Source of the DNA: an uncultured Lachnospiraceae bacterium
Lineage (GTDB): Bacteria > Bacillota > Clostridia > Lachnospirales > Lachnospiraceae
Direction of reading: 5' to 3'
NCBI GenBank assembly: GCA_944383545.1
Contig: CALWPY010000001.1
Location: 105,980-169,979, forward strand
DNA length: 64,000 bases
A program made the translations under genes and the position numbers. The notes under the pieces are model-generated. The model did not search any database and was not told the DNA's origin. It was given only the letters and a program-made list of their open reading frames with translations. Every line of letters begins with the position of its first letter. The first letter of the stretch is position 1. Below, piece by piece: positions 1 to 64,000 of the stretch.

Positions 1-572
1 TTGAGTTTGTTAGAAAAATGACCTCTGATAATGACAGACCTCCTAATTATCCCTTTAGGAATCGTTTTGAGCATACTATGAGAGTATATAGATGGGCTAT
101 TAAGCTTCAGGCAAAGCTGGGAGGAGATTTGGACATCATTGTACTGGCGGCGCTTCTTCATGATGTTGGTTGGGACGGAGTGCGCCCACATGGCGAAGTG
201 GGAGCTGAAATAGCAGTTGAATATCTTGACAGTATTGGTCTTGAACCTGAAAAAATAAAACGCATAGGCGAAATAATAATGATTCATTCCGACAAAGATA
301 CTGATAAGGATTTGTCACTTGAATGCAGAATTGTTATGGATGCCGACCTGCTGGATGAGGTGGGAGCAATAAGTGTTTTATGGGATTCTATGGCAACGGC
401 AATAGAAGATGACCCAAGCTATAAAAAGGCATATTACAGAATAAAAGATTACTATAGAATCAATAAACCTAAGATTAAAAGATGCAAGACTGATGCCGGC
501 AGAGCAGAATATACAAAAAGAATGCAGTTGTTGGAGAATTTTATATTTCAGTTGGAAAGAGAACTTTTTTAG
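1..572 (+). CDS. HD-domain hydrolase, 5' end probably cut by the window edge
   Basis: HD-superfamily metal-dependent phosphohydrolase, substrate unknown. Numbered from the ATG at 18, a conserved His lies in FEHTMRVYRW (H19), the HD pair in ALLHDVGW (H48-D49), a further His in IMIHS (H90) and Asp residues in VMDADLLDE (about 108-110), the usual H...HD...D metal-binding order. The reading frame stays open to the first base of the window and no Shine-Dalgarno precedes the ATG at 18, so the true start is probably upstream and this is a C-terminal part. If the ATG is used the protein is 184 residues, close to complete for small HD proteins. The next gene follows within 12 bases, so they are probably co-transcribed. 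Confidence 0.75.
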   Translation, partial: EFVRKMTSDNDRPPNYPFRNRFEHTMRVYRWAIKLQAKLGGDLDIIVLAALLHDVGWDGVRPHGEVGAEIAVEYLDSIGLEPEKIKRIGEIIMIHSDKDTDKDLSLECRIVMDADLLDEVGAISVLWDSMATAIEDDPSYKKAYYRIKDYYRINKPKIKRCKTDAGRAEYTKRMQLLENFIFQLERELF

Positions 573-583
573 GAGTGATTTTT

Positions 584-1075
584 ATGATAAATAAAATTTG
601 CAGAGTTGTCGGTGGAATTTTAATTGTATGTCTTGTGGTTTTTGGAATTTATAAGATTATGCCAAATCAGTACAGCTATATCATTGATTCCAAACTGCAA
701 ATGCTTTTTGACAGTGAAGCAAAAGAAATTATCGAAAAATATCAGGATGCAAAAGTAGTTAATAATACAAGCTATACTTATAAGCAGGTTTTGGAGGGTG
801 CTCCTAAAAATCCATCATGGATACTTGAGACGGTAAACGAGGCAGAGGGTACCTATAAGCTTATTTATAACGGATATAAGATTAATTTTGAATTGGAAAA
901 GGACGACGGCTCCGGGGATTTACAGGTTTATACCAATGCACATTTATGTGTTGAATTTTATATAACTGAAGGAGAAAAATCGGTTATAAACAGTATTTCC
1001 GTATATATAAATGGTGACCTTCAGAATGATCATTATAAGCAGGAGGTTTTTGACTTCCTTGCTCAAAATTTATAA
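584..1075 (+). CDS. Small membrane-anchored protein of unknown function
   Basis: Protein of 163 residues that I do not recognise. It has a short basic N-terminus followed by one hydrophobic segment (about residues 5-24, VVGGILIVCLVVFGIYKI), then a hydrophilic, mixed alpha/beta-looking domain, so it is probably anchored in the membrane with the rest outside. There is no lipobox. The ATG at 584 is preferred over an in-frame GTG at 575 because the AGGAG at 571-575 sits about 8 bases upstream of the ATG and overlaps the GTG. It follows the HD hydrolase gene closely, suggesting one transcript. Confidence 0.6.
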   Translation: MINKICRVVGGILIVCLVVFGIYKIMPNQYSYIIDSKLQMLFDSEAKEIIEKYQDAKVVNNTSYTYKQVLEGAPKNPSWILETVNEAEGTYKLIYNGYKINFELEKDDGSGDLQVYTNAHLCVEFYITEGEKSVINSISVYINGDLQNDHYKQEVFDFLAQNL

Positions 1076-1121
1076 TATGATTTAACTATATTCCGGATTG
1101 ATATGGAGGTAAGAAGATTAT

Positions 1122-2048
1122 ATGAAGCATCTTATTGACCCGATGGACCTTTCACCTGAAGAAATTGATGATATTTTGGCTTTGGCACAGGATATCATTT
1201 ATGATAAAGATAAATATAGTGAGGTTTGTAAAGGTAAAAAACTTGCAACCCTGTTTTTTGAACCAAGTACGAGAACAAGACTCAGTTTTGAAGCTGCCAT
1301 GATGGAATTGGGCGGTAATGTACTTGGTTTTTCTTCTGCTGACTCATCTTCATCGTCAAAAGGTGAGAGCGTGGGAGACACGGTACGCGTTGTGAGCTGT
1401 TATGCCGACATCATAGCCATGAGGCATCCTAAAGAGGGCGCACCAAAACTGGCGTCAATGGTATCGGGAGTTCCCATAATAAATGCCGGAGACGGAGGAC
1501 ATAACCATCCTACCCAGACGCTTACTGACCTGCTCACTATATTAAGAGAGAAGGGCAGACTGGACAATTACACAATAGGATTTTGCGGAGATTTGAAATT
1601 CGGAAGAACGGTACACTCTCTGATAAAGGCATTGTCCAGATATGAAAATATAAATTTTGTTCTTATATCACCGAGAGAGTTAAAAGTTCCAGAATATATT
1701 ATCACAGAAATTTTTGAAAAGAATAATATAAAATACAGGGAAGTAACTTCCATGGAGGAGGTTATACATGAACTGGATATCCTTTACATGACAAGAGTAC
1801 AGAGAGAACGCTTTTTTAACGAGGCTGATTATATAAGGCTTAAAGATACATATATTCTTGACAGGGCAAAACTAAAAAATGCAAAAGAAGACCTTGTAAT
1901 TCTTCATCCGTTGCCAAGGGTAAATGAAATTTCGGTTGCTGTGGATGATGACCCGAGAGCGTGCTATTTTAAACAGGCATTGAACGGTAAATATGTAAGA
2001 ATGGCACTTATAATGACGCTTCTGGGATTAAAGGGGGTAATGAGGTGA
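1122..2048 (+). CDS. pyrB: Aspartate carbamoyltransferase catalytic subunit
   Basis: Catalytic chain of aspartate transcarbamylase, which joins carbamoyl phosphate and aspartate to carbamoyl aspartate in pyrimidine synthesis. At 308 residues it has the normal length. The carbamoyl-phosphate loop [12 protein letters not shown] is at about residues 46-57, followed by the SSSSKGES loop, [15 protein letters not shown] in the middle and HPLPRVNEI near the C-terminus, all family hallmarks. A TGGAGG site precedes the ATG. The stop codon overlaps the start of the regulatory chain gene by four bases, so the two chains are translationally coupled as in a class B ATCase holoenzyme. Confidence 0.97.
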
Positions 2049-2458
2049 AAATTGACAGTATTCAGAACGGAATAGTTTTGGACCATATAACGGCGGGTAA
2101 AGCCATGCAGATATATTATGACCTTGGGCTTGATGAACTGGACTGCAGCGTGGCAATTATAAAAAATGTCAAGAGCAATAAAATGGGAAAAAAAGATATC
2201 ATAAAAATTGATAAGGAATATGACGTAAATCTTGATGTAATAGGATATATAGACCCCGACGTAACCGTCAGCATAATAAAAGACGGGAAAATGTGGGAAA
2301 AGAAAAAGGTGGCTCTGCCCAAAAAACTTATAGATATAAAAAAGTGTAAAAATCCAAGATGCATTACCTCTACAGAACAGGGTATACAACATATTTTCAA
2401 ACTCACTGATGAAAAAAACAGAATTTACAGATGTATTTACTGTGAGGCTGACAAGTAA
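2045..2458 (+). CDS. pyrI: Aspartate carbamoyltransferase regulatory subunit
   Basis: Regulatory chain of ATCase (137 residues), which binds nucleotides and docks to PyrB through a zinc domain. The start is GTG within the GTGA overlap with the pyrB stop, and the AATGAGG just upstream can serve as ribosome site. The N-terminal nucleotide-binding half includes [10 protein letters not shown]. The C-terminal zinc domain has Cys101, Cys106, Cys130 and Cys133 (CX4C...CX2C), the expected four ligands. Presence of PyrI implies an allosterically regulated enzyme, known in enterobacteria and some Clostridia but absent from Bacillus. Confidence 0.95.
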
Positions 2459-2483
2459 ATTTCATCAAATTTAAGGATTGAGG

Positions 2484-2511
2484 TTTACATTTTTTTCTTA
2501 TGTGTTATAAT
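2484..2511 (+). promoter_or_regulatory. Promoter candidate for murA
   Basis: TTTACA (2484-2489), a 16-base spacer and TATAAT (2506-2511), with an extended -10 TG at 2503-2504. It lies in the gap after pyrI, 60 bases upstream of the murA start, so murA can be transcribed independently of pyrBI. Confidence 0.6.
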
Positions 2512-2570
2512 TTATAAGATTATGTATGCCAATCCGTGTAAAAGTGGGTTGAGACAGAGGTGTAATTATT

Positions 2571-3875
2571 ATGGAACAATATGCAATAAAGGGTGGCAAA
2601 GCTCTTGAAGGAGAAGTTACCATTGCCGGAGCTAAAAATGCGGCGTTGGGAATTCTTGCGGCAGCAGTAATGACCGATGATGAGTGTATAATAGAGAATG
2701 TCCCTGACGTAAGCGATACAAGGACACTCCTTAAGGCTATAGAGAATATCGGTGCTACTGTTAAATATATTGATAAACATACGGTATCCATATGCGGAGG
2801 AAGCATAGTAAGTGACGGTAATCTGTGTGTTGATGATGAGTATATAAGAAAAATAAGAGCATCATACTATCTTTTGGGTGCTCTTCTAGGTAAATATAAG
2901 TATTCTCAGGTGGCTCTTCCGGGAGGCTGTGACATTGGCTCGAGACCTATAGACCAGCATATTAAAGGCTTTGAAGCACTTGGTGCAAAGGTAAGTATGG
3001 TAAACGGCGGAAAAATCACCGCAAAAGCAGACAGACTTATTGGAAACCATATATATCTGGATGTGGTTTCGGTAGGGGCAACAATAAATATCATGATGGC
3101 TGCGGCGCTTGGAGAGGGAAAGACTACCATAGAAAATGCGGCAAAAGAGCCTCACATAGTTGATGTTGCAAACTTCCTGAATACAATGGGTGCTAATATA
3201 AAGGGTGCCGGAACAGATGTTATAAGGGTAAGAGGAGTAAGCAGACTGCATGGTGCGGAATATTCCATTATTCCTGACCAGATTGAAGCAGGGACCTTTA
3301 TGACTATGGCAGTAGCAACAAGAGGAAATATTTTAATAAAAAATGTAATACCTAAACACCTTGAGGCAATATCTTCAAAACTTAGTGAAATAGGGGCTAC
3401 GGTTATAGAATATGATGATTCTGTGAGAGTTATGGCAGACGGAGTCTTAAAGCCTACTCAGATAAAAACACTTCCTTATCCGGGATTTCCTACAGACATG
3501 CAGGCACAAATGGCAGCAACACTCGCTTTATCTGAGGGAACAAGTATAATTACGGAAAGCATATTTGAAAACCGTTTCAGATATGTAGCAGAACTTATAA
3601 GAATGGGTGCTGATATCAGAGTTGAAGGGAATTCTGCCATAATAAAAGGAGTTCCTAAATTCAGCGGAGCAAATGTTCAGGCTTCAGATTTAAGGGCAGG
3701 CGCGGCATTAGTTATAGCGGCACTTGCGGCAGAAGGAATAAGCATCATAGATGATATAAAGTACATAAAAAGAGGATATGAAGATTTCGATGAAAAGATA
3801 AGAGCTGTCGGCGGAGAGATTGAAATCGTAGATACCGAAAAAGATATTCAAAAATTCAAACTCAGGGTTGGCTAA
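2571..3875 (+). CDS. murA: UDP-N-acetylglucosamine 1-carboxyvinyltransferase
   Basis: Transfers enolpyruvate from PEP to UDP-GlcNAc, the first committed step of peptidoglycan synthesis (cytoplasm). The 434 residues show the EPSP-synthase-like two-domain fold. GGKALEGEVTIAGAKNAAL at the N-terminus has the Lys22-Asn23 pair, and the active-site Cys120 lies in LPGGCDIGSRPIDQH, so fosfomycin sensitivity is expected in principle. The later FPTDMQAQ and AGAALVIAAL segments are also typical. AGAGGTG lies upstream of the ATG. The stop codon falls inside a terminator hairpin. Confidence 0.97.
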   Translation: MEQYAIKGGKALEGEVTIAGAKNAALGILAAAVMTDDECIIENVPDVSDTRTLLKAIENIGATVKYIDKHTVSICGGSIVSDGNLCVDDEYIRKIRASYYLLGALLGKYKYSQVALPGGCDIGSRPIDQHIKGFEALGAKVSMVNGGKITAKADRLIGNHIYLDVVSVGATINIMMAAALGEGKTTIENAAKEPHIVDVANFLNTMGANIKGAGTDVIRVRGVSRLHGAEYSIIPDQIEAGTFMTMAVATRGNILIKNVIPKHLEAISSKLSEIGATVIEYDDSVRVMADGVLKPTQIKTLPYPGFPTDMQAQMAATLALSEGTSIITESIFENRFRYVAELIRMGADIRVEGNSAIIKGVPKFSGANVQASDLRAGAALVIAALAAEGISIIDDIKYIKRGYEDFDEKIRAVGGEIEIVDTEKDIQKFKLRVG

Positions 3876-3893
3876 GCCTGCCTTGAGTTTTTT
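3858..3893 (+). terminator. Intrinsic terminator overlapping the murA stop codon
   Basis: AAACTCAGG (3858-3866) pairs with CCTTGAGTTT (3881-3890, one bulged T), followed by a T-run. The hairpin contains the murA TAA (3873-3875), so ribosomes finishing murA may interfere with folding. The metG ribosome site follows directly. Confidence 0.65.
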
Positions 3894-3909
3894 AGCAAGG
3901 AGGGTTAAA

Positions 3910-5892
3910 ATGGCAAAGAAACCATATTACATTACTACTGCCATAGCATATACATCAGGCAAGCCTCATATAGGCAATACCTATGAGATAGTATTGGCGG
4001 ACAGTATTGCACGTTACAAAAGATTTGTAGGTTATGACGTAAGATTTCAGACAGGAACAGACGAGCACGGACAAAAGATAGAGACCAAGGCTTTTGAAAA
4101 TTTCTCTACACCAAAGGAATTCGTGGATGAGGTTTCTGGAGAAATAAAGAGAATCTGGGACCTTATGAATACTTCATATGATAAATTTATCAGAACTACT
4201 GACGAAGAACATGAGAAGCAGGTACAGAAAATATTTAAAAAACTCTATGAGAAGGGAGATATTTATAAGGGTGAATATGAAGGAATGTATTGTACTCCAT
4301 GTGAGTCCTTCTTTACACCATCCCAGCTTGTGGACGGAAACTGCCCTGACTGCGGAAGGCCATGCCAGCCGGCAAAAGAGGAGGCATACTTCTTTAAGCT
4401 CAGCAAATATGCGGACAGGCTTATTGAACATATAAATACCCACCCTGAGTTTATCCAGCCTGAGTCAAGAAAAAATGAAATGATGAATAATTTCCTGCTT
4501 CCGGGGCTTCAGGACCTCTGCGTTTCCAGATCTTCTTTTAAGTGGGGCGTCCCTGTGGATTTTGACCCTAAGCATGTTATATATGTTTGGATAGATGCAC
4601 TCTCAAACTACATTACGGGACTTGGTTATGACGTTGACGGAAACAGCAGTGAACTGTATCACAAATACTGGCCTGCGGATTTGCACCTTATAGGAAAGGA
4701 TATATTAAGATTCCATACCATTTACTGGCCTATTATGCTTATGGCATTAGACCTTCCTCTTCCAAAGCAGATATTCGGACATCCGTGGCTTATCCAGAGT
4801 GACGGTAAGATGAGTAAGTCCAAAGGAAATGTACTGTATGCAGATGATATGGTGGATTTGTTTGGAGTGGATGCAGTAAGATATTTTCTGCTTCATGAAA
4901 TGCCGTTTGAAAATGACGGGGTTGTCTCATGGGAGCTTCTGATTGAGCGTATAAATTCGGATTTGGCAAATACGCTTGGAAATCTGGTAAACAGAACTGT
5001 ATCAATGTGCAATAAGTACTTTGACGGAGTAGTTACTAATGCGGACATTTCTCTTGATGTGGATGATGACCTGAAAAATACGGTAATAAATACACGTCTT
5101 AAAGTAAATGAATGTATGGATAAGCTTCGTGTTGCGGATGCCATAACAGAGATATTTAATCTCTTTAAGAGATGCAATAAATACATTGACGAGACAATGC
5201 CTTGGACTCTTGCAAAAGAAGGTGATATGAACGACAGGCTTAATACTGTGCTTTACAACCTTGTTGAGAGCATTGTAGTAGGAGCAACCCTGCTTGAGCC
5301 TTTTATGTCTGAAACATCTGAAAAGATACTTGCACAGCTTAACGCAGAAAAAAGAAAGGTTACTGAGCTTTCACAGTTCGGTCTTTACCCTTCGGGAAAC
5401 AAGGTTACGGATAAACCGGAAATTCTTTTTGCAAGAATAGATACAGAAAAAATGCTTGAGGAAATAGAAAAGAGATTTCCTTCACAGGTGACTGCCGAGC
5501 AGGAAGTAAAAAAGACCCCAAAGCATGAAAAGATAGAAATACCTTCGGTGGAGGCTGTGGTAAAGGAACAGATAACCATTGAAGAATTTGACAAAATGCA
5601 GCTTCAGATGGGTGAAATTATCTCATGTGAAGAGGTGCCTAAGTCTAAAAAGCTTCTCGTATCACAGGTAAAAATAGCAGGAAGAACTCTTCAGATAGTT
5701 TCGGGAATAAAGAATTTCTATAAACCTGAAGATATGGTAGGAAAGAAGGTAGTTGTAATAACAAACTTAAAGCCTACAAAGCTTGCCGGAGTCCTGTCCG
5801 AGGGAATGCTTTTATGTGCTGAGGATTTTGACGGAAATCTTGCACTTCTTACTGCCGAAAAAGACATGCCGGCAGGAGCAATGATAAGTTAA
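3910..5892 (+). CDS. metG: Methionyl-tRNA synthetase
   Basis: Class I aminoacyl-tRNA synthetase charging tRNA-Met. The ATG at 3910 is chosen because AAGGAGG lies at 3897-3903; an upstream in-frame TTG at 3868 lies inside murA and its terminator. The 660-residue protein has HIGN in GKPHIGNTYE near the N-terminus, a zinc-knuckle region with CTPC and CPDC pairs, the KMSKS motif in DGKMSKSKGN, an anticodon-binding helical domain, and a C-terminal tRNA-binding (Trbp111-like) domain from about residue 555 containing GKKVVVITNLKP and SEGMLLCAED. The C-terminal extension usually mediates dimerisation. Confidence 0.97.
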   Translation: MAKKPYYITTAIAYTSGKPHIGNTYEIVLADSIARYKRFVGYDVRFQTGTDEHGQKIETKAFENFSTPKEFVDEVSGEIKRIWDLMNTSYDKFIRTTDEEHEKQVQKIFKKLYEKGDIYKGEYEGMYCTPCESFFTPSQLVDGNCPDCGRPCQPAKEEAYFFKLSKYADRLIEHINTHPEFIQPESRKNEMMNNFLLPGLQDLCVSRSSFKWGVPVDFDPKHVIYVWIDALSNYITGLGYDVDGNSSELYHKYWPADLHLIGKDILRFHTIYWPIMLMALDLPLPKQIFGHPWLIQSDGKMSKSKGNVLYADDMVDLFGVDAVRYFLLHEMPFENDGVVSWELLIERINSDLANTLGNLVNRTVSMCNKYFDGVVTNADISLDVDDDLKNTVINTRLKVNECMDKLRVADAITEIFNLFKRCNKYIDETMPWTLAKEGDMNDRLNTVLYNLVESIVVGATLLEPFMSETSEKILAQLNAEKRKVTELSQFGLYPSGNKVTDKPEILFARIDTEKMLEEIEKRFPSQVTAEQEVKKTPKHEKIEIPSVEAVVKEQITIEEFDKMQLQMGEIISCEEVPKSKKLLVSQVKIAGRTLQIVSGIKNFYKPEDMVGKKVVVITNLKPTKLAGVLSEGMLLCAEDFDGNLALLTAEKDMPAGAMIS

Positions 5893-5913
5893 TAATTTAA
5901 TGAATATACAGGA

Positions 5914-5955
5914 AAAGAGCAGTTCTTCTAAAGGAGAGCTGCTCTTTCTTTTGTT
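5914..5955 (+). terminator. Intrinsic terminator after metG
   Basis: A 13-bp stem (arms near 5914-5926 and 5936-5948, one G-U pair) carries AAAGAGCAG against CTGCTCTTT, followed by a T-rich run. It separates metG from the glmS leader. Confidence 0.85.
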
Positions 5956-6038
5956 TTACTTTTTATAAAAGTTATGTTAGTATAAAGACAGTTGTATGCA
6001 TAAGGAGGATGCAATTTTTGAAAAGTTTAGAAACTTTA

Positions 6039-6190
6039 GCGCCAGTGCTTTCTTCGCAAATTAATGAAGAGAGACGACGAGGTAAAGAGTTTATCGAAGA
6101 TTCGGCGGATGCTCTTTCGCTTTTTTGCACAAGCGTTATTTATAATTTCAAATACGTCGGTGACGGCGGAACAAAGATTATAAGTGTGCA
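6039..6190 (+). ncRNA. glmS ribozyme: glmS ribozyme (glucosamine-6-phosphate-activated self-cleaving RNA)
   Basis: The leader directly upstream of glmS contains the conserved ribozyme core in order: AGCGCC with the predicted cleavage between A6038 and G6039, a variable P2 region, GACGAGG near 6076, the AGAGTTTATCGA strand paired with CGGCGGATGCTCT, and a 3' domain whose arms TTATAAT and ATTATAA close around CGTCGGTGACGGCGG. This matches the known Gram-positive glmS ribozyme, which cleaves its own mRNA when GlcN6P binds and so represses GlmS. The 3' boundary is approximate. A short open frame runs through the element (6018-6203) but is not considered a gene. Confidence 0.95.
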
Positions 6191-6264
6191 GATTATATAT
6201 TGAAGAATTAGTCATATATTTAAATAAAGAAAACATATTTTTTAGAAAAAGCAAGGAGAATTAT

Positions 6265-8079
6265 ATGTGCGGAATTATTGGATATACAGGTGTGCTTCCT
6301 GCAAAGGATATACTTATTGACGGTCTGGAACGCCTGGAATACAGAGGCTATGACAGTGCAGGAATAGCACTTTTAGAGGATAATAATATTATATTAAAAA
6401 AGAAAACAGGAAAGGTTGCAGGTTTAAGGGAAGCTGCAGGGGACATTAAATCTGACTCTGCATGCGGAATAGGCCATACAAGATGGGCGACACACGGAGG
6501 AGTTACGGATATAAACGCGCATCCTCATAAGTGCGGACAGGTGGCGCTTATTCATAACGGTATAATTGAAAATTACCGTGAACTTATAGTTGAATATGGA
6601 TTAAATGAAAAACTGGTATCTGAAACTGATACTGAGGTTGTTGCGGCGCTTTTGGATAAATTATATGAAGGCGACCCGGTATGTGCCATAAGGAAGGCCG
6701 TTAAAAGGCTTGCGGGCTCCTTTGCCCTATGCATAATGTTTGCTGATAAGCCGGGAAAAATATATGCAGTAAGAAATGTAAGTCCTATGATAGCTGCTTC
6801 ATGTGATGAAGGCTCGATAATTGCGTCAGATTTAACGGCAGTCATCGCTTTTTCAAAGAAGTATTTTGTCGTTCCTGAGTACCATATTCTTACTCTTGAC
6901 AAGAATGGTATAAAGGTAGAAGATTTAAAAGGAAATGTTGTCACTCCTGAGATACTGGAGGTAAACTGGGACATAACTTCGGCTCAAAAGGGAGGTTATC
7001 CTCACTATATGCTGAAGGAAATTTATGACCAGCCGGAAGCACTCAGAAATACCGTGACACCGAGAGTTAAGGATGGTCTGCCGTATCTTCTGGATGACGG
7101 AATTCCTGATGATATATTTAAAGAATTTCAGAATATTATGGTAGTTGCGTGCGGAACGGCAATGCATGCAGGTATGGTGGGAAAGGCTTTAATTGAAAAG
7201 AAACTTAGAATACCTGTTACGGTAGAGATTGCATCGGAGTTCAGATATAAGGACCCGATTATAGATGAAAAAACACTTACTATTGTTTTATCACAGTCGG
7301 GTGAGACGATAGATACATTAGAGGCTCTTAAGCTTGCGCAGAAAAAAGGCTCTAAAGTGCTTTCGATTGTGAATGTGAAGGGCTCCACAATAGCCAGAGA
7401 GAGCGATTATGTCTTATATACACATGCAGGTCCTGAAATTGCCGTGGCGAGTACAAAGGCATATACAGTTCAGGTGGCTGCCATGTATATTTTAGCCTGC
7501 AAAACAGGTCTTGAAAGAGGCATTATGGATGAGGCTTCTGCAAGAGACTTTATGGCAAAACTTATGAATGCAGGAGAAATTATTGAGGAGACTCTTAAAA
7601 ATGCAAATAACATAAAGCTTATTGCAGAAGAAATAAAAATGGCGCCTGATGTATTTTATATAGGCAGAGGACTTGATTACACAATGAGTCTTGAAGCTTC
7701 TCTTAAGCTTAAGGAAATTTCATATATTCATGCCGAGGCATATGCGGCAGGAGAGCTTAAACATGGAACTATAGCTCTTATTACCGAAAATGTTCCTGTA
7801 ATAGCCATAGCTACTCAGGAGGATGTATACAGCAAGGTAATTTCAAATATAAGGGAAGTTAAATCCAGAGGAGCATATGTGGTACTTGTCAGTGAAGATG
7901 ATGAGATTAATGATTCAAACATATGCGACAGGCAGATAAAAATACCTCACCTGGAGGGCGAATTTACGGCTTTTGCTACTGCTGCAGTGTTACAGCTTAT
8001 AGCATATTATACTTCTGCTTCAAAGGGACTGGATGTTGACAAACCAAGAAATCTTGCTAAGTCAGTAACCGTAGAATAA
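6265..8079 (+). CDS. glmS: Glutamine-fructose-6-phosphate aminotransferase (isomerizing)
   Basis: Makes glucosamine-6-phosphate from fructose-6-phosphate and glutamine, feeding amino-sugar and wall synthesis. The start is fixed by the catalytic cysteine: the ATG at 6265 gives MCGIIGYTG, where the Cys becomes the N-terminal nucleophile of the class II glutaminase domain. AAGGAG lies at 6252-6257. The 604 residues comprise the Ntn glutaminase half (GHTRWATHG, HNGIIEN), then two SIS sugar-isomerase domains (VACGTAMHAG, LSQSGETIDTLEA), ending DKPRNLAKSVTVE as usual. Expression is controlled by the ribozyme in its leader. Confidence 0.98.
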   Translation: MCGIIGYTGVLPAKDILIDGLERLEYRGYDSAGIALLEDNNIILKKKTGKVAGLREAAGDIKSDSACGIGHTRWATHGGVTDINAHPHKCGQVALIHNGIIENYRELIVEYGLNEKLVSETDTEVVAALLDKLYEGDPVCAIRKAVKRLAGSFALCIMFADKPGKIYAVRNVSPMIAASCDEGSIIASDLTAVIAFSKKYFVVPEYHILTLDKNGIKVEDLKGNVVTPEILEVNWDITSAQKGGYPHYMLKEIYDQPEALRNTVTPRVKDGLPYLLDDGIPDDIFKEFQNIMVVACGTAMHAGMVGKALIEKKLRIPVTVEIASEFRYKDPIIDEKTLTIVLSQSGETIDTLEALKLAQKKGSKVLSIVNVKGSTIARESDYVLYTHAGPEIAVASTKAYTVQVAAMYILACKTGLERGIMDEASARDFMAKLMNAGEIIEETLKNANNIKLIAEEIKMAPDVFYIGRGLDYTMSLEASLKLKEISYIHAEAYAAGELKHGTIALITENVPVIAIATQEDVYSKVISNIREVKSRGAYVVLVSEDDEINDSNICDRQIKIPHLEGEFTAFATAAVLQLIAYYTSASKGLDVDKPRNLAKSVTVE

Positions 8080-8112
8080 ACATATTTTGATACAGTACAG
8101 ACGGAGGTTATT

Positions 8113-9603
8113 ATGGTCACAAATGACGCTACAATTATCAAGGTAAAACATGAATTATTATATGAGGTGGCAAAGGCGGCCTTTGAGGGAAAGCTCGAGG
8201 AAATGAAGGATGTCATTCCTTATAAAATGAGTCCGGGACCGAAGGCAAAATACCGTTGCTGTGTTTATAAGGAAAGAGAAGTAAACAGGGAAAGAATCCG
8301 TCTTGCAAGCGGAAAACATATTGGTGAAAAGGACAACGGGCTGGTTGTACAGGTAATTACTCCGGCCTGTGAAGGCTGTCCGATTTCCCGGTATGTAGTA
8401 ACGGATAACTGTCAGAACTGCATGGGAAAGGCTTGTATATCCTCATGTAAATTCGGAGCCATAAGCGCAGGAAGAAAGAGGACTTACATTGACCCAGATA
8501 AATGTCGTGAGTGTGGTATGTGTGCGAAGGCGTGTCCTTATAATGCCATAGCTGACCTTATTAGACCTTGTAAAAGAAGCTGCCCGGTAGGTGCCATAAC
8601 AATGGACGATAACGGTATCTGCCAGATAGATGCCTCAAAGTGCATTGAATGTGGTAAATGTATACATAGCTGTCCGTTTGGTGCGATTTCATCTAAAACT
8701 TTTATAGTGGATATAATAAATGACATAAGAGCCGGCAAGAAGGTAATAGGAATGGTGGCGCCTGCCACGGAGGGGCAGTTCGGTGCTGAAATTACCATGC
8801 AGAGCTGGAGAACGGCTCTGAAAAAGATAGGTTTTGCCGATATGGTTGAAGTGGGACTTGGCGGTGACCTGACTGCATATTCTGAGGCGGCAGAGTGGGC
8901 GGAAGCCTACAAAGAAGGCAAAAAAATGACTACCTCCTGCTGCCCTGCTTTTTATAATCTTATTGAAAAACACTATCCTGAGCTTTTGGGAAATGCTTCT
9001 ACTACAGTATCTCCTATGTGCGGAGTATCACGTATGTTAAAAGCTAAGGACCCGGAAGTAAAAACGGTATTTATAGGACCTTGTATTGCCAAAAAGAGTG
9101 AGGTCATAAACGGAAGAATCGAAGGAAATGCTGACTATGCCCTTACATATGGTGAAATAAGAGCCATGTTCAGGGCGAAAGGTGTAAAACTTGAGCCTGA
9201 AGAAAATATCAATCAGCAGGCAAGTGTATTCGGTAAGAGGTTTGGAAACGGAGGCGGAGTTGCAAATGCCGTAATTGAAGCCATGAAAGAGATGGGAGTA
9301 GATACGAGCGAGATAAAGACCTGCGTGTGTGACGGTGCGGATGAATGTAAAAAAGCACTTCAGCTCCTTAAACTCGGAAGACTTCCTGAGGACTTTATAG
9401 AGGGTATGGCATGTCAGGGAGGATGCGTAGGCGGACCGAGCAGGCATATGGAAATAAATCAGGCAAAGAGGGCAAGAGACCTTCTTATTGCTCAGGCGGA
9501 CGACAGAAACATAGAAGAAAATTTGAGCGGATACAATCTGGATTCCTTCTCAATGATAAGAAGCAAAAAACAATCCGACGAAGCGGCTGTATCTGAGGAA
9601 TAA
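8113..9603 (+). CDS. [FeFe]-hydrogenase-like protein, ferredoxin-type N-terminus (group B-like)
   Basis: Likely monomeric cytoplasmic [FeFe]-hydrogenase exchanging electrons between ferredoxin and protons. The 496 residues show a Cys-rich N-terminal region (CEGCP at 86-90, CQNC at 100-103), two ferredoxin clusters (CRECGMCAKACP from 131 and CIECGKCIHSCP from 177), then the H-cluster domain. The H-cluster motifs are L1 TSCCP at 274-278 including the proton-relay Cys277, L2 GPCIAKKSE at 322-330 and L3 EGMACQGGC at 430-438. L2 begins GPC rather than MPC and L3 ends GGP rather than GGG, which suggests the group B branch; that assignment is inference. No NADH-binding partner subunits or HydEFG maturases are in the window. 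CGGAGG precedes the start. Confidence 0.85.
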   Translation: MVTNDATIIKVKHELLYEVAKAAFEGKLEEMKDVIPYKMSPGPKAKYRCCVYKEREVNRERIRLASGKHIGEKDNGLVVQVITPACEGCPISRYVVTDNCQNCMGKACISSCKFGAISAGRKRTYIDPDKCRECGMCAKACPYNAIADLIRPCKRSCPVGAITMDDNGICQIDASKCIECGKCIHSCPFGAISSKTFIVDIINDIRAGKKVIGMVAPATEGQFGAEITMQSWRTALKKIGFADMVEVGLGGDLTAYSEAAEWAEAYKEGKKMTTSCCPAFYNLIEKHYPELLGNASTTVSPMCGVSRMLKAKDPEVKTVFIGPCIAKKSEVINGRIEGNADYALTYGEIRAMFRAKGVKLEPEENINQQASVFGKRFGNGGGVANAVIEAMKEMGVDTSEIKTCVCDGADECKKALQLLKLGRLPEDFIEGMACQGGCVGGPSRHMEINQAKRARDLLIAQADDRNIEENLSGYNLDSFSMIRSKKQSDEAAVSEE

Positions 9604-9613
9604 ATAATAAAAC

Positions 9614-9646
9614 AAGGCACGGAGTAAAATAATCTCCGTGCCTTTT
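9614..9646. terminator. Bidirectional terminator between convergent genes
   Basis: AAGGCACGGAG pairs perfectly with CTCCGTGCCTT across a short AT loop, with T-runs on both strands. It lies between the plus-strand hydrogenase gene and the minus-strand lipoprotein gene and can serve both. Confidence 0.88.
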
Positions 9647-9664
9647 ATAACCTGTCTTTATATT

Positions 9665-10360
9665 TTATTCAGCATCACTTGGTGTTGCCACCGGTGTGTT
9701 TGAAGTTGCTATAATGGCAGAGTCTATCAAAAGAAAATCTTCATCGCTGATGTAATATGAATCGTCACTCAATATTATTTTCACGGTAATTGTTACAGGG
9801 TCGGCATAGGTTATTTCATTTACGGAATCCTGAAGAATTGAAATTATGCCGGAGGCAAATTCGTTTTCGTATTCTGCACGCTCGTAGTTGTTAAATTCAC
9901 CATTTTCAACCCTTGTATTAAACTGTGAAACATATGAGTTTATTTCATCTTCTGATTGTGCCAGTATATTTATCGGGTATATTGTAACGTCAACATAATA
10001 GACGTCATCTTTTTCATATGCAGTGGAAACTTCGTATTTTGTCTTGCTGTAAATGTTTTTTGCAAGTTCAACAAGCAGAGGTCCTAAAGAACTGTCGTTA
10101 GATATTTCAAGTCCGTAGTAAGTGATAAGATTTTCTGACAGCCTTGTTGCGTTTGCAAGGTAAAGAGCTTCGGCATCTGTCTCATTGGCACCGGTTGCTT
10201 CCAGATATTCATCTGAAACCCCAAGATAATTTGCAGTAATAAGACTCTCGACATATGCCTTATATTTTTCAGGCTTTTTGCTGAAAGAACAGCCGGAAAT
10301 AAGTATAAGCATCATGGAAAGTACAATTACTGATATTTTTTTTAATTTATATCCTGCCAT
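9665..10360 (-). CDS. Lipoprotein of unknown function
   Basis: Secreted, membrane-anchored protein of 231 residues. The N-terminus is KLKKIS, a hydrophobic stretch and a lipobox LISGC with Cys24. The mature part is acidic, with a pattern of short helices followed by a beta-rich C-terminal third (ADPVTITVKIIL, DDSYYISDEDF) and a low-complexity tail VATPSDAE. No catalytic motif is seen. GGAGG lies 6-7 bases upstream of the ATG on the minus strand. Similar DUF5105-like lipoproteins are common in Lachnospiraceae, but I cannot assign the family with certainty. Confidence 0.75.
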   Translation of the reverse strand: MAGYKLKKISVIVLSMMLILISGCSFSKKPEKYKAYVESLITANYLGVSDEYLEATGANETDAEALYLANATRLSENLITYYGLEISNDSSLGPLLVELAKNIYSKTKYEVSTAYEKDDVYYVDVTIYPINILAQSEDEINSYVSQFNTRVENGEFNNYERAEYENEFASGIISILQDSVNEITYADPVTITVKIILSDDSYYISDEDFLLIDSAIIATSNTPVATPSDAE

Positions 10361-10409
10361 ATTTAACCTCCGATATAATTTTAACCATTTTCACGCGAAG
10401 CGTTTTATT

Positions 10410-10415
10410 ATTATA
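10410..10415 (-). promoter_or_regulatory. Extended -10 promoter candidate for the minus-strand lipoprotein gene
   Basis: On the minus strand TGATATAAT gives a perfect -10 (TATAAT) with the extended TG. The matching -35 is weak. The 5' leader holds a small palindromic ACGCTTCGCGT stretch. Confidence 0.4.
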
Positions 10416-10462
10416 TCACACAGAAAATTATAATTCCATACTATTTTAAAAGTTCACCGGAT

Positions 10463-10517
10463 ACACATAAAAAACACATAAAAAATAGGTGCATATTGCT
10501 GTTTTATGTGTTATACT
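10463..10517 (+). promoter_or_regulatory. Promoter with direct and inverted ACACATAAAA repeats
   Basis: ACACATAAAA occurs at 10463-10472 and again at 10474-10483 (11-bp period), and its exact inverse TTTTATGTGT is at 10502-10511, overlapping an extended -10 (TG at 10509-10510, TATACT at 10512-10517). This looks like a promoter controlled by a dimeric DNA-binding protein. It drives the coiled-coil protein gene at 10604. Confidence 0.45.
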
Positions 10518-10603
10518 TACTCTATTAAAGTATGCGAAAATCTGACAGGGTATAGCAGATAAACTGCTTGCCTGATGTAATCACAGGAAGGGGAAAATTA
10601 ATA

Positions 10604-11428
10604 ATGGATAGACAGTTAAAAACAGTTTCTTTTGGCGGATATGATAAGAAAGCAGTTGAGACTTATATTGAAGAAATAAAAGCGGAGTATGAAGGAGAAA
10701 TTGCAAAACTCAAGGAAAACGCTTTAAAGCTTAGTGATACCGTAAAAAACCTTCACACAATGCGTGAAGTTAATATGAATGAATCCAAGTCCACTGTAGA
10801 CAATCTGAAGAACGTAAATGACAGTCTTCAGACTGAGGTAACAAATCTTAAGAAGGAACTTGAGAAATATAAGAATAAAGAAATTGAGTCGGCAAGCAGA
10901 TATGAATCCATATCCAGAACACTGCTTGAGGCAAGAGAGAGTGCCGATGCACTTGTAAAAAAGACAGAGGAAGAATGTCAGGCAAAGATAGATGAAACTG
11001 AAGCTTATTGTAATCAGTTGACGGAACAGACACAGAATGACTGTGAAGCACTTAAGAATCAGACTACTTATGATTGTGAAAAGTTAAGTGAAGAGACAAA
11101 GAGTGCATGTCAGGAAATGAAAGAGACAACCTTTGCAAATTGTGACAGCCTTAAGAGAAAGACAAAAGAAGAGACAGATGCACTGATTGAAGAAACAAAT
11201 AGTAAGTGCGAGGAAATGATGACAAATACTACAAATGAATGTGAAAGCATGAAAGCACAGGCAAGGGCTGAAGTATATAATACAAGGATGACGGTTAAAA
11301 AGGAATGTGAAAGCATAAGTGATTTTATAGCCCAGCTTATGACCTCAGTTGACAATGTAGTAGCTTCCTGCAAAGAGACAAAGGAATTTGCAGACAGTGC
11401 ATTTGGTGATTTATCATCACAGGAATAA
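10604..11428 (+). CDS. DivIVA-like coiled-coil protein with an 11-residue cysteine repeat
   Basis: Protein of 274 residues. The start at 10604 follows a GGAAGGGG site. Residues 1-30 (TVSFGGYDKKAVETYIEEI) resemble the membrane-targeting N-terminal module of DivIVA/GpsB proteins, which organise division or polar growth. Residues 30-115 form a heptad-type coiled coil. From 125 to 235 a strict 11-residue repeat follows, with Cys at 125, 136, 147, 158, 169, 180, 202, 213 and 235; only positions 191 (Thr) and 224 (Val) break the ladder. Eleven-residue periodicity fits a hendecad, nearly straight coiled coil, so the Cys would line one face. Function is unknown; a DivIVA-like role in cell shape is inference, helped by the mreB paralogue nearby. 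Confidence 0.75.
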   Translation: MDRQLKTVSFGGYDKKAVETYIEEIKAEYEGEIAKLKENALKLSDTVKNLHTMREVNMNESKSTVDNLKNVNDSLQTEVTNLKKELEKYKNKEIESASRYESISRTLLEARESADALVKKTEEECQAKIDETEAYCNQLTEQTQNDCEALKNQTTYDCEKLSEETKSACQEMKETTFANCDSLKRKTKEETDALIEETNSKCEEMMTNTTNECESMKAQARAEVYNTRMTVKKECESISDFIAQLMTSVDNVVASCKETKEFADSAFGDLSSQE

Positions 11429-11445
11429 GGGGATTCCAAAAAAAT

Positions 11446-11471
11446 GGGGGCATGTTTATGTCCCCGTTTTT
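11446..11471 (+). terminator. Intrinsic terminator after the coiled-coil protein gene
   Basis: GGGGGCAT (11446-11453) pairs with ATGTCCCC (11458-11465, one G-U) over a four-base loop, then T5. A strong GGGAGGTGAT ribosome site for the next gene lies about 30 bases further on. Confidence 0.75.
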
Positions 11472-11511
11472 AAGAGTACGCAGTACTTTATGCGTCGGGA
11501 GGTGATTTAAT

Positions 11512-13311
11512 ATGCAAATTGAAAATGAATATCTGCTCAGGGCATTATATAAATCGAAAAGCTTTATAATTGTGAAGCGCTTTAAGGTAGACAGTTCAGG
11601 CGAAAAAAGCAAGTTGGAATACATCTCACCCAATGCAGACATATTTGGGTTGAATCCTGATACTCTTAAACAGGGATACAGACTTCTGGAAGACTATGTA
11701 CATCCTGAAGACAGAAATGATTTTGTGGAAGCCATACACATGTCTTATGCCCAGAAAAATGATTTTTCCTGTGAAACAAGACTCGTGGGAGACGACGGAA
11801 AAATAAGATGGGTAAATGTTGAAATATGTCTTTCGGAAGTAAATGATGATGGTTTTCTGGTAGAGATAATAATGACAGATATTTCCGACAGAAAGAAGCT
11901 GACTGCCGTTCCTGATACTTCTTATGTTAAACCGGAAAAAGAAAACAAACCTCAGGATATAAGCAGTTTTGAAGGCGAAAAGCTGAATATGATATTTGAA
12001 AACGGAAATATAGCAAAGATGTTATATGCAGTTGCAGATATAGACGGGTTTTATTCGGCGATAATAGATAAAGAAGGAAATATTATAGTGCCTCCTAATG
12101 GTCAGTCAAATTATCTTGGTGAATTTTATGATATTTTGGAAAGACCTAAATTTAAGGAAATATATGAAGTAATAAAAAATACTATAGAAGACGGAGGACT
12201 TCCTGTTATTATGGAAACGGATGAACTGAGGTCCGGAAGTCTGATAGTTGCATCTCCTCTCAGAATAGGAGATAAATATATAGCAACATGGATTTTGTTT
12301 GCATATGACAGGTCCCATGCGGAAAAACTCAGAGGCTCTTATTCTCAGCAGGGGATTATAGCTAATATGATGTCTCAGTATATTTACAGTATTTATAATG
12401 AGAGAAGGGAATCATCAGCTTTAAGGGACATTGAGAGGGAGCTGGAAAGAGAAATACGTCAGAAGGAGATTATTACGGACACACTGGGACTTATGTCCGT
12501 CAGTGTAGAGCAGGCAATAGAAAATCTCTTTGAAAAAGCAGGCAGATTTTTAGATTTGGATAAAATAATATTATATACTTTATCCGATGATAATGCGCAG
12601 GAGAATAAGAAGTTTTACATGAGAAATTTCTGGACTGCGGGAGACGATAATGGGCAGAAAGAATTGTTTGGAGAGCTTTTTTTAAGAGAAAAATTAATAA
12701 TGACAGAAAAAAGAGCCGTAAAAGAGGGTATATTATTTGTAGATAACAGTAATATTACAAATGAAATAAGAGTCGGAGTAATGAAAGGTATCATGCGTGC
12801 CGTCATGGCATTTCCGATTGTTGTAAACGGTGTGTTTTACGGCTGGCTTGCATTTATAGAAAGTAAGCATGAGCGTGTCTGGACAGACAGCGAAAAAACC
12901 TTTGCAAAAGAGCTGTCGCGTCTGGTACAGCGAATGATGAGACAGGATATAGGAGAAGGAATTACAAAAAAGGTTAATAAATATCTTCTTGACACATACA
13001 ATTATCTTAAAGTGGGGATATTTATTAGAGACACATATACAGGCGAGGTGCTTTTTTCAAATAAAAGTCTGAATCACATGATAGGGTATGACCTGAAAGG
13101 AAAAGACAGCAGAGTAATCATGACAGACCTTCATGATAAATTTGACGATATGGCAGGAATGAGAAATCTTGAAGTAACAAAAAATAAAGTTATGACATGG
13201 AGAAAATACTTAAGTGTGCTGGATGCCATAGTTGACATTACTGAAATTCAGATAGAATGGACAAGTGGGGACCCCGCATCAATGGTAATAATAAGATGGG
13301 CACAGGACTGA
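11512..13311 (+). CDS. PAS-GAF-PAS sensory protein without a recognisable output domain
   Basis: Cytoplasmic 599-residue protein. Residues about 10-125 form a PAS domain (LEYISPNADIFGL, YVHPEDRNDF, DISDRK end). Residues about 155-270 look like a second sensory domain (LYAVADIDGFYSAIIDKEG). A charged helix at about 300-330 precedes a GAF-like domain to about 470 (GWLAFIESKHERVWTDSEK). The C-terminal 110 residues are another PAS-like fold (VGIFIRDTYTGEVLFSNKSL). I see no histidine kinase, GGDEF, EAL, HTH or phosphatase motif. Comparable proteins usually pass the signal to an output domain, so it may act by protein contact. It precedes the mreB paralogue by 48 bases, probably in one transcript. 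Confidence 0.7.
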   Translation: MQIENEYLLRALYKSKSFIIVKRFKVDSSGEKSKLEYISPNADIFGLNPDTLKQGYRLLEDYVHPEDRNDFVEAIHMSYAQKNDFSCETRLVGDDGKIRWVNVEICLSEVNDDGFLVEIIMTDISDRKKLTAVPDTSYVKPEKENKPQDISSFEGEKLNMIFENGNIAKMLYAVADIDGFYSAIIDKEGNIIVPPNGQSNYLGEFYDILERPKFKEIYEVIKNTIEDGGLPVIMETDELRSGSLIVASPLRIGDKYIATWILFAYDRSHAEKLRGSYSQQGIIANMMSQYIYSIYNERRESSALRDIERELEREIRQKEIITDTLGLMSVSVEQAIENLFEKAGRFLDLDKIILYTLSDDNAQENKKFYMRNFWTAGDDNGQKELFGELFLREKLIMTEKRAVKEGILFVDNSNITNEIRVGVMKGIMRAVMAFPIVVNGVFYGWLAFIESKHERVWTDSEKTFAKELSRLVQRMMRQDIGEGITKKVNKYLLDTYNYLKVGIFIRDTYTGEVLFSNKSLNHMIGYDLKGKDSRVIMTDLHDKFDDMAGMRNLEVTKNKVMTWRKYLSVLDAIVDITEIQIEWTSGDPASMVIIRWAQD

Positions 13312-13359
13312 TAATATGAAAAGAGTAGTTCATCAATTCGGAAGGAGTTTTTGATATAT

Positions 13360-14352
13360 ATGGCAAGTTCGGATATCGGAATAGACCTTGGTACAGCCAG
13401 TATTCTGGTCTATGTAAAAGGCAAGGGAGTTGTGCTTAAGGAGCCGTCAGTAGTAGCATATGACAGAGATACAAATAAGATAAGGGCCATAGGTGAGGAA
13501 GCAAGACTGATGTTGGGAAGAACTCCCGGAAATATTGTGGCAGTCAGGCCTCTCAGGCAGGGTGTAATATCAAATTACACGGCAACTGAAAAAATGCTGA
13601 AATATTTTATTCAGAAGGCAGTGGGAAAGAATTTCTTTGGAAGAAGACCGCGTATAAGCGTATGTGTTCCTTCGGGTGTAACCGAGGTTGAAAAACGTGC
13701 GGTGGAAGATGCTGCTTATCAGGCAGGTGCCAGAGATGTGACGATTATAGAGGAGCCTGTGGCTGCGGCAATAGGAGCCGGCATTGACATAAACAGAGCC
13801 TGCGGAAACATGATAGTGGATATAGGAGGAGGTACAACCGATATTGCGGTTATATCTCTTGGAGGTACGGTTGTAAGTACCTCGATAAAAACTGCCGGAG
13901 ATGATTTTGATGAAGCAATAGTAAGGTTTATGAGAAAAAGACATAACCTTCTCATTGGTGAAAGAACGGCGGAAGAAATAAAGATTAATATCGGCACATG
14001 TTATAAACGTCCTGAGAATATCTCCATTGACATAAGGGGAAGAAATCTCGTTACGGGACTTCCGAAAACAGTTACGGTTACATCAGATGAAACTGAAGAA
14101 GCTTTGAGAGAATCAACTTCCCAGATTGTTGAAGCTGTACATTCCGTATTGGAGAGGACACCTCCTGAGCTTGCAGCGGATATTGCTGACAGAGGAATAG
14201 TGCTTACAGGAGGAGGCTCGCTTTTACATGGTCTGGAGGAGCTTATAGAAGAAAAAACCGGAATTACTACCATGACTGCCGAAGACCCGCTTACGGCAGT
14301 TGCAATCGGTACCGGAAAATATGTGGAATTATTTAATGACAAAAAGAAATAG
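13360..14352 (+). CDS. mreB: MreB/Mbl family actin-like cell-shape protein
   Basis: Actin-fold ATPase that forms filaments under the membrane and guides the wall elongation machinery. The 330-residue protein has the phosphate-1 loop DIGIDLGTAS at the start, IEEPVAAAIGAGI, phosphate-2 IVDIGGGTTDIAVI and the adenosine motif VLTGGGSLL near the C-terminus. The ATG at 13360 is chosen because AAGGAG at 13342-13347 is too close to the in-frame TTG at 13351. No mreC or mreD follows; recD2 does, five bases later. It is therefore probably a paralogue (Mbl/MreBH type) rather than the mreBCD copy. Confidence 0.92.
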   Translation: MASSDIGIDLGTASILVYVKGKGVVLKEPSVVAYDRDTNKIRAIGEEARLMLGRTPGNIVAVRPLRQGVISNYTATEKMLKYFIQKAVGKNFFGRRPRISVCVPSGVTEVEKRAVEDAAYQAGARDVTIIEEPVAAAIGAGIDINRACGNMIVDIGGGTTDIAVISLGGTVVSTSIKTAGDDFDEAIVRFMRKRHNLLIGERTAEEIKINIGTCYKRPENISIDIRGRNLVTGLPKTVTVTSDETEEALRESTSQIVEAVHSVLERTPPELAADIADRGIVLTGGGSLLHGLEELIEEKTGITTMTAEDPLTAVAIGTGKYVELFNDKKK

Positions 14353-14357
14353 GACTT

Positions 14358-16691
14358 ATGGAACGGGAAGGATATATAGAAAAAGTAATATATAAAAATG
14401 ATGACACGGGATATGCTGTATTTTCAGTGGAAACTGAGGACGGTGAAGAAACCTTTGTGGGAACTCTGTTTGGTGCCGGAGAAGGCATGTATATATCTGC
14501 TGAAGGCGAGTATGTACGGCACCCGCGTTATGACATACAATTTAAGTTTTCAAAATGTGAAATGAAAATGCCCGAAAATACTCTTGGTATTGAAAGGTAT
14601 CTTGGCTCAGGAATTATAAAAGGTATTGGAGAAGTACTTGCAAAAAGGATTGTAAAAAAATTTAAAGCAGACACCTTGAGGATTATTGATGAGGAGCCGG
14701 AGAGACTTGCTGAAGTAAAGGGCATATCGGAGAGAATGGCGAGAAGCATAGCGGTATCTTATTCCGAAAAAAAGGAATTTCAGGAAGTAATAATATTCCT
14801 TGGAGAATACGGAATAAATCCCAATCTCGCCATGAAAATTTATAATGAATACGGAGACGATACATACAACATAGTAAAGGGAAATCCATATCAGATAGCG
14901 GAGGATATAGCAGGAATAGGCTTTAAGACGGCTGATGAAATAGCCATGAAGGCAGGTATTTCCGTAGATTCGGTATACAGAAAAAGGTCTGCTGTTATTT
15001 ATACCTTAAATCAGGCGGCAGGACTGGGACATATCTTTTTGCCAAAGAAGCTTCTTATGGCAAATGTAAAGTCACTTCTGGGAATATCCGACGAATATGG
15101 GTACGAAGAACTTTTTCATGATGAATTTTTTGATGAAACAGATTCTTTTGATGAAGAGATTAATGATGTTCTGATTGAGCTTGCACTGGAAAATAAGGTA
15201 GTTATAAAAAGCATTGTGCAGGATGAAAACGGAAATATTTTTTTTGATTCTGAGGCAGAGGGATATCATACGGAGGCGGTTTACACAGGCTATAATTATT
15301 ACATGGAGCTTAACAGCGCAGGTCTTTTAAGCGACCTGCGTCTTGATTTTGAAATTCCTGATTCTGAAATGGAAGATGAGCTGAAAAAAATAGAAGAGAA
15401 AACGGGGATAACTTTGGAGGAATCCCAGAGAAAAGCTGTAAAAAGTGCCTTTAATTCCGGGGTCGCAGTAATAACTGGAGGTCCGGGTACCGGTAAGACT
15501 ACAATAATAAGAGCGATTATAGATTATTATCAGAATCGTGGCATGCAGATAGAGCTTTGTGCACCTACGGGAAGAGCTGCAAAGAGAATTACGGAATCTA
15601 CCGGATATAAAGCACAGACAATTCACAGGCTATTGGAATTTTCGGGAATACCGGGTGATGAAGGCGGTACGGTCCTTAAATTTGGCAGAAATGCTGAAAA
15701 CCCTCTTGAGTGTGATGCAGTCATAGTGGATGAGATGTCGATGGTGGACAGTTATATTTTTTATGCCCTTCTTCAGGCAATTCCTCATGGGACGAGACTT
15801 ATTCTCGCAGGGGATATAAATCAGCTTCCTTCTGTCGGGGCAGGTAATGTGCTTCATGATATAATTGCCAGCGGATGCTTTCCTGTTACGGAACTTACAA
15901 AGATATTCCGTCAGGATGAAGAGAGTAAGATTATAGAAAATGCTCATAAAATAAAGGAAGGGGAGCATATAGTAATAAGTAATAAAAGCAGGGATTTCTT
16001 TTTTATACCGAGAAATAATGCGGAAAGTGTCATTGAGGAGCTGAATAAACTCATACTTAATAACCTTCCTAAGTTTTTGAACATAAAACCTGAGGAAATT
16101 CAGGTACTTACACCTATGAGAAAGTATGAACTCGGAGTGGAAAATCTGAATAATAAACTTCAGCAGGCTATGAATCCTCCTGACATCAGCAAAAAAGAAA
16201 AAGTCAGGGGAAATATTATCTTCCGTGAGGGAGATAAGGTTATGCAGATAAAGAATAATTATAAAATCGAATGGAAAATATACGGCGAAGGCGGAAATTT
16301 CCTTGTTGAAGAAGGCATAGGCATATTTAACGGTGATATGGGTACTGTTAAAATGATAAACGATTTTGACGAAGAAATGACAGTATTGTTTGATGACGGA
16401 AGGGAAGCCGTATACGGTTATAATATGCTGGACGAGCTGGAGCATGCATTTGCGATTACCATACATAAGTCCCAGGGAAGTGAGTATCCTGCCGTAATTT
16501 TACCAATAATGACGGGACCTAAAAAGCTTCTCAGCAGAAATCTGCTTTATACGGCAGTTACCAGGGCAAAAAGAATGGTGGTTATACTGGGAAATATAAA
16601 TCTTGTAAATGGTATGATAGATAATGTTGAAGAACAAAAGAGATATACAAGTTTTGCAGAAAGGCTGGTAGAAATCTGTTACGGAATTTAA
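14358..16691 (+). CDS. recD2: RecD2-type ATP-dependent 5'-3' DNA helicase
   Basis: Superfamily 1B helicase working in DNA repair without RecBC. The 777-residue protein has the long N-terminal region typical of RecD2, with an OB-like start (GYIEKVIYKNDDTGYAVFSV) and tandem helix-hairpin-helix motifs (GIGEVLAKRIV, VKGISERMAR). Walker A GGPGTGKTT is near residues 374-382, the motif II stretch VIVDEMSMVD follows, then GDINQLPSVGAGN. The C-terminal UvrD-like motif is AFAITIHKSQGSEYP and VTRAK. The gene begins five bases after mreB and is probably coupled to it. Confidence 0.95.
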   Translation: MEREGYIEKVIYKNDDTGYAVFSVETEDGEETFVGTLFGAGEGMYISAEGEYVRHPRYDIQFKFSKCEMKMPENTLGIERYLGSGIIKGIGEVLAKRIVKKFKADTLRIIDEEPERLAEVKGISERMARSIAVSYSEKKEFQEVIIFLGEYGINPNLAMKIYNEYGDDTYNIVKGNPYQIAEDIAGIGFKTADEIAMKAGISVDSVYRKRSAVIYTLNQAAGLGHIFLPKKLLMANVKSLLGISDEYGYEELFHDEFFDETDSFDEEINDVLIELALENKVVIKSIVQDENGNIFFDSEAEGYHTEAVYTGYNYYMELNSAGLLSDLRLDFEIPDSEMEDELKKIEEKTGITLEESQRKAVKSAFNSGVAVITGGPGTGKTTIIRAIIDYYQNRGMQIELCAPTGRAAKRITESTGYKAQTIHRLLEFSGIPGDEGGTVLKFGRNAENPLECDAVIVDEMSMVDSYIFYALLQAIPHGTRLILAGDINQLPSVGAGNVLHDIIASGCFPVTELTKIFRQDEESKIIENAHKIKEGEHIVISNKSRDFFFIPRNNAESVIEELNKLILNNLPKFLNIKPEEIQVLTPMRKYELGVENLNNKLQQAMNPPDISKKEKVRGNIIFREGDKVMQIKNNYKIEWKIYGEGGNFLVEEGIGIFNGDMGTVKMINDFDEEMTVLFDDGREAVYGYNMLDELEHAFAITIHKSQGSEYPAVILPIMTGPKKLLSRNLLYTAVTRAKRMVVILGNINLVNGMIDNVEEQKRYTSFAERLVEICYGI

Positions 16692-16720
16692 ATAATATTA
16701 AAAATAAAACAGACAGGGCT

Positions 16721-17407
16721 TTGGATTTGATATTTCCTGCCAGATGTCCGTTATGTGACGGTGTTCTGGAATTCGGAAAGAGAGGTCCGTGTGAAAAGTG
16801 CAGATACAGTCTCCCGTATGTAAAGGAGCCGGTGTGTTTTAAGTGCGGCAGGGAGATTTCTGATGATGAGTCTGAGTATTGCGGAGACTGTGCAAAAAAA
16901 CCAAGGAGTTTTAACGGCGGGTTTCCGCTTTTAAATTATGTGGAGCCGGCGGTATCTTCCGTATTAAGATTAAAATATAAGGGAAGACAGGAGTATGCCC
17001 CGTTTTATGCAAAGGAGACAGTAAGAAAATATGGGGATATATTTAAAGGTCTGGGAATAGATGCAATAATTCCGGTACCGCTTTATAAGAGAAAATTAAA
17101 ATCACGCGGATTTAATCAGGCGGAGCTTCTCGCAAGGGAAATATCAAGGCTTACACGGATTCCGCTTAGGACGGACATTCTTATAAGAATAAATGATACA
17201 ATTCCGCAGAAAAAGCTGAGTACTTCAGAAAGGGAGGAAAATCTTATTAATGCCTTTACTGTAAAGGGAAAAATAAACTTGGAAAAAGTTCTTATTGCAG
17301 ATGATATTTATACTACGGGAGCAACCATAGAAGCATGTACTCAGGCATTGAAAAAGAACGGGGTAAAGCGTGTTTATTATACAAGCATCTGTATAGGAAA
17401 ATCTTAA
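16721..17407 (+). CDS. comFC: ComF family phosphoribosyltransferase-like protein
   Basis: ComFC-type protein involved in DNA uptake in competent relatives. About 228 residues with an N-terminal zinc ribbon (CPLC, CEKC, CFKC, CGDC pairs within the first 65 residues), then a type I phosphoribosyltransferase domain ending in the PRPP loop VLIADDIYTTGATIEA. The start is uncertain: a TTG at 16721 gives LDLIFPARCPLC, which matches where family members begin, but the frame stays open upstream into the recD2 end and there is no clear ribosome site. recD2 directly upstream suggests coupling. Confidence 0.85.
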   Translation: MDLIFPARCPLCDGVLEFGKRGPCEKCRYSLPYVKEPVCFKCGREISDDESEYCGDCAKKPRSFNGGFPLLNYVEPAVSSVLRLKYKGRQEYAPFYAKETVRKYGDIFKGLGIDAIIPVPLYKRKLKSRGFNQAELLAREISRLTRIPLRTDILIRINDTIPQKKLSTSEREENLINAFTVKGKINLEKVLIADDIYTTGATIEACTQALKKNGVKRVYYTSICIGKS

Positions 17408-17474
17408 GAATTACGCATATTAAAAAAATAAAATTCATAAAAATATACATAAAGCATGACATGAGGAGATACAT

Positions 17475-17915
17475 ATGTTTAACAAAAAGAAAGGAATGCT
17501 CTTATGTATATTTTTTGTTTTATCAATAATTATGACCTCCTGCGGAGGAAAAGACGATTACGGAAAAAAGGATGTGGATTTTACTGTCTGTGATGAATCA
17601 AGAATTCCTGATGAGCTGAAAGAAATTATAGATGAAAAGAAAAATGATGTATTTAAGATAAGTTATGCCAATAACAGCTATTTTTATATTGCTATAGGAT
17701 ATGGTAAGGTGGAACAGAGTGATTTAAGAATAGTGGTAAATGACCTTTATGTAACTGACAGCGCCCTGTATGTTGACACGACACTTATTACGGACAAAGC
17801 AAGCCCGGGAGATGCAGATTCAGATAATTCTTTATCGGCAAACGGCTCCATGTATCCTTATATCGTAATAAAATGTGAAAAGTATGATTTGCCCGTCATA
17901 TTTAATACAGACTGA
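17475..17915 (+). CDS. Small lipoprotein, possibly PrcB-like
   Basis: Lipoprotein of 146 residues: basic start FNKKKG, hydrophobic stretch and lipobox MTSC with Cys23, then GG and an acidic domain. The C-terminal half (FYIAIGYGKVEQSDLRIV, ALYVDTTLIT, YPYIVIKCEKYDLPVIF) resembles the beta-rich PrcB C-terminal domain found in small Clostridia lipoproteins; this match is by eye. The role is unknown. AGGAG lies upstream of the ATG. It sits between comFC and the SipL-like gene. Confidence 0.65.
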   Translation: MFNKKKGMLLCIFFVLSIIMTSCGGKDDYGKKDVDFTVCDESRIPDELKEIIDEKKNDVFKISYANNSYFYIAIGYGKVEQSDLRIVVNDLYVTDSALYVDTTLITDKASPGDADSDNSLSANGSMYPYIVIKCEKYDLPVIFNTD

Positions 17916-17974
17916 TGAATATAATTATAACAGGTAATTAGTCTTAATATATGAGAAATGCAGGAGGGCATTAA

Positions 17975-19540
17975 ATGGAATTAATAAAAAAAGAAATACA
18001 TACAAGCGTGCTCAGGGCTTCCAAATATACACAGGTAACGATAGATGAGGATTTTAACGTGCCTGATGCAAAGCCTGATATAGAAAAAATTATTACATAT
18101 CGCGGGACTTCCGTGATTGACGAGGTCACGCCATACGAAAACAAGGTAAAGATTATTGGAACGGTATGTTTTTCGGTACTTTATAAAACAGTAAATGAAG
18201 AAAACGGCGTACTGGGGCAGGTGGAAGTTTTTTCAAGTGAGATTCCTTTTGAGGATATCGTAAATGTGGACGGTGCAGATGATTCAGATTATGCGGAAGT
18301 GCGCTCAGTATTAGAAGATTTGTCTGTAACCATGATTAATTCCCGTAAGTTTGAGGTAAGGGGACTTGTAGGAAATGCCCTTATGGTATACTGCAAAAAA
18401 GATGTAAATGCGGCATCCAGAATTGATAACGGACAGGGTATAGAGTGCAGGTATAAAGAAATCAATTTTACAAATATGGAGTTAAATAAACATGAGGTTA
18501 TAAGGCTTCGAGAAGAAGCTGAAATCCCGAGAAGCAAGTCAAATATAAAAGAAATCATATGGCACAGTGCAGCCTTAAGAAATACAGAAACAAGGATTGT
18601 TTCAGATAAACTGCAGATAAGAGGTGAGTTAGAGCTCTTTGCCATATATAGAAGTGAGGAAGAAGGGATTCCGCTTCAATATGTGAGCATGACACAGGAT
18701 TTTTCACAGGAGACGGAGCCGGGAGAAACTGATGAAGATATGATTATTGAAGCCCTTGTGACACTCGGAAAGGGCGATGTAAGCGTAAGACCGGATGCAG
18801 ACGGAGAGCCAAGGGTAATATTAATGGAATATAACCTTGATATAAAAATCAAGGGATTTGCAGACGAAAGCCTGACTCTCATAAGTGATATGTATTCACC
18901 GGATGCCGAGCTGAGTATGATGACTGAAGAATGTTCTTATGAAAACCTTCTTATGAAAAACAGCGCCAAAACCAAGGTGACGGGAAAAGAAAGACTAAGA
19001 GGAAGTAATGCAAAAATAATGCAGGTATGCTCTGTGGAAGGCGATGTGGAGCCGGATAATGTTGTAACTGATAAAGAAAGCATAACAGTTTCAGGCATTG
19101 TAAAGGCTGTGATTTTATATGTTTCGGCAGATGACGATAATCCGTTTGCAGCATGGAATACGGAAATTCCGTTTGAATATACCGTAAACACCGTTCCCGT
19201 GAGTGAAAATGATTCCATAAGAATCATACCAAGTCTTGAACATATAAGCGTACAGCTTCTTGGAATTGATGAGGTTGAGATAAAGGCAACGGTAAATCTG
19301 GATATAACAATATTTGCAAAAGGAAAAATAAATACCATTTCTGATATTGAGGTGCTTCCTATTGACAGTGCAAAAAAGGCGGCTATGCCGGAAATTGTCG
19401 GATATATAGTAAAGCCTGAGGATAATCTTTGGTCAATAGCAAGAAAATATTATTCAACAACCGACAGTATAAAGGCATTAAATAATCTGGAAAGCGATGA
19501 AGTAATGGCAGGTGATAAACTGATAATAGTAAAATCCTAA
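17975..19540 (+). CDS. sipL: SipL/SpoVID-like spore coat morphogenetic protein (DUF3794-LysM)
   Basis: Protein of 521 residues with repeated DUF3794 (SPOCS) domains over about residues 1-460 and a single C-terminal LysM domain (about 470-521: YIVKPEDNLWSIARKYY ... AGDKLIIV). This architecture is that of SipL, which in Clostridioides difficile binds SpoIVA through LysM and recruits coat proteins to the forespore. The N-terminus (VPDAKPDIEKIITYRG) matches the family start. CAGGAGGG lies upstream of the ATG. It points to a spore-forming or recently spore-forming organism. A strong terminator follows. Confidence 0.88.
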   Translation: MELIKKEIHTSVLRASKYTQVTIDEDFNVPDAKPDIEKIITYRGTSVIDEVTPYENKVKIIGTVCFSVLYKTVNEENGVLGQVEVFSSEIPFEDIVNVDGADDSDYAEVRSVLEDLSVTMINSRKFEVRGLVGNALMVYCKKDVNAASRIDNGQGIECRYKEINFTNMELNKHEVIRLREEAEIPRSKSNIKEIIWHSAALRNTETRIVSDKLQIRGELELFAIYRSEEEGIPLQYVSMTQDFSQETEPGETDEDMIIEALVTLGKGDVSVRPDADGEPRVILMEYNLDIKIKGFADESLTLISDMYSPDAELSMMTEECSYENLLMKNSAKTKVTGKERLRGSNAKIMQVCSVEGDVEPDNVVTDKESITVSGIVKAVILYVSADDDNPFAAWNTEIPFEYTVNTVPVSENDSIRIIPSLEHISVQLLGIDEVEIKATVNLDITIFAKGKINTISDIEVLPIDSAKKAAMPEIVGYIVKPEDNLWSIARKYYSTTDSIKALNNLESDEVMAGDKLIIVKS

Positions 19541-19585
19541 AAAATTGGTGTTTTTATTGCAAAAGTAACCGGAGGACGTTAAAAT

Positions 19586-19624
19586 AAGAGTATGTGTATA
19601 TTGTATACAGCATACTCTTTTTTT
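19586..19624 (+). terminator. Intrinsic terminator upstream of ispE
   Basis: AAGAGTATG (19586-19594) pairs with CATACTCTT (19611-19619) and continues inward with TGTATA against TATACA around a TTG loop, one bulged G, then T6. It ends the sipL transcript, so the ispE cluster needs its own promoter or read-through. The loop contains GTATAC. Confidence 0.85.
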
Positions 19625-19659
19625 ATGATTCCGCCGACAAATGGGAGGGGGACAGTATT

Positions 19660-20520
19660 ATGATAAAATTAAAGGCATATGCAAAGGTAAATCTGGGTCT
19701 GGATATTATCGGAAGACGGGAGAATGGATATCATGACGTAAGAATGATAATGCAGTCTGTGGATTTATTTGATGTTCTGACATTTGAAAAAACAGAAAAT
19801 AAACAGATTCTAATAGAAACTGAAAGTAAAGAAATTCCCGTTAATCAGGATAACCTTATTTATAAGGCGTGTGACATGCTGATTAAAGAATTTGATATTA
19901 AAGAAGGCGTAAAAATAACCCTTGAAAAAAATATTCCTGTGGCAGCAGGCATGGCAGGAGGAAGTACGGACTGTGCGGCGGCACTTAAAGGAATGAATAT
20001 GCTTTTTTCTTTAGGACTTTCAGAAAAGGAGCTTATGGAAAGAGGCGTAAAATTAGGTGCGGATGTGCCTTACTGCATAATGGGAGGAACGGCAGTTGCG
20101 GAAGGAATAGGAGAAATACTTACACCTCTTCCTGAGTCACCTAAGTGTACATATCTTATAGTAAAGCCTCCTGTAAGTGTATCAACAAAAACTGTTTATG
20201 AAAAATTTGACGAAATTGAGAAAAGCAGATTAAATCATCCTGATATAGACGGATTAATAAGTGCAGTAAATGAGAGTAATTTAAAGAAGCTTTCTGAATG
20301 TATGGGAAATATTCTGGAGCAGGTTACTGTTTTCATGCATCCGGAAATACAAAATATAAAGGATATGATGCTTGCATACGGAGCTTTAAATTCGCTTATG
20401 AGTGGAAGCGGACCTACGGTTTTCGGAATTTATGACGATTTGGAAAAGGTCTGGCAGACGGCTTTGGAGATAGAGAAAACCGGACACGCAGGGGATGTTT
20501 TTATTGTAGGAGGAGTTTAA
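19660..20520 (+). CDS. ispE: 4-diphosphocytidyl-2-C-methyl-D-erythritol kinase
   Basis: GHMP kinase of the MEP isoprenoid pathway, phosphorylating the 2-hydroxyl of CDP-ME. The ATG at 19660 (MIKLKAYAKVNLGLDI) is preceded by GGGAGGGGG; an in-frame ATG further upstream would lie in the terminator. The protein has 286 residues with the substrate motif AKVNLGL at the N-terminus, the ATP loop VAAGMAGGSTDCAAAL at about residues 90-105, and MSGSGPTVFGIY near the end. It is separated from the GntR regulator gene by one base. Confidence 0.95.
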   Translation: MIKLKAYAKVNLGLDIIGRRENGYHDVRMIMQSVDLFDVLTFEKTENKQILIETESKEIPVNQDNLIYKACDMLIKEFDIKEGVKITLEKNIPVAAGMAGGSTDCAAALKGMNMLFSLGLSEKELMERGVKLGADVPYCIMGGTAVAEGIGEILTPLPESPKCTYLIVKPPVSVSTKTVYEKFDEIEKSRLNHPDIDGLISAVNESNLKKLSECMGNILEQVTVFMHPEIQNIKDMMLAYGALNSLMSGSGPTVFGIYDDLEKVWQTALEIEKTGHAGDVFIVGGV

Positions 20521-20521
20521 A

Positions 20522-21190
20522 ATGAAGCTGGAAATGAAAATTGATGAATACCTTCCACTTCGTGAGGTAGTATTTAATACACTCAGGCAGGCAATTATCC
20601 AGGGTGAGTTTCAGCCGGGAGAAAGGCTTATGGAAGAAACACTGGCAAGGAAGCTGGGAGTAAGCAGAACACCGGTAAGGGAAGCAATAAGAATGCTTGA
20701 ACTTGAAGGGCTTGTTGTAATGATACCGAGAAGAGGAGCCGAGGTTGCAAATATTACCGTAAAGGATTTAAAGGATGCACTTGAGGTAAGAATGGCACTT
20801 GAGGCACTTTCGGTAAGGCTTGCCTGTGAAAGGATAGATGAAAAGGGTAAGCAGGAGCTCATGCAGATATGCATGAAATTTAAAGAGGCAATAAATTCTA
20901 AACTTGTGCCTGCCATAGTAGAGGGAGATGAAAAGTTCCATGACTGTATTTTTAAAGCTACGGATAACAAAAGACTTATCACTATTGCCCAGAACTTAAG
21001 GGAACAGGTTTACAGATACAGGGTGGAATATGTAAAGGACTTCAGTTATCATGACAATCTTATAAGAGAACATGACCAGATAACCAGAGCAATAATTACA
21101 GGAGATAAAGAAACTGCAGAAGAAGTCATGAAAATGCACATATATAATCAGGAGCAGATAGTAATAAAAAATATCAGCTCCGGGAATTAA
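20522..21190 (+). CDS. GntR family regulator, FCD (FadR/VanR-type) ligand domain
   Basis: Transcription factor of 222 residues. The winged HTH spans about residues 12-75 (LREVVFNTLRQAIIQGEF, TLARKLGVSRTPVREAI, the GntR hallmark). The all-helical FCD domain follows with candidate metal ligands Asp and His in EGDEKFHD, His in REHDQI and His in KMHIYNQ, typically binding a carboxylate effector. FCD-type GntR proteins bind GTATAC-like palindromes. Such sites occur upstream of pflB (33646-33662 and 33710-33717) and in the terminator loop at 19603-19608; the link is inference. It is transcribed with ispE and tmk. Confidence 0.9.
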   Translation: MKLEMKIDEYLPLREVVFNTLRQAIIQGEFQPGERLMEETLARKLGVSRTPVREAIRMLELEGLVVMIPRRGAEVANITVKDLKDALEVRMALEALSVRLACERIDEKGKQELMQICMKFKEAINSKLVPAIVEGDEKFHDCIFKATDNKRLITIAQNLREQVYRYRVEYVKDFSYHDNLIREHDQITRAIITGDKETAEEVMKMHIYNQEQIVIKNISSGN

Positions 21191-21203
21191 AAAAGAGGTT
21201 TAT

Positions 21204-21827
21204 ATGGAAGGATTATTTATAAGTATGGAAGGCCCGGACGGAGCCGGAAAAACTACTCAGATAGAACTTTTAAACAAATATCTTTCGGAACAGGGATATG
21301 AGGTTATAATTACCAGAGAGCCCGGCGGAACGAGAATAAGCGAAGCAATAAGAGGGATAATTTTAAATAAGGACTTTAATGAGATGAATGACGTTACAGA
21401 GCTCCTTCTCTATGCTGCGGCTCGTGCCCAGCTTGTTGCGGAAGTAATAAAACCGGCACTTTCCTCCGGGAAGGCGGTAATAAGTGACAGGTTTGTGGAT
21501 TCCTCAGTGGTATATCAGGGAATTGCCCGGGGATTGGGTATTAATACGGTATATGATGTAAACAGTTATGCATTACAGGGAGTAATGCCGCATTTCACAT
21601 TTCTTTTGGACCTTCCGGCAGAAGCGGGGCTTGCAAGAAAGAAAAAGCAGGCAGAGCTTGACAGAATGGAAATGCAGACACTGGATTTTCATAAAAAGGT
21701 AGCGGAAGGTTACAGGAAGCTCGCGGAGCTGTATTCTGACAGAATATTCATGATAGATGCTTCTTTACCTGTTGATACTATTCATGGTATTATAAAAGAC
21801 AGGATTAAAGGTATGATAGAAGTATAA
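21204..21827 (+). CDS. tmk: Thymidylate kinase
   Basis: Phosphorylates dTMP to dTDP. The 207-residue protein has the P-loop GPDGAGKTT at residues 10-18, the DR(F/Y) motif in ISDRFVDSSVVYQG and the TREPGG substrate motif. AAAAGAGG lies upstream of the ATG. It stands between gntR and holB in a cluster order (tmk, holB, ricT, trmN6, rsmI) widely conserved in Firmicutes. Confidence 0.97.
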   Translation: MEGLFISMEGPDGAGKTTQIELLNKYLSEQGYEVIITREPGGTRISEAIRGIILNKDFNEMNDVTELLLYAAARAQLVAEVIKPALSSGKAVISDRFVDSSVVYQGIARGLGINTVYDVNSYALQGVMPHFTFLLDLPAEAGLARKKKQAELDRMEMQTLDFHKKVAEGYRKLAELYSDRIFMIDASLPVDTIHGIIKDRIKGMIEV

Positions 21828-21852
21828 GATTTATTAGCAGGGAGTGTTTACG

Positions 21853-22839
21853 ATGGATTTTACACAGATAATAGGTCATGAGGATATAATAAAGCATTTT
21901 AAGAGCAGTATTGAAATGGACAGGATTTCTCATGCATATATAATTTGCGGTGAAGAAGACTGCGGAAAAAAATCACTGGCAAAATCATTTGCAAAAACCT
22001 TACAGTGTGAAAAGGAAGGTACGGAGCCTTGTAATGAATGTCAGTCCTGTCATCAGGCAGAGACGGGAAATCATCCCGATATAATCAGGGTAAGCCATGA
22101 AAAGGCGGCAGTCATTACGGTTGATGAGATAAGAGAGCAGGTTGTTAATTCTATTTCCGTAAAGCCATATAAGAGCAAATATAAAATCTACATAATAGAA
22201 GATGCCCAGCTTATGAATCAACAGGCTCAGAATGCACTTTTAAAGACCATTGAGGAGCCGCCTGAATATGGAATTATAATTCTTCTTACGACAGGTATGG
22301 ATAAGCTTCTGCCTACAATAGTTTCAAGATGCATCGTACTCAATACGAAGCCTGTTAAGGAAAGAGACATCATGGATTATCTTACGCATAATCTGGGGCT
22401 TTCAGAGGAAAAGGCAGTATTTTGTATGGAATATGCACAGGGAAATCTCGGAAAGGCAATAAAACTTGCAACAAACGATGATTATGCAATGCTTGTAAAT
22501 TCAGTGATAAAACTGGAAACAAATATATATGACATGGATATGGAGAGTATTCAGGAAGCAATAACGGATGCTGAACATTTTAAATTTAATGTGAGTGAAT
22601 ATCTGGACCTTATGATGATGTGGTACAGGGATATTCTCATGCTGAAGGTTACAGGAAAAATTGACAAAATAATGTTTAAGGACCAGTATTCCATAATCAA
22701 AAAGCAGGCAAGCTACCTTTCCTATAATGAGCTTGAGAAAAAGTCCCAGGCTATAGAAAAGGCAAAGACAAGACTTAATGCAAATGCAAAATTTGAAGAT
22801 GTTATGAAACTGCTCATTATGAGTTTAAAGGAGATATAG
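21853..22839 (+). CDS. holB: DNA polymerase III delta' subunit
   Basis: Clamp-loader subunit, 328 residues. The ATG at 21853 (DFTQIIGHEDI) is preferred over the in-frame GTG at 21844, which overlaps the GGGAG ribosome site. The AAA+ domain shows a degenerate P-loop (ICGEEDCGKKSLAKSF), a four-Cys zinc module (CEKEGTEPCNECQSC), IIEDAQLMNQQAQNALL and the sensor region LPTIVSRC, as expected for delta' rather than an active ATPase. One base separates it from ricT. Confidence 0.94.
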   Translation: MDFTQIIGHEDIIKHFKSSIEMDRISHAYIICGEEDCGKKSLAKSFAKTLQCEKEGTEPCNECQSCHQAETGNHPDIIRVSHEKAAVITVDEIREQVVNSISVKPYKSKYKIYIIEDAQLMNQQAQNALLKTIEEPPEYGIIILLTTGMDKLLPTIVSRCIVLNTKPVKERDIMDYLTHNLGLSEEKAVFCMEYAQGNLGKAIKLATNDDYAMLVNSVIKLETNIYDMDMESIQEAITDAEHFKFNVSEYLDLMMMWYRDILMLKVTGKIDKIMFKDQYSIIKKQASYLSYNELEKKSQAIEKAKTRLNANAKFEDVMKLLIMSLKEI

Positions 22840-22840
22840 A

Positions 22841-23755
22841 ATGAAGGAAGTAATAGGTGTCCGCTTCAGGGACAATGGAAAAATATATTTTTTTGACCCC
22901 CTTGATTATGAAACAGAGACAGGAAGCTTTGTGATTGTAGAAACCGCAAGAGGTGTTGAGTTTGGAAAGGTGGTTTTGGGAAGGCGGGAAATTGACGAAG
23001 AAAAGTTTCAGATGCCGATTAAACCGATTATAAGACCTGCCAATCAGGAGGATATAGATAAATATTGGGAGAATAAGGAAAAAAGTAAAAAAGCTTTCGC
23101 AATATGTCTGGAAAAAATCAAGAAGCATAATCTGGACATGAAGCTTATCGAAGCGGAATATACATTTGACAATAATAAGGTGCTCTTTTACTTTACGGCT
23201 GACGGAAGAATTGACTTCAGAGAGCTGGTAAAGGACCTGGCATCAGTATTTAAAACCAGAATAGAATTAAGACAGATTGGCGTAAGAGATGAGACAAAGA
23301 TTGTAGGCGGAATAGGAATATGCGGAAGAGAACTCTGCTGCAATAAGCATTTATCTGAATTTGTACCAGTGTCCATAAAGATGGCAAAGGAACAGAATCT
23401 TTCACTAAATCCTACAAAGATATCAGGTGTCTGCGGAAGGCTTATGTGCTGCTTAAAGCATGAGCAGGATACTTACGAATATCTGAACAGCAGACTTCCA
23501 AACATAGGAGACACCGTCAGGACCATTGACGGAAGAAAAGGAGAAGTTTCCTCAGTAAATGTCCTGAGACAAAAGGTTAAGATAATAGTAACCGATGAGG
23601 ACGATAATAAAGAAATAGAGGAATACGCGGTAGAAGAGCTTAAATTTAAACCTAGGAAAAAGAAGAAAAACAACGAAAAAATTAATGACAGCGAACTTAA
23701 AGAGCTGGAAGCACTTGAATACATGGAAGGAAAATCCAAGCTTGACGATGAATGA
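22841..23755 (+). CDS. ricT: PSP1-domain regulatory protein RicT (YaaT)
   Basis: Component of the RicAFT complex, which in Bacillus affects RNase Y-dependent mRNA maturation and development. The 304-residue protein has the PSP1 C-terminal domain core with two Cys-rich repeats, GICGRELCCNKHL (near residue 164) and GVCGRLMCCLKHE (near 199), which can hold an iron-sulfur cluster in the complex. The tail is very charged (PRKKKKNNEK). Its end overlaps the next gene by eight bases. Confidence 0.92.
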   Translation: MKEVIGVRFRDNGKIYFFDPLDYETETGSFVIVETARGVEFGKVVLGRREIDEEKFQMPIKPIIRPANQEDIDKYWENKEKSKKAFAICLEKIKKHNLDMKLIEAEYTFDNNKVLFYFTADGRIDFRELVKDLASVFKTRIELRQIGVRDETKIVGGIGICGRELCCNKHLSEFVPVSIKMAKEQNLSLNPTKISGVCGRLMCCLKHEQDTYEYLNSRLPNIGDTVRTIDGRKGEVSSVNVLRQKVKIIVTDEDDNKEIEEYAVEELKFKPRKKKKNNEKINDSELKELEALEYMEGKSKLDDE

Positions 23756-24497
23756 TGAAATGCTTTTAAGACAGGGTGAAAGAATAGACGACTTACAGTG
23801 CAGGGGATATAAAATCATACAAAATCCTGAGTATTTCTGTTTCGGCATGGATGCCGTGCTGCTTGCAAATTTTGCAAGGGTAAAGCCTAATGGGAAAGTG
23901 ATTGATTTGGGGACCGGAACAGGAATAATTCCCATTCTCATGGCGGCAAAGGAAAAGGGAATGCATTTCACGGGGCTTGAAATTCAGGAAGAGATTGCAG
24001 AAATGGCAGGGCGCAGTGTCCTGCTTAATTCTGCCGGAGATAAAATAGATATAATCTGCGGAGATATAAAAAAGGTGCCTCATATTTTTAAGGCATCTTC
24101 TTTTAATGCGGTTACGTCAAATCCGCCATACATAAAAAATACAAACGGACTTCATAATCCCAAAGGTACCATGAACATAGCAAGACATGAAGTTCTTATA
24201 ACATTGGAAGAAATAATTGAAAATGCCGCCTATCTGCTTTCTGAAGGCGGTATATTTTCAATGGTCCATAAACCGTTCAGGCTTCCTGAAATTATTACCC
24301 TTATGAAGAGTTTCAGACTGGAGCCGAAACGTATGCAGCTTGTCCAGCCGAGTGCAGATAAGGAGCCCAATATGGTGCTTATAGAGGGCGTAAAAGGAGG
24401 CGGACCTGAATTAAAGATTCTGCCTACCCTTGTTATATATGAAAAAGACGGAAGTTATACAAAACAGCTATTAAAATATTATGGTCAGGAGACATAA
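23748..24497 (+). CDS. trmN6: tRNA1(Val) (adenine-37-N6)-methyltransferase family protein
   Basis: Class I SAM-dependent methyltransferase of 249 residues. The SAM-binding motif is VIDLGTGTGIIPILMA and the catalytic amino-methyltransferase motif is NPPY (in SNPPYIKN). The ATG at 23748 overlaps the ricT end by eight bases; the ATG at 23760 (MLLRQGERIDDL) is an alternative start and matches the usual YabB-like N-terminus. It is translationally coupled to ricT. Confidence 0.9.
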   Translation: MNDEMLLRQGERIDDLQCRGYKIIQNPEYFCFGMDAVLLANFARVKPNGKVIDLGTGTGIIPILMAAKEKGMHFTGLEIQEEIAEMAGRSVLLNSAGDKIDIICGDIKKVPHIFKASSFNAVTSNPPYIKNTNGLHNPKGTMNIARHEVLITLEEIIENAAYLLSEGGIFSMVHKPFRLPEIITLMKSFRLEPKRMQLVQPSADKEPNMVLIEGVKGGGPELKILPTLVIYEKDGSYTKQLLKYYGQET

Positions 24498-24499
24498 AT

Positions 24500-25342
24500 A
24501 TGGCGGGAACACTTTATCTTGTGGCTACACCTATAGGAAATTTAGAGGATATGACATTTCGTGCAGTAAGAATACTTAAGGAAGCAGACCTTATTGCGGC
24601 TGAAGATACCAGAAACAGCATAAAGCTTCTTAATCATTTTGAAATCCACACTCCTATGACGAGCTATCATGAACATAATAAATATGAAAAGGCAGATGAG
24701 CTTATAAAAAAGCTTGAAGAAGAAAAAAACATAGCCGTAATTACCGATGCGGGGACACCGGGAATATCTGACCCGGGTGAAGTACTGGTTGTTAAATGCC
24801 ATGAAAAGGGCATATCCGTTACATCCGTACCCGGGGCATGTGCTGCCGTTAATGCACTTATAATTTCGGGACAGCCTGCGGGAAGATTTGCTTTTGAAGC
24901 CTTCCTGCCTACAGATAAAAAAGAAAGGCGGAGGGTCTTAGATGAGCTTAAGGAGGAATCCCGCACAATAGTCTTATATGAAGCTCCGCACAGGCTTTTA
25001 AAAACCATAACTGAACTTTGTGAAGAACTGGGAAACAGGGATGCCACGGTTTTAAGGGAACTTACAAAAAAACATGAGACGGTTTTTAAGTCCGGGCTCT
25101 TTAAATTAAGGGAGTATTATGCCGAAAATGAGCCAAAGGGCGAGTGTGTAATTGTAATAAGAGGAAAATCATTTGAAGAAAAAGATGCTGAACTTAGAAA
25201 AAGCTGGGAGGATATGTCCGTAAAAGAGCATCTTGAATATTATATAAATCTGGGGATGGATAAAAAAGAAGCGGCCAAAAAGGTCGCTTCTGACAGGAAT
25301 GTTTCAAAAAGAGAAATATACAAATATACGATTGGTATGTAA
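24500..25342 (+). CDS. rsmI: 16S rRNA 2'-O-ribose C1402 methyltransferase
   Basis: Tetrapyrrole-methylase-fold enzyme methylating C1402 of 16S rRNA. The 280-residue protein starts GTLYLVATPIGNLEDMTFRA, with EDTRNS and TDAGTPGISDPG as family motifs. It begins two bases after trmN6. Its last 80 bases encode, on the opposite strand, the terminator of the convergent HTH gene, and its stop codon abuts that gene's stop with no gap. Confidence 0.96.
   Translation: MAGTLYLVATPIGNLEDMTFRAVRILKEADLIAAEDTRNSIKLLNHFEIHTPMTSYHEHNKYEKADELIKKLEEEKNIAVITDAGTPGISDPGEVLVVKCHEKGISVTSVPGACAAVNALIISGQPAGRFAFEAFLPTDKKERRRVLDELKEESRTIVLYEAPHRLLKTITELCEELGNRDATVLRELTKKHETVFKSGLFKLREYYAENEPKGECVIVIRGKSFEEKDAELRKSWEDMSVKEHLEYYINLGMDKKEAAKKVASDRNVSKREIYKYTIGM
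25261..25290 (-). terminator. Minus-strand terminator embedded in the rsmI coding sequence
   Basis: On the minus strand GAAGCGACC, a TTTTT loop and GGCCGCTTC form a 9-bp stem (one G-U) followed by T6 (complement of 25262-25267). It would stop transcripts of the minus-strand HTH gene about 55-80 bases inside rsmI. On the plus strand there is no T-run after the hairpin. Confidence 0.75.
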
Positions 25343-25885
25343 CTATTTGTTGTCCTCAGTAAAGTACGGTTTTAATGCAGGATTTTTATTTATCCAGCTT
25401 TTTATTGAGTTTATTATATCAGATAAGGACTCCATTGCATCAAGTACTTCACGCAAATCTGATATTTCTTCATATGAATCAATAAGACCGTCTTTTGTTA
25501 TATTAACTAATTGATTGGAAATTTCGTCTATACTTTGGGTTGAACTTAAAAATCTGAGAACAAGACGTTCCAGTGACTCTGTTTCCTGTTTATCTTGTGT
25601 GTCTTCCCGTTGATGTTCTTTGAGAGCTTTTTGAATTCCGATAGGACATATATGATTGCAGAAGTCCTCGCAGAGATAAGGGGCATTGTAAGCCCTTGCC
25701 ATAATAAGAACTTCCTCTGCATAAGGCTCAATTTTATCCAACTCGATTCTTGCAAGCCTGCTTCGCTCAATTCCGAGGCGCACAGCGGTTTTTTCTCTGC
25801 TGGTGTAAGCATCGTCACTTAAAGCGGCATTGCACCTGGCCATATAATATATATTGTCCGTTGCTTTAGATGCCTTTCTTCCCAT
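25343..25885 (-). CDS. HTH regulator with a CX3CX3C motif
   Basis: DNA-binding protein of 180 residues. An XRE-like helix-turn-helix covers about residues 25-65 (REKTAVRLGIERSRLARIE). Three cysteines follow at 72, 76 and 80 (LCEDFCNHICPIG), a pattern I have seen in Clostridia regulators of unknown function that could bind metal or a cluster. The C-terminal half is a predicted helical dimerisation region. AAAGGAG precedes the ATG. It is divergent from the fused ABC transporter at 26134, 248 bases away, and may regulate it; that is inference. Confidence 0.7.
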   Translation of the reverse strand: MGRKASKATDNIYYMARCNAALSDDAYTSREKTAVRLGIERSRLARIELDKIEPYAEEVLIMARAYNAPYLCEDFCNHICPIGIQKALKEHQREDTQDKQETESLERLVLRFLSSTQSIDEISNQLVNITKDGLIDSYEEISDLREVLDAMESLSDIINSIKSWINKNPALKPYFTEDNK

Positions 25886-26069
25886 AAAACAACTCCTTTG
25901 TATTTATTATATTTTCGGAGGAAGTTTACGTATGCTTAAAAACATCACGTAATAAGGCCATTTTAGCATAATTCCAATTGTTTTGACAATAAAATTTAAA
26001 TTTTACCCCCAAAATATGCAACAATTTGTTTTGAATAGGTCAAGTTTTATTAATAATTAATCCATTTGC

Positions 26070-26098
26070 TTGATAAAAACAATCTTATGATATATATT
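26070..26098 (+). promoter_or_regulatory. Promoter candidate for the fused ABC transporter gene
   Basis: TTGATA (26070-26075), a 17-base spacer and TATATT (26093-26098), 36 bases upstream of the start codon. Confidence 0.55.
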
Positions 26099-26133
26099 AT
26101 AAGCAATTTACTGATAAAGAAAGGAAGGAAACT

Positions 26134-28695
26134 ATGCTTCAGTTAGTTGATATAGTAAAGGAGTATGGAACAGAGGAAAATAAGGTCCATGCGCTTAAGG
26201 GTGTGAGTATCAATTTCAGGTCGAATGAATTTGTATCAATACTCGGACACTCGGGCTGTGGAAAAACCACTCTGTTAAACATTATAGGAGGTCTTGACAG
26301 GTACACAAGCGGAGACCTGATAATCAAGGGTAAATCCACAAAGAAATATAAGGATAAAGATTGGGATGCATACAGAAATCATTCCATAGGATTTGTATTT
26401 CAGAGCTATAATCTGATTCCGCATCAGACAGTACTTGCAAATGTTGAGCTTGCTCTTACAGTGTCCGGTGTTTTCAAGTCGGAAAGGACGAGAAGGGCAA
26501 AAGAGGTGCTTAATAAGGTGGGACTTGGAGACCAGCTTAATAAGAAACCGAATCAGATGTCCGGAGGACAGATGCAGAGAGTTGCCATTGCAAGAGCTCT
26601 TATAAATGACCCGGAAATACTTCTTGCTGACGAGCCTACAGGTGCTCTTGACACAGAGACAAGTGTACAGATTATGGGATTATTAAAAGAGATTGCAAAA
26701 GACCGTCTCGTTATAATGGTTACCCATAACCCTGAGCTTGCAGAAGAATATTCCACAAGAATTGTAAAGCTTCTGGACGGTGAAATTGTGGATGATTCGG
26801 ACCCGTTTGACGGAAAAGAAGAAAATTACAAGATAAAGGATGCAAAAGAATTAAAGCATAAAAGAATGTCATTTTTTACTGCTTTAAGCCTGAGTTTAAA
26901 TAACCTGAGAACTAAAAAAGGAAGGACGCTGCTTACGGCATTTGCAGGCAGTATCGGAATTATAGGAATTGCCCTTATTTTATCACTTTCAAGTGGCTTC
27001 CAGTCATACATATCAGATGTGGAGGAGGATACACTCTCCACCTATCCTGTTTCCATTACTCAGGAAAGTGTGGATATTTCTTCGGTACTTACATCAATTT
27101 CAGGAAGCACTGCAGATGAGATAAATCATGATTTAGATAAGGTTTATTCCAATAATATCATGAGTGACAGCATGAGTATACTTTCGGGAGAGGTACAGAC
27201 TAATGACCTTTCTTCCTTTAAGGAGTATATAGAAGGTGAAGGAAGCAGTATTAAAGATTATGCGACTGACATTATATATGGATATAACATAACAATAAAT
27301 GCTTATACCGAGAATGTAAACGGCGTAATGCAGCAGGTAAATCCTAATCAGCTTACAATGATGGGTGGAAGCAGTTCTTCAGCAGCCGCATCAGGAAGTA
27401 CGATGATTGGAATGTCATCCTATAATGTATGGTCAGAGATGCTTGAGAATGAAGAGCTTCTTACCTCACAGTATGACCTTGTTGCGGGCTCATGGCCGGA
27501 CAGCTATGATGAAGTCATACTGGTTACGGACGAAAATAATGAAATAATGGACTATGACCTCTATGTACTGGGCTTAAGAGACGTGAATGAGTTAAATGAA
27601 ATCATGAATTTAGAGGAAGAGGTTGAAACAGAGCAGTCCGTTTATACCTATGAGGAGCTTCTGGATGTAACCTTTAAGGTAGTACCAAGCTGCAGATATT
27701 ATCAATATGACGAGGCAACAGGCCTCTGGGTGGATATGTCAGCGGACAGTGAATATGTTTCAAAGCTCATAGAAGAAGGAATTGAGGTAAAAATAAGCGG
27801 AATCGTAAGACCTAATAATACTGCTACAGTTCATTCGATTTCTACTACAATAGGATACAGACATGACCTTGTGACACATCTTATAGAAGAGGCAGAAAAC
27901 AGCGAGGTTGTAAAGTATCAGCAGGAAAATCCTGACATCAATATATTTACAGGACTGCCTTTTGGCGAGACTGCCGTTTCAGGTACAGATTCCTCTGTTT
28001 CTGCTCAGATGAGCGCAGAAGAGATGCAGGAATATCCTGAAATGTTGGGGATGTCTTCAGGGTATGAAAACCTGACATATGAGAATGTCCTTTCAATGCT
28101 CGGAATGGCTGATTTAGACAGCCCTTCTTCAATAAGCTTCTACCCTATAAACTTTGAAGCAAAAGAAGAAATTACAAATATGATAGATGAATATAACAGG
28201 ATGCAGGAAGAAGCCGGTGAGGAGTATAAGGAAATAAGCTATACTGACTATATAGGAGTAATGATGTCATCCGTTACTGGCATTATAAATACGATATCGT
28301 ATGTACTTATCGCATTTGTAGCCATATCTCTTGTCGTATCATCTATTATGATAGGAATAATTACTTATATTTCAGTGCTTGAGCGTACCAAGGAAATAGG
28401 TATACTGCGAAGCATAGGTGCATCAAAGAAGGATATATCCAGAGTATTTAATGCCGAAACAATAATTATAGGTTTTGTGGCAGGTATGCTTGGAATAATA
28501 ATTACCATACTTCTGAATATACCTATCAATATCATTATTGAAAATATTGCAGGAATAGCGGGTGTATCAAAGCTTCCGGTAGCAGGAGGCACGATACTTG
28601 TCATTATAAGTGTAGTCCTTACAATGATAGCAGGCCTTATCCCTTCAAGAGTTGCGGCTAAGAAGGACCCTGTGGTAGCCCTTAGGACAGAATAA
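26134..28695 (+). CDS. MacB-type ABC transporter, ATPase and FtsX-like permease fused
   Basis: Single chain of 853 residues. Residues 1-225 are an ATPase with Walker A GHSGCGKTT (38-46), signature MSGGQMQRVAIARAL, Walker B ILLADEPTGALD and the H-loop VTHN. A first membrane helix (about 265-290, GSIGIIGIALILSL) is followed by a large extracytoplasmic domain to about 700, then three C-terminal helices with FtsX-type ERTKEIGILRSIGASKKDI. In Gram-positives such proteins export peptides, resist antimicrobial peptides or act in the envelope; the substrate is unknown. The big acidic Ser/Glu-rich external domain is distinctive. AAGGAAGG precedes the start. Confidence 0.9.
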   Translation: MLQLVDIVKEYGTEENKVHALKGVSINFRSNEFVSILGHSGCGKTTLLNIIGGLDRYTSGDLIIKGKSTKKYKDKDWDAYRNHSIGFVFQSYNLIPHQTVLANVELALTVSGVFKSERTRRAKEVLNKVGLGDQLNKKPNQMSGGQMQRVAIARALINDPEILLADEPTGALDTETSVQIMGLLKEIAKDRLVIMVTHNPELAEEYSTRIVKLLDGEIVDDSDPFDGKEENYKIKDAKELKHKRMSFFTALSLSLNNLRTKKGRTLLTAFAGSIGIIGIALILSLSSGFQSYISDVEEDTLSTYPVSITQESVDISSVLTSISGSTADEINHDLDKVYSNNIMSDSMSILSGEVQTNDLSSFKEYIEGEGSSIKDYATDIIYGYNITINAYTENVNGVMQQVNPNQLTMMGGSSSSAAASGSTMIGMSSYNVWSEMLENEELLTSQYDLVAGSWPDSYDEVILVTDENNEIMDYDLYVLGLRDVNELNEIMNLEEEVETEQSVYTYEELLDVTFKVVPSCRYYQYDEATGLWVDMSADSEYVSKLIEEGIEVKISGIVRPNNTATVHSISTTIGYRHDLVTHLIEEAENSEVVKYQQENPDINIFTGLPFGETAVSGTDSSVSAQMSAEEMQEYPEMLGMSSGYENLTYENVLSMLGMADLDSPSSISFYPINFEAKEEITNMIDEYNRMQEEAGEEYKEISYTDYIGVMMSSVTGIINTISYVLIAFVAISLVVSSIMIGIITYISVLERTKEIGILRSIGASKKDISRVFNAETIIIGFVAGMLGIIITILLNIPINIIIENIAGIAGVSKLPVAGGTILVIISVVLTMIAGLIPSRVAAKKDPVVALRTE

Positions 28696-28756
28696 AACAT
28701 TAATAATTATTTTCTCCGGTGAATATAATATTGTAACTGATTCAGGAAGGTATAAA

Positions 28757-29359
28757 ATGTTAAATATACTCTGGGTAGTTATGATTGGTGCAGGATTTCT
28801 TACTGCCATATTTACCGGAAACATGGGGGCTTTATCCACCGGTGTGGTGGATTCTGCAAAGGAAGCAATAGAACTGTGCATTACCATGCTTGGAGTAGTT
28901 GGAATGTGGAACGGAATAATGAGGATTGCCGAAACGTCGGGGCTGATAGAAAAATGGACAAAGAAAATGGCGCCGATTATATCATTTCTCTTTCCGAATC
29001 TTCCGTCGGATTCACCTGCCAGAGGTTATATAGCTACTAATTTTATTGCCAATATACTGGGGCTTGGCTGGGCGGCAACGCCTGCCGGACTTAAGGCAAT
29101 GGATGAACTTGCTAAACTGGAAGTAGAGAGAGGTAATTTTGCGGTTACGGGAGGGGTACGTGCCGCGAGTGCGGAAATGTGCACATTCCTTATCATCAAT
29201 ATATCTTCGTTACAGCTTATTCCCGTAAATATGATTGCTTACAGAAGCCAGTACGGCAGTGCAGATCCTGTGGCAATTATAGGACCGGGACTTGCAGCTA
29301 CTTTAATAAGTACGCTTTTCGGAGTTATATTTGTAAAAATAATGGGAAAGAGGAAATAA
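28757..29359 (+). CDS. spmA: Spore maturation protein A (SpmA)
   Basis: Membrane protein of 200 residues with a nucleoside-recognition-type gate domain (LCITMLGVVGMWNGIMRIAE) and GWAATPAGLKAMDEL, matching SpmA, which in Bacillus works with SpmB in spore core dehydration. There are four to five hydrophobic segments. AGGAAGG precedes the ATG. No spmB follows, unlike the usual pair; the next gene is a ferredoxin. Confidence 0.85.
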   Translation: MLNILWVVMIGAGFLTAIFTGNMGALSTGVVDSAKEAIELCITMLGVVGMWNGIMRIAETSGLIEKWTKKMAPIISFLFPNLPSDSPARGYIATNFIANILGLGWAATPAGLKAMDELAKLEVERGNFAVTGGVRAASAEMCTFLIINISSLQLIPVNMIAYRSQYGSADPVAIIGPGLAATLISTLFGVIFVKIMGKRK

Positions 29360-29380
29360 CAGGTTATATAAAAATAAATC

Positions 29381-29409
29381 TTGTGATAAACGGTGATTTG
29401 TAGTAAGAT
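29381..29409 (+). promoter_or_regulatory. Promoter candidate for the ferredoxin gene
   Basis: TTGTGA (29381-29386), a 17-base spacer and TAAGAT (29404-29409), 48 bases before the start codon. Confidence 0.45.
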
Positions 29410-29456
29410 TAACCTATGATAAGCATATCAAATCATAACATAAGGAGGATACTAAT

Positions 29457-29624
29457 ATGGCATTTGTTATTGGAGATGGATGTATAAGCTGTGGAGCTTG
29501 TGCAGGTGCATGCCCTGTAGGAGCAATATCTGAGGGAGACGGTAAGTTTGAGATTGATGCTGATAAGTGCATAAGCTGTGGAGCTTGCGCAGGCGGATGT
29601 CCTGTTGGCTGCATTTCAGAGTAG
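29457..29624 (+). CDS. 2[4Fe-4S] ferredoxin
   Basis: Clostridial-type ferredoxin of 55 residues, an electron carrier for hydrogenase, pyruvate oxidoreductase and radical enzymes. Two CX2CX2CX3CP motifs are present: CISCGACAGACP near residue 9 and CISCGACAGGCP near residue 38. The internal repeat reflects the known domain duplication. AAGGAGG is at 29442-29448, nine bases upstream of the ATG. A terminator follows, so it forms a one-gene unit. It is a plausible partner of the hydrogenase-like protein at 8113. Confidence 0.96.
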   Translation: MAFVIGDGCISCGACAGACPVGAISEGDGKFEIDADKCISCGACAGGCPVGCISE

Positions 29625-29641
29625 TGATTGTGCAGAACTAT

Positions 29642-29690
29642 AAAAAAGCGGTCATTGGCTGATTATACCGGCTTATGGCTGCTTTTTTCT
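29642..29690 (+). terminator. Intrinsic terminator after ferredoxin
   Basis: AAAAAAGCGG (from 29642) pairs with GCTGCTTTTTT (ending near 29688) with G-U pairs, then T-rich sequence. Confidence 0.6.
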
Positions 29691-30126
29691 TGTATGAAAT
29701 GAAAAAGACGGCGGGTGGGGACCGCCGCCTCTTGGTAAAATGTATTGACCTTATTTTAAAGCAGCAAATTTAATTGTGTTTTTATATGCATGCTGCATTA
29801 TAATAATAGTAAATTCATAAATTAATAATTAATCCACATCACCTCTGTATTGTGCATATTATAGTTATATAGTACCAAAACATGCAGGGAATCTAAAATG
29901 GAGATTCCTTTCTGTAATTTGTAATATATTGTGATTAGTACTACATTATCAATCCTTCGGACTGGTGGAAACGTGTCATGGGATATTTCCGATATTTTGG
30001 GAAGGACGCCTGAACAGGCAAAATGATATTTGAAACATCCATACTGTTAATTTACACTAAACGCAGGCTGAATTCAATATAATATTTGCCAAAAATGAGA
30101 ATTTTTAGTGAAATTATATTTTATAC
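29691..30126. other. Gene-poor stretch between ferredoxin and mecA
   Basis: No intact gene is recognised. It holds a GC-rich hairpin GGCGG...CCGCC near 29711-29727, a GCAGCA...TGCTGC inverted repeat near 29761-29796, a perfect GGAATCT/AGATTCC hairpin (29888-29908) followed by T-rich bases, and a small open frame at 29931-30026 noted separately. It could include a small RNA or a gene relic. Confidence 0.4.
29931..30026 (+). other. Possible relic open frame (31 codons)
   Basis: A short frame with GTG start and TGA stop encodes a protein-like stretch with WDISDILGRTPEQAK near its end, reminiscent of the tail of a helix-turn-helix or SANT-like DNA-binding segment. There is no ribosome site, and the frame is blocked upstream by a TAA. 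I list it as a possible gene remnant, not as a gene. Confidence 0.25.
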
Positions 30127-30154
30127 TTTACTTGTCCGATTTTTGTGATAAAAT
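30127..30154 (+). promoter_or_regulatory. Promoter candidate for mecA
   Basis: TTTACT (30127-30132), a 16-base spacer and TAAAAT (30149-30154) with extended TG at 30146-30147. Confidence 0.45.
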
Positions 30155-30230
30155 ATGAGAACAACAAATAATATTTAATGTGGTTTCAGTATATTTAATA
30201 CATCGTATCTTTTGTAAAGGAGTGATTCGC

Positions 30231-31007
30231 ATGAAAATTGAACGATTAAGCGAGAATCAAATCAGATGTACACTGAACAAAGCAGATTTAGCAGAAAAGG
30301 AATTGCTTTTAACTGAGCTTGCATACGGAACGGATAAAGCAAAGGCCCTGTTTAAAGAGATGATGCAGCAGGCATCAGCAGAATTAGGTTTTGAAGTGGA
30401 TGAAATGCCACTTATGATAGAAGCTATACCGGTAAACCCTGACTGCCTTATACTGATAATAACAAAGGTAGAAAATCCTGATGAGCTGGACACCAGATTT
30501 TCGAGATTTACAAGACCTGTATCTGAATCAGATGACGAAGCAGATGAGGTTGAAGCTCATTCAGAGGAGGGAATCGAGTCTCTGAAAAAGGATACCGAGG
30601 GATTGCTTGAAGCATTAGGAAGCCTTGCAGAGGAGATTTCCGGTGCTATGCCTAGGGCGTTGGGCGGAAGAAGAAATCAGGGAAAACGTCAGAATGATAA
30701 GGTAAAGACGGCTGATGGATTTAAGGTATATGTATTTAAGAAACTGACTGATGTAACAAGTGCTTCAAAGCTTGTATATAAGTTCTATGACAGTGATAAT
30801 ACGCTTTATAAAAATCCTACAGACAGAAGATTTTATCTTTATCTTAAGAAAAACAGAAATTCAGATACCGAATTTCTTAAGACATGTAATATAATGAGTG
30901 AATATGCCGTTCCATATAACGCTTCATATGCAGCATCAGAATATTTTGATGAGCATTTTAAGGTTATAATACCTGATGAAGCAGTTCAGGTACTGTCTAA
31001 GATTTAG
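30231..31007 (+). CDS. mecA: Adaptor protein MecA
   Basis: Adaptor that delivers substrates to the ClpCP protease. The 258-residue protein begins MKIERLSENQIRCTLNKADL, the classic N-terminal substrate-recognition domain, has a variable acidic linker (about 95-160) and the conserved C-terminal ClpC-binding domain (YVFKKLTDVTSASKLV, SLYKNPTDRRFYLYL-like). The ATG at 30231 is chosen because AAAGGAGTG lies just upstream. It is a monocistronic gene ending in a strong bidirectional terminator. Confidence 0.93.
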   Translation: MKIERLSENQIRCTLNKADLAEKELLLTELAYGTDKAKALFKEMMQQASAELGFEVDEMPLMIEAIPVNPDCLILIITKVENPDELDTRFSRFTRPVSESDDEADEVEAHSEEGIESLKKDTEGLLEALGSLAEEISGAMPRALGGRRNQGKRQNDKVKTADGFKVYVFKKLTDVTSASKLVYKFYDSDNTLYKNPTDRRFYLYLKKNRNSDTEFLKTCNIMSEYAVPYNASYAASEYFDEHFKVIIPDEAVQVLSKI

Positions 31008-31023
31008 TGTACAGTTGAATTGA

Positions 31024-31070
31024 ACAAAAAAATCACGCCGCTGCCGAAAAGGCAGTGACGTGATTTTTTA
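31024..31070. terminator. Bidirectional terminator between mecA and tkt
   Basis: AAAAAATCACG and CTGCC pair with GGCAG and CGTGATTTTTT around a GAAAA loop, with T-runs on both strands. It separates convergent mecA and tkt. Confidence 0.9.
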
Positions 31071-31101
31071 TTCTGTAAAATTCATATAAATTTTAAATGG
31101 T

Positions 31102-33084
31102 TTATAAACTCTTAACTGCATCTTCTACAGCCTTTGAGGTTATTTCAAAGTGTTCAAAGAGAAGATTTCCCGGAGCCGAAGCACCGAATGATTTCATACC
31201 GATAAATTTACCGTCTATACCAATATACTTTCCCCAACCAAATTCTGAAAGTGCTTCAACGGCAACTCTCTTCGTAACGGATTTTGGAAGAACTGACTCT
31301 TTATATTCTTCAGGCTGTTCTTCAAATAAATCCATACATGGCATACTTACAACTCTGACATCGATACCGTCTTTATAAAGATTTTTCTTAGCCTCGACTG
31401 CAAGTGATACCTCGGAGCCTGTTGCAATTATTATGGCATCAGGAATTTCTTTTGAGGAATCTTCCAATATATATGCACCCTTTAATGCATCCTTTCCTGA
31501 GCCGTCAAGCTGAGGAAGATTCTGTCTTGAAAGAACAAGCGCTGTCGGTGCATCTTTTTTGTTTAATGCAAAGTACCATGCGGCAGCAGTTTCAGCAGCA
31601 TCAGCAGGTCTCATCACATAAAAGCCCGGCATTGCACGAAACATTGCAAGCTGTTCGATTGGCTCGTGTGTAGGACCGTCTTCGCCTACCCCTATGCTAT
31701 CATGTGTAAATACATATACAAGAGGAAGGTGCATAAGTGCCGAAAGTCTTGCCATAGGCTTTACATAGTCGCTGAATACGAAAAAGGTTGAAACATAAGG
31801 CGTAAGCCCTCCATGAAGGGCAATGCCGTTTCCTATAGCCGCCATTGCAAGCTCACGGACACCGAAATGAAGGTTTTTTCCTTCAGGTGTTTCTTTTGAG
31901 AAGTCTCCTTCACCATTCATATATGTCTTTGTAGATGGAGCAAGGTCTGCCGCACCGCCAAACATATTTGGAACAGAGTCTTTTATCAGATTAATAAGCT
32001 TTCCTGAAACACTTCTGGTTGCTTCCGGTTTTTCTGTTACTCTGCTGAATCCTTCTATATCATAAAGAGAAGATACGTTATCTTTACTGTGATAAGCGTC
32101 CCAAAGCTCTTTCATTTCAGGATATTCATTACAGTAATTTCTGAAAAGTGCGTTCCATTCATCCTCTGCTAAAGCGTTCTTTTTGGCTATGCTTCTGTAA
32201 TTTTCATATACATCCTCAGGAACTACAAAGCTCTCCTTTTCTTCCCAACCGAGACTTTCACGGAGTGCTGTAACATTGTCCTCACCCAGCGGCTCGCCGT
32301 GTGCGGATGCTTTGCCTTCCTTTGCAGGACAGCCTGCACCGATTTTGGTCTTTACTTCTATTAATGAAGGACGTGTCAGGTCGTTCTTTGCTTCCTCGAT
32401 AGCCCTTCCTATAGCAGAAATATCATTTCCGTCCTCCACTCTGATGGTCTGGAAACCAAATGCTTCAAAACGTCTCATCACATTTTCCCTGAATGCAATA
32501 TTGGTACCGCCCTCAATGGAAATATCATTTGAGTCATAAAGTACTATAAGTTTTCCGAGACCGAGTGTGCCTGCAAGTGAAAAGGCTTCATAAGATATGC
32601 CTTCCATCATACAGCCGTCGCCACCCAGTACATAAGTGTAATGGTCTATAACAGGATAATTTTCCTTATTAAATACTGAGGCAAGATGCTTTTCAGCCAT
32701 AGCCATTCCGACTGCCATAGCCATTCCGGCGCCTAAAGGACCAGTTGTTGCCTCAACTCCCACTGTGTGGCCATATTCAGGATGTCCCGGAGTAAGGGAG
32801 CCGAGCTGGCGGAAATTTTTAAGGTCATCTATTGTAAGACCGTATCCGAATAAATGCAGAAGGGAATAAAGAAGAGCGGAGCCGTGTCCTCCTGAAAGTA
32901 TAAATCTGTCTCTGTTTACCCATTCAGGATTTTTCGGATTGTGCTTCATATGCTTTGCCCACAGCTCATATGCCATAGGAGCTGCGCCGAGAGGCAGTCC
33001 CGGATGACCGGAATTTGCTTTCTGTATGGCGTCTGCTGCCAGAATTCTGATTGCATTTACGGATTTGGTATCGATATTCATCAT
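31102..33084 (-). CDS. tkt: Transketolase
   Basis: ThDP enzyme of the pentose phosphate pathway moving two-carbon units between sugar phosphates. Full length at 660 residues: GHPGLPLGAAPMAYELW at the N-terminus, the ThDP motif GDGCMMEG in the N-terminal domain, the pyrimidine-domain HDSIGVGEDGPTHEP and the C-terminal domain ending in the usual fold. AAGGAG precedes the ATG-ATG start on the minus strand. In this organism it would process xylulose-5-P coming from the arabinose operon at 38.9-42.6 kb. It follows a DUF1858 gene by 25 bases. Confidence 0.97.
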   Translation of the reverse strand: MMNIDTKSVNAIRILAADAIQKANSGHPGLPLGAAPMAYELWAKHMKHNPKNPEWVNRDRFILSGGHGSALLYSLLHLFGYGLTIDDLKNFRQLGSLTPGHPEYGHTVGVEATTGPLGAGMAMAVGMAMAEKHLASVFNKENYPVIDHYTYVLGGDGCMMEGISYEAFSLAGTLGLGKLIVLYDSNDISIEGGTNIAFRENVMRRFEAFGFQTIRVEDGNDISAIGRAIEEAKNDLTRPSLIEVKTKIGAGCPAKEGKASAHGEPLGEDNVTALRESLGWEEKESFVVPEDVYENYRSIAKKNALAEDEWNALFRNYCNEYPEMKELWDAYHSKDNVSSLYDIEGFSRVTEKPEATRSVSGKLINLIKDSVPNMFGGAADLAPSTKTYMNGEGDFSKETPEGKNLHFGVRELAMAAIGNGIALHGGLTPYVSTFFVFSDYVKPMARLSALMHLPLVYVFTHDSIGVGEDGPTHEPIEQLAMFRAMPGFYVMRPADAAETAAAWYFALNKKDAPTALVLSRQNLPQLDGSGKDALKGAYILEDSSKEIPDAIIIATGSEVSLAVEAKKNLYKDGIDVRVVSMPCMDLFEEQPEEYKESVLPKSVTKRVAVEALSEFGWGKYIGIDGKFIGMKSFGASAPGNLLFEHFEITSKAVEDAVKSL

Positions 33085-33109
33085 ATTATTTCTCCTTGTC
33101 CGAATTGGT

Positions 33110-33343
33110 TTATGCCTCTTCCTTTGTTGCTTTAGCTTCTTTACTTGCTAAATATTCATTTATATCACTGATTACATTTTCAACATCCATGCCGTGTACT
33201 CCGCAGGCTTCCTCAAGAGATTCCATCTGTGATGCAGGGCAGCCTACACAGTGCATGCCGGATGCCATAAGAATGGCTGCATTACCTGGGTCGATTTCAA
33301 TAATTTCATGAATGAGCATGTCCTTAGTTACTGTTTTACTCAT
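33110..33343 (-). CDS. DUF1858 domain protein
   Basis: Small protein of 77 residues that is almost entirely a DUF1858 domain (DMLIHEIIEIDPGNAAILMASGMHCVGCPAS). The GMHCVGCP signature with two conserved cysteines is typical of these disulfide/iron-sulfur associated modules; function is not established. It is co-directional with tkt, 25 bases upstream of its start, so probably one transcript. GGAGG precedes the start. Confidence 0.85.
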   Translation of the reverse strand: MSKTVTKDMLIHEIIEIDPGNAAILMASGMHCVGCPASQMESLEEACGVHGMDVENVISDINEYLASKEAKATKEEA

Positions 33344-33474
33344 AATAGCCTCCTTTTAATTTTTTAATATTATTTGCATTAGTGTTTTTATTTAATATAG
33401 AAGTTGGAAATTTTTTAAATAAAAACAATATAAAAATTCCGTACTACCGTCTCGATGTTTTTTTCGTATTATGT

Positions 33475-33496
33475 CGATGTCCGCAAGCGCACATCG
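33475..33496. repeat. Hairpin in the leader of the DUF1858-tkt transcript
   Basis: CGATGT (33475-33480) pairs with ACATCG (33491-33496) and inner CGC with GCG. It lies downstream of the minus-strand promoter and upstream of the DUF1858 gene, inside a leader of about 160 bases. Confidence 0.5.
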
Positions 33497-33507
33497 CCGC
33501 AATGCTC

Positions 33508-33536
33508 ATTATATCACAAAATGAATTATGTGAAAA
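33508..33536 (-). promoter_or_regulatory. Promoter candidate for DUF1858-tkt
   Basis: On the minus strand TTTTCA (complement of 33531-33536), a 17-base spacer and TATAAT (complement of 33508-33513) with extended TGA before it. It gives a leader of roughly 160 bases. Confidence 0.5.
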
Positions 33537-33645
33537 GATATTATTTGTATTTGCAAAGATATACGGGCAATTTCAAAAGTTAAAAATTGGAAATTAATTA
33601 CACAAAATATTGTAAATTTATGGCAAAAAAATGCATATATTGATT

Positions 33646-33662
33646 TTGTATACAGTATACAA
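33646..33662. promoter_or_regulatory. 17-bp palindrome TTGTATAC-A-GTATACAA, operator candidate
   Basis: Perfect inverted repeat with an 8-base arm and one central A, 42 bases upstream of the pflB -35. A further TGTATACA lies within the promoter spacer (33710-33717), 64 bases downstream of the first. The GTATAC core fits the FCD-type GntR operator pattern, and a GntR-FCD gene is at 20522. Confidence 0.5.
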
Positions 33663-33703
33663 TTAGTGTATCGAAAAAAGTACAAAAAAATTCAGTTTTT
33701 GCA

Positions 33704-33732
33704 TTGACGTGTATACAATCTCAAACTATAAT
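33704..33732 (+). promoter_or_regulatory. pflB promoter
   Basis: TTGACG (33704-33709), a 17-base spacer and TATAAT (33727-33732), near-consensus vegetative sigma type. The spacer contains TGTATACA, where a repressor would compete with RNA polymerase. Confidence 0.75.
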
Positions 33733-33846
33733 GTAATTAACCTAAGAAAATGAAAGAAAAAACAAAGGTTTCTTTCGTTAATCGGGGAGAACATATTAAC
33801 ACGTATTGAAAAAAATTTTTATATTAAAAAAGGAGGAGTTTTGACA

Positions 33847-35901
33847 ATGTTCAAAATGGAAGCAGCAGGATGGGATGGCTTCGTAGGCGGAAAGTGGCAG
33901 AAGACAATCGACGTTAGAGATTTCATTCAGAGAAATTACACAGTATATGAAGGAGATGATGAGTTCTTAGCTGAGCCTACACAGGACACAAAGGACTTAT
34001 GGCAGATGGTACTTGACCTTTCAAAGAAGGAAAGAGAAGCAGGCGGAGTACTTGATATGGATACAAAGGTTGTATCAACACTTACTTCACACGGCCCTGG
34101 ATATCTTGATAAGAGCAAGGAAAAAATCGTTGGTGTTCAGACAGATAAGCCATTCAAGAGAGGAATGAACGTATACGGTGGAATCCGTATGGCAGTTAAG
34201 GCTTGCGAGGACAATGGTTACACAGTTGACCCTGAAATAGTAGAGTTCTTTACAACTCATAGAAAAACACACAACGCAGGTGTATTTGATGTTTACGACC
34301 AGGAAATCAGAAAGTGCCGTACAAACCACATCATCACAGGTCTTCCTGATGCTTACGGACGTGGACGTATCATTGGTGACTACAGAAGAGTTGCACTTTA
34401 CGGAATTGATTACCTTATCCAGGATAAGAAAGAGCAGAAGGAATCTTTCGGTAATGTTTACACAGATGATGTAATCAGAGGAAAAGAGGAAATCGCAGAG
34501 CAGATTAAGGCTCTTGGCGAACTCAAGCAGATGGCTGCATCATATGGTATCGATATTTCAAAGCCTGCCACAAACGTGCAGGAAGCTATACAGGCACTGT
34601 ATTTCGGATACTTAGGAGCAGTTAAAGAGCAGAACGGTGCAGCAATGTCACTCGGACGTACCTCTACATTCTTAGACTGCTACGCAGAAAGAGATTTAAA
34701 GGCTGGTAAATTTACAGAAGAGCAGATTCAGGAGTTCGTAGACCACTTCATTATGAAGCTTCGTATCGTTAAGTTCGCAAGAACACCTGAATACAACTCA
34801 TTATTCTCAGGTGACCCTGTATGGGTAACTGAATCACTTGGTGGTATGGGTGTTGACGGACGTCCACTTGTTACAAAGATGAGCTTCCGTTATCTTCATA
34901 CACTTGACAACTTAGGAACAGCACCAGAGCCAAACTTAACAGTTCTCTGGTCAACAAGACTTCCTATCAACTGGAAGCAGTACTGTGCTAAGATGTCAAT
35001 TAAGTCATCATCAATCCAGTATGAGAATGATGACCTTATGAGACCTGTTCACGGTGATGACTATGCAATCGCATGCTGCGTATCATCAATGAGAGTCGGT
35101 AAGGAAATGCAGTTCTTCGGAGCAAGAGCAAACCTTGCAAAATGTCTCCTTTACGCTATCAATGGTGGTGTTGATGAGTGCACAGGCGTACAGGTTGGTC
35201 CTAAGTACAGACCTATTACTTCAGAGTACCTTGACTTTGACGAAGTAATGGAGAAGTTTGATGACATGATGGAGTGGCTTGCAGGCGTATATGTAAGCGC
35301 ACTTAACATTATTCATTACATGCATGATAAGTATGCATATGAAAGAATTCAGATGGCTCTGCATGACAGAGACGTAAAGAGATATTTTGCAACAGGTATA
35401 GCAGGACTTTCAGTTGTTGCTGACTCACTTTCAGCTATCAAGTATGCAAAGGTTAAGCCTATCAGAAATGAGCAGGGCATTGTAGTAAGCTACGAGACAG
35501 AGGGAGACTTCCCTAAGTATGGAAATAACGATGACCGTGTAGATGAGCTTGCAGCTAATCTTGTATCAACCTTCATGGCTAAGATTAGAAAGCATCATGT
35601 ATACAGAAACGGATTCCCTACAATGTCAGTACTTACAATTACTTCAAACGTAGTTTACGGAAAGAACACAGGAGATACTCCTTGCGGAAGAAAGCATGGT
35701 GAGCCTCTTGCACCTGGTGCTAACCCAATGCACAGAAGAGATACTCACGGAGCACTTGCTTCACTTTCTTCAGTAGCAAAGCTTCCATTCATGGATTCAC
35801 AGGATGGTATTTCAAATACATTCTCAATCATTCCTGGAGCTCTTGGTAAGGAAGATCAGGTATTTGCAGGTGACCTTGACGTAGACCTTAAGCTTGACTA
35901 A
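33847..35901 (+). CDS. pflB: Pyruvate formate-lyase catalytic core lacking the glycyl-radical segment
   Basis: Converts pyruvate and CoA to acetyl-CoA and formate. The ATG at 33847 is chosen because AGGAGGAG at 33831-33838 nearly abuts an in-frame TTG at 33841. The 684-residue protein aligns with the E. coli PflB order: [15 protein letters not shown], the active Cys pair in AIACCVSSM (Cys410-Cys411), then [10 protein letters not shown] and VASL-like [13 protein letters not shown]. It ends at [17 protein letters not shown], just where family members continue into about 75 more residues holding the radical Gly. No remnant of that segment follows the stop in any frame; it is encoded separately at 36171. 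The codons (TAC, AAC, CGT enriched) suggest high expression. Confidence 0.92.
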
Positions 35902-35918
35902 TTAAAGGATTGGTTAAA

Positions 35919-36131
35919 ATGAGTGATAACCTTAAAAATGTAGATGATATCGTAGCAATGCTGGATGGCATGGTTGCTGACGGGCACGGACACATAAATG
36001 TGTCCGTAGACCCGGAGCAGGAAGGAAAAACAGTTCAGACAATGGGCTGTATAGACTGCGCAAAAGGAAATCTTGCATGTGCGGTACCTACACTGCACGA
36101 AGGCATTGACGATGCTTTTGACGATGAGTAA
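35919..36131 (+). CDS. Small Cys-containing relative of the glycyl-radical subunit
   Basis: Protein of 70 residues I do not recognise as a named family. Its first 30 residues (NVDDIVAMLDGM, GHGHINVSV) mirror the start of the radical subunit at 36171 ([19 protein letters not shown]). After that, where the other protein carries its RVSGYAV loop, this one has GCIDCAKGNLAC, i.e. Cys44, Cys47 and Cys54 in CX2CX6C, and an acidic tail DDAFDDE. The ATG at 35919 (with AAAGGA at 35904-35909) lies 17 bases after the pflB stop. It might bind the PFL core in place of the radical domain, or hold a metal or redox centre; both are inference. Confidence 0.8.
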   Translation: MSDNLKNVDDIVAMLDGMVADGHGHINVSVDPEQEGKTVQTMGCIDCAKGNLACAVPTLHEGIDDAFDDE

Positions 36132-36170
36132 TAAATATTATATTATTAAGAAATAGGAGGATGATTTAAA

Positions 36171-36410
36171 ATGGCTAGTAAACAGCAGATTGATAACTTA
36201 GTTGGAATGTTAGATGGTTACGCAGAAAAAGGCGGACATCACATCAATGTAAATGTATATAATAGAGAAACTCTTATCGATGCACAGAAGCATCCTGAGA
36301 ACTATCCTCAGCTTACAATTCGTGTATCAGGATATGCAGTTAACTTCATAAAGCTTACACCTGAGCAGCAGAATGATGTTATTTCACGTACATTCCATGA
36401 GTCCATCTAA
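36171..36410 (+). CDS. grcA: Stand-alone glycyl-radical subunit of pyruvate formate-lyase (GrcA-like)
   Basis: Protein of 79 residues equal to the C-terminal segment of normal PflB. It carries [35 protein letters not shown] and the radical motif RVSGYAV with the radical Gly at residue 54 (codon 36330-36332), ending RTFHESI like E. coli PflB. In E. coli the similar GrcA (YfiD) replaces an oxygen-damaged radical domain. Here the core lacks its own, so this subunit should be obligatory. AGGAGGATG precedes the ATG. It lies between the Cys-containing relative and the activase gene. Confidence 0.93.
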
Positions 36411-36489
36411 TTTAGGATTAATGCGTCAGGCTGTATGACATCATACAAATGAAATACTAATCAATATATTGGAGGACAATATACTGATA

Positions 36490-36533
36490 AAGTGCTTGGG
36501 ACCATGTGCTTTATGTGCATGGTCCCTGCTTTA
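36490..36533 (+). terminator. Strong hairpin between the radical subunit and pflA
   Basis: GGGACCATG (36498-36506) pairs with CATGGTCCC (36518-36526), extended by outer AAAGTGC-like pairing with TGCTTT. The following bases are TTTAAAATAA, a poor T-run, so it may be a partial terminator or an RNA-stability element that lowers pflA relative to the abundant core mRNA. Confidence 0.6.
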
Positions 36534-36559
36534 AAATAACGCGAAATGGAGTTTTGACC

Positions 36560-37357
36560 ATGGAAAATCAATTAGGAGAAAACCCTCAGATGGAGGGAAA
36601 TATTCATTCTATTGAAACCTTCGGTACTGTTGACGGACCCGGAGTCAGATATGTGGTATTCGTAAAAGGCTGTCCTATGAGATGTCTTTACTGCCACAAC
36701 CCGGACACCTGGGCGGCGGCAGGCGGCGAAAAGATGACGGTGGAGCAGATTCTTACGGATTATGACAGATATAAGCCATTCCTTAGGGACGGCGGACTGA
36801 CTGTTACAGGTGGAGAGCCTCTGGTACAGTTGGATTTTGTACTTGAGCTTTTTACAGAGGCACAGAAGAAGGATATCCATACATGCCTTGACACTTCGGG
36901 AATAATGTTTAGAAGAGACAATCCGGAGCTTCTTGAAAAATACAGGAAGCTGGCAGAGGTAACGAATGTGGTAATGCTCGACATAAAGCACATCGACCCT
37001 GAAGAGCATAAGAAGCTAACCGGCCAGCCTATAGACAATATTCTGGATTTCCTGCATTTCCTAGATGAGCAGGAAGTGGAAATCTGGATAAGACATGTCA
37101 TTGTTCCGGGAATTACTTATATACCTGAATATCTTGAGAGACTTGGCAAATACCTTGCCCACTTTAAACATGTAAGGGCGCTTGATGTACTTCCATACCA
37201 TGATATGGGAAAGGAAAAGTACAAGAAGATGGGCATCGATTATCCTCTCAAGGATGTTCAGCCTCTGACCAACAAGGAGGCCAAGGAAGCAAGAGACATT
37301 ATTCTGGGAGCAATGAAAAAAGAGCGTCAGGAAATGAAGGAGCATGGAGAACTGTAA
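36560..37357 (+). CDS. pflA: Pyruvate formate-lyase activating enzyme (radical SAM)
   Basis: Generates the glycyl radical with SAM and a [4Fe-4S] cluster. The 265-residue protein has VDGPGVRYVVFVKGCPMRC with the cluster cysteines Cys38, Cys42 and Cys45 (CX3CX2C), followed by TGGEPL and the DIKHIDPEEHK region typical of activases. The ATG at 36560 (TGGAG at 36547-36551) is chosen over an ATG at 36506, which lies inside the hairpin. It must act on the separate 79-residue radical subunit, presumably when docked on the core. Confidence 0.94.
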   Translation: MENQLGENPQMEGNIHSIETFGTVDGPGVRYVVFVKGCPMRCLYCHNPDTWAAAGGEKMTVEQILTDYDRYKPFLRDGGLTVTGGEPLVQLDFVLELFTEAQKKDIHTCLDTSGIMFRRDNPELLEKYRKLAEVTNVVMLDIKHIDPEEHKKLTGQPIDNILDFLHFLDEQEVEIWIRHVIVPGITYIPEYLERLGKYLAHFKHVRALDVLPYHDMGKEKYKKMGIDYPLKDVQPLTNKEAKEARDIILGAMKKERQEMKEHGEL

Positions 37358-37507
37358 ACCGTAAAGACAGAGTAAAGGTTTTGTTATTTGTATAAAACAG
37401 GACTTTACAGGGGCAGACAAATTGGGTATCATATTAAATGTAGGTTATAAACAGCATATGAGACATTCATCAACCACGGATTGATGTAGGACGAAGGAGC
37501 AAAAAGT

Positions 37508-38212
37508 GTGAATAAAATTTGTCATTTAAAGCTTTCGACTTATTTGATGCGTGACATCAAGTGCAGGGATTATCGTTTTATCAGCAAAAAAGCTGAAAAC
37601 TATGATAACTGTGTCATGGAGGGTTCAACTGGAGACGTTATAGGCCGATATGACGGACATTCCATTAAGAAATGGTTTAACCTGATTAGATTTAAAATCT
37701 ACAAATTTATGCTTCAGACAGGAAGTATAATGCCCGATATTTTGGTTTATACCTATATTAAAGGCCATGAATATTCCGGGAGTTTTGAAAAAATAAAGAG
37801 TAAAATTTTAAAGCTCGAGGAAAAGGGAAAGTGGAGTATACGCTCATGCTACAGGCTTGGCTATCTTCTGCATTATCTTGAAGATTATTTTACCTATCCT
37901 CATAATAACAATTTTACTCTGGGATTAATGAAGCACAGGGAATATGAAGTGGGTCTTCAGCCTAAATTTCTGGAATATCTGAAAAACAGGTGGAAGGATA
38001 AGCAGAATGATAACCTTGAAGCTTATGAACATACGCCTGCAATGGATATTTTCAATAAGATGCATGATGACTATATGATGGCACGTCCTGTTCATGAAAG
38101 AGACTGCAGATATATTGTGGACAGTGCCGAAAGAATTGCAGCTGCATTTTTCCTGCTTTTTGAAAAAAGAGCAGAAAAGAGATATTTTGAAAAGATAGCA
38201 GTTGCATTATAA
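37508..38212 (+). CDS. Zinc-dependent phospholipase C-like / S1-P1-fold protein
   Basis: Protein of 234 residues starting at a GTG with AAGGAG 9 bases upstream. The order GSIMPDIL, KGHEY, GYLLHYLEDYFTYPHNN and MKHREYE matches the zinc-dependent phospholipase C fold, whose His and Asp residues coordinate zinc. There is no signal peptide, so a cytosolic or hydrolase-related role is as likely as lipid cleavage. The substrate is unknown. It is alone between pflA and a terminator. Confidence 0.7.
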   Translation: MNKICHLKLSTYLMRDIKCRDYRFISKKAENYDNCVMEGSTGDVIGRYDGHSIKKWFNLIRFKIYKFMLQTGSIMPDILVYTYIKGHEYSGSFEKIKSKILKLEEKGKWSIRSCYRLGYLLHYLEDYFTYPHNNNFTLGLMKHREYEVGLQPKFLEYLKNRWKDKQNDNLEAYEHTPAMDIFNKMHDDYMMARPVHERDCRYIVDSAERIAAAFFLLFEKRAEKRYFEKIAVAL

Positions 38213-38315
38213 ATGTTTATAATAGCATAGGATAATTAACATCAACATAGGATGTATTTGAATTAGTAAATAAACTAAAACTAATGATTACGATAAACAG
38301 TAACATATGATGTAA

Positions 38316-38368
38316 GATAAGCGGCAGGCGCATGATTTAAAGTGCCTGCTGCTTATTTTGTTTTTATT
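38316..38368 (+). terminator. Intrinsic terminator before the DUF3842-arabinose unit
   Basis: ATAAGCGGCAGGC pairs with GCCTGCTGCTTAT, followed by TTTTGTTTTT. It ends the transcript from the preceding gene. Confidence 0.85.
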
Positions 38369-38421
38369 ATATTACTTTTTTGTTTTGTACATAAATTGTT
38401 GTTTTATAAGAAATTCTCATA

Positions 38422-38430
38422 TGATATAAT
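38422..38430 (+). promoter_or_regulatory. Extended -10 promoter candidate for the DUF3842-arabinose unit
   Basis: TGATATAAT combines an extended TG with a perfect -10 TATAAT. The -35 region (TTTTAT) is weak, so an activator may assist. I see no clear catabolite cre site. Confidence 0.45.
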
Positions 38431-38490
38431 CTATATATAAATAAAATTTTGTAAGATTAGAATATAGTTTCTGGCACTAGGAGGAAGCAA

Positions 38491-38895
38491 ATGAATGTAC
38501 TTATAATTGATGCACAGGGCGGAGGTATCGGAAGACAGCTTGTAGCGTCAGTGAAATCTAAGTTTTCGGATATTAAAATTACTGCGGTTGGCACTAATTC
38601 GGCGGCTACGGCAGCAATGCTTAAGGCAGGGGCCGACTATGCGGCAACAGGTGAGAATGCAGTGATTGTAGGATGCCGTAAGGCGGATGTGATTATTGGT
38701 CCGATTGGTATTGTGATTGCAGATTCCCTGTACGGAGAAATTACTCCAGAAATGGCTGTTGCGGTAGGTCAAAGCATGGCAAAACGTATTTTAATACCGG
38801 TTAATCATTGCGACAATCTGGTTGTGGGTGTGTCGGATTATTCGATTGGAAAACTGATAGATAGTGTTTTGGAAGAGCTTGATAATATTATTTAA
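38491..38895 (+). CDS. DUF3842 family protein
   Basis: Protein of 134 residues with a Rossmann-like start NVLIIDAQGGGIGRQLV and an alternating beta-alpha pattern (ITAVGTNSAATAAML, VIIGPIGIVIA). DUF3842 proteins are common and uncharacterised in Firmicutes. AGGAGG precedes the ATG. It ends 30 bases before the FGGY kinase start, so it may be part of the arabinose transcript. Confidence 0.85.
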   Translation: MNVLIIDAQGGGIGRQLVASVKSKFSDIKITAVGTNSAATAAMLKAGADYAATGENAVIVGCRKADVIIGPIGIVIADSLYGEITPEMAVAVGQSMAKRILIPVNHCDNLVVGVSDYSIGKLIDSVLEELDNII

Positions 38896-38924
38896 TGACA
38901 GGCTGTTTTATAGGAGGTGTATTT

Positions 38925-40451
38925 ATGGGACTATATCTCGGAGTAGAGTTTGGCTCTACCAGAATTAAAGCTATAACTGTAGATGAAAATCATATTCCTG
39001 TTTCATCGGGAGATTACAGCTGGATTTCCGTATATGAAAACGGTATCTGGACTTATGACCTTAGGGAGGCATGGGACGGGTTTAAGGAAGCACTCCGCAA
39101 AATAAAAGACAGGGAAGACATTCGGGCAATGGGAATTTCAGGCATGATGCACGGATATCTTGTATTTGACAAGGACTGGAATCTGCTGACACCGTTCAGG
39201 ACATGGCAGAACACAATCACCGGACAGGCCGCAAAAGAATTGACGGAACTGTTTGGCTTCAATATTCCTCAAAGGTGGAGCATTGCTCACCTGTATCAGG
39301 CAATATTAAACGATGAGGAGCACATCTCCCGTATTGCTCATATAACCACTCTTGCAGGCTATGTACACTATATGCTTACAGGCGTCAATGCCATAGGTAT
39401 CGGTGAAGCCTCCGGTATGTTCCCAATCGACAGTGGGAAGAACTGCTATGATGAAAAAATGATTTCTAAATTCAATAAACTGGTTGAAGGGAAAAATCTG
39501 CCCTGGAAGCTGATTGATATTTTACCCGATGTTCTTTGTGCAGGAGATAAAGCAGGTACACTTACAGAAAGCGGAGCGGCTTTGCTTGACAATCTGCTTA
39601 CGCCCGGCATTTTATTTGCACCTGTGGAAGGAGATGCAGGAACGGGAATGACTGCTACAAATTCAGTCGCACCCCGTACGGGTAATGTATCTGCAGGAAC
39701 TTCCATTTTCTCAATGGTGGTGTTGGAGCATCCGCTTAAGAAAGTCTATGAGGAAATAGACCTTGTAACTACTCCTGCGGGTAAGCCTGTGGCTATGGTC
39801 CACTGTAATAACTGTACGAATGACAACAATGCATGGATGAAAGTTTTTAAAGAAATGACTGAACTCTTTGGTGAGTCAGTATCTGATAGCGATTTGTATA
39901 CGAAGCTGTATCAGAAATCTCTTGAGGGCGAGCCCGATTGTGGAGGAATTCTGGTATGTAATTATATGGCAGGTGAGGGTGTGACCCATATGGACTCCGG
40001 CCGTCCTCTGGTAGTCCGCCGTCCTGACAGTAAATTTACCCTCGCCAATTTTATCCGTGCCCAACTGTATTCTACCATGTCCACCCTGAAAATCGGAATG
40101 GATATTCTGGCTAAGGAAAATGTTGCCATTGATTCATTAACAGGACACGGTGGTCTGTTCAAGACACCTGTTGTAGGTCAGAAATATATGGCTGCCGCCT
40201 GTAATGCACCTGTTACCTGTATGGAAACAGCAGGTGAGGGCGGTCCTTACGGCATGGCTCTTTTGGCGGCTTATCTTGTTAATAAGACTGACGGGGAAAG
40301 TCTGGAAGAGTATTTGAAGACCAGAGTCTTTAACGGTATATCAGGAACGACTCTTGAGCCTGATAGGGAAGATGTGGACGGGTTTAATACATATATAGAA
40401 CAATATAAAAAGCTTTTAATGGTTGAAAAGACCGCTGTCGAAGTAATTTAA
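38925..40451 (+). CDS. FGGY sugar kinase, probably L-ribulokinase
   Basis: FGGY kinase of 508 residues. The ATG at 38925 follows TAGGAGGTG. It has LGVEFGSTRIKAI at the N-terminus (phosphate-1), the sugar-binding region GISGMMHGYLV, and GHGGLFKTPVVGQ in the C-terminal domain. The family phosphorylates pentuloses or related sugars; the neighbours araA and araD indicate L-ribulose as substrate, though sequence alone does not separate ribulokinase from xylulokinase-like members, hence no symbol. Confidence 0.85.
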   Translation: MGLYLGVEFGSTRIKAITVDENHIPVSSGDYSWISVYENGIWTYDLREAWDGFKEALRKIKDREDIRAMGISGMMHGYLVFDKDWNLLTPFRTWQNTITGQAAKELTELFGFNIPQRWSIAHLYQAILNDEEHISRIAHITTLAGYVHYMLTGVNAIGIGEASGMFPIDSGKNCYDEKMISKFNKLVEGKNLPWKLIDILPDVLCAGDKAGTLTESGAALLDNLLTPGILFAPVEGDAGTGMTATNSVAPRTGNVSAGTSIFSMVVLEHPLKKVYEEIDLVTTPAGKPVAMVHCNNCTNDNNAWMKVFKEMTELFGESVSDSDLYTKLYQKSLEGEPDCGGILVCNYMAGEGVTHMDSGRPLVVRRPDSKFTLANFIRAQLYSTMSTLKIGMDILAKENVAIDSLTGHGGLFKTPVVGQKYMAAACNAPVTCMETAGEGGPYGMALLAAYLVNKTDGESLEEYLKTRVFNGISGTTLEPDREDVDGFNTYIEQYKKLLMVEKTAVEVI

Positions 40452-40464
40452 GGAGGCGATAAAA

Positions 40465-41934
40465 ATGAAATATAATTTTTGGTTTGTTGTAGGCTCTCAG
40501 GATTTATATGGAGAAGAAGTTTTAAAAACAGTTGCCGAAAGGGCACAGGAGATGGCGGAAGAAATGAGTAAATCCCTGCCATATCCGTTAGTTTATAAGG
40601 TTACTGCAATGTCTAATTCCCAGATTGCTGACATTGTAAAGGAAGCAAATTATGACGATACCTGTGCAGGTATTATTACATGGTGCCACACCTTCAGTCC
40701 GTCCAAGATGTGGATTAACGGTCTGGCAAATCTACAGAAGCCATATTGCCATTTTGCCACACAGTATAATAAGGAAATACCGAATGATGAGATAGATATG
40801 GATTTTATGAACTTAAATCAGGCAGCTCATGGTGACCGTGAGCATGGGTTTATTGCCGCACGTCTGAGAATGCCACGAAAGGTGGTTGCGGGTTATTGGA
40901 AAGATGAAAAAGTTCATAAGCGTATAGGAGACTGGATGAAGGCTGCCGTTGGCGTGGCAGTTTCAAAAAATTTGAAGGTTATGCGTTTTGGGGACAATAT
41001 GCGTGAAGTGGCAGTTACCGAGGGCGATAAGGTGGAAGTTCAGACAAAGCTTGGCTGGCAGGTAAATACCTGGGCAGTAGGCGATTTGGTAAAGGAAATG
41101 AACTTAGTTACTGAAGAAGAGATTGATGCTCTTATGGCAGAGTATGAAGATAAATACGAGGTAAACACTACTGATATTTCCGCAATCCGCTATCAGGCAA
41201 GGGAAGAAATTGCCATGAAGAAGATGCTGGATAAAAACGGATGCATGGCATTTACCAATACCTTTCAGGATTTATACGGCATGGAACAGCTGCCGGGACT
41301 TGCCACGCAGCACCTTATGGCACAGGGTTATGGCTACGGCGGTGAAGGTGACTGGAAGGTATCAGCAATGACCGCTATCATGAAGGCTATGGGCGAGGGC
41401 GGAAACGGAGCGTCCGCATTCATGGAGGATTATACATATAATTTAGAAGAAGGCAGGGAATATTCCCTGGGAGCCCATATGCTTGAGGTCTGTCCAAGTG
41501 TGGCGGACCCTGCCGTAAAACCTAAGATTGAAACTCATCATTTGGGAATAGGCATGAATGAAAAGGACCCTGCCCGACTTGTTTTTGAGGGTAAGGAAGG
41601 CGATGCCATTGTAGTAAGCCTGATTGACATGGGCGGACGTCTGCGCCTTATCTGTCAGGATATTCATTGTGTAAAGCCAATTTTACCGATGCCGAATCTT
41701 CCGGTTGCCCGTGTCATGTGGCAGGCTATGCCTAACCTTACTGAAGGCATTGAGTGTTGGATTACTGCAGGTGGTGCGCACCATACTGTTCTTTCATATG
41801 ATGTATCTTATGAGCAGATGAAGGACTGGGCAAGAATGATGGATATTGAGTTTGTTCATATTACTAAAGACACAACCGTGGATGCTCTTGAAAAGGAGCT
41901 GTTTCTGAATGATTTGGCATGGAAGCTCAAATAG
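40465..41934 (+). CDS. araA: L-arabinose isomerase
   Basis: Converts L-arabinose to L-ribulose with a divalent metal. The 489-residue protein starts KYNFWFVVGSQDLYGEE, as typical, with WCHTFSPSKMWI, NTFQDLYG and YGYGGEGDWK containing the catalytic Glu residues, and metal-binding His in the C-terminal half (TAGGAHHTVLS). AAGGAGG precedes the ATG. Downstream of the kinase by 13 bases. Confidence 0.97.
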   Translation: MKYNFWFVVGSQDLYGEEVLKTVAERAQEMAEEMSKSLPYPLVYKVTAMSNSQIADIVKEANYDDTCAGIITWCHTFSPSKMWINGLANLQKPYCHFATQYNKEIPNDEIDMDFMNLNQAAHGDREHGFIAARLRMPRKVVAGYWKDEKVHKRIGDWMKAAVGVAVSKNLKVMRFGDNMREVAVTEGDKVEVQTKLGWQVNTWAVGDLVKEMNLVTEEEIDALMAEYEDKYEVNTTDISAIRYQAREEIAMKKMLDKNGCMAFTNTFQDLYGMEQLPGLATQHLMAQGYGYGGEGDWKVSAMTAIMKAMGEGGNGASAFMEDYTYNLEEGREYSLGAHMLEVCPSVADPAVKPKIETHHLGIGMNEKDPARLVFEGKEGDAIVVSLIDMGGRLRLICQDIHCVKPILPMPNLPVARVMWQAMPNLTEGIECWITAGGAHHTVLSYDVSYEQMKDWARMMDIEFVHITKDTTVDALEKELFLNDLAWKLK

Positions 41935-41946
41935 GAGGTGTATTCT

Positions 41947-42639
41947 ATGCTGGAAGAACTTAAAAAACTGGTGTGTGATGCAAACCTTGAGCTTCCTAAG
42001 TATGGACTTGTGACCTTTACATGGGGAAATGTATCCGGTATTGACCGTGAAAAAGGTCTGATTGTTATAAAACCTTCAGGGGTGGAATATGACAACATGA
42101 CCGCTGAGGATATGGTTGTCGTATCTCTTGCGACAGGAGAAAAGGTGGAGGGAAGGTGGAAACCTTCTTCTGATACTCCAACCCATGTGGCTTTGTACAA
42201 TGCATTTCCAGATATCGGTGGTGTTGTTCATACCCATTCACGCTGGGCTACATCATGGGCGCAGGCAGGACGTGGTATTCCTGCTTACGGTACTACTCAC
42301 GGAGATTATTTCTATGGTGAAATACCATGTACCCGGAAAATGACTCCTGCTGAAATTTGCGGAGAATATGAAAAGGAGACCGGGAATGTGATTATAGAGA
42401 CTTTCCGTGACAAGTCGCCTGATGATATTCCTGCAGTCCTGGTACACAGCCACGGACCATTTACATGGGGAAAAAATCCTCACAATGCCGTACATAATGC
42501 TGTAGTTCTGGAGGAGCTGGCGTTTATGGCTTTCCATACGGAAGCCCTGAATCCTGATAAGGAGATTATGCAGCAGGAGCTTTTGGATAAACATTATCTG
42601 CGTAAGCATGGGAAGAATGCTTATTATGGGCAGGTATAA
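41947..42639 (+). CDS. araD: L-ribulose-5-phosphate 4-epimerase
   Basis: Class II aldolase-fold epimerase making D-xylulose-5-phosphate, which feeds transketolase. The 230 residues show [17 protein letters not shown], the zinc-binding [11 protein letters not shown] and [10 protein letters not shown]. The ATG at 41947 is preferred over the GTG at 41938, which overlaps AGGAGGTG. It completes the kinase-araA-araD set. Confidence 0.96.
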
Positions 42640-42674
42640 TTTTAGGGGTATCATATAAAGGAAACGAAAAAGTA

Positions 42675-43357
42675 ATGGGCAATATATTAGTACTTGAGGA
42701 CGAAGAGAGCGTAAGGCGGGGAATTGCATTTACCCTTGAAAAAAACGGATATACGGTTTTTAAGGCAGGAACTGTGAGGGAGGCGGAAAAGATTTTTCAG
42801 CCAATGAAGTTGACCTTGTTATATGCGATATTACACTTCCTGACGGCAGTGGTCTGGATTTTGTACGTTATGTCAGAAGTATAAGCGGTGTGCACATAAT
42901 CTGCCTTACTGCGCTTGATTCGGAAATGGATTATGTTATGGGCTATGAGCAGGGAGCAGACGACTATATGACAAAGCCGTTCAGTCTGTCAGTTCTTGTT
43001 TTAAAGGTAGAGGCATTTTTCAGGAAAAAGAGCTCGGATAATAACATAACGGTATCGGGGGATTTAAGTTTTAACAGGCAGGAAATGAAGTTGGAGAGAA
43101 ACGGTAAGTTAATCCCTTTGACAAAGACGGAGTGCAGGCTTTTGATGATGTTTCTTGATAATCCCAGACACATTCTGTCAAAAAACCAGATACTTGACAG
43201 AATTTTTGATTCAGAGGGTGATTTTGTAGACGAAAACACCATTGCGGTAAATATCAGAAGGCTTAGGGAAAAGATAGAGCCTGACATAAAAAAACCTGAG
43301 TATATAAAAAACGTAAGGGGACTTGGATATATCTGGGATAAAGACTGCAGAATGTAA
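42675..43357 (+). pseudogene. OmpR-family response regulator with a frameshift
   Basis: The receiver start (NILVLEDEESVRRGIAFTLE) is in one frame and the rest is in the next. The middle (NEVDLVICDITLPDG, phosphoacceptor Asp codon 42827-42829, then VHIICLTALDSE) reads without a stop only after a one-base shift near 42793-42802. Adding one T to the T5 run at 42793-42797 restores KIFSANEVDLVICD and a 227-residue protein with an intact winged-helix C-terminus (DENTIAVNIRRLREKI). It partners the histidine kinase at 43371. It is either a real frameshift, a phase-variable tract or a base-calling error. Confidence 0.85.
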
Positions 43358-43370
43358 GGTAGTTATAAAA

Positions 43371-44615
43371 ATGAAAAAGGAAAAAAGAATATATATTGCC
43401 GCCTTAATGGCAGGACTTATAATTATTTTAATATTTGACGTTCTTCTTATAGTATCATACCGCAGGAATTATTATGACAAGCTGGATATTATAGGAAGCA
43501 TGGTATATTATGATGAATATGAAGACGGGGTTATTAACCATGCTTCTGATATTCTTAAGGGAGAGAGTGACGGGGCAGATACAGACGGAGTAGACGTACT
43601 GCGCGAATACGGCTATCTGGGCAGGGAAGGCAATGTTTTTTACGGTGAATTCCTGAACAATGTACTTAAAGTGGTGATAATATCGGTTTTTCTGTATGCG
43701 GCATATGTATCTGCTATTTTACTTTTAAAAAGGCATGCCGAAAAGCATGAAAAAAATGAACTGGAGACGATTGAGAAAATTATATCCGAGTTTAGAAGCG
43801 GTAAATATGATTACGTGTTTGATGAGAGCTTTTCGGAAAAGGAAGGCACTGCGGAACGTATATATATGCAGTTGGAATCTCTGGGAAGCTGTCTTAAGGC
43901 GCTAAAGGAAGAAGCGAGACTTGAGAGAGAAGAAACCAAGGTATTGGTAACGGATATTTCCCACCAGTTAAAAACACCGGTAGCGGCTCTTAGGACAAGC
44001 TTTGAAATTCTTACCTCTATGGACTTAAGCACGGATGAGCGTGCGGAATTTTCCGAAAGATGCAGGAGCCAGTTAAGAGGACTGGAAAATCTTCTCAATG
44101 CATTAATAAACATATCCCGCATGGAACACGGAATGATTGAAATAAAAAGAGAAAACAGCAGGATTTTCGATACTGTAGTACATGCGGTGGACAGGGTGTA
44201 TGTAAAGGCAGAGGAGAAGCATATAAATATATCACTGGAAGGCGCAGACAGCTTAAAGGAGCTTATGCTGCCACACGACAGAAAATGGACAGGTGAAGCC
44301 TTAATAAACATACTGGAAAATGCAGTTAAATACAGTGATTGTGATACACATATAACAATAAGGCTGATTAAGCTTGTAACCTTTTTAAGAATAGAGATAG
44401 AAGATGAGGGTATAGGCATACCCGCAGAGGAGTATAATAATATTTTCAAAAGATTTTACAGAGGCTCCGTAGAAAGGATAAGAAAGGAAGAGGGCTCCGG
44501 AGTGGGATTATATCTTGCAAGGGAAATAATCAGCAGGCACGGAGGCACAATTACTGTTTCCAAAGGACAAAAAGGCGGCAGTGTTTTTACCGTTCAGCTT
44601 CCGTTAAAGGATTGA
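43371..44615 (+). CDS. Sensor histidine kinase
   Basis: Membrane sensor of 414 residues. The ATG at 43371 gives MKKEKRIYIAAL. Two membrane helices lie at about residues 7-30 and 105-125, flanking a short extracytoplasmic segment (about 75 residues). The phosphoacceptor box is DISHQLKTPVAAL, followed by N box NILENAVKYSD, G1 DEGIGIP and G2 GSGVGLYLA. The organisation resembles Bce-type peptide antibiotic sensors, which often pair with an adjacent ABC exporter as here. The terminator after it separates it from the ABC genes. Confidence 0.9.
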   Translation: MKKEKRIYIAALMAGLIIILIFDVLLIVSYRRNYYDKLDIIGSMVYYDEYEDGVINHASDILKGESDGADTDGVDVLREYGYLGREGNVFYGEFLNNVLKVVIISVFLYAAYVSAILLLKRHAEKHEKNELETIEKIISEFRSGKYDYVFDESFSEKEGTAERIYMQLESLGSCLKALKEEARLEREETKVLVTDISHQLKTPVAALRTSFEILTSMDLSTDERAEFSERCRSQLRGLENLLNALINISRMEHGMIEIKRENSRIFDTVVHAVDRVYVKAEEKHINISLEGADSLKELMLPHDRKWTGEALINILENAVKYSDCDTHITIRLIKLVTFLRIEIEDEGIGIPAEEYNNIFKRFYRGSVERIRKEEGSGVGLYLAREIISRHGGTITVSKGQKGGSVFTVQLPLKD

Positions 44616-44644
44616 AACTAAAAATTATTTTATGTTATGAACTG

Positions 44645-44680
44645 CTAATCTTACAAAACTGTAAGATTAGTTTTTCTTTT
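44645..44680 (+). terminator. Intrinsic terminator after the histidine kinase
   Basis: CTAATCTTAC (44645-44654) pairs perfectly with GTAAGATTAG (44661-44670), followed by TTTTTCTTTTT. Confidence 0.9.
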
Positions 44681-44764
44681 TGTAAGAGAAATGAAAATGT
44701 AATGAAGTATATTAAGCATATGACAGGCGAGGCCAGATAATTATAAAACGGAGGTATAAAATTT

Positions 44765-45436
44765 ATGGATACTATACTTAAAACAGAAAATTTATGTAAA
44801 TATTACGGCAGCGGACAAAATGAAGTTAAGGCAGTGCAGAATGTAAATCTGCAGGTTGAAAACGGAGAGTTTGTTGCAATAGTAGGAAAATCCGGCTCGG
44901 GAAAATCTACTCTGCTTCATATGCTGGGAGGACTTGACAATCCTACCTCAGGAAAGGTTTTGGTAAAAAATAGGGATATATTCAAGCTTAAGGAGGATGA
45001 GCTTGCAATATTCAGGAGAAGAAAGATAGGTTTTATATTTCAGGCATTTAATTTGGTATCATCTTTAAATGTATGGGAAAATATAATGCTTCCGATAGGT
45101 CTGGACGGAAGAAAGCCGGACGAGGAGTATGTATGGGATATCATACAGACACTGGATATGCAGGACAGGGTTTATAATATGCCGAATACTCTTTCGGGAG
45201 GCCAGCAGCAGAGAACTGCCATAGCAAGGGCGCTTGCGGCTAAGCCTGACATAATTCTGGCAGACGAGCCGACAGGTAATCTGGATTCCAAAATAAGCGA
45301 AGAGGTAATGGCTCTGCTTAAGATGTCTGCACAGAAGTACGGACAGACACTTGTAATGATAACACATGATGAGGATATAGCTCAGATGGCAGACAGGATA
45401 ATCGTAATTGAAGACGGAAGGGTGGTGAAGCAATAA
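44765..45436 (+). CDS. ABC transporter ATPase of an exporter next to a two-component system
   Basis: ATPase of 223 residues: Walker [11 protein letters not shown], signature [15 protein letters not shown], Walker [13 protein letters not shown] and H-loop ITHDEDI. All motifs are intact. Belongs to the MacB/LolD-like family that works with an FtsX-type permease. CGGAGG precedes the ATG. The stop overlaps the permease start by one base (TAATG), so the two are coupled. Confidence 0.92.
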
Positions 45437-47853
45437 TGAAGGTGATTACAAATATTGCATTAAAAAATAACAGAAAAAACAGAACGAGAAGTATACTTGT
45501 AATAATTTCAATACTGCTTACGACAATTCTGCTTACGGTAATATCCTGCTTTGCATACGGAATGATAAAATCCCAGAAAGTAAATGCAGAAGCTATATAC
45601 GGAAGCTGGTACGGAGCATTAAACGGAGTAACAGAAGATGATATAAGTGAAATAAATAAAAGAGGTGAGTTTAAAAACATAGGAAGGGCAGCATATGCCG
45701 CAGAGGTAATGAGTGACGGAAATTTAAGCCTTTACTTTTTCGATGAGACTGCAAGAAGCCTTACTAACACGGATGACAGATTAAAAAGAGGAAGATTTCC
45801 CGAAAGTGCAAATGAAATAGCAGCCTCAGAGGAATTTTTTGCGGTGGCAGGTTATGATAATGTCCAGACGGGAGATACAGTAATTCTTTCTTCAAGAGCA
45901 GACTTAAACAGTAAATATGAAGAAGAGGAATTTGTGGTATGCGGTATTCTAGCTGAAACTGATACGGAAGTAAATACCGATACATATTCGGCGTTAATTT
46001 CAGAGGAATATTTAAAAAACAAGGTTTCGGAAGAAAATCAGAGCTATATCGCTTATTTTCAGGTCAGTGATTCTGTGGAAATGACAACAGATTCTGCCGA
46101 AGAGGTTATAAAGGAGCTGGCTGTAAAGTGCGGTATTCCCGAAGACAGAGTTTCCATAAACAATTATTATATCTTGTGGCAGCTTGACCCGGGTATTGAA
46201 ACCATATCAACCTGTGCAATAATTGCCATTATGGTTATCGTTTTTTCCGCAGTTGTAATTTATAACATATTCCAGATAGGACTGGTGCAGAAAATAAGAG
46301 AATACGGAAAGCTTAAGGCAATAGGAACTACAGGCAGACAGTTAAGGAAAATAGTTTTCAGAGAGGGTATGTCTCTTGCGGCAGTAGGTATACCGCTCGG
46401 CGCACTGCTTGGATATTTTATTGCGGAAGGAACGTATACATGGCTTATCGACCAGAGTAATTCAATTAATGTAGCGCAGTATGAAACTGTAAGCCTGCTT
46501 AATATCCTTCCGATTTCTGTTGCAATACTTCTTTCTGTATTAACGGTATGGCTGGCATTAAAAAAGCCTATGAGAATAGCGGCAGGAATTTCTCCGGTAG
46601 AGGCGATGAGATATCAGGAGGATATAAAGGGAAAACATTCCGTAAGAAAAAGAAAGAATACAGGAGTTGCGGGACTTATAAGGGCAGGACTTGCGCAGAA
46701 CAGAAAAAGAAACGTGGCTACAATACTTACAATGGGAGTTTCCTGTGTATTATTTATTGTCATTGCCAATTTTATAGGAAATATAGACAATGAGTATGAC
46801 GCAAGAAAAGAGGTAGAGCACGGCCAGTTTGAAATCTCTCTTGATTACAGACTGCGTGATACCGCTTATCCTGAAAATAATCTGGAAAATATTCTTTTGG
46901 ATAATCCTATTAATGAGGATGTTATAGAAAAAATAAAAGCGATAGACGGAGTGACGGAGGTTAAGACAAGAAAAATATTTCTCGTTTATGATGAGAACGG
47001 AAATAAGCAGACCTGTGCCGTTTTTGACAGAGAGGATTTTGATAATGAGCTGACACAGTCCAAGATTCTGGGAGACCTTGACTATGACATTGCAGGAGAA
47101 AACGGAGGCTTTATATACGGCTGGGCAAATTTCTTTGATGAAAACGGCTATTCCTTAGGTGATACCATGAAGATTGCGGTATCAGACGGAACTCAGAATG
47201 TGGATATAAGCGTGCCGGTTATAGGAGCGGTAGGCTCAATAGACCAGGACTGGCTGATAACTGAAGAGGCCTATAATAAGCTCGGTTTAAGCAGTGAAAC
47301 ATACGGTTATATATGGGTGGATTGTGCCGAAAAGGACAGAGAAAGAATAAGCGGGGAGATAAGTGAACTGTTTTTGGATGAAGAGCATATTGACATTACA
47401 GAGTACAGTGAAGTACTGGAGACATCAAGGCTAAGCACAAGAATGGTAAGACTTGCATCATATGCATTCCTCATAATTATCGGAGTAATAGGATTTATGA
47501 ATATGGCAAATACCATGATTACCAGTGTAATAACAAGAAGACAGGAATACGGTATGCTTCAGGCGGTGGGAATGACTAAAAGGCAGCTTAATATCATGCT
47601 TCAGGCAGAGGGTATGGTATTTACCGTAGGTACGGTTTTATCAGCTTCCGTCATAGGTATTCCGCTTGGGTATGTACTGTTTAAATATGGAAAGGCAAAT
47701 GGCTTTATGTGACTTAACGTATGGCATTTTCCTCTTTTGGAAGTGGTCTGTATGATAGCCGTAATTGCAGTAATGCAGATTATCTTATCCTTTATTCTGA
47801 CGAGAAATGTCAAGAAGGAATCGATAGTTGACAGAATCAGGTATAATGGATAA
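45436..47853 (+). pseudogene. FtsX-type ABC permease interrupted by an in-frame TGA near its C-terminus
   Basis: The open frame encodes 758 residues up to TGA (47710-47712), then continues in the same frame with 46 more residues to TAA at 47851-47853. The read-through part (EVVCMIAVIAVMQIILSF, then RNVKKESIVDRIR) is the expected last membrane helix and tail of a Bce/MacB-type permease. A single TGG to TGA change (GFMWLNVW) explains it. Upstream are a first helix (about 21-42), a large external domain, three helices to about 375, and a second half with helices near 430 and 665-690. A protein ending at the TGA would lack its final helix. Confidence 0.85.
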
Positions 47854-47881
47854 AAAATAGTAACAGATACGGAGTGAAATT

Positions 47882-48337
47882 ATGCTGATCATAAGAAAAT
47901 ATTTAAAGGAAGATTGTGAACATTTGGCAGAACTTTTTTTTAAAACTGTCCATACCGTAAATGTAAAAGACTATACCGAAGAGGAGTTAAATGCATGGGC
48001 GGACGGCAAGGTTAATTTGGAAGAGTGGAATCGTTCGTTTTTGGAACATTATACAGTTGTTGCAGAAAAAGACGGAAAAGTAGCAGGATTTGGAGATATT
48101 GATAAAACAGGATATCTTGACAGACTGTATGTTCACAAGGATTACCAGAGGCAGAAAATTGCAACTGCCATTTGTGATGAGCTGGAAAAGGCAGTTGATG
48201 TGGATAAAATAGTTACGCATGCTTCTATTACAGCTAAGCCGTTCTTTATAAAAAGAGGATATACAGTGATTAAAGAACAGCAGGTGGTAAGACATGGTGT
48301 TTCATTGACTAACTATGTAATGGAACTGAAACGCTAG
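47882..48337 (+). CDS. GNAT family N-acetyltransferase
   Basis: Protein of 151 residues with the acetyl-CoA motif in LYVHKDYQRQKIATAICDELE and KPFFIKRGY near the C-terminus, the usual GNAT pattern. The acceptor substrate is not known. CGGAGTG precedes the ATG. The strong hairpin after it ends the transcript. Confidence 0.9.
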   Translation: MLIIRKYLKEDCEHLAELFFKTVHTVNVKDYTEEELNAWADGKVNLEEWNRSFLEHYTVVAEKDGKVAGFGDIDKTGYLDRLYVHKDYQRQKIATAICDELEKAVDVDKIVTHASITAKPFFIKRGYTVIKEQQVVRHGVSLTNYVMELKR

Positions 48338-48350
48338 TTAAAAAATGTAA

Positions 48351-48400
48351 GTATGAAAAGGTCAATAACTGTAAAGGGACCTTTTCATACTTCATTTTTC
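48351..48400 (+). terminator. Intrinsic terminator after the acetyltransferase
   Basis: GTATGAAAAGGTC (48351-48363) pairs with GACCTTTTCATAC (48378-48390) then T-rich. It also lies downstream of the minus-strand aminotransferase fragment and may stop both. Confidence 0.88.
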
Positions 48401-48435
48401 TTATGGAGGGTATGAATATTATGGAGAAATCATTA

Positions 48436-49086
48436 CTAAATACGTTTAAATGCCTTTTTGTATGCTTCCATGGTAAAATCAATTACATCAGAGGTGTGTG
48501 CCGTGGAGAAATTGTAACGGTTGCACGGCTTGTTATATACACCTTCAAGCATTAAAGAATAATCCATTTTTTTTCTGAGTTCAAAATCACATGTCTGCAT
48601 ATCACGGTAGTTTTTTATCTCATCTAAATCCGTAATGGCTACGTTAAACATTGTACCAAGTCCTGGTAGTGTTACGTGTATACCGTGAGAAGCATAGAAT
48701 TCTTTGATAAAGTCTTTTAAAGCATTGGTATTTTTGATAATATTTTTCTGCTCAGTTTCCAGGATTTTCAAGGTTTTCAGTCCCAGTTTTAAAATCAGCG
48801 GGTGTCCGTTATATGTACCGCTGTGGAATAAAACATCCTGTGAAGAAGATTTCTGACTGCTGCTCATGTCAAAAACATCCGCTCCCATTATCGGAGCCGC
48901 TTTCATCATGATTTCTTTTTTTCCGCCCACTATTCCGATAGGAAGGCCTGCACCGATAACTTTTCCCATGGCGGTTAAATCGGGCTCCATTTTGACGGCA
49001 GCAAATTCGGATTCGATTTTGCTTGGCGTTCCGTATAAATATGAGGAATATTTCTGGAATTCAGAAAAGATTTCTTGTAATGTCAT
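48436..49086 (-). pseudogene. Class III aminotransferase fragment with an internal deletion
   Basis: The 216-residue frame begins like a full-length protein (about 30 residues, EFQKYSSYLYGTPSKI), then jumps straight into the PLP-binding half of a glutamate-1-semialdehyde aminotransferase-like protein: MEPDLTAMGKVIGAGLPIG includes the PLP Lys in the GKVIG motif. About 200 residues of the usual N-terminal half are missing. No ribosome site is apparent before the ATG. It is best seen as a decayed gene rather than a short active enzyme. Confidence 0.7.
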
Positions 49087-49140
49087 AATTTAACACACTA
49101 TTTTTAATTACTAAAAAGGATTATTATTTCTTTTGATATA

Positions 49141-49241
49141 TGGTATAATGTACGCGAACACAATGAGCCAAGCGGCTGCGTAGCAGACATTTGGCAAATG
49201 TGCGCGAACCATGATGCAGCGTAGCGAAATCATGGTATAAT
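49141..49241. repeat. Structured intergenic element with two promoter-like ends
   Basis: TGGTATAAT occurs at 49141-49149 and 49233-49241. Between them, a degenerate tandem unit (starting near ATGTACGCGAAC and ATGTGCGCGAAC, period about 51) contains GCCAA/TTGGC (49167-49195), CATTTG-G-CAAATG (49188-49200) and CCATGAT/ATCATGG (49209-49235) inverted repeats. It may be a repeated extragenic palindromic element or a duplicated leader upstream of the esterase gene. Confidence 0.45.
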
Positions 49242-49272
49242 TTATATTAAGGAAGGGTTAGGAGGTTTTTTT

Positions 49273-50037
49273 ATGGCACTTATTCATGGAAATATTATGT
49301 CAAAGGAGTTGCACAGGCAGACGGCTTTTAATGCGGTAATTCCTGTAGATGTGGAAAATATAAGTAAATGTGAGTTCCCTACACTCTATCTTTTACACGG
49401 CTTATCGGATAACTGTGAGGCATGGGTTGCTAACAGCAGGATTGTAAAACTTGCGGAAGAAGCAGGAATTGCGGTTATTATGCCGACGGGAGATATTTCA
49501 TTTTATATTGACCAGCTTGTGAGTAACAATAATTACGGAAAATTTGTCGGAGAAGAACTGGTTGACATAACCAGAAAAATGTTTCCGCTTTCATCTAAAA
49601 GGGAGGATACAATAATCGGCGGACTTTCAATGGGCGGTTTCGGCGCAATAAGAAACGGATTAAAGTATCATGAAACCTTTGGCTCAATAATTGCATTGTC
49701 AAGTGCTTTGCATATATTTGAGACTCCTGATGAGCTCCCGATAAGGGAAACACCTTATGATGAAGACTTGATTTTCGGAGATTTGGATGTTGCGAAAGAG
49801 AGCGATAAAAATCCCGCATACATATTAAATAATCTTAAAAAGGAAGAAATACCTGAAATATTTATGGCATGCGGAACGGAAGATAATTTGATTTATTCTA
49901 ACAGATGCTTTAAAGAAAGGTTACTTAAAAAAGGAGCAGACTTAACTTATATCGAAGCTCCGGGTGAGCATGTGTGGTCATTCTGGGATGAATATATTGA
50001 AAAAGGAATTAAGTGGTTTAATAATAAAAGACAGTAA
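49273..50037 (+). CDS. Alpha/beta-hydrolase esterase (esterase D / CE1-like)
   Basis: Cytoplasmic esterase of 254 residues. LLHGLSD gives the oxyanion region, the nucleophile Ser119 lies in GGLSMGGFG, the acid in CGTEDNL and the base His in GEHVW, the catalytic triad of the family. Related members hydrolyse short acyl esters, feruloyl or acetyl groups or S-formylglutathione; the exact substrate is not visible. There is no signal peptide, so secreted xylan esterase activity is unlikely. GGAGG precedes the ATG. Confidence 0.85.
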   Translation: MALIHGNIMSKELHRQTAFNAVIPVDVENISKCEFPTLYLLHGLSDNCEAWVANSRIVKLAEEAGIAVIMPTGDISFYIDQLVSNNNYGKFVGEELVDITRKMFPLSSKREDTIIGGLSMGGFGAIRNGLKYHETFGSIIALSSALHIFETPDELPIRETPYDEDLIFGDLDVAKESDKNPAYILNNLKKEEIPEIFMACGTEDNLIYSNRCFKERLLKKGADLTYIEAPGEHVWSFWDEYIEKGIKWFNNKRQ

Positions 50038-50146
50038 ATAATATACTGTCACAGCACCATATTAATTTATGCCTTGTATTGCTCTTTACCAAAATTAAAG
50101 ATATAATTAACCTTAAGATTTGTTGTGAGATGTAGGAGGGATTATT

Positions 50147-50764
50147 ATGAAGGTACTTATGATTAACGGAAGCCCGCGTGTAAATGGAAATACCTCTGTT
50201 GCACTGCACGAAATGGAAAAGATTTTTAAGAAAAACGGTATTGAAAGCGAAACCATACAGATAGGCAACAAGGCTATAAGAGGCTGTATAGCGTGCAGTA
50301 CATGTTTTGAAAGCGGTAAATGTGTATTTGATGATGATGTAAATGAAGTTGCACCAAAATTTGAAGAATGTGACGGACTGGTGGTTGCAAGTCCGGTGTA
50401 TTATGCGTCTGCAAATGCAACGCTTATTGCATTTCTTGACAGATTGTTTTACAGTACTAGCTTTGATAAAACAATGAAGGTTGGAGCCAGCGTGGTTGTG
50501 GCAAGAAGAGGAGGACTCTCAGCAACATTTGATGAACTTAATAAGTATTTTACCATATGCGGTATGCCGGTTGCTTCCTCTACATATTGGAACAGTGTAC
50601 ACGGCCGCATGCCCGGAGAGGCACTGCAGGATGAAGAAGGCCTTCAGACCATGAGGAATCTGGCTGAAAATATGACATTTCTTATGAAAAGTATAGCTTT
50701 AGGTAAAGAAAAATATGGTCTGCCTGAAAAAGAAGATAAGATAGTTACAAACTTCATAAGGTAA
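50147..50764 (+). CDS. Iron-sulfur flavoprotein / NADPH-dependent FMN reductase family
   Basis: Flavodoxin-like protein of 205 residues. The FMN-binding start is LMINGSPRVNGNT. Cysteines 47, 50, 53 and 59 (CIACSTCFESGKC) form CX2CX2CX5C, the compact motif of iron-sulfur flavoproteins. ASPVYY is the second flavin site. Members reduce oxygen species or act as redox relays in anaerobes. TAGGAGGG precedes the ATG. Confidence 0.87.
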   Translation: MKVLMINGSPRVNGNTSVALHEMEKIFKKNGIESETIQIGNKAIRGCIACSTCFESGKCVFDDDVNEVAPKFEECDGLVVASPVYYASANATLIAFLDRLFYSTSFDKTMKVGASVVVARRGGLSATFDELNKYFTICGMPVASSTYWNSVHGRMPGEALQDEEGLQTMRNLAENMTFLMKSIALGKEKYGLPEKEDKIVTNFIR

Positions 50765-50782
50765 AATACCGGGGGTGTTTTA

Positions 50783-52402
50783 GTGAACAATATTAAACTT
50801 TTGGACTGTACGCTTCGTGACGGCGGATATGTGAACGACTGGAAGTTCGGTAATACAAATTTAATAAGTATATTTGAACGTCTGGTTGATTCAGGAGTAG
50901 ACATTATTGAAATCGGATTTCTGGATGAGAGAAGACCTTTTGATACGGACCGCAGTATAATGCCTGATACGGCTTCTGCAGATAAGATTTTCGGCTCGCT
51001 TGATAAAAAGAGCGCAATGGTTGTCGGAATGATTGATTATGGTACATGTGCCATCGAAAATCTTTCGCCTTGTAAAGATTCATATCTGGACGGAATCCGT
51101 GTCATATTTAAAAAACATCTTATGCATGAGGCAATGGAATTTTGCAGGCAGGTAAAAAAACTTGGATATAAAGTATTTTCCCAGCTTGTTTCGATAACTG
51201 CATATTCTGATGAAGAACTGCTTCAGCTTGTGGAGTTAGTTAATGACGTGAAACCATATGCAGTGTCCATGGTAGATACATACGGACTTCTGCATCCTGA
51301 TGATTTATTGCATTATTATGAAATTCTGGATGAAAATGTAATTCCCGAGGTCGGTATCGGCTTTCATGCACATAATAATTTCCAACTCGCATATGCAAAT
51401 GCACTGGCATTTCTTGAGAAAGACGGAAAGCATGATGTTGTAGTAGACGGAACTTTATACGGAATGGGTAAGAGCGCCGGAAATGCACCTCTTGAACTTC
51501 TTGGAATGCGTCTTAATGACAAGTTTGGGAAAAGTTATAATATAGATTCAATGCTTGAAGCAGTGAATGAATCCGTTTTGAATTTTTATTCAACATCACC
51601 GTGGGGATATAAATTATTCTTCTATTTGTGCGCAAAGAATAAATGTCATCCGAATTATGTCTCATATTATCAGGACAAGCAAAATCTGTCCATGTCAAAG
51701 CTGGATTCTCTGCTTGAAATGATTGAGCCGGAAGAAAAGAAGCTTCTCTATGATAAAATCATAGCGGAGCGTTTGTATGATAATTATGTGGAAAACAGCA
51801 TGAAGGAAGATGAAAGTATAGAAAACTTCCTTAAAAGTATTTCCGGGCACAATCTTCTAATTGTGGGACCGGGGAAAAACATTAATCTTCAAAAAGATAA
51901 GGTGAAGAATTATATTGAAAAAAATTCACCATTTATTATTTCGATTAATTATATTCCTCAGGATATACCGATTGATTGTGTTTTTATAACCAATTCCAAG
52001 AGATATACGGAAATGGCGGGCATTTTGGACAGGTCGGAGCATAAGACTCTGGCAACATCAAATGTTGAATGCAGAAACGGTGAATTTGATTTTGTTATTA
52101 ACAGGGCTTCTCTTTTGGAAACTGATGAGAAAATATCGGATAATTCTTTCCTTATGCTGGTTAAATTCCTTGGGAAAATAGGAGTTAAGGAAATAAACTG
52201 TGCCGGATTTGACGGATATTCAGATAAAGAGGATAATTATTGCAATCCTTCAATGGAGTATACTTTTGTAAAGCAGGAAGCTTCTCATCTTAATTCGCAT
52301 ATGAAGAAACGCATTAATGAATTCCGCAGTGATATGAAAATCAATTTTATTACATATTCTGCGTATGATGCTGAGGAGGATATAAATGGAGCAGCGATAT
52401 AA
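50783..52402 (+). CDS. HMGL/DmpG-type aldolase with a C-terminal extra domain
   Basis: Protein of 539 residues starting at GTG. The N-terminal part (to about 300) is a pyruvate-dependent TIM-barrel aldolase: LLDCTLRDGGYVNDW at the start (metal-binding Asp and catalytic Arg), SMVDTYGLLHP and IGFHAHNNFQLA with the His-X-His metal motif, and DGTLYGMGKSAGNAPLELL. The C-terminal 190 residues (LIVGPGKNI...) form a second domain that I cannot name. Its end overlaps the HAD gene by 17 bases. Function by context: C-C bond formation on an unknown carbonyl acceptor. Confidence 0.8.
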   Translation: MNNIKLLDCTLRDGGYVNDWKFGNTNLISIFERLVDSGVDIIEIGFLDERRPFDTDRSIMPDTASADKIFGSLDKKSAMVVGMIDYGTCAIENLSPCKDSYLDGIRVIFKKHLMHEAMEFCRQVKKLGYKVFSQLVSITAYSDEELLQLVELVNDVKPYAVSMVDTYGLLHPDDLLHYYEILDENVIPEVGIGFHAHNNFQLAYANALAFLEKDGKHDVVVDGTLYGMGKSAGNAPLELLGMRLNDKFGKSYNIDSMLEAVNESVLNFYSTSPWGYKLFFYLCAKNKCHPNYVSYYQDKQNLSMSKLDSLLEMIEPEEKKLLYDKIIAERLYDNYVENSMKEDESIENFLKSISGHNLLIVGPGKNINLQKDKVKNYIEKNSPFIISINYIPQDIPIDCVFITNSKRYTEMAGILDRSEHKTLATSNVECRNGEFDFVINRASLLETDEKISDNSFLMLVKFLGKIGVKEINCAGFDGYSDKEDNYCNPSMEYTFVKQEASHLNSHMKKRINEFRSDMKINFITYSAYDAEEDINGAAI

Positions 52403-53054
52403 GGTTGTGGTGTTTGATTTGGACGGAACGCTTCTTGACACGTCGGAAGGAGTTCTGACATCCGTAAAACACACAATAAATGAATATGGATTTAAACCTC
52501 TAAGTGATGAGGAACTGCGTAAATTTATCGGACCGCCGATTCAGGCTTCATTTGCAAGAGCTTATAATCTGGAGGGTGACATAGTGCAGGAGCTTGCAAC
52601 GTCATTCCGCAATAATTACAAGGGTGAAAATCTCTTAAAGGCAGTGCCGTATGAGGGTATTTTTGATGTGTTTCAGGCAATTTGCGATAATGGAATGAAG
52701 CCTGCCATAGCTACATACAAAAGGCAGGATTGTGCAACGGATATTCTTACGCATTTCGGATTTGATAAGTATACGGATATTATGTATGGCGCCGACCATG
52801 AGAACAAACTGAAAAAGAGAGACATTATAGAAATGGCTTTAAATGACGCAGGAGCTGCGGACTATAATGACGCCGTAATGATTGGCGACAGTGATAACGA
52901 TGCAATCGGAGCCAGTGAAATAGGTACAAATTTCATAGGCGTGACTTATGGTTTTGGTTTTAATACAGATGATGATGTTAATAAATTTCCTAATGTGGGA
53001 ATTGCACATGATACAAATGAACTTATAAAGCTTATTTTAAAGGGACAAATATAA
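52386..53054 (+). CDS. HAD-superfamily hydrolase
   Basis: Phosphatase-like protein of 222 residues. The nucleophile motif is VVFDLDGTLLD with Asp11 and Asp13, followed by a helical cap domain, a motif II region near ATYKRQD, and the acid motif MIGDSDNDAIGA. Resembles phosphoglycolate-type phosphatases. The start overlaps the upstream aldolase gene by 17 bases and the stop overlaps the ThDP-enzyme start by one base, so the three are translationally coupled. Confidence 0.88.
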   Translation: MEQRYKVVVFDLDGTLLDTSEGVLTSVKHTINEYGFKPLSDEELRKFIGPPIQASFARAYNLEGDIVQELATSFRNNYKGENLLKAVPYEGIFDVFQAICDNGMKPAIATYKRQDCATDILTHFGFDKYTDIMYGADHENKLKKRDIIEMALNDAGAADYNDAVMIGDSDNDAIGASEIGTNFIGVTYGFGFNTDDDVNKFPNVGIAHDTNELIKLILKGQI

Positions 53055-54862
53055 TGAAAGTAAAGGTTGCTCAGTATATAGCAGATTTTCTTGCGGAAAA
53101 CGGAATAAAGGATTGTTTTATGGTTACGGGTGGAGGCGCCATGCATCTGGATGATGCCCTGGGGCATAATGAAAACCTGCATTGTGTATTTAACCACCAT
53201 GAGCAGGCATGTGCCATTGCGGCAGAGGCTTATACAAGAATGACGGGAAAACTGGCAGCAGTATGTGTAACAAGCGGTCCGGGAGGTACAAATGCAATTA
53301 CCGGTGTCATGGGCGGATGGCTGGATTCTATTCCTATGTTTATTTTATCAGGTCAGGTAAAAAGAGAGACTACAATATGGTCCTGCCCTGAAATAGGCCT
53401 GCGTCAGCTTGGAGACCAGGAATTTGACATTGTTCATTCCGTAAAAAATATGACCAAGTATGCAGTTATGCTTACAGACCCAAATGAGGTGTCCTATCAT
53501 CTTGAAAAAGCATTATATATGGCAGAGACAGGAAGAGGAGGTCCTGTATGGATTGACGTTCCTCTGGATGTTCAGGGCGCAATGATTGAGACGGAAGATT
53601 TGATTCATTTTAATCCTGAAAAGGAAAAGATTGAAGAAATTCCTAAGGTTACACCTGAAACAGCAGGACTTATCCTTGAAAAAATAAAAGAAGCAAAAGC
53701 ACCTCTTATTCTTGCAGGAACGGGAATCAGACTGGGAAATGCAGAAGATGAATTTCTTAAATTAGTAAATAAGCTTCAGATTCCTGTGGTTACGGCATGG
53801 AATGCAAATGATACGGTAGCTTTTGACAATCCGTATTTTGCGGGTATGCCGGGAACTGTGGGGACCAGACCGGGAAATTTCGCCGTGCAGAATTGTGACC
53901 TTCTGCTTAGTCTGGGGTGCAGACTTAACATCCGTATGATTGGTTACAATCATTTTAATTTTGCAGAAAATGCTTATAAAATAGTAGTTGACATAGATAA
54001 GAAAGAGTTAAAAAAACCTACAATCTGTCCTGATATGCCGGTAAATGCAGATGTAAAGGATATTATTGGCGAGCTTTTAAATGCAGATTATGCTGTGCAG
54101 GAGAAACACAAGTCGTGGGTTAAGTGGTGCCGTGATTTGGTTTTCAGATTTCCTGCTGCACAGGACGATTATCATAAGCCCGAAGAAAGCTGCGCACCTG
54201 TCAATCCCTATATATTCATGGATAAATTGTTTGGACAGCTTGAGGAGGACGATAGAATTATATGCGGTAACGGAAGCGCCTGTGTAATTACATTTCAGGC
54301 GGCAAAGATTAAGCAGGGACAGCGCATGTTTACAAATTCAGGCTGTGCCGCAATGGGATATGGTTTCCCGGCGGCAGTAGGCGTTGCAGTGGCTGATAAC
54401 TCAAAAAGAACAATCTGCATAGACGGTGACGGAAGTTTTATGATGAATATTCAGGAGCTCGCTACTGTTTTCCATAATAAGTTAAATATTAAAATAATAC
54501 TTATAAATAATAACGGATATCATTCCATAAGGCAGACACAAAGTAATCTTTTTAAACCGCCATTTATCGGAATTGACGGGGACAGCGGCATAAGCTTTCC
54601 TGATTTTTCAAAGGTGGCAGATGCCTTTCATTTAAATTATTTCAGAATAGAAAATGAGAAAGACTGTGACGGTATGATAAAGAAGGTGCTTTTATCTGAC
54701 GGACCGTGTATTTGTGAGGTAATTGTAGATGAAAAGCAGAATTTTGCACCAAAGTCTTCATCTAAGGTTTTGCCTGACGGAAGAATAGTATCGCCTTCAT
54801 TAGAAGATATGGCGCCGTTTCTGCCACGTAAGGAATTTGATGATATTTATTATGAACAGTGA
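53054..54862 (+). CDS. ThDP-dependent enzyme, acetolactate-synthase-like
   Basis: 602-residue ThDP enzyme of the acetohydroxyacid-synthase superfamily. N-terminal pyrimidine-binding domain includes VTGGGAMHLDDAL and HHEQACAIAAEAY with the conserved activating Glu50; VTSGPGGTNAITG follows. The C-terminal domain carries the ThDP motif DGDGSFMMNIQELAT ... NNNGYHSI. Not the canonical IlvB of branched-chain synthesis: the N-terminus starts directly with YIADFLAENGIKD, and no small IlvN subunit is present. Coupled to aldolase and HAD genes. Confidence 0.9.
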   Translation: MKVKVAQYIADFLAENGIKDCFMVTGGGAMHLDDALGHNENLHCVFNHHEQACAIAAEAYTRMTGKLAAVCVTSGPGGTNAITGVMGGWLDSIPMFILSGQVKRETTIWSCPEIGLRQLGDQEFDIVHSVKNMTKYAVMLTDPNEVSYHLEKALYMAETGRGGPVWIDVPLDVQGAMIETEDLIHFNPEKEKIEEIPKVTPETAGLILEKIKEAKAPLILAGTGIRLGNAEDEFLKLVNKLQIPVVTAWNANDTVAFDNPYFAGMPGTVGTRPGNFAVQNCDLLLSLGCRLNIRMIGYNHFNFAENAYKIVVDIDKKELKKPTICPDMPVNADVKDIIGELLNADYAVQEKHKSWVKWCRDLVFRFPAAQDDYHKPEESCAPVNPYIFMDKLFGQLEEDDRIICGNGSACVITFQAAKIKQGQRMFTNSGCAAMGYGFPAAVGVAVADNSKRTICIDGDGSFMMNIQELATVFHNKLNIKIILINNNGYHSIRQTQSNLFKPPFIGIDGDSGISFPDFSKVADAFHLNYFRIENEKDCDGMIKKVLLSDGPCICEVIVDEKQNFAPKSSSKVLPDGRIVSPSLEDMAPFLPRKEFDDIYYEQ

Positions 54863-54873
54863 GAAAATAAATA

Positions 54874-56634
54874 TCAGGTAAGCTCCGCCATACCGTGATA
54901 AAGCTGATAATACTTTCCTTTTTGTGAAAGCAAATCTTCATGAGTTCCACGTTCTACTATGGTACCGTGTTCAAGGACAATGATAACATTGGCATTACGG
55001 ACAGTGGAGAGCCTGTGTGCTATTACAAAAACGGTCCTGCCTTCCATAAGGCGGTCCATACCTTTTTCAATTAAAGCTTCAGTTCTGGTATCTATAGAGC
55101 TGGTAGCCTCGTCTAAAATAAGTACGGGCGGATTGGCAACCGCAGCACGGGCGATGGCGATAAGCTGTCTCTGTCCCTGGCTGAGGTTAGCTCCGTCATG
55201 GGTGAGCATGGTATTATAGCCGTCAGGAAGTCTCTTTATGAAAGAATGGGCATTTGCAAGCTTTGCGGCAGCAATTACCTCTTCATTTGAAGCATCTGTT
55301 TTTCCAAAACGGATATTATCAGAAATAGTTCCCGTAAACAGATGAGTGTCCTGAAGTACTATGCCGAGAGAGCGTCTGAGAGACGCTTTTTTTATTTCCT
55401 TTACATTTATTCCGTCACATGTGATTGTGCCGGAGGATATATCATAAAAACGGTTTATAAGATTTGTAATGGTGGTCTTTCCTGCACCTGTGGAGCCTAC
55501 AAATGCAACCTTTTGACCCGGTTTTGCATATAGGCTTATGTCTTTAAGTATAAGATGGTCTTTATTATATCCAAAGCTTACATGTTCAAATCTTACATCT
55601 CCCTTGAGAGAATCTACTTCAATAGTTCCTTCATCAGTTTCAGGAAGTTCTTCCATTGCGCCGAATATTCTTTCAGCCCCCGCCATAGCGGCAAGTAAAA
55701 GATTTAACTGAATTGTAAACTGGTTTATAGGATGTGCCGCCTGTCTTACAAATACCAGATAACTTGCAAGCCCGCCTACATCCATAAGACCTCTTATGGC
55801 AAGTATGCCGCCTATGACTGCCGTTATTGCGTAATTTACATAAGATATGGTAACTACCATAGGAATGTTGGTACTGGCATAAGTCTGTGCCTTTATTCCT
55901 GCAAGGCGCAGCATGGTATTCTTTTTTCGGAAGCCTTCCATATTAGCCTCTTCATGATTGAAAACCTTGATTACTTTTTGACCGCTTATCATTTCCTCAA
56001 CATATCCGTCAAGCTCTCCCAGATACTTCTGCTGCTTTCCAAAATAGCGGCTGCTTTTTCGGCCTGAATATGCAATATAGATAAACATTACTGCATATCC
56101 GAGAAGTGTAATGATGGAAAGTCTCCAGTTTAAAACAAAAAGTATGACAAGCGTACCGACTATCTGTATGAAGCTTTGAATGACGACGGCAAAGCTGTTG
56201 TTTAAGGCTTCGGAAACGGTATCAATATCGTTTGTGAATAAACTCATGGTATCACCTGAGTTATGTGTGTCAAAATATTTTATCGGCAGTCCCTGAATTT
56301 TGGAAAACAGGTCACGTCTTATGTCAAATACAATTTTCTGTGCGGTTTTTACCATTGTCTGTGTGTATCCGAGAGCAGCAAGGGCTCCGGTTAAAAAGAT
56401 AATGGCAGTGATAAGAATTCCGAATGAAAGGCCCTCCATATCACCCTTAGCCACATATTTATTTATCACGGGTTTTATCATATAAGTACCGATAAGATTT
56501 GCAAGCGCACTTACGGCGACCAAAAATGCAACAAGTATCATGAGCAGTGAGTGCCTGCCCATATACTTAGAAAATGTATGTAAGGTCTTTCTGATGTTTT
56601 TTGGCCTTTTTTTATTACTTACTTTATTTGCCAT
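54874..56634 (-). CDS. ABC exporter half-transporter (catalytic ATPase)
   Basis: Half-transporter of 586 residues: six-helix membrane domain (about 1-330) and ATPase with Walker A VGSTGAGKTT, Walker B VLILDEATSSID with the catalytic Glu, and H-loop IAHRLSTV. Its signature is LSQGQRQ rather than LSGGQ. Adjacent to the gene at 56662, 27 bases upstream in transcription, so the two make a heterodimer (BmrCD/LmrCD-like). Substrate unknown; drugs or lipids are typical. Confidence 0.92.
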   Translation of the reverse strand: MANKVSNKKRPKNIRKTLHTFSKYMGRHSLLMILVAFLVAVSALANLIGTYMIKPVINKYVAKGDMEGLSFGILITAIIFLTGALAALGYTQTMVKTAQKIVFDIRRDLFSKIQGLPIKYFDTHNSGDTMSLFTNDIDTVSEALNNSFAVVIQSFIQIVGTLVILFVLNWRLSIITLLGYAVMFIYIAYSGRKSSRYFGKQQKYLGELDGYVEEMISGQKVIKVFNHEEANMEGFRKKNTMLRLAGIKAQTYASTNIPMVVTISYVNYAITAVIGGILAIRGLMDVGGLASYLVFVRQAAHPINQFTIQLNLLLAAMAGAERIFGAMEELPETDEGTIEVDSLKGDVRFEHVSFGYNKDHLILKDISLYAKPGQKVAFVGSTGAGKTTITNLINRFYDISSGTITCDGINVKEIKKASLRRSLGIVLQDTHLFTGTISDNIRFGKTDASNEEVIAAAKLANAHSFIKRLPDGYNTMLTHDGANLSQGQRQLIAIARAAVANPPVLILDEATSSIDTRTEALIEKGMDRLMEGRTVFVIAHRLSTVRNANVIIVLEHGTIVERGTHEDLLSQKGKYYQLYHGMAELT

Positions 56635-56661
56635 AATTTTAAACTCCGTATAATTTTTTGA

Positions 56662-58392
56662 TTATTCCTCTGCCTGCGCTGACTGTGTATAATAAAGCTC
56701 GCTGTATATTTCGTTTTTATCAAGTAACTCCTCATGGGTGCCGGCTGCGTTTATATGTCCGTCTTCAAGTATTATGATTTTGTCTGAGTCCATTATGCTG
56801 TTTATTCTTTGCGCAATTATGATTTTTGTCATATCAGGAAGTCTTTTTAAGCGTTCCCTGATTTTTCTGTCCGTAGCCATATCTACGGCACTTGTGGAAT
56901 CATCCAATATAAGTATTTGAGGTTTTTTAAGTATAGTTCTCGCTATGCAGAGTCTCTGTTTCTGTCCGCCTGAAATATTTACTCCTCCCTGTCCGAGCTC
57001 TGTATCCAGACCATTCGGAAGAGAATAAACAAATTCATCTGCACATGAAATTTTCAGCGCCTCGGCAAGTTCTGTTTCAGAGGCATTTTCATTTCCCCAC
57101 AATAAATTATCCCTTATCGTACCGGAAAAAAGTACGTTCTTTTGCAAAACGATTCCGACTGCATCCCTAAGAGCTGTGATGTCATAGTCTTTTACATTTG
57201 TTCCGCCCACAAAAACGGCTCCTTCAGTTGCATCATAGAGGCGTGGAATAAGCTGTACAAGACTGGATTTGGCGCTTCCTGTACCGCCAATAAGTCCTAT
57301 CGTAGAGCCTGCATCAATATTAAGAGTTATGTTTGAAAGAGCATATTCCTGTGCGGATTTTTTATATTTAAAGCTTACGTTTTTAAATTCTATACTGCCG
57401 TCAGGTATCTTTTTAACGGGATTTTCAGGAGAAGCAAGCTCTGTGTTTTCCTGCATTACTTCGCTTACTCTTTTAGCACTTGCAAGGCTTCTTGCCATTA
57501 GTAAAAAGGCATTGGAAATAAGCATAAGGGAATTCATGACCTGCATTACATAACTTAAAACTCCTGTAAGCTCACCTACTTTGAGTTCATCATTTATTAT
57601 CATACTGCCCCCGAGCCACATAATCATTACCGTTGAAGCATACATTGTAAGCTGAAAAGACGGAAGATTTAAAACCGTTACACCGAATGTTTTACGGGAT
57701 GTGCGGGCAGCTTCTGAATTTATGTCATTAAAAAGGTTTTCTCTGTAATCCTCACGTACAAATGCCTTTATTGCGCGTATGGCAGTCAGATTTTCCTGGA
57801 CAAAGGAATTAACCTTATCAATTATAGTCTGAAGCCTGTTATACATGGGAGCGGCTTTGCTTGAAATAAAGTATAAGAGAATTGCAAGTACCGGAATGCA
57901 CACAAAAAAGACAAGAGAAAGTTTAAAACTTAACCATGAGGCAAGTATAATTCCCCAAATCATCATTATCGGGCCTCTGACAACAGGACGAAAGCCGTTT
58001 GTTATTGCATTTTGAATAACATTTATATCGCTGGTCATACGGGTTATAAGGGACGAAGTACTAAAGTCATCCAGATTGGAAAAGGAATATTCCTGAATTT
58101 TTGCGTATTCGGCTTCCCGCAGTGAAAAAGCAAGTCCGTTTGATGCCTTTGCAATAAAAAAGGCATAAAGAAGTCCTGTAATCATTGCGATAACTGCACA
58201 TATACCCATCAGTATGCCACGGTTAATAATAAGTCCGATGTCTTTATTCATAACACCGTCATCAATTATCGCAGCCATTATTACGGGTATAACCATTTCT
58301 ATAAAAGACTCCACTACAACAAACAGGAAAGCAAGCTTAAAATAAAGTTTATTTTTCCCTGAAAATGAAAATATATATTTTAAATCAGACAA
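56662..58392 (-). CDS. ABC exporter half-transporter (degenerate ATPase)
   Basis: Half-transporter of 576 residues with a six-helix membrane domain. Its ATPase has Walker A GGTGSAKSS, signature ISGGQKQRLC, Walker B ILILDDSTSAVD where the catalytic Glu is Asp, and IAQRINSI where the H-loop His is Gln. These changes match the non-canonical site of heterodimeric exporters. Together with the partner's LSQGQ signature they locate one degenerate ATP site. A promoter-like TATAAT with extended TG is at 58437-58442 on the minus strand. Confidence 0.92.
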   Translation of the reverse strand: MSDLKYIFSFSGKNKLYFKLAFLFVVVESFIEMVIPVIMAAIIDDGVMNKDIGLIINRGILMGICAVIAMITGLLYAFFIAKASNGLAFSLREAEYAKIQEYSFSNLDDFSTSSLITRMTSDINVIQNAITNGFRPVVRGPIMMIWGIILASWLSFKLSLVFFVCIPVLAILLYFISSKAAPMYNRLQTIIDKVNSFVQENLTAIRAIKAFVREDYRENLFNDINSEAARTSRKTFGVTVLNLPSFQLTMYASTVMIMWLGGSMIINDELKVGELTGVLSYVMQVMNSLMLISNAFLLMARSLASAKRVSEVMQENTELASPENPVKKIPDGSIEFKNVSFKYKKSAQEYALSNITLNIDAGSTIGLIGGTGSAKSSLVQLIPRLYDATEGAVFVGGTNVKDYDITALRDAVGIVLQKNVLFSGTIRDNLLWGNENASETELAEALKISCADEFVYSLPNGLDTELGQGGVNISGGQKQRLCIARTILKKPQILILDDSTSAVDMATDRKIRERLKRLPDMTKIIIAQRINSIMDSDKIIILEDGHINAAGTHEELLDKNEIYSELYYTQSAQAEE

Positions 58393-58436
58393 AAGAAATC
58401 AATCCCTTCGATATTTTTTCTGCATGTATTGAAATA

Positions 58437-58442
58437 ATTATA
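58437..58442 (-). promoter_or_regulatory. Extended -10 candidate for the ABC exporter pair
   Basis: On the minus strand TGTTATAAT, with a weak TTTTAA -35, gives an mRNA start about 40 bases upstream of the 56662-58392 gene. Confidence 0.4.
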
Positions 58443-58578
58443 ACATAATTTTACATAAATTAAAAAAAGAAATATTAAGTTTTGTTGATTTGACATTTAA
58501 ATATAATATTGCTAGGTTGAAATAAGATATATGACGTGAGATTCCAGTTAACCATTTGAATTGGAGATATGGTATAAA

Positions 58579-60024
58579 ATGATTAAGATGAAAAAAAGGT
58601 ATATAAAAAGGATATTTATGATTTTAGGCATATATATATTGTTTCTTATTATAGCTATTATTATTCCCTTTATAAATTATAAAGAAGTAAAAAGGGAAAC
58701 AAAGGAAAACTTTTCTGTGGATGAGTATTATTCAGACAGTACAGGTATAGACAGGGCCATGCTTTTGGAAACCAATACAAGTGCATGGGAGGAAAGGCTC
58801 AGACTGCTCTCACAGGCTGAAGAACGCATTATTTTAAGTACGTTTGACATGAGGGACGGAGAAAGTACAAAAGATATACTTTCTGTCATTCTTAACAGGG
58901 CGGATAATGGTGTTAAGGTAAAAATTCTGGTTGACGGCGTAAGCGGTCTTATAAGAATGGAAAATAAAAAAATATTTTATGCCCTGTCCTCACACCCAAA
59001 CGTGGAAATAAAATTATATAACAGACTTAATATTTTGCAGCCGTGGAAAAGTCAGGGGCGTATGCATGACAAATATATTATAGTAGATAATTATGCCTAT
59101 ATTCTCGGAGGAAGGAATACTTTTGATTATTTTATAGGAGATTATAATGCAAAAAGCAAGAGCCATGACAGAGAAGTACTGATATATAATACTGCATATG
59201 AGGATAAGGAAAATAAAGAAAGCTCCCTTTATCAGGTAGAGGAATATTTTTACGGAGTATGGGAGCTCGAGGCATGTAAGTATTTTCATAATGAGGAAAA
59301 ATGGCAGAAGGATGAGGAGGTAATTGAAGCAAAGGAGCTTTTGTATGACAGATACGAAAAGCTTGTGGAAGAAAATCCCGAGCTGTTTAGCGGGTGTGAT
59401 TATTATGATATGACAGTAGAGACAAATACCGTCAATCTGATATCCAACCCCACGGGGATATACGGAAAAGAGCCTGTAGTTTTTTATAAGCTTTCCGAGC
59501 TTATGAAGGACGCAGATTATGAGGTAATAATACACATGCCTTATGCGGTATGTAATGATTATATGTATGAAACCCTTGCCGAAATAAGTGAAATAGTGCC
59601 GGAGACACATATGATGATTAACTCCGTTGAAAACGGAGATAATGTAATGGCATCAAGTGATTATCGAAAAAATAAAGGAAAACTTATAGATACAGGCATA
59701 CAGATTCTGGAATATGACGGCGGTAAGTCTTATCATGGAAAATCCATAGTTATAGATGATGATATTTCAATAATAGGCTCGTATAATCTGGACTTAAGAA
59801 GTACTTATGTAGATACGGAGCTCATGCTGGTTATTCAGAGCAGGGAGCTTAACAGTGAACTCAGGGAGGCAATGAGCGGATTTGAAGAAGACTGCCGAAC
59901 GGTGGTTGATGAAAAAAATTATATTACACCGGAACATATTGAAGTAGCAGAAGTATCATTTTTTAAAAAGGCAGTTTGGCTGATACTGGGAATAATATTT
60001 ATTCCGTTCAGAGTATTAATATAG
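58579..60024 (+). CDS. Membrane-anchored phospholipase D family protein (cardiolipin-synthase-like)
   Basis: Protein of 481 residues with an N-terminal membrane helix (about 10-35) and two PLD-type HKD motifs: MHDKYIIVDN...GGRN and YHGKSIVIDD...GSYN. Such proteins transfer phosphatidyl groups (cardiolipin synthase) or hydrolyse phosphodiesters. The spacing and extra internal region differ from classical Cls, so the substrate is not certain. ATG at 58579 is chosen with GGAG at 58563-58566; ATG at 58588 is an alternative. Confidence 0.85.
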   Translation: MIKMKKRYIKRIFMILGIYILFLIIAIIIPFINYKEVKRETKENFSVDEYYSDSTGIDRAMLLETNTSAWEERLRLLSQAEERIILSTFDMRDGESTKDILSVILNRADNGVKVKILVDGVSGLIRMENKKIFYALSSHPNVEIKLYNRLNILQPWKSQGRMHDKYIIVDNYAYILGGRNTFDYFIGDYNAKSKSHDREVLIYNTAYEDKENKESSLYQVEEYFYGVWELEACKYFHNEEKWQKDEEVIEAKELLYDRYEKLVEENPELFSGCDYYDMTVETNTVNLISNPTGIYGKEPVVFYKLSELMKDADYEVIIHMPYAVCNDYMYETLAEISEIVPETHMMINSVENGDNVMASSDYRKNKGKLIDTGIQILEYDGGKSYHGKSIVIDDDISIIGSYNLDLRSTYVDTELMLVIQSRELNSELREAMSGFEEDCRTVVDEKNYITPEHIEVAEVSFFKKAVWLILGIIFIPFRVLI

Positions 60025-60055
60025 ATAAAATTTTTACCGTGAATTTTATTTTTTT
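60025..60055 (+). terminator. Weak AT-rich terminator after the phospholipase D gene
   Basis: ATAAAATT (60025-60032) pairs with AATTTTAT (60042-60049), followed by T7. The stem is only eight A-T-rich pairs. Confidence 0.45.
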
Positions 60056-60139
60056 ATAGTGAATTAAATAACAATTTACTGACATATAATATGTCAGAGG
60101 AACAGAGCCTTTGTATAATTATATGAAAGGATGGTTATT

Positions 60140-60433
60140 ATGAAGCAGGAAGAAGAGAAGAATTGCATTCCGAAAAAAAATAAAAAAGGTGCGGTAACGT
60201 CATTTATACTCATGCTTTCGGCAGCGGTAAGTGAGTACATGCTTATAAGCAGTATGATGAGAAAACATGACGGGGAAGTATTTGCTGATGATTATATGCA
60301 GGCTGTAAACGGGGCATCAGGAGATATGGGGATAGTTACGGAGCCCGTTATGTATCTGGCGATTCTGGTTGTTGCAGTATTTATTATAATATTACTTTCC
60401 GCAAATGCTTCGCGGAAAAAAGATTCTTTATGA
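60140..60433 (+). CDS. Small membrane protein of unknown function
   Basis: Protein of 97 residues. The ATG at 60140 is preferred over 60131 because GAAAGG at 60125-60130 then lies nine bases upstream. Two hydrophobic segments, one near residues 20-37 (SFILMLSAAVSEYML) and one near 70-88 (PVMYLAILVVAVFIIIL), flank an acidic external loop. Both ends are basic, so they should lie inside. No known family recognised. Next gene is an HTH regulator 64 bases later. Confidence 0.6.
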   Translation: MKQEEEKNCIPKKNKKGAVTSFILMLSAAVSEYMLISSMMRKHDGEVFADDYMQAVNGASGDMGIVTEPVMYLAILVVAVFIIILLSANASRKKDSL

Positions 60434-60444
60434 TTGAAAGCACT

Positions 60445-60475
60445 TCCGATATGATGTAAAATTATATATATCGGA
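60445..60475. promoter_or_regulatory. Inverted repeat TCCGATAT...ATATCGGA, operator candidate
   Basis: TCCGATAT (60445-60452) and ATATCGGA (60468-60475) are exact inverse arms separated by 15 bases, immediately upstream of the HTH gene start region. It may be an autoregulatory operator. Confidence 0.4.
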
Positions 60476-60497
60476 TTCGCTTAAGGGGGGATATTGT

Positions 60498-60818
60498 ATG
60501 TATCCGATGATTGACATTGAAAAAACGGGACAGAATATAAAAAATTTATGTGAGATGAAGGGAATCAGTGTTTCTGATGTTCAGGAATTTTTGGGGCTTT
60601 CCTGTAATAATGCCATATACAGGTGGTTTAATGGAACAAGCCTGCCTTCTCTGGACCATCTGTATGCCCTTCAGGAGCTTTTGGGAATTGGTATTGACAG
60701 GATTCTTATAGGCAGTTTCCGCAAGACAGGGCGTTTGTTTTATGAAGTTACGCCGTGTGGACTCAATTTAAAAAGACTTTTTGAAACACATAAATATTTT
60801 ATGAAAGCATACTTGTAA
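60498..60818 (+). CDS. XRE-type helix-turn-helix regulator
   Basis: Regulator of 106 residues: HTH in about residues 8-60 (TGQNIKNLCEMKGIS, VQEFLGLSCNNAIYRWFNG, LPSLDHLYALQELL). The tail is basic and aromatic. Ribosome site AAGGGGGG. It probably represses its own promoter via the inverted repeat just upstream; that is inference. The next gene, a flavin reductase-rubredoxin, lies 27 bases later. Confidence 0.85.
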   Translation: MYPMIDIEKTGQNIKNLCEMKGISVSDVQEFLGLSCNNAIYRWFNGTSLPSLDHLYALQELLGIGIDRILIGSFRKTGRLFYEVTPCGLNLKRLFETHKYFMKAYL

Positions 60819-60845
60819 ATTATTAAGAAGCCGGAGGATGTAAAA

Positions 60846-61529
60846 ATGGGTGAAATGGACAGAAAAGCATATAATAATATAAGTTACGGGTTATACATGT
60901 TAAGCACAAGACTTAATGACCGCACAAACGGATGTATAGTAAATACTGTTGAACAGGTGACATCCACACCAGGAAGGATAGCCGTGGCAGTAAATAAGGA
61001 CAACCTTACAAACAAAATGATTGCGGAATCAGGGGTTTTCTGTGTGTCAATACTTACGAAAGACACGCCGTTTTCCGTATTTCAACATTTCGGATTTCAG
61101 AGCGGAAGAGATGTAAATAAATTTGATAATATTGATTACTGGCTGGACGGACAGTCCCTCCCTTATCTTGTAAACAACACCAATGCATATATTTCATGCA
61201 AGGTTTATCTTCAGATTAATCTGGACACACATACTCTTTTTATAGGAGATGTAGTGGAGATGAAACGCATAAATAATAAGCCTTCAGTTACTTACAGTGA
61301 TTATTTTTCTTATATAAAGCCTCAGGCAAACCTTTTTGACGGCTCTGCGGTTGAACAGGACGCAGGAGATAATAAAGAATCTGCGGACAAACAGGCAGGA
61401 GAAGGTAAACCAAAACACGCATGGCGCTGTACAATTTGTGACTATATATATGAGGGAGACGAGCTCCCGGAGGATTTTAAATGTCCTACATGTAAGCATG
61501 GAATAGAGGATTTTGAACAACTGTATTAG
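60846..61529 (+). CDS. Flavin reductase fused to rubredoxin (high-molecular-weight rubredoxin)
   Basis: Redox protein of 227 residues. Residues about 5-160 form a flavin reductase-like FMN-binding domain (TSTPGRIAVAVNKDNLT, GVFCVSIL, FIGDVVEMKRIN). A hydrophilic linker (165-188) leads to a rubredoxin with iron ligands Cys195, Cys198, Cys213 and Cys216 (WRCTICDYIYEGDEL, FKCPTC). This architecture equals the high-molecular-weight rubredoxin of acetogens, which passes electrons to oxygen- or peroxide-reducing flavoproteins. The HTH upstream may control it. GGAGG precedes the ATG. Confidence 0.93.
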   Translation: MGEMDRKAYNNISYGLYMLSTRLNDRTNGCIVNTVEQVTSTPGRIAVAVNKDNLTNKMIAESGVFCVSILTKDTPFSVFQHFGFQSGRDVNKFDNIDYWLDGQSLPYLVNNTNAYISCKVYLQINLDTHTLFIGDVVEMKRINNKPSVTYSDYFSYIKPQANLFDGSAVEQDAGDNKESADKQAGEGKPKHAWRCTICDYIYEGDELPEDFKCPTCKHGIEDFEQLY

Positions 61530-61544
61530 GAAGGGAACATACTA

Positions 61545-62351
61545 ATGATGCTTGATTTGCTTTTACTGCTTTTCCTTTTTGCAATGGGAAGCATTATAGG
61601 ATGGGTGATAGAGTTATTTTTCAGGAGATTTTGTTCTCCGTCAGGTAAAAAATATAAAAAGTGGGTAAATCCGGGTTTCCTCACAGGACCATACCTGCCG
61701 CTTTACGGTTTTGGACTTTGCACCTTATATCTTTTGTCAGGAATAGAGATTCCGGGGCTTGATGGACATCCCATATTAAAAAAGCTGGTTTTGTTTGTGG
61801 TTATGGGACTTGCCATGACATTAATTGAATATATAACAGGCCTAATATTCATAAAAGGAATGAATATTAAATTATGGGATTATTCAAATAATTGGGGAAA
61901 CATTCAGGGAATCATATGTCCGCTCTTTTCATTTTTCTGGGCGGTGCTTGGTGCGGTATATTATAATTTCATAAATCCGTATATACTGGATGCGATAAGC
62001 TGGCTTTTGAAAAATCTGGTATTCTCATTTTTTATAGGATTTTTCTATGGAATATTTGTCATAGACCTCTGTTACTCATTTAATATCATGGTGAGACTGA
62101 GAAAGTTTGCGCAGGAAAAGGAGATAATAGTACGGCTTGAAGCCTTAAAGGACCAGTTTGTACTTGCAAGGGAAGAAAGAAAGGAAAAGAGACGTTTCAT
62201 GCTTGCGATGTATACGTCAAAGCCTTTCAGGGAAACCATGGATGACCTGTTCGAGAAATTTACTGAAAATATGACGGAAAAATATAATGATGCTAAAAAA
62301 GCGATTTCCGAAAAGAGCTATATGGAATATAAAAAGAAGAAAAAGAAATAA
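61545..62351 (+). CDS. Putative ABC-transporter type IV family membrane protein (CmpB-like)
   Basis: Integral membrane protein of 268 residues with five to six hydrophobic segments: LLLLLFLFAMGSIIGWVI at the start, a VNPGFLTGPYLPLYGFG motif, TLIEYITGLIFIK, LWDYSNNWGNIQG and two late helices, then a 90-residue charged coiled tail ending in a Lys stretch. The NPGFLTGP and WDYS motifs mark the PF06541-like family. The transport role is not demonstrated. A strong terminator follows. Confidence 0.83.
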   Translation: MMLDLLLLLFLFAMGSIIGWVIELFFRRFCSPSGKKYKKWVNPGFLTGPYLPLYGFGLCTLYLLSGIEIPGLDGHPILKKLVLFVVMGLAMTLIEYITGLIFIKGMNIKLWDYSNNWGNIQGIICPLFSFFWAVLGAVYYNFINPYILDAISWLLKNLVFSFFIGFFYGIFVIDLCYSFNIMVRLRKFAQEKEIIVRLEALKDQFVLAREERKEKRRFMLAMYTSKPFRETMDDLFEKFTENMTEKYNDAKKAISEKSYMEYKKKKKK

Positions 62352-62371
62352 ATAAATGGCATTTAAAAATA

Positions 62372-62426
62372 AAGTCGGGATTTTACATATATTTTATATT
62401 TGTAAAATCCCGACTTGTTTTATTTT
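62372..62426 (+). terminator. Intrinsic terminator before the pst operon
   Basis: AAGTCGGGATTTTACA (62372-62387) pairs with its exact complement at 62401-62416 (16 bp) over an AT loop, then GTTTTATTTT. Confidence 0.95.
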
Positions 62427-62468
62427 ATGAGATTTTGGGAAAAATATATTTGTAAACAGGCACCTGAT

Positions 62469-62523
62469 TTTACATAGATTTAACAAAACTACGATTTTGC
62501 ATTTAATGTTAAATAAATATAAT
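62469..62523 (+). promoter_or_regulatory. pstS promoter with Pho-box-like direct repeats
   Basis: TTTACA (62469-62474) and TTAACA (62480-62485) are spaced by 11 bases, the periodicity of PhoP/PhoB boxes, upstream of a TATAAT -10 (62518-62523). The downstream leader has a TGACCG/CGGTCA hairpin (62566-62586) just before the ribosome site. Confidence 0.45.
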
Positions 62524-62607
62524 GAAATCGTACCACGGTGGCAATGATAAAAAATATAATAAAAATGACCGGAAAATTTACGGTCAAACAAGGAGGAAAA
62601 ATTAATT

Positions 62608-63456
62608 ATGAAGTTAAAGAAATTACTTGTAGCAGGATTAGCAGGAGTAATGATGCTTGCAACTATGACAGGATGCGGCGGAAATTCATCAGATGAAATT
62701 CATGTAGTAAGCCGTGAGGATGGCTCAGGAACAAGAGGAGCATTTACAGAGCTTCTTGGAATAGCAGTGGATGATGTGGATAATACTGTATCAACAGCAG
62801 AAATCACACAGAGTACTTCAGTTATGATGACAACAATAGCAGGAAATGAATCAGCAATCGGTTACGTATCACTCGGCTCACTTAACGATGAGGTTAAGGC
62901 AGTTCAGGTAGACGGAGTAGCACCTTCAGTTGATACTGTAAAGGACGGAAGCTATAAGGTGTCAAGACCGTTTATCATAGCACATAAAGACGGTTTAAGC
63001 GATGTAGCACAGGATTATATTAATTACATTCTCAGTGCAGAAGGTCAGGCAATTATCGGTGAAGAAGGATATATCACAATTGATGATGCAGCACCTTCAT
63101 ATACTGCAAGCGGAATGTCAGGAAGAGTAACACTTGCAGGCTCTACATCCGTAGCACCTGTTATGGAAAAACTTGCAGATGCATATATGGCACTTAATCC
63201 TGATGTAACAGTAGAAATTCAGCAGTCAGGCTCATCAGCAGGTATTGAATCAGCTATTCAGGGTGCATGCGATATTGCAATGTCATCAAGAGAATTAAAG
63301 GAAGAAGAAACAGCTGAAGGACTTGACCCGATTGTTATGGCAATGGACGGTATTGCGGTAATAGTTAATAAAAACAATGATGTAGAAAATCTGACAAGTG
63401 AGCAGATTATGAAGATTTACACAGGTGAAATTACAAGTTGGTCAGAGGTTGAGTAA
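62608..63456 (+). CDS. pstS: Phosphate-binding lipoprotein PstS with permuted half order
   Basis: Phosphate ABC importer binding protein, 282 residues. Lipobox TMTGC with Cys23. In ordinary PstS the AGSTSV half comes first and the SREDGSGTR half second. Here the N-terminal half is the usual second one (VVSREDGSGTRGAFTELL, AIGYVSLGSLNDEVKAV) and the C-terminal half is the usual first one (VTLAGSTSVAPVMEKLADAY, SSRELKEEE, GIAVIVNKNNDVENLT). Both halves look intact, so the fold is probably circularly permuted. AAGGAGG precedes the start, and pstC follows two bases later. Confidence 0.92.
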   Translation: MKLKKLLVAGLAGVMMLATMTGCGGNSSDEIHVVSREDGSGTRGAFTELLGIAVDDVDNTVSTAEITQSTSVMMTTIAGNESAIGYVSLGSLNDEVKAVQVDGVAPSVDTVKDGSYKVSRPFIIAHKDGLSDVAQDYINYILSAEGQAIIGEEGYITIDDAAPSYTASGMSGRVTLAGSTSVAPVMEKLADAYMALNPDVTVEIQQSGSSAGIESAIQGACDIAMSSRELKEEETAEGLDPIVMAMDGIAVIVNKNNDVENLTSEQIMKIYTGEITSWSEVE

Positions 63457-63458
63457 AA

Positions 63459-64000
63459 ATGAAAAGACAAAAAGAAAATATAATGAAGTATGTCTTCCTT
63501 ATATGTGCCTGTATGTCAATACTTTTTGTAGCACTTATCTGTATATTTCTTTTTGCTAATGGTTTGCCTGCAATGGCAGAGATAGGCTTCGCAGACTTTC
63601 TTCTGGGAAAGAACTGGAAGCCTCTCCAAAACCAGTTCGGAATATTTCCGATGATAATAGGAAGTATATATGTAACGGCAGGAGCCATTATTGTAGGAGT
63701 TCCTATAGGAATACTGACGGCGATATTTATGTCGAGATTTTGTCCTAAGAAGCTTTACAAGATTATCAAACCTGCAGTAGGGCTTCTTGCAGGAATTCCG
63801 TCAATAGTATACGGATTTTTTGCGCTTGTGGTTATGGTGCCTATTGCACAGGACTTATTTGGAGGAAGCGGAAAAGGAATTCTCACTGCCTCGGTACTTC
63901 TGGGACTTATGATACTCCCTACAATTATTGAGGTTTCTGAGTCTGCTTTAAATGCAGTGCCTGAAAGCTATTATGAGGGCTCTCTTGCACTCGGGGCAAC
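63459..64000 (+). CDS. pstC: Phosphate ABC transporter permease PstC, 3' end cut by the window edge
   Basis: N-terminal part of PstC, about 180 codons visible with no stop. The ATG at 63459 lies two bases after the pstS stop. The sequence shows a first membrane helix (CMSILFVALICIFLF), a periplasmic stretch with NWKPLQNQFGIFPM, a second helix (VTAGAIIVGVPIGILTAIF) and the permease motif LLAGIPSIVYGFFALV. The end of the visible part, SYYEGSLALGA, belongs to the conserved cytoplasmic EAA-like loop. The rest lies beyond the window. Confidence 0.95.
   Translation, partial: MKRQKENIMKYVFLICACMSILFVALICIFLFANGLPAMAEIGFADFLLGKNWKPLQNQFGIFPMIIGSIYVTAGAIIVGVPIGILTAIFMSRFCPKKLYKIIKPAVGLLAGIPSIVYGFFALVVMVPIAQDLFGGSGKGILTASVLLGLMILPTIIEVSESALNAVPESYYEGSLALGA

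Follow-up and report, generated by a model that had tools for sequence, protein, structure and literature searches.

In many anaerobes pyruvate formate-lyase (PFL) is one of the main sources of acetyl-CoA and formate, and the Lachnospiraceae-type family is known from gut and rumen. The stretch of DNA analysed here, referred to as the window, comprises 64,000 nucleotides from an uncultured Lachnospiraceae bacterium and contains a gene for a PFL core that lacks a glycyl radical loop, followed by a gene for a small protein that carries such a loop. The question raised by this locus is whether the two genes encode one enzyme made in two pieces, or an incomplete enzyme accompanied by a spare part, and what the third small gene lying between them may contribute.

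A PFL core and a separate radical subunit

The genes of the locus and the hairpin found in its transcript are presented in Table 1. The start of PflA was placed at ATG 36560 as the most likely choice; the longest frame opens with GTG at 36506.

Table 1. Features of the split PFL locus, in positions of the window
Feature	Position	Strand	Remarks
PFL core, 684 aa	33847..35901	+	ATG 33847, stop 35899-35901; Cys410-Cys411; no glycyl loop
Mini-protein, 70 aa	35919..36131	+	N-terminal helix and strand resembling the radical subunit, then Cys44-Cys47-Cys54 motif CIDCAKGNLACAVPTLHEGID
Glycyl radical subunit, 79 aa	36171..36410	+	Gly54 in RVSGYAV; NCBIfam NF038360 GrcA3
12-bp mRNA hairpin between radical subunit and pflA	36498..36526	+	folding compared with shuffles
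PflA, PFL-activating enzyme, radical SAM	36560..37357	+	CPMRCLYC; TIGR02493, 282 bits (cut-off 231.75)

Residues 9-673 of the core match positions 2-666 of the 744 positions of the PFL model TIGR01255 with 1095.4 bits (cut-off 994.2), and the 79-residue subunit matches positions 664-744 with 98 bits. The two pieces tile the model with an overlap of three positions, and therefore both together correspond to one PFL. The core stops where the family continues into the radical segment, as the original prediction stated, and the reading frames, lengths and key residues that it gave for the core and the small protein are confirmed. The core has both the score and the adjacent catalytic cysteines of a TIGR01255 member; the glycyl radical domain, which in this family belongs to the same chain, is supplied by the separate 79-residue protein. 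Cys410 and Cys411 are retained in all 105 split cores examined. The subunit passes the cut-off of the NCBIfam family NF038360 (GrcA3; 162.2 bits against 158) and falls below that of TIGR04365 (GrcA; 98.8 bits against 170), of which it matches positions 66-126 only.

It is important to consider the rest of the genome, whose completeness is rated at 99.87%. A search of it with PF02901 gave no further PFL-like core, and PF01228 and PF02901 together gave no PFL that carries a radical domain itself. The second complete pfl gene that would count against the original prediction did not appear in these searches. The only other glycyl radical domain found with PF01228 belongs to NrdD, the anaerobic ribonucleotide reductase. 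A protein of the GrcA/YfiD type has a full-length PFL in the same cell to rescue, and here the single PFL-like core has no radical domain. Judged from the sequences, the split into core and radical subunit is real, and the subunit is very probably an obligate part of the enzyme and not a GrcA-type spare. The claim of a normal subunit as opposed to a repair part is thus well supported, with no full-length PFL found in the genome.

The 81-nucleotide stretch around the hairpin (36480-36560) folds with a z-value of -4.45, and none of 200 shuffles is equally stable. The hairpin is absent from the list of terminators for the window. It is a possible attenuator or mRNA-stability element, which would perhaps hold the level of PflA under that of the enzyme. 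The operon is preceded on the minus strand (33110-33343) by a gene for a 77-residue protein with a DUF1858 or hybrid-cluster-protein-associated redox disulfide domain, and pflA is followed by a gene for a zinc-dependent phospholipase C-like protein (PF00882, 37508-38212).

Distribution of the split and of the cysteine module

The nearest loci, the best 80 of 572 relatives in a contig scan and mostly labelled Lachnospiraceae, were compared with the window. The radical motif is absent from the core in all 80, and a downstream subunit is present in 79, the remaining contig ending first. The search for radical-less cores with an adjacent subunit gene, proposed with the original prediction, thus gave the expected result. 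These loci include isolate genomes, for example Eubacterium ruminantium ATCC 17233 (L025). A wider set of 155 split loci shows the same arrangement, with the subunit gene following the core in 154 and the contig ending first in the remaining one. This set consists of the window, L005-L084, L097-L156 and L177-L190; since 80 of its members are the window's nearest relatives, it is weighted towards near kin. Full-length loci (L157-L161, L165), loci of other enzyme families (L191-L193) and a contig fragment of a full-length PFL (L194) were left out of the count.

The family was sampled with one genome for each of 250 genera. Of these genomes 102 have a close match (E<=1e-42) to the subunit, as a separate protein in 96 and fused within frames of 748-789 residues in six. 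At the level of the class (391 genomes), at least 23 genomes have a separate subunit, at least 17 of them outside the family. At the level of the phylum (398 genomes), PFL-type separate subunits occur, among the matches listed, solely in two family members; the short frames in G657 and G824 may be contig-edge fragments, which is confirmed for G657 (L194). A second separate subunit is listed in 15 of the 250 family genomes. No PFL core was found beside the second copy in any of the 14 cases fetched (L197-L208, L215, L216), as searched by motif and tblastn in flanks of 3.4-5.8 kb. These copies look as spares for an exchangeable subunit would be expected to look.

Separate radical subunits of 82-110 residues with the motif RVAGY were also observed in other glycyl radical enzyme families (L191 from G761, L192 from G828 and L193 from G869). 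In L191 and L193 a radical-less core (775 and 752 residues, respectively) lies directly upstream and an activase downstream; therefore splitting is not confined to PFL.

The open reading frame of the mini-protein begins 17 nucleotides past the core stop and has an RBS-like AAAGGA. Homology of its N-terminal part to the radical subunit is shown by BLASTP (E=1e-6, 12 of 25 residues identical) and by profile-profile comparison (E=1e-7 over 30 columns), and the second half has CIDCAKGNLACAVPTLHEGID in place of the glycyl loop. The observation behind the original prediction therefore stands for the core, the cysteine pair, the 79-residue protein and Gly54, and fails in the assertion that nothing of the radical segment is left in any frame past the core stop. 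Its interpretation is upheld in part: the intact two-gene PFL with a normal subunit is well supported, but a third, cysteine-bearing component was overlooked.

The mini-protein is a maintained protein family and not debris: dN/dS does not exceed 0.104 in the 16 pairs, out of 18, for which dS could be computed. In three of these 16 dS is above 1.5, where the estimate is imprecise. In the alignment of 55 of the 78 members then in hand, Asp16, Gly24, His25, Cys47, Ala53, Cys54, Pro57, Leu59 and Gly62 are invariant and Cys44 is nearly so. None of the 55 members has a match in Pfam, and in NCBIfam weak matches to GrcA3 alone were obtained, for 17 of them. A profile search of the PDB with the mini-protein gave no credible match and no solved relative. 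For the cysteine module as such, no record of a family, structure or paper was found in Pfam, NCBIfam, the PDB or the open-access literature. The mini-protein model matches 82 of the 250 family genomes at E<=1e-3, 63 of these below 1e-9; the 19 weaker matches are mostly cross-hits to the N-terminal stretch shared with the subunit and with full-length PFL. One match in G398 contains an internal TGA, and selenocysteine was considered and rejected, the match having overrun the real stop.

In many genera without a mini-protein the same kind of motif is carried by the tail of the core, as in ..DIDRIEECGNQACNIPNIMESIDNE of L105 and ..DCSNGACSTPTLFEGLD of L183. By a profile-based count of the 155 split loci, the module is located on the mini-protein in 112 and on the core tail in 38; it is never found in both places and is found in neither in five. 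The two locations are thus mutually exclusive in this set. Core tails have either no cysteine (117) or at least two (38), and never one; 27 of the 38 have just two. Each of the 112 mini-protein frames has at least two cysteines, with at least three in 92 and two in 20; these were counted from stop to stop, so that some may precede the start codon. The docking half shared with the radical subunit is absent where the cysteine motif is joined to the core.

The module is present in 137 of 138 loci of the family and nearest-80 set, and in 13 of 17 outside the family. The loci without it are L030, L184, L185, L187 and L189, four of the five outside the Lachnospiraceae-type family; therefore the module is not indispensable, and it is less general outside the family. 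The last 14 split loci were picked solely for a separate subunit and served as a test, which gave nine tails, one mini-protein and four with neither. It is important to note that some loci come from one organism or from very close ones: the cores are identical within L044/L156 and within L061/L068, L051 and L055 belong to a single isolate, and L066/L149 are nearly identical. Locus counts are therefore not counts of independent events.

Several variants of the small proteins were also observed. The mini-proteins of L103 and L107 stop just past the CxxC (GCTDCAK and GCTTCSQ, respectively) and are without the AC.VPTL end. Small proteins that weakly match the N-terminal half of the mini-protein model in L209-L214 end in other motifs, YHHGRCDVGSPWA or ECCNMYGRPA..GLLDMYTD, and no PFL core was found near them in the fetched flanks.

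Evolution of the split

At full-length PFL loci neither a downstream subunit nor a mini-protein was found (0 of 22; 18 of these have at least 1 kb of downstream sequence, and L165, L169, L195 and L196 have less than 400 bases). A tree of 73 rows places two lineages of full-length proteins within the split clade, one with L166, L168, L169 and L171 and the other with L170. A tree that keeps all split rows in one group is rejected by the AU test on a set of 49 rows without L189 (p=0.0021, or p=0.0025 with L170 included among them); the groups were named after the first tree had been seen, so these values are optimistic. L170 has a radical domain with 91% identity to a separate subunit, compared with 84% to the nearest fused one. 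Identity to the nearest separate subunit is 78-87% for the domains of L166, L168, L169 and L171, and 64-83% for the other full-length domains. The comparison is therefore clear for L170 and only suggestive for the other four.

The two nested full-length lineages suggest re-fusion of the core and subunit genes, which would argue for joint action of the two products. When full-length outgroups are included, the tree would be most simply explained by a single split and two re-fusions. The split protein L189, whose long branch falls outside the main split clade, may represent a further, independent split. In L170 the linker between the core and the radical domain is TCGCEEVTC, the only linker with cysteines among the 22 full-length loci; the linkers of L166, L168, L169 and L171 contain none.

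The location of the module has changed repeatedly, with at least 12 changes between mini-protein and tail states among 57 rows of the 73-row tree, of which well-supported branches force four (for the tail) to seven (for the mini-protein). In L061 and L068 a recent deletion fused the end of the mini-protein to the core. These two loci are neighbours on the tree of L079, which has a mini-protein, and a comparison of their tail DNA by eye shows three silent differences.

Possible mechanism and comparison with known systems

The enzyme is proposed to work as a core with a separately made, exchangeable glycyl radical subunit. The 79-residue subunit would dock through its N-terminal helix and strand at the site that the C-terminal domain occupies in one-piece PFL, and would thereby set Gly54 beside Cys410/411; the adjacent PflA would activate it. 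This docking would follow that proposed for YfiD on the E. coli PFL, and docking, activation by PflA and exchange after oxygen damage are all inferred from homology. Oxygen destroys PFL by cleavage of the backbone at the radical glycine, according to excerpts of PMC8683613, and after such a cut the small subunit alone would need to be replaced. The cheap swap of oxygen-damaged subunits, put forward in the original prediction, would fit the second subunit copies without a nearby PFL core in all 14 fetched cases. It would also fit the behaviour of truncated E. coli PFL, which with YfiD is competent once activated, as stated in the same excerpts.

The two-cysteine module, located on the mini-protein here and on the core tail elsewhere, would serve the core while the subunit is absent or being exchanged. 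The mini-protein could use the docking half of the subunit to fill the vacated slot, bringing its cysteines near the catalytic pair, and might act as a placeholder or redox guard of that site, or as a docking handle. The main reason for reading the docking half as a tether is its absence when the motif is tied to the core. That this enzyme is an obligate split PFL with the cysteine module as a functional component is held with good confidence, which does not extend to the guard mechanism alone. The role of a redox guard or lock of the open site between subunits is favoured tentatively. The complete reading, in which a split PFL is built for subunit exchange, the module both occupies and redox-protects the open catalytic site, and the mini-protein evolved from, or with, the radical subunit, is a little more doubtful still. 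Besides the five split loci without the module, some further points count against the proposed explanation. If the mini-protein and the subunit used one slot they would compete, and tail-bearing forms need not; L170 has the cysteine linker despite its fused radical domain; and in L097 the mini-protein gene is located downstream of the subunit gene.

The module may instead be a docking handle or recruitment element, which helps the radical subunit or PflA to find and hold the core and replaces the residues preceding the radical glycine, on which YfiD binding by E. coli PFL depends. According to the excerpts of PMC8683613, residues 696-733 of E. coli PFL are needed for measurable binding of YfiD and for efficient activation. 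In those excerpts PFL 1-695 with YfiD is as active as the wild type once activated, but it is poorly activated, with 32-fold less radical than a longer cleaved form with YfiD. The segment matching 696-733 is missing from the split cores, and in 150 of the 155 loci the module is found on the core C-terminus or a neighbouring gene. The artificial split PFL has an assembly problem that its natural counterparts have presumably overcome, and the module would be an obvious candidate. The handle, however, leaves unexplained both the conserved cysteine pair and the five split loci that lack the module, and on the whole this role is rather unlikely.

It is less probable again that the module binds a metal or an Fe-S cluster and tunes activation, like the accessory subunits of some glycyl radical enzymes. 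Some accessory subunits of X-succinate synthases bind Fe-S clusters. The presence of such accessory subunits in X-succinate synthases, as given in excerpts of the literature, agrees with this role, as do Cys44, Cys47 and Cys54 of the window's mini-protein and the three or more cysteines of most mini-protein frames (92 of 112). However, two cysteines alone are general, and this weakens the Fe-S reading: the 20 mini-protein frames and 27 tails with only two have too few for the usual cluster unless protomers share one, and the PDB profile search gave no credible match.

That the 79-residue protein is a GrcA-type spare and that another enzyme supplies the PFL activity is very improbable. Its NCBIfam name, autonomous glycyl radical cofactor GrcA3, and the second copies away from any PFL core in relatives (14 of 14 fetched) would agree with a spare, but the genome searches gave no PFL with an in-chain radical domain, the subunit gene accompanies the core in 154 of the 155 split loci, and the protein matches only residues 68-127 of YfiD and is without its disordered residues 1-60. 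An assembly error or frameshift, already denied in the original prediction, can be practically dismissed with the same split core in 80 of 80 nearest loci, isolates among them, and an intact third gene in between.

If the exchange and redox-protection reading is true, this PFL would combine a separate radical cartridge with a separate safety cap. A natural PFL with a replaceable radical subunit, in 96 of 250 sampled genera, would make the survival of oxygen pulses by anaerobes directly testable. The recurring cysteine module is a concrete component whose role is within reach of a few mutants.

The split itself is not unknown to databases, since the family GrcA3 is named in NCBIfam and two PFL cores are deposited in the PDB as "Formate acetyltransferase" (38la_A, 687 residues, and 38lb_A, 739 residues). 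The radical subunit query matches neither chain; therefore radical-less PFL cores have already been solved, either as natural cores or as truncated constructs. The structure 38la stops at the position that aligns with the natural C-terminus of the split core L189, and 38lb has a further tail that begins with GECDMC. No separate radical subunit chain of the window's type was listed in the PDB search. No paper on a split PFL or on GrcA3 was found in the open-access literature, a scope that leaves out most subscription journals and preprints, and the available portions of PMC11528403 and PMC12288474 describe no split PFL.

Among the closest known systems is the one-piece PFL (PflB, TIGR01255), which is alike in the core sequence, the catalytic cysteine pair, the RVSGYAV loop and the adjacent PflA. 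However, in the window the radical domain has its own gene, and a cysteine module is added. E. coli GrcA/YfiD (TIGR04365, PDB 6owr) is likewise a stand-alone homologue of the PFL C-terminus with the radical glycine. The subunit described here differs from it in being only 79 residues long, without the disordered N-terminal half, and in having a partner core without a radical loop of its own, with no full-length PFL found in the genome to rescue. The subunit also passes the cut-off of NCBIfam GrcA3; this name implies a cofactor or spare, whereas here the protein is the sole radical source found for the sole PFL core.
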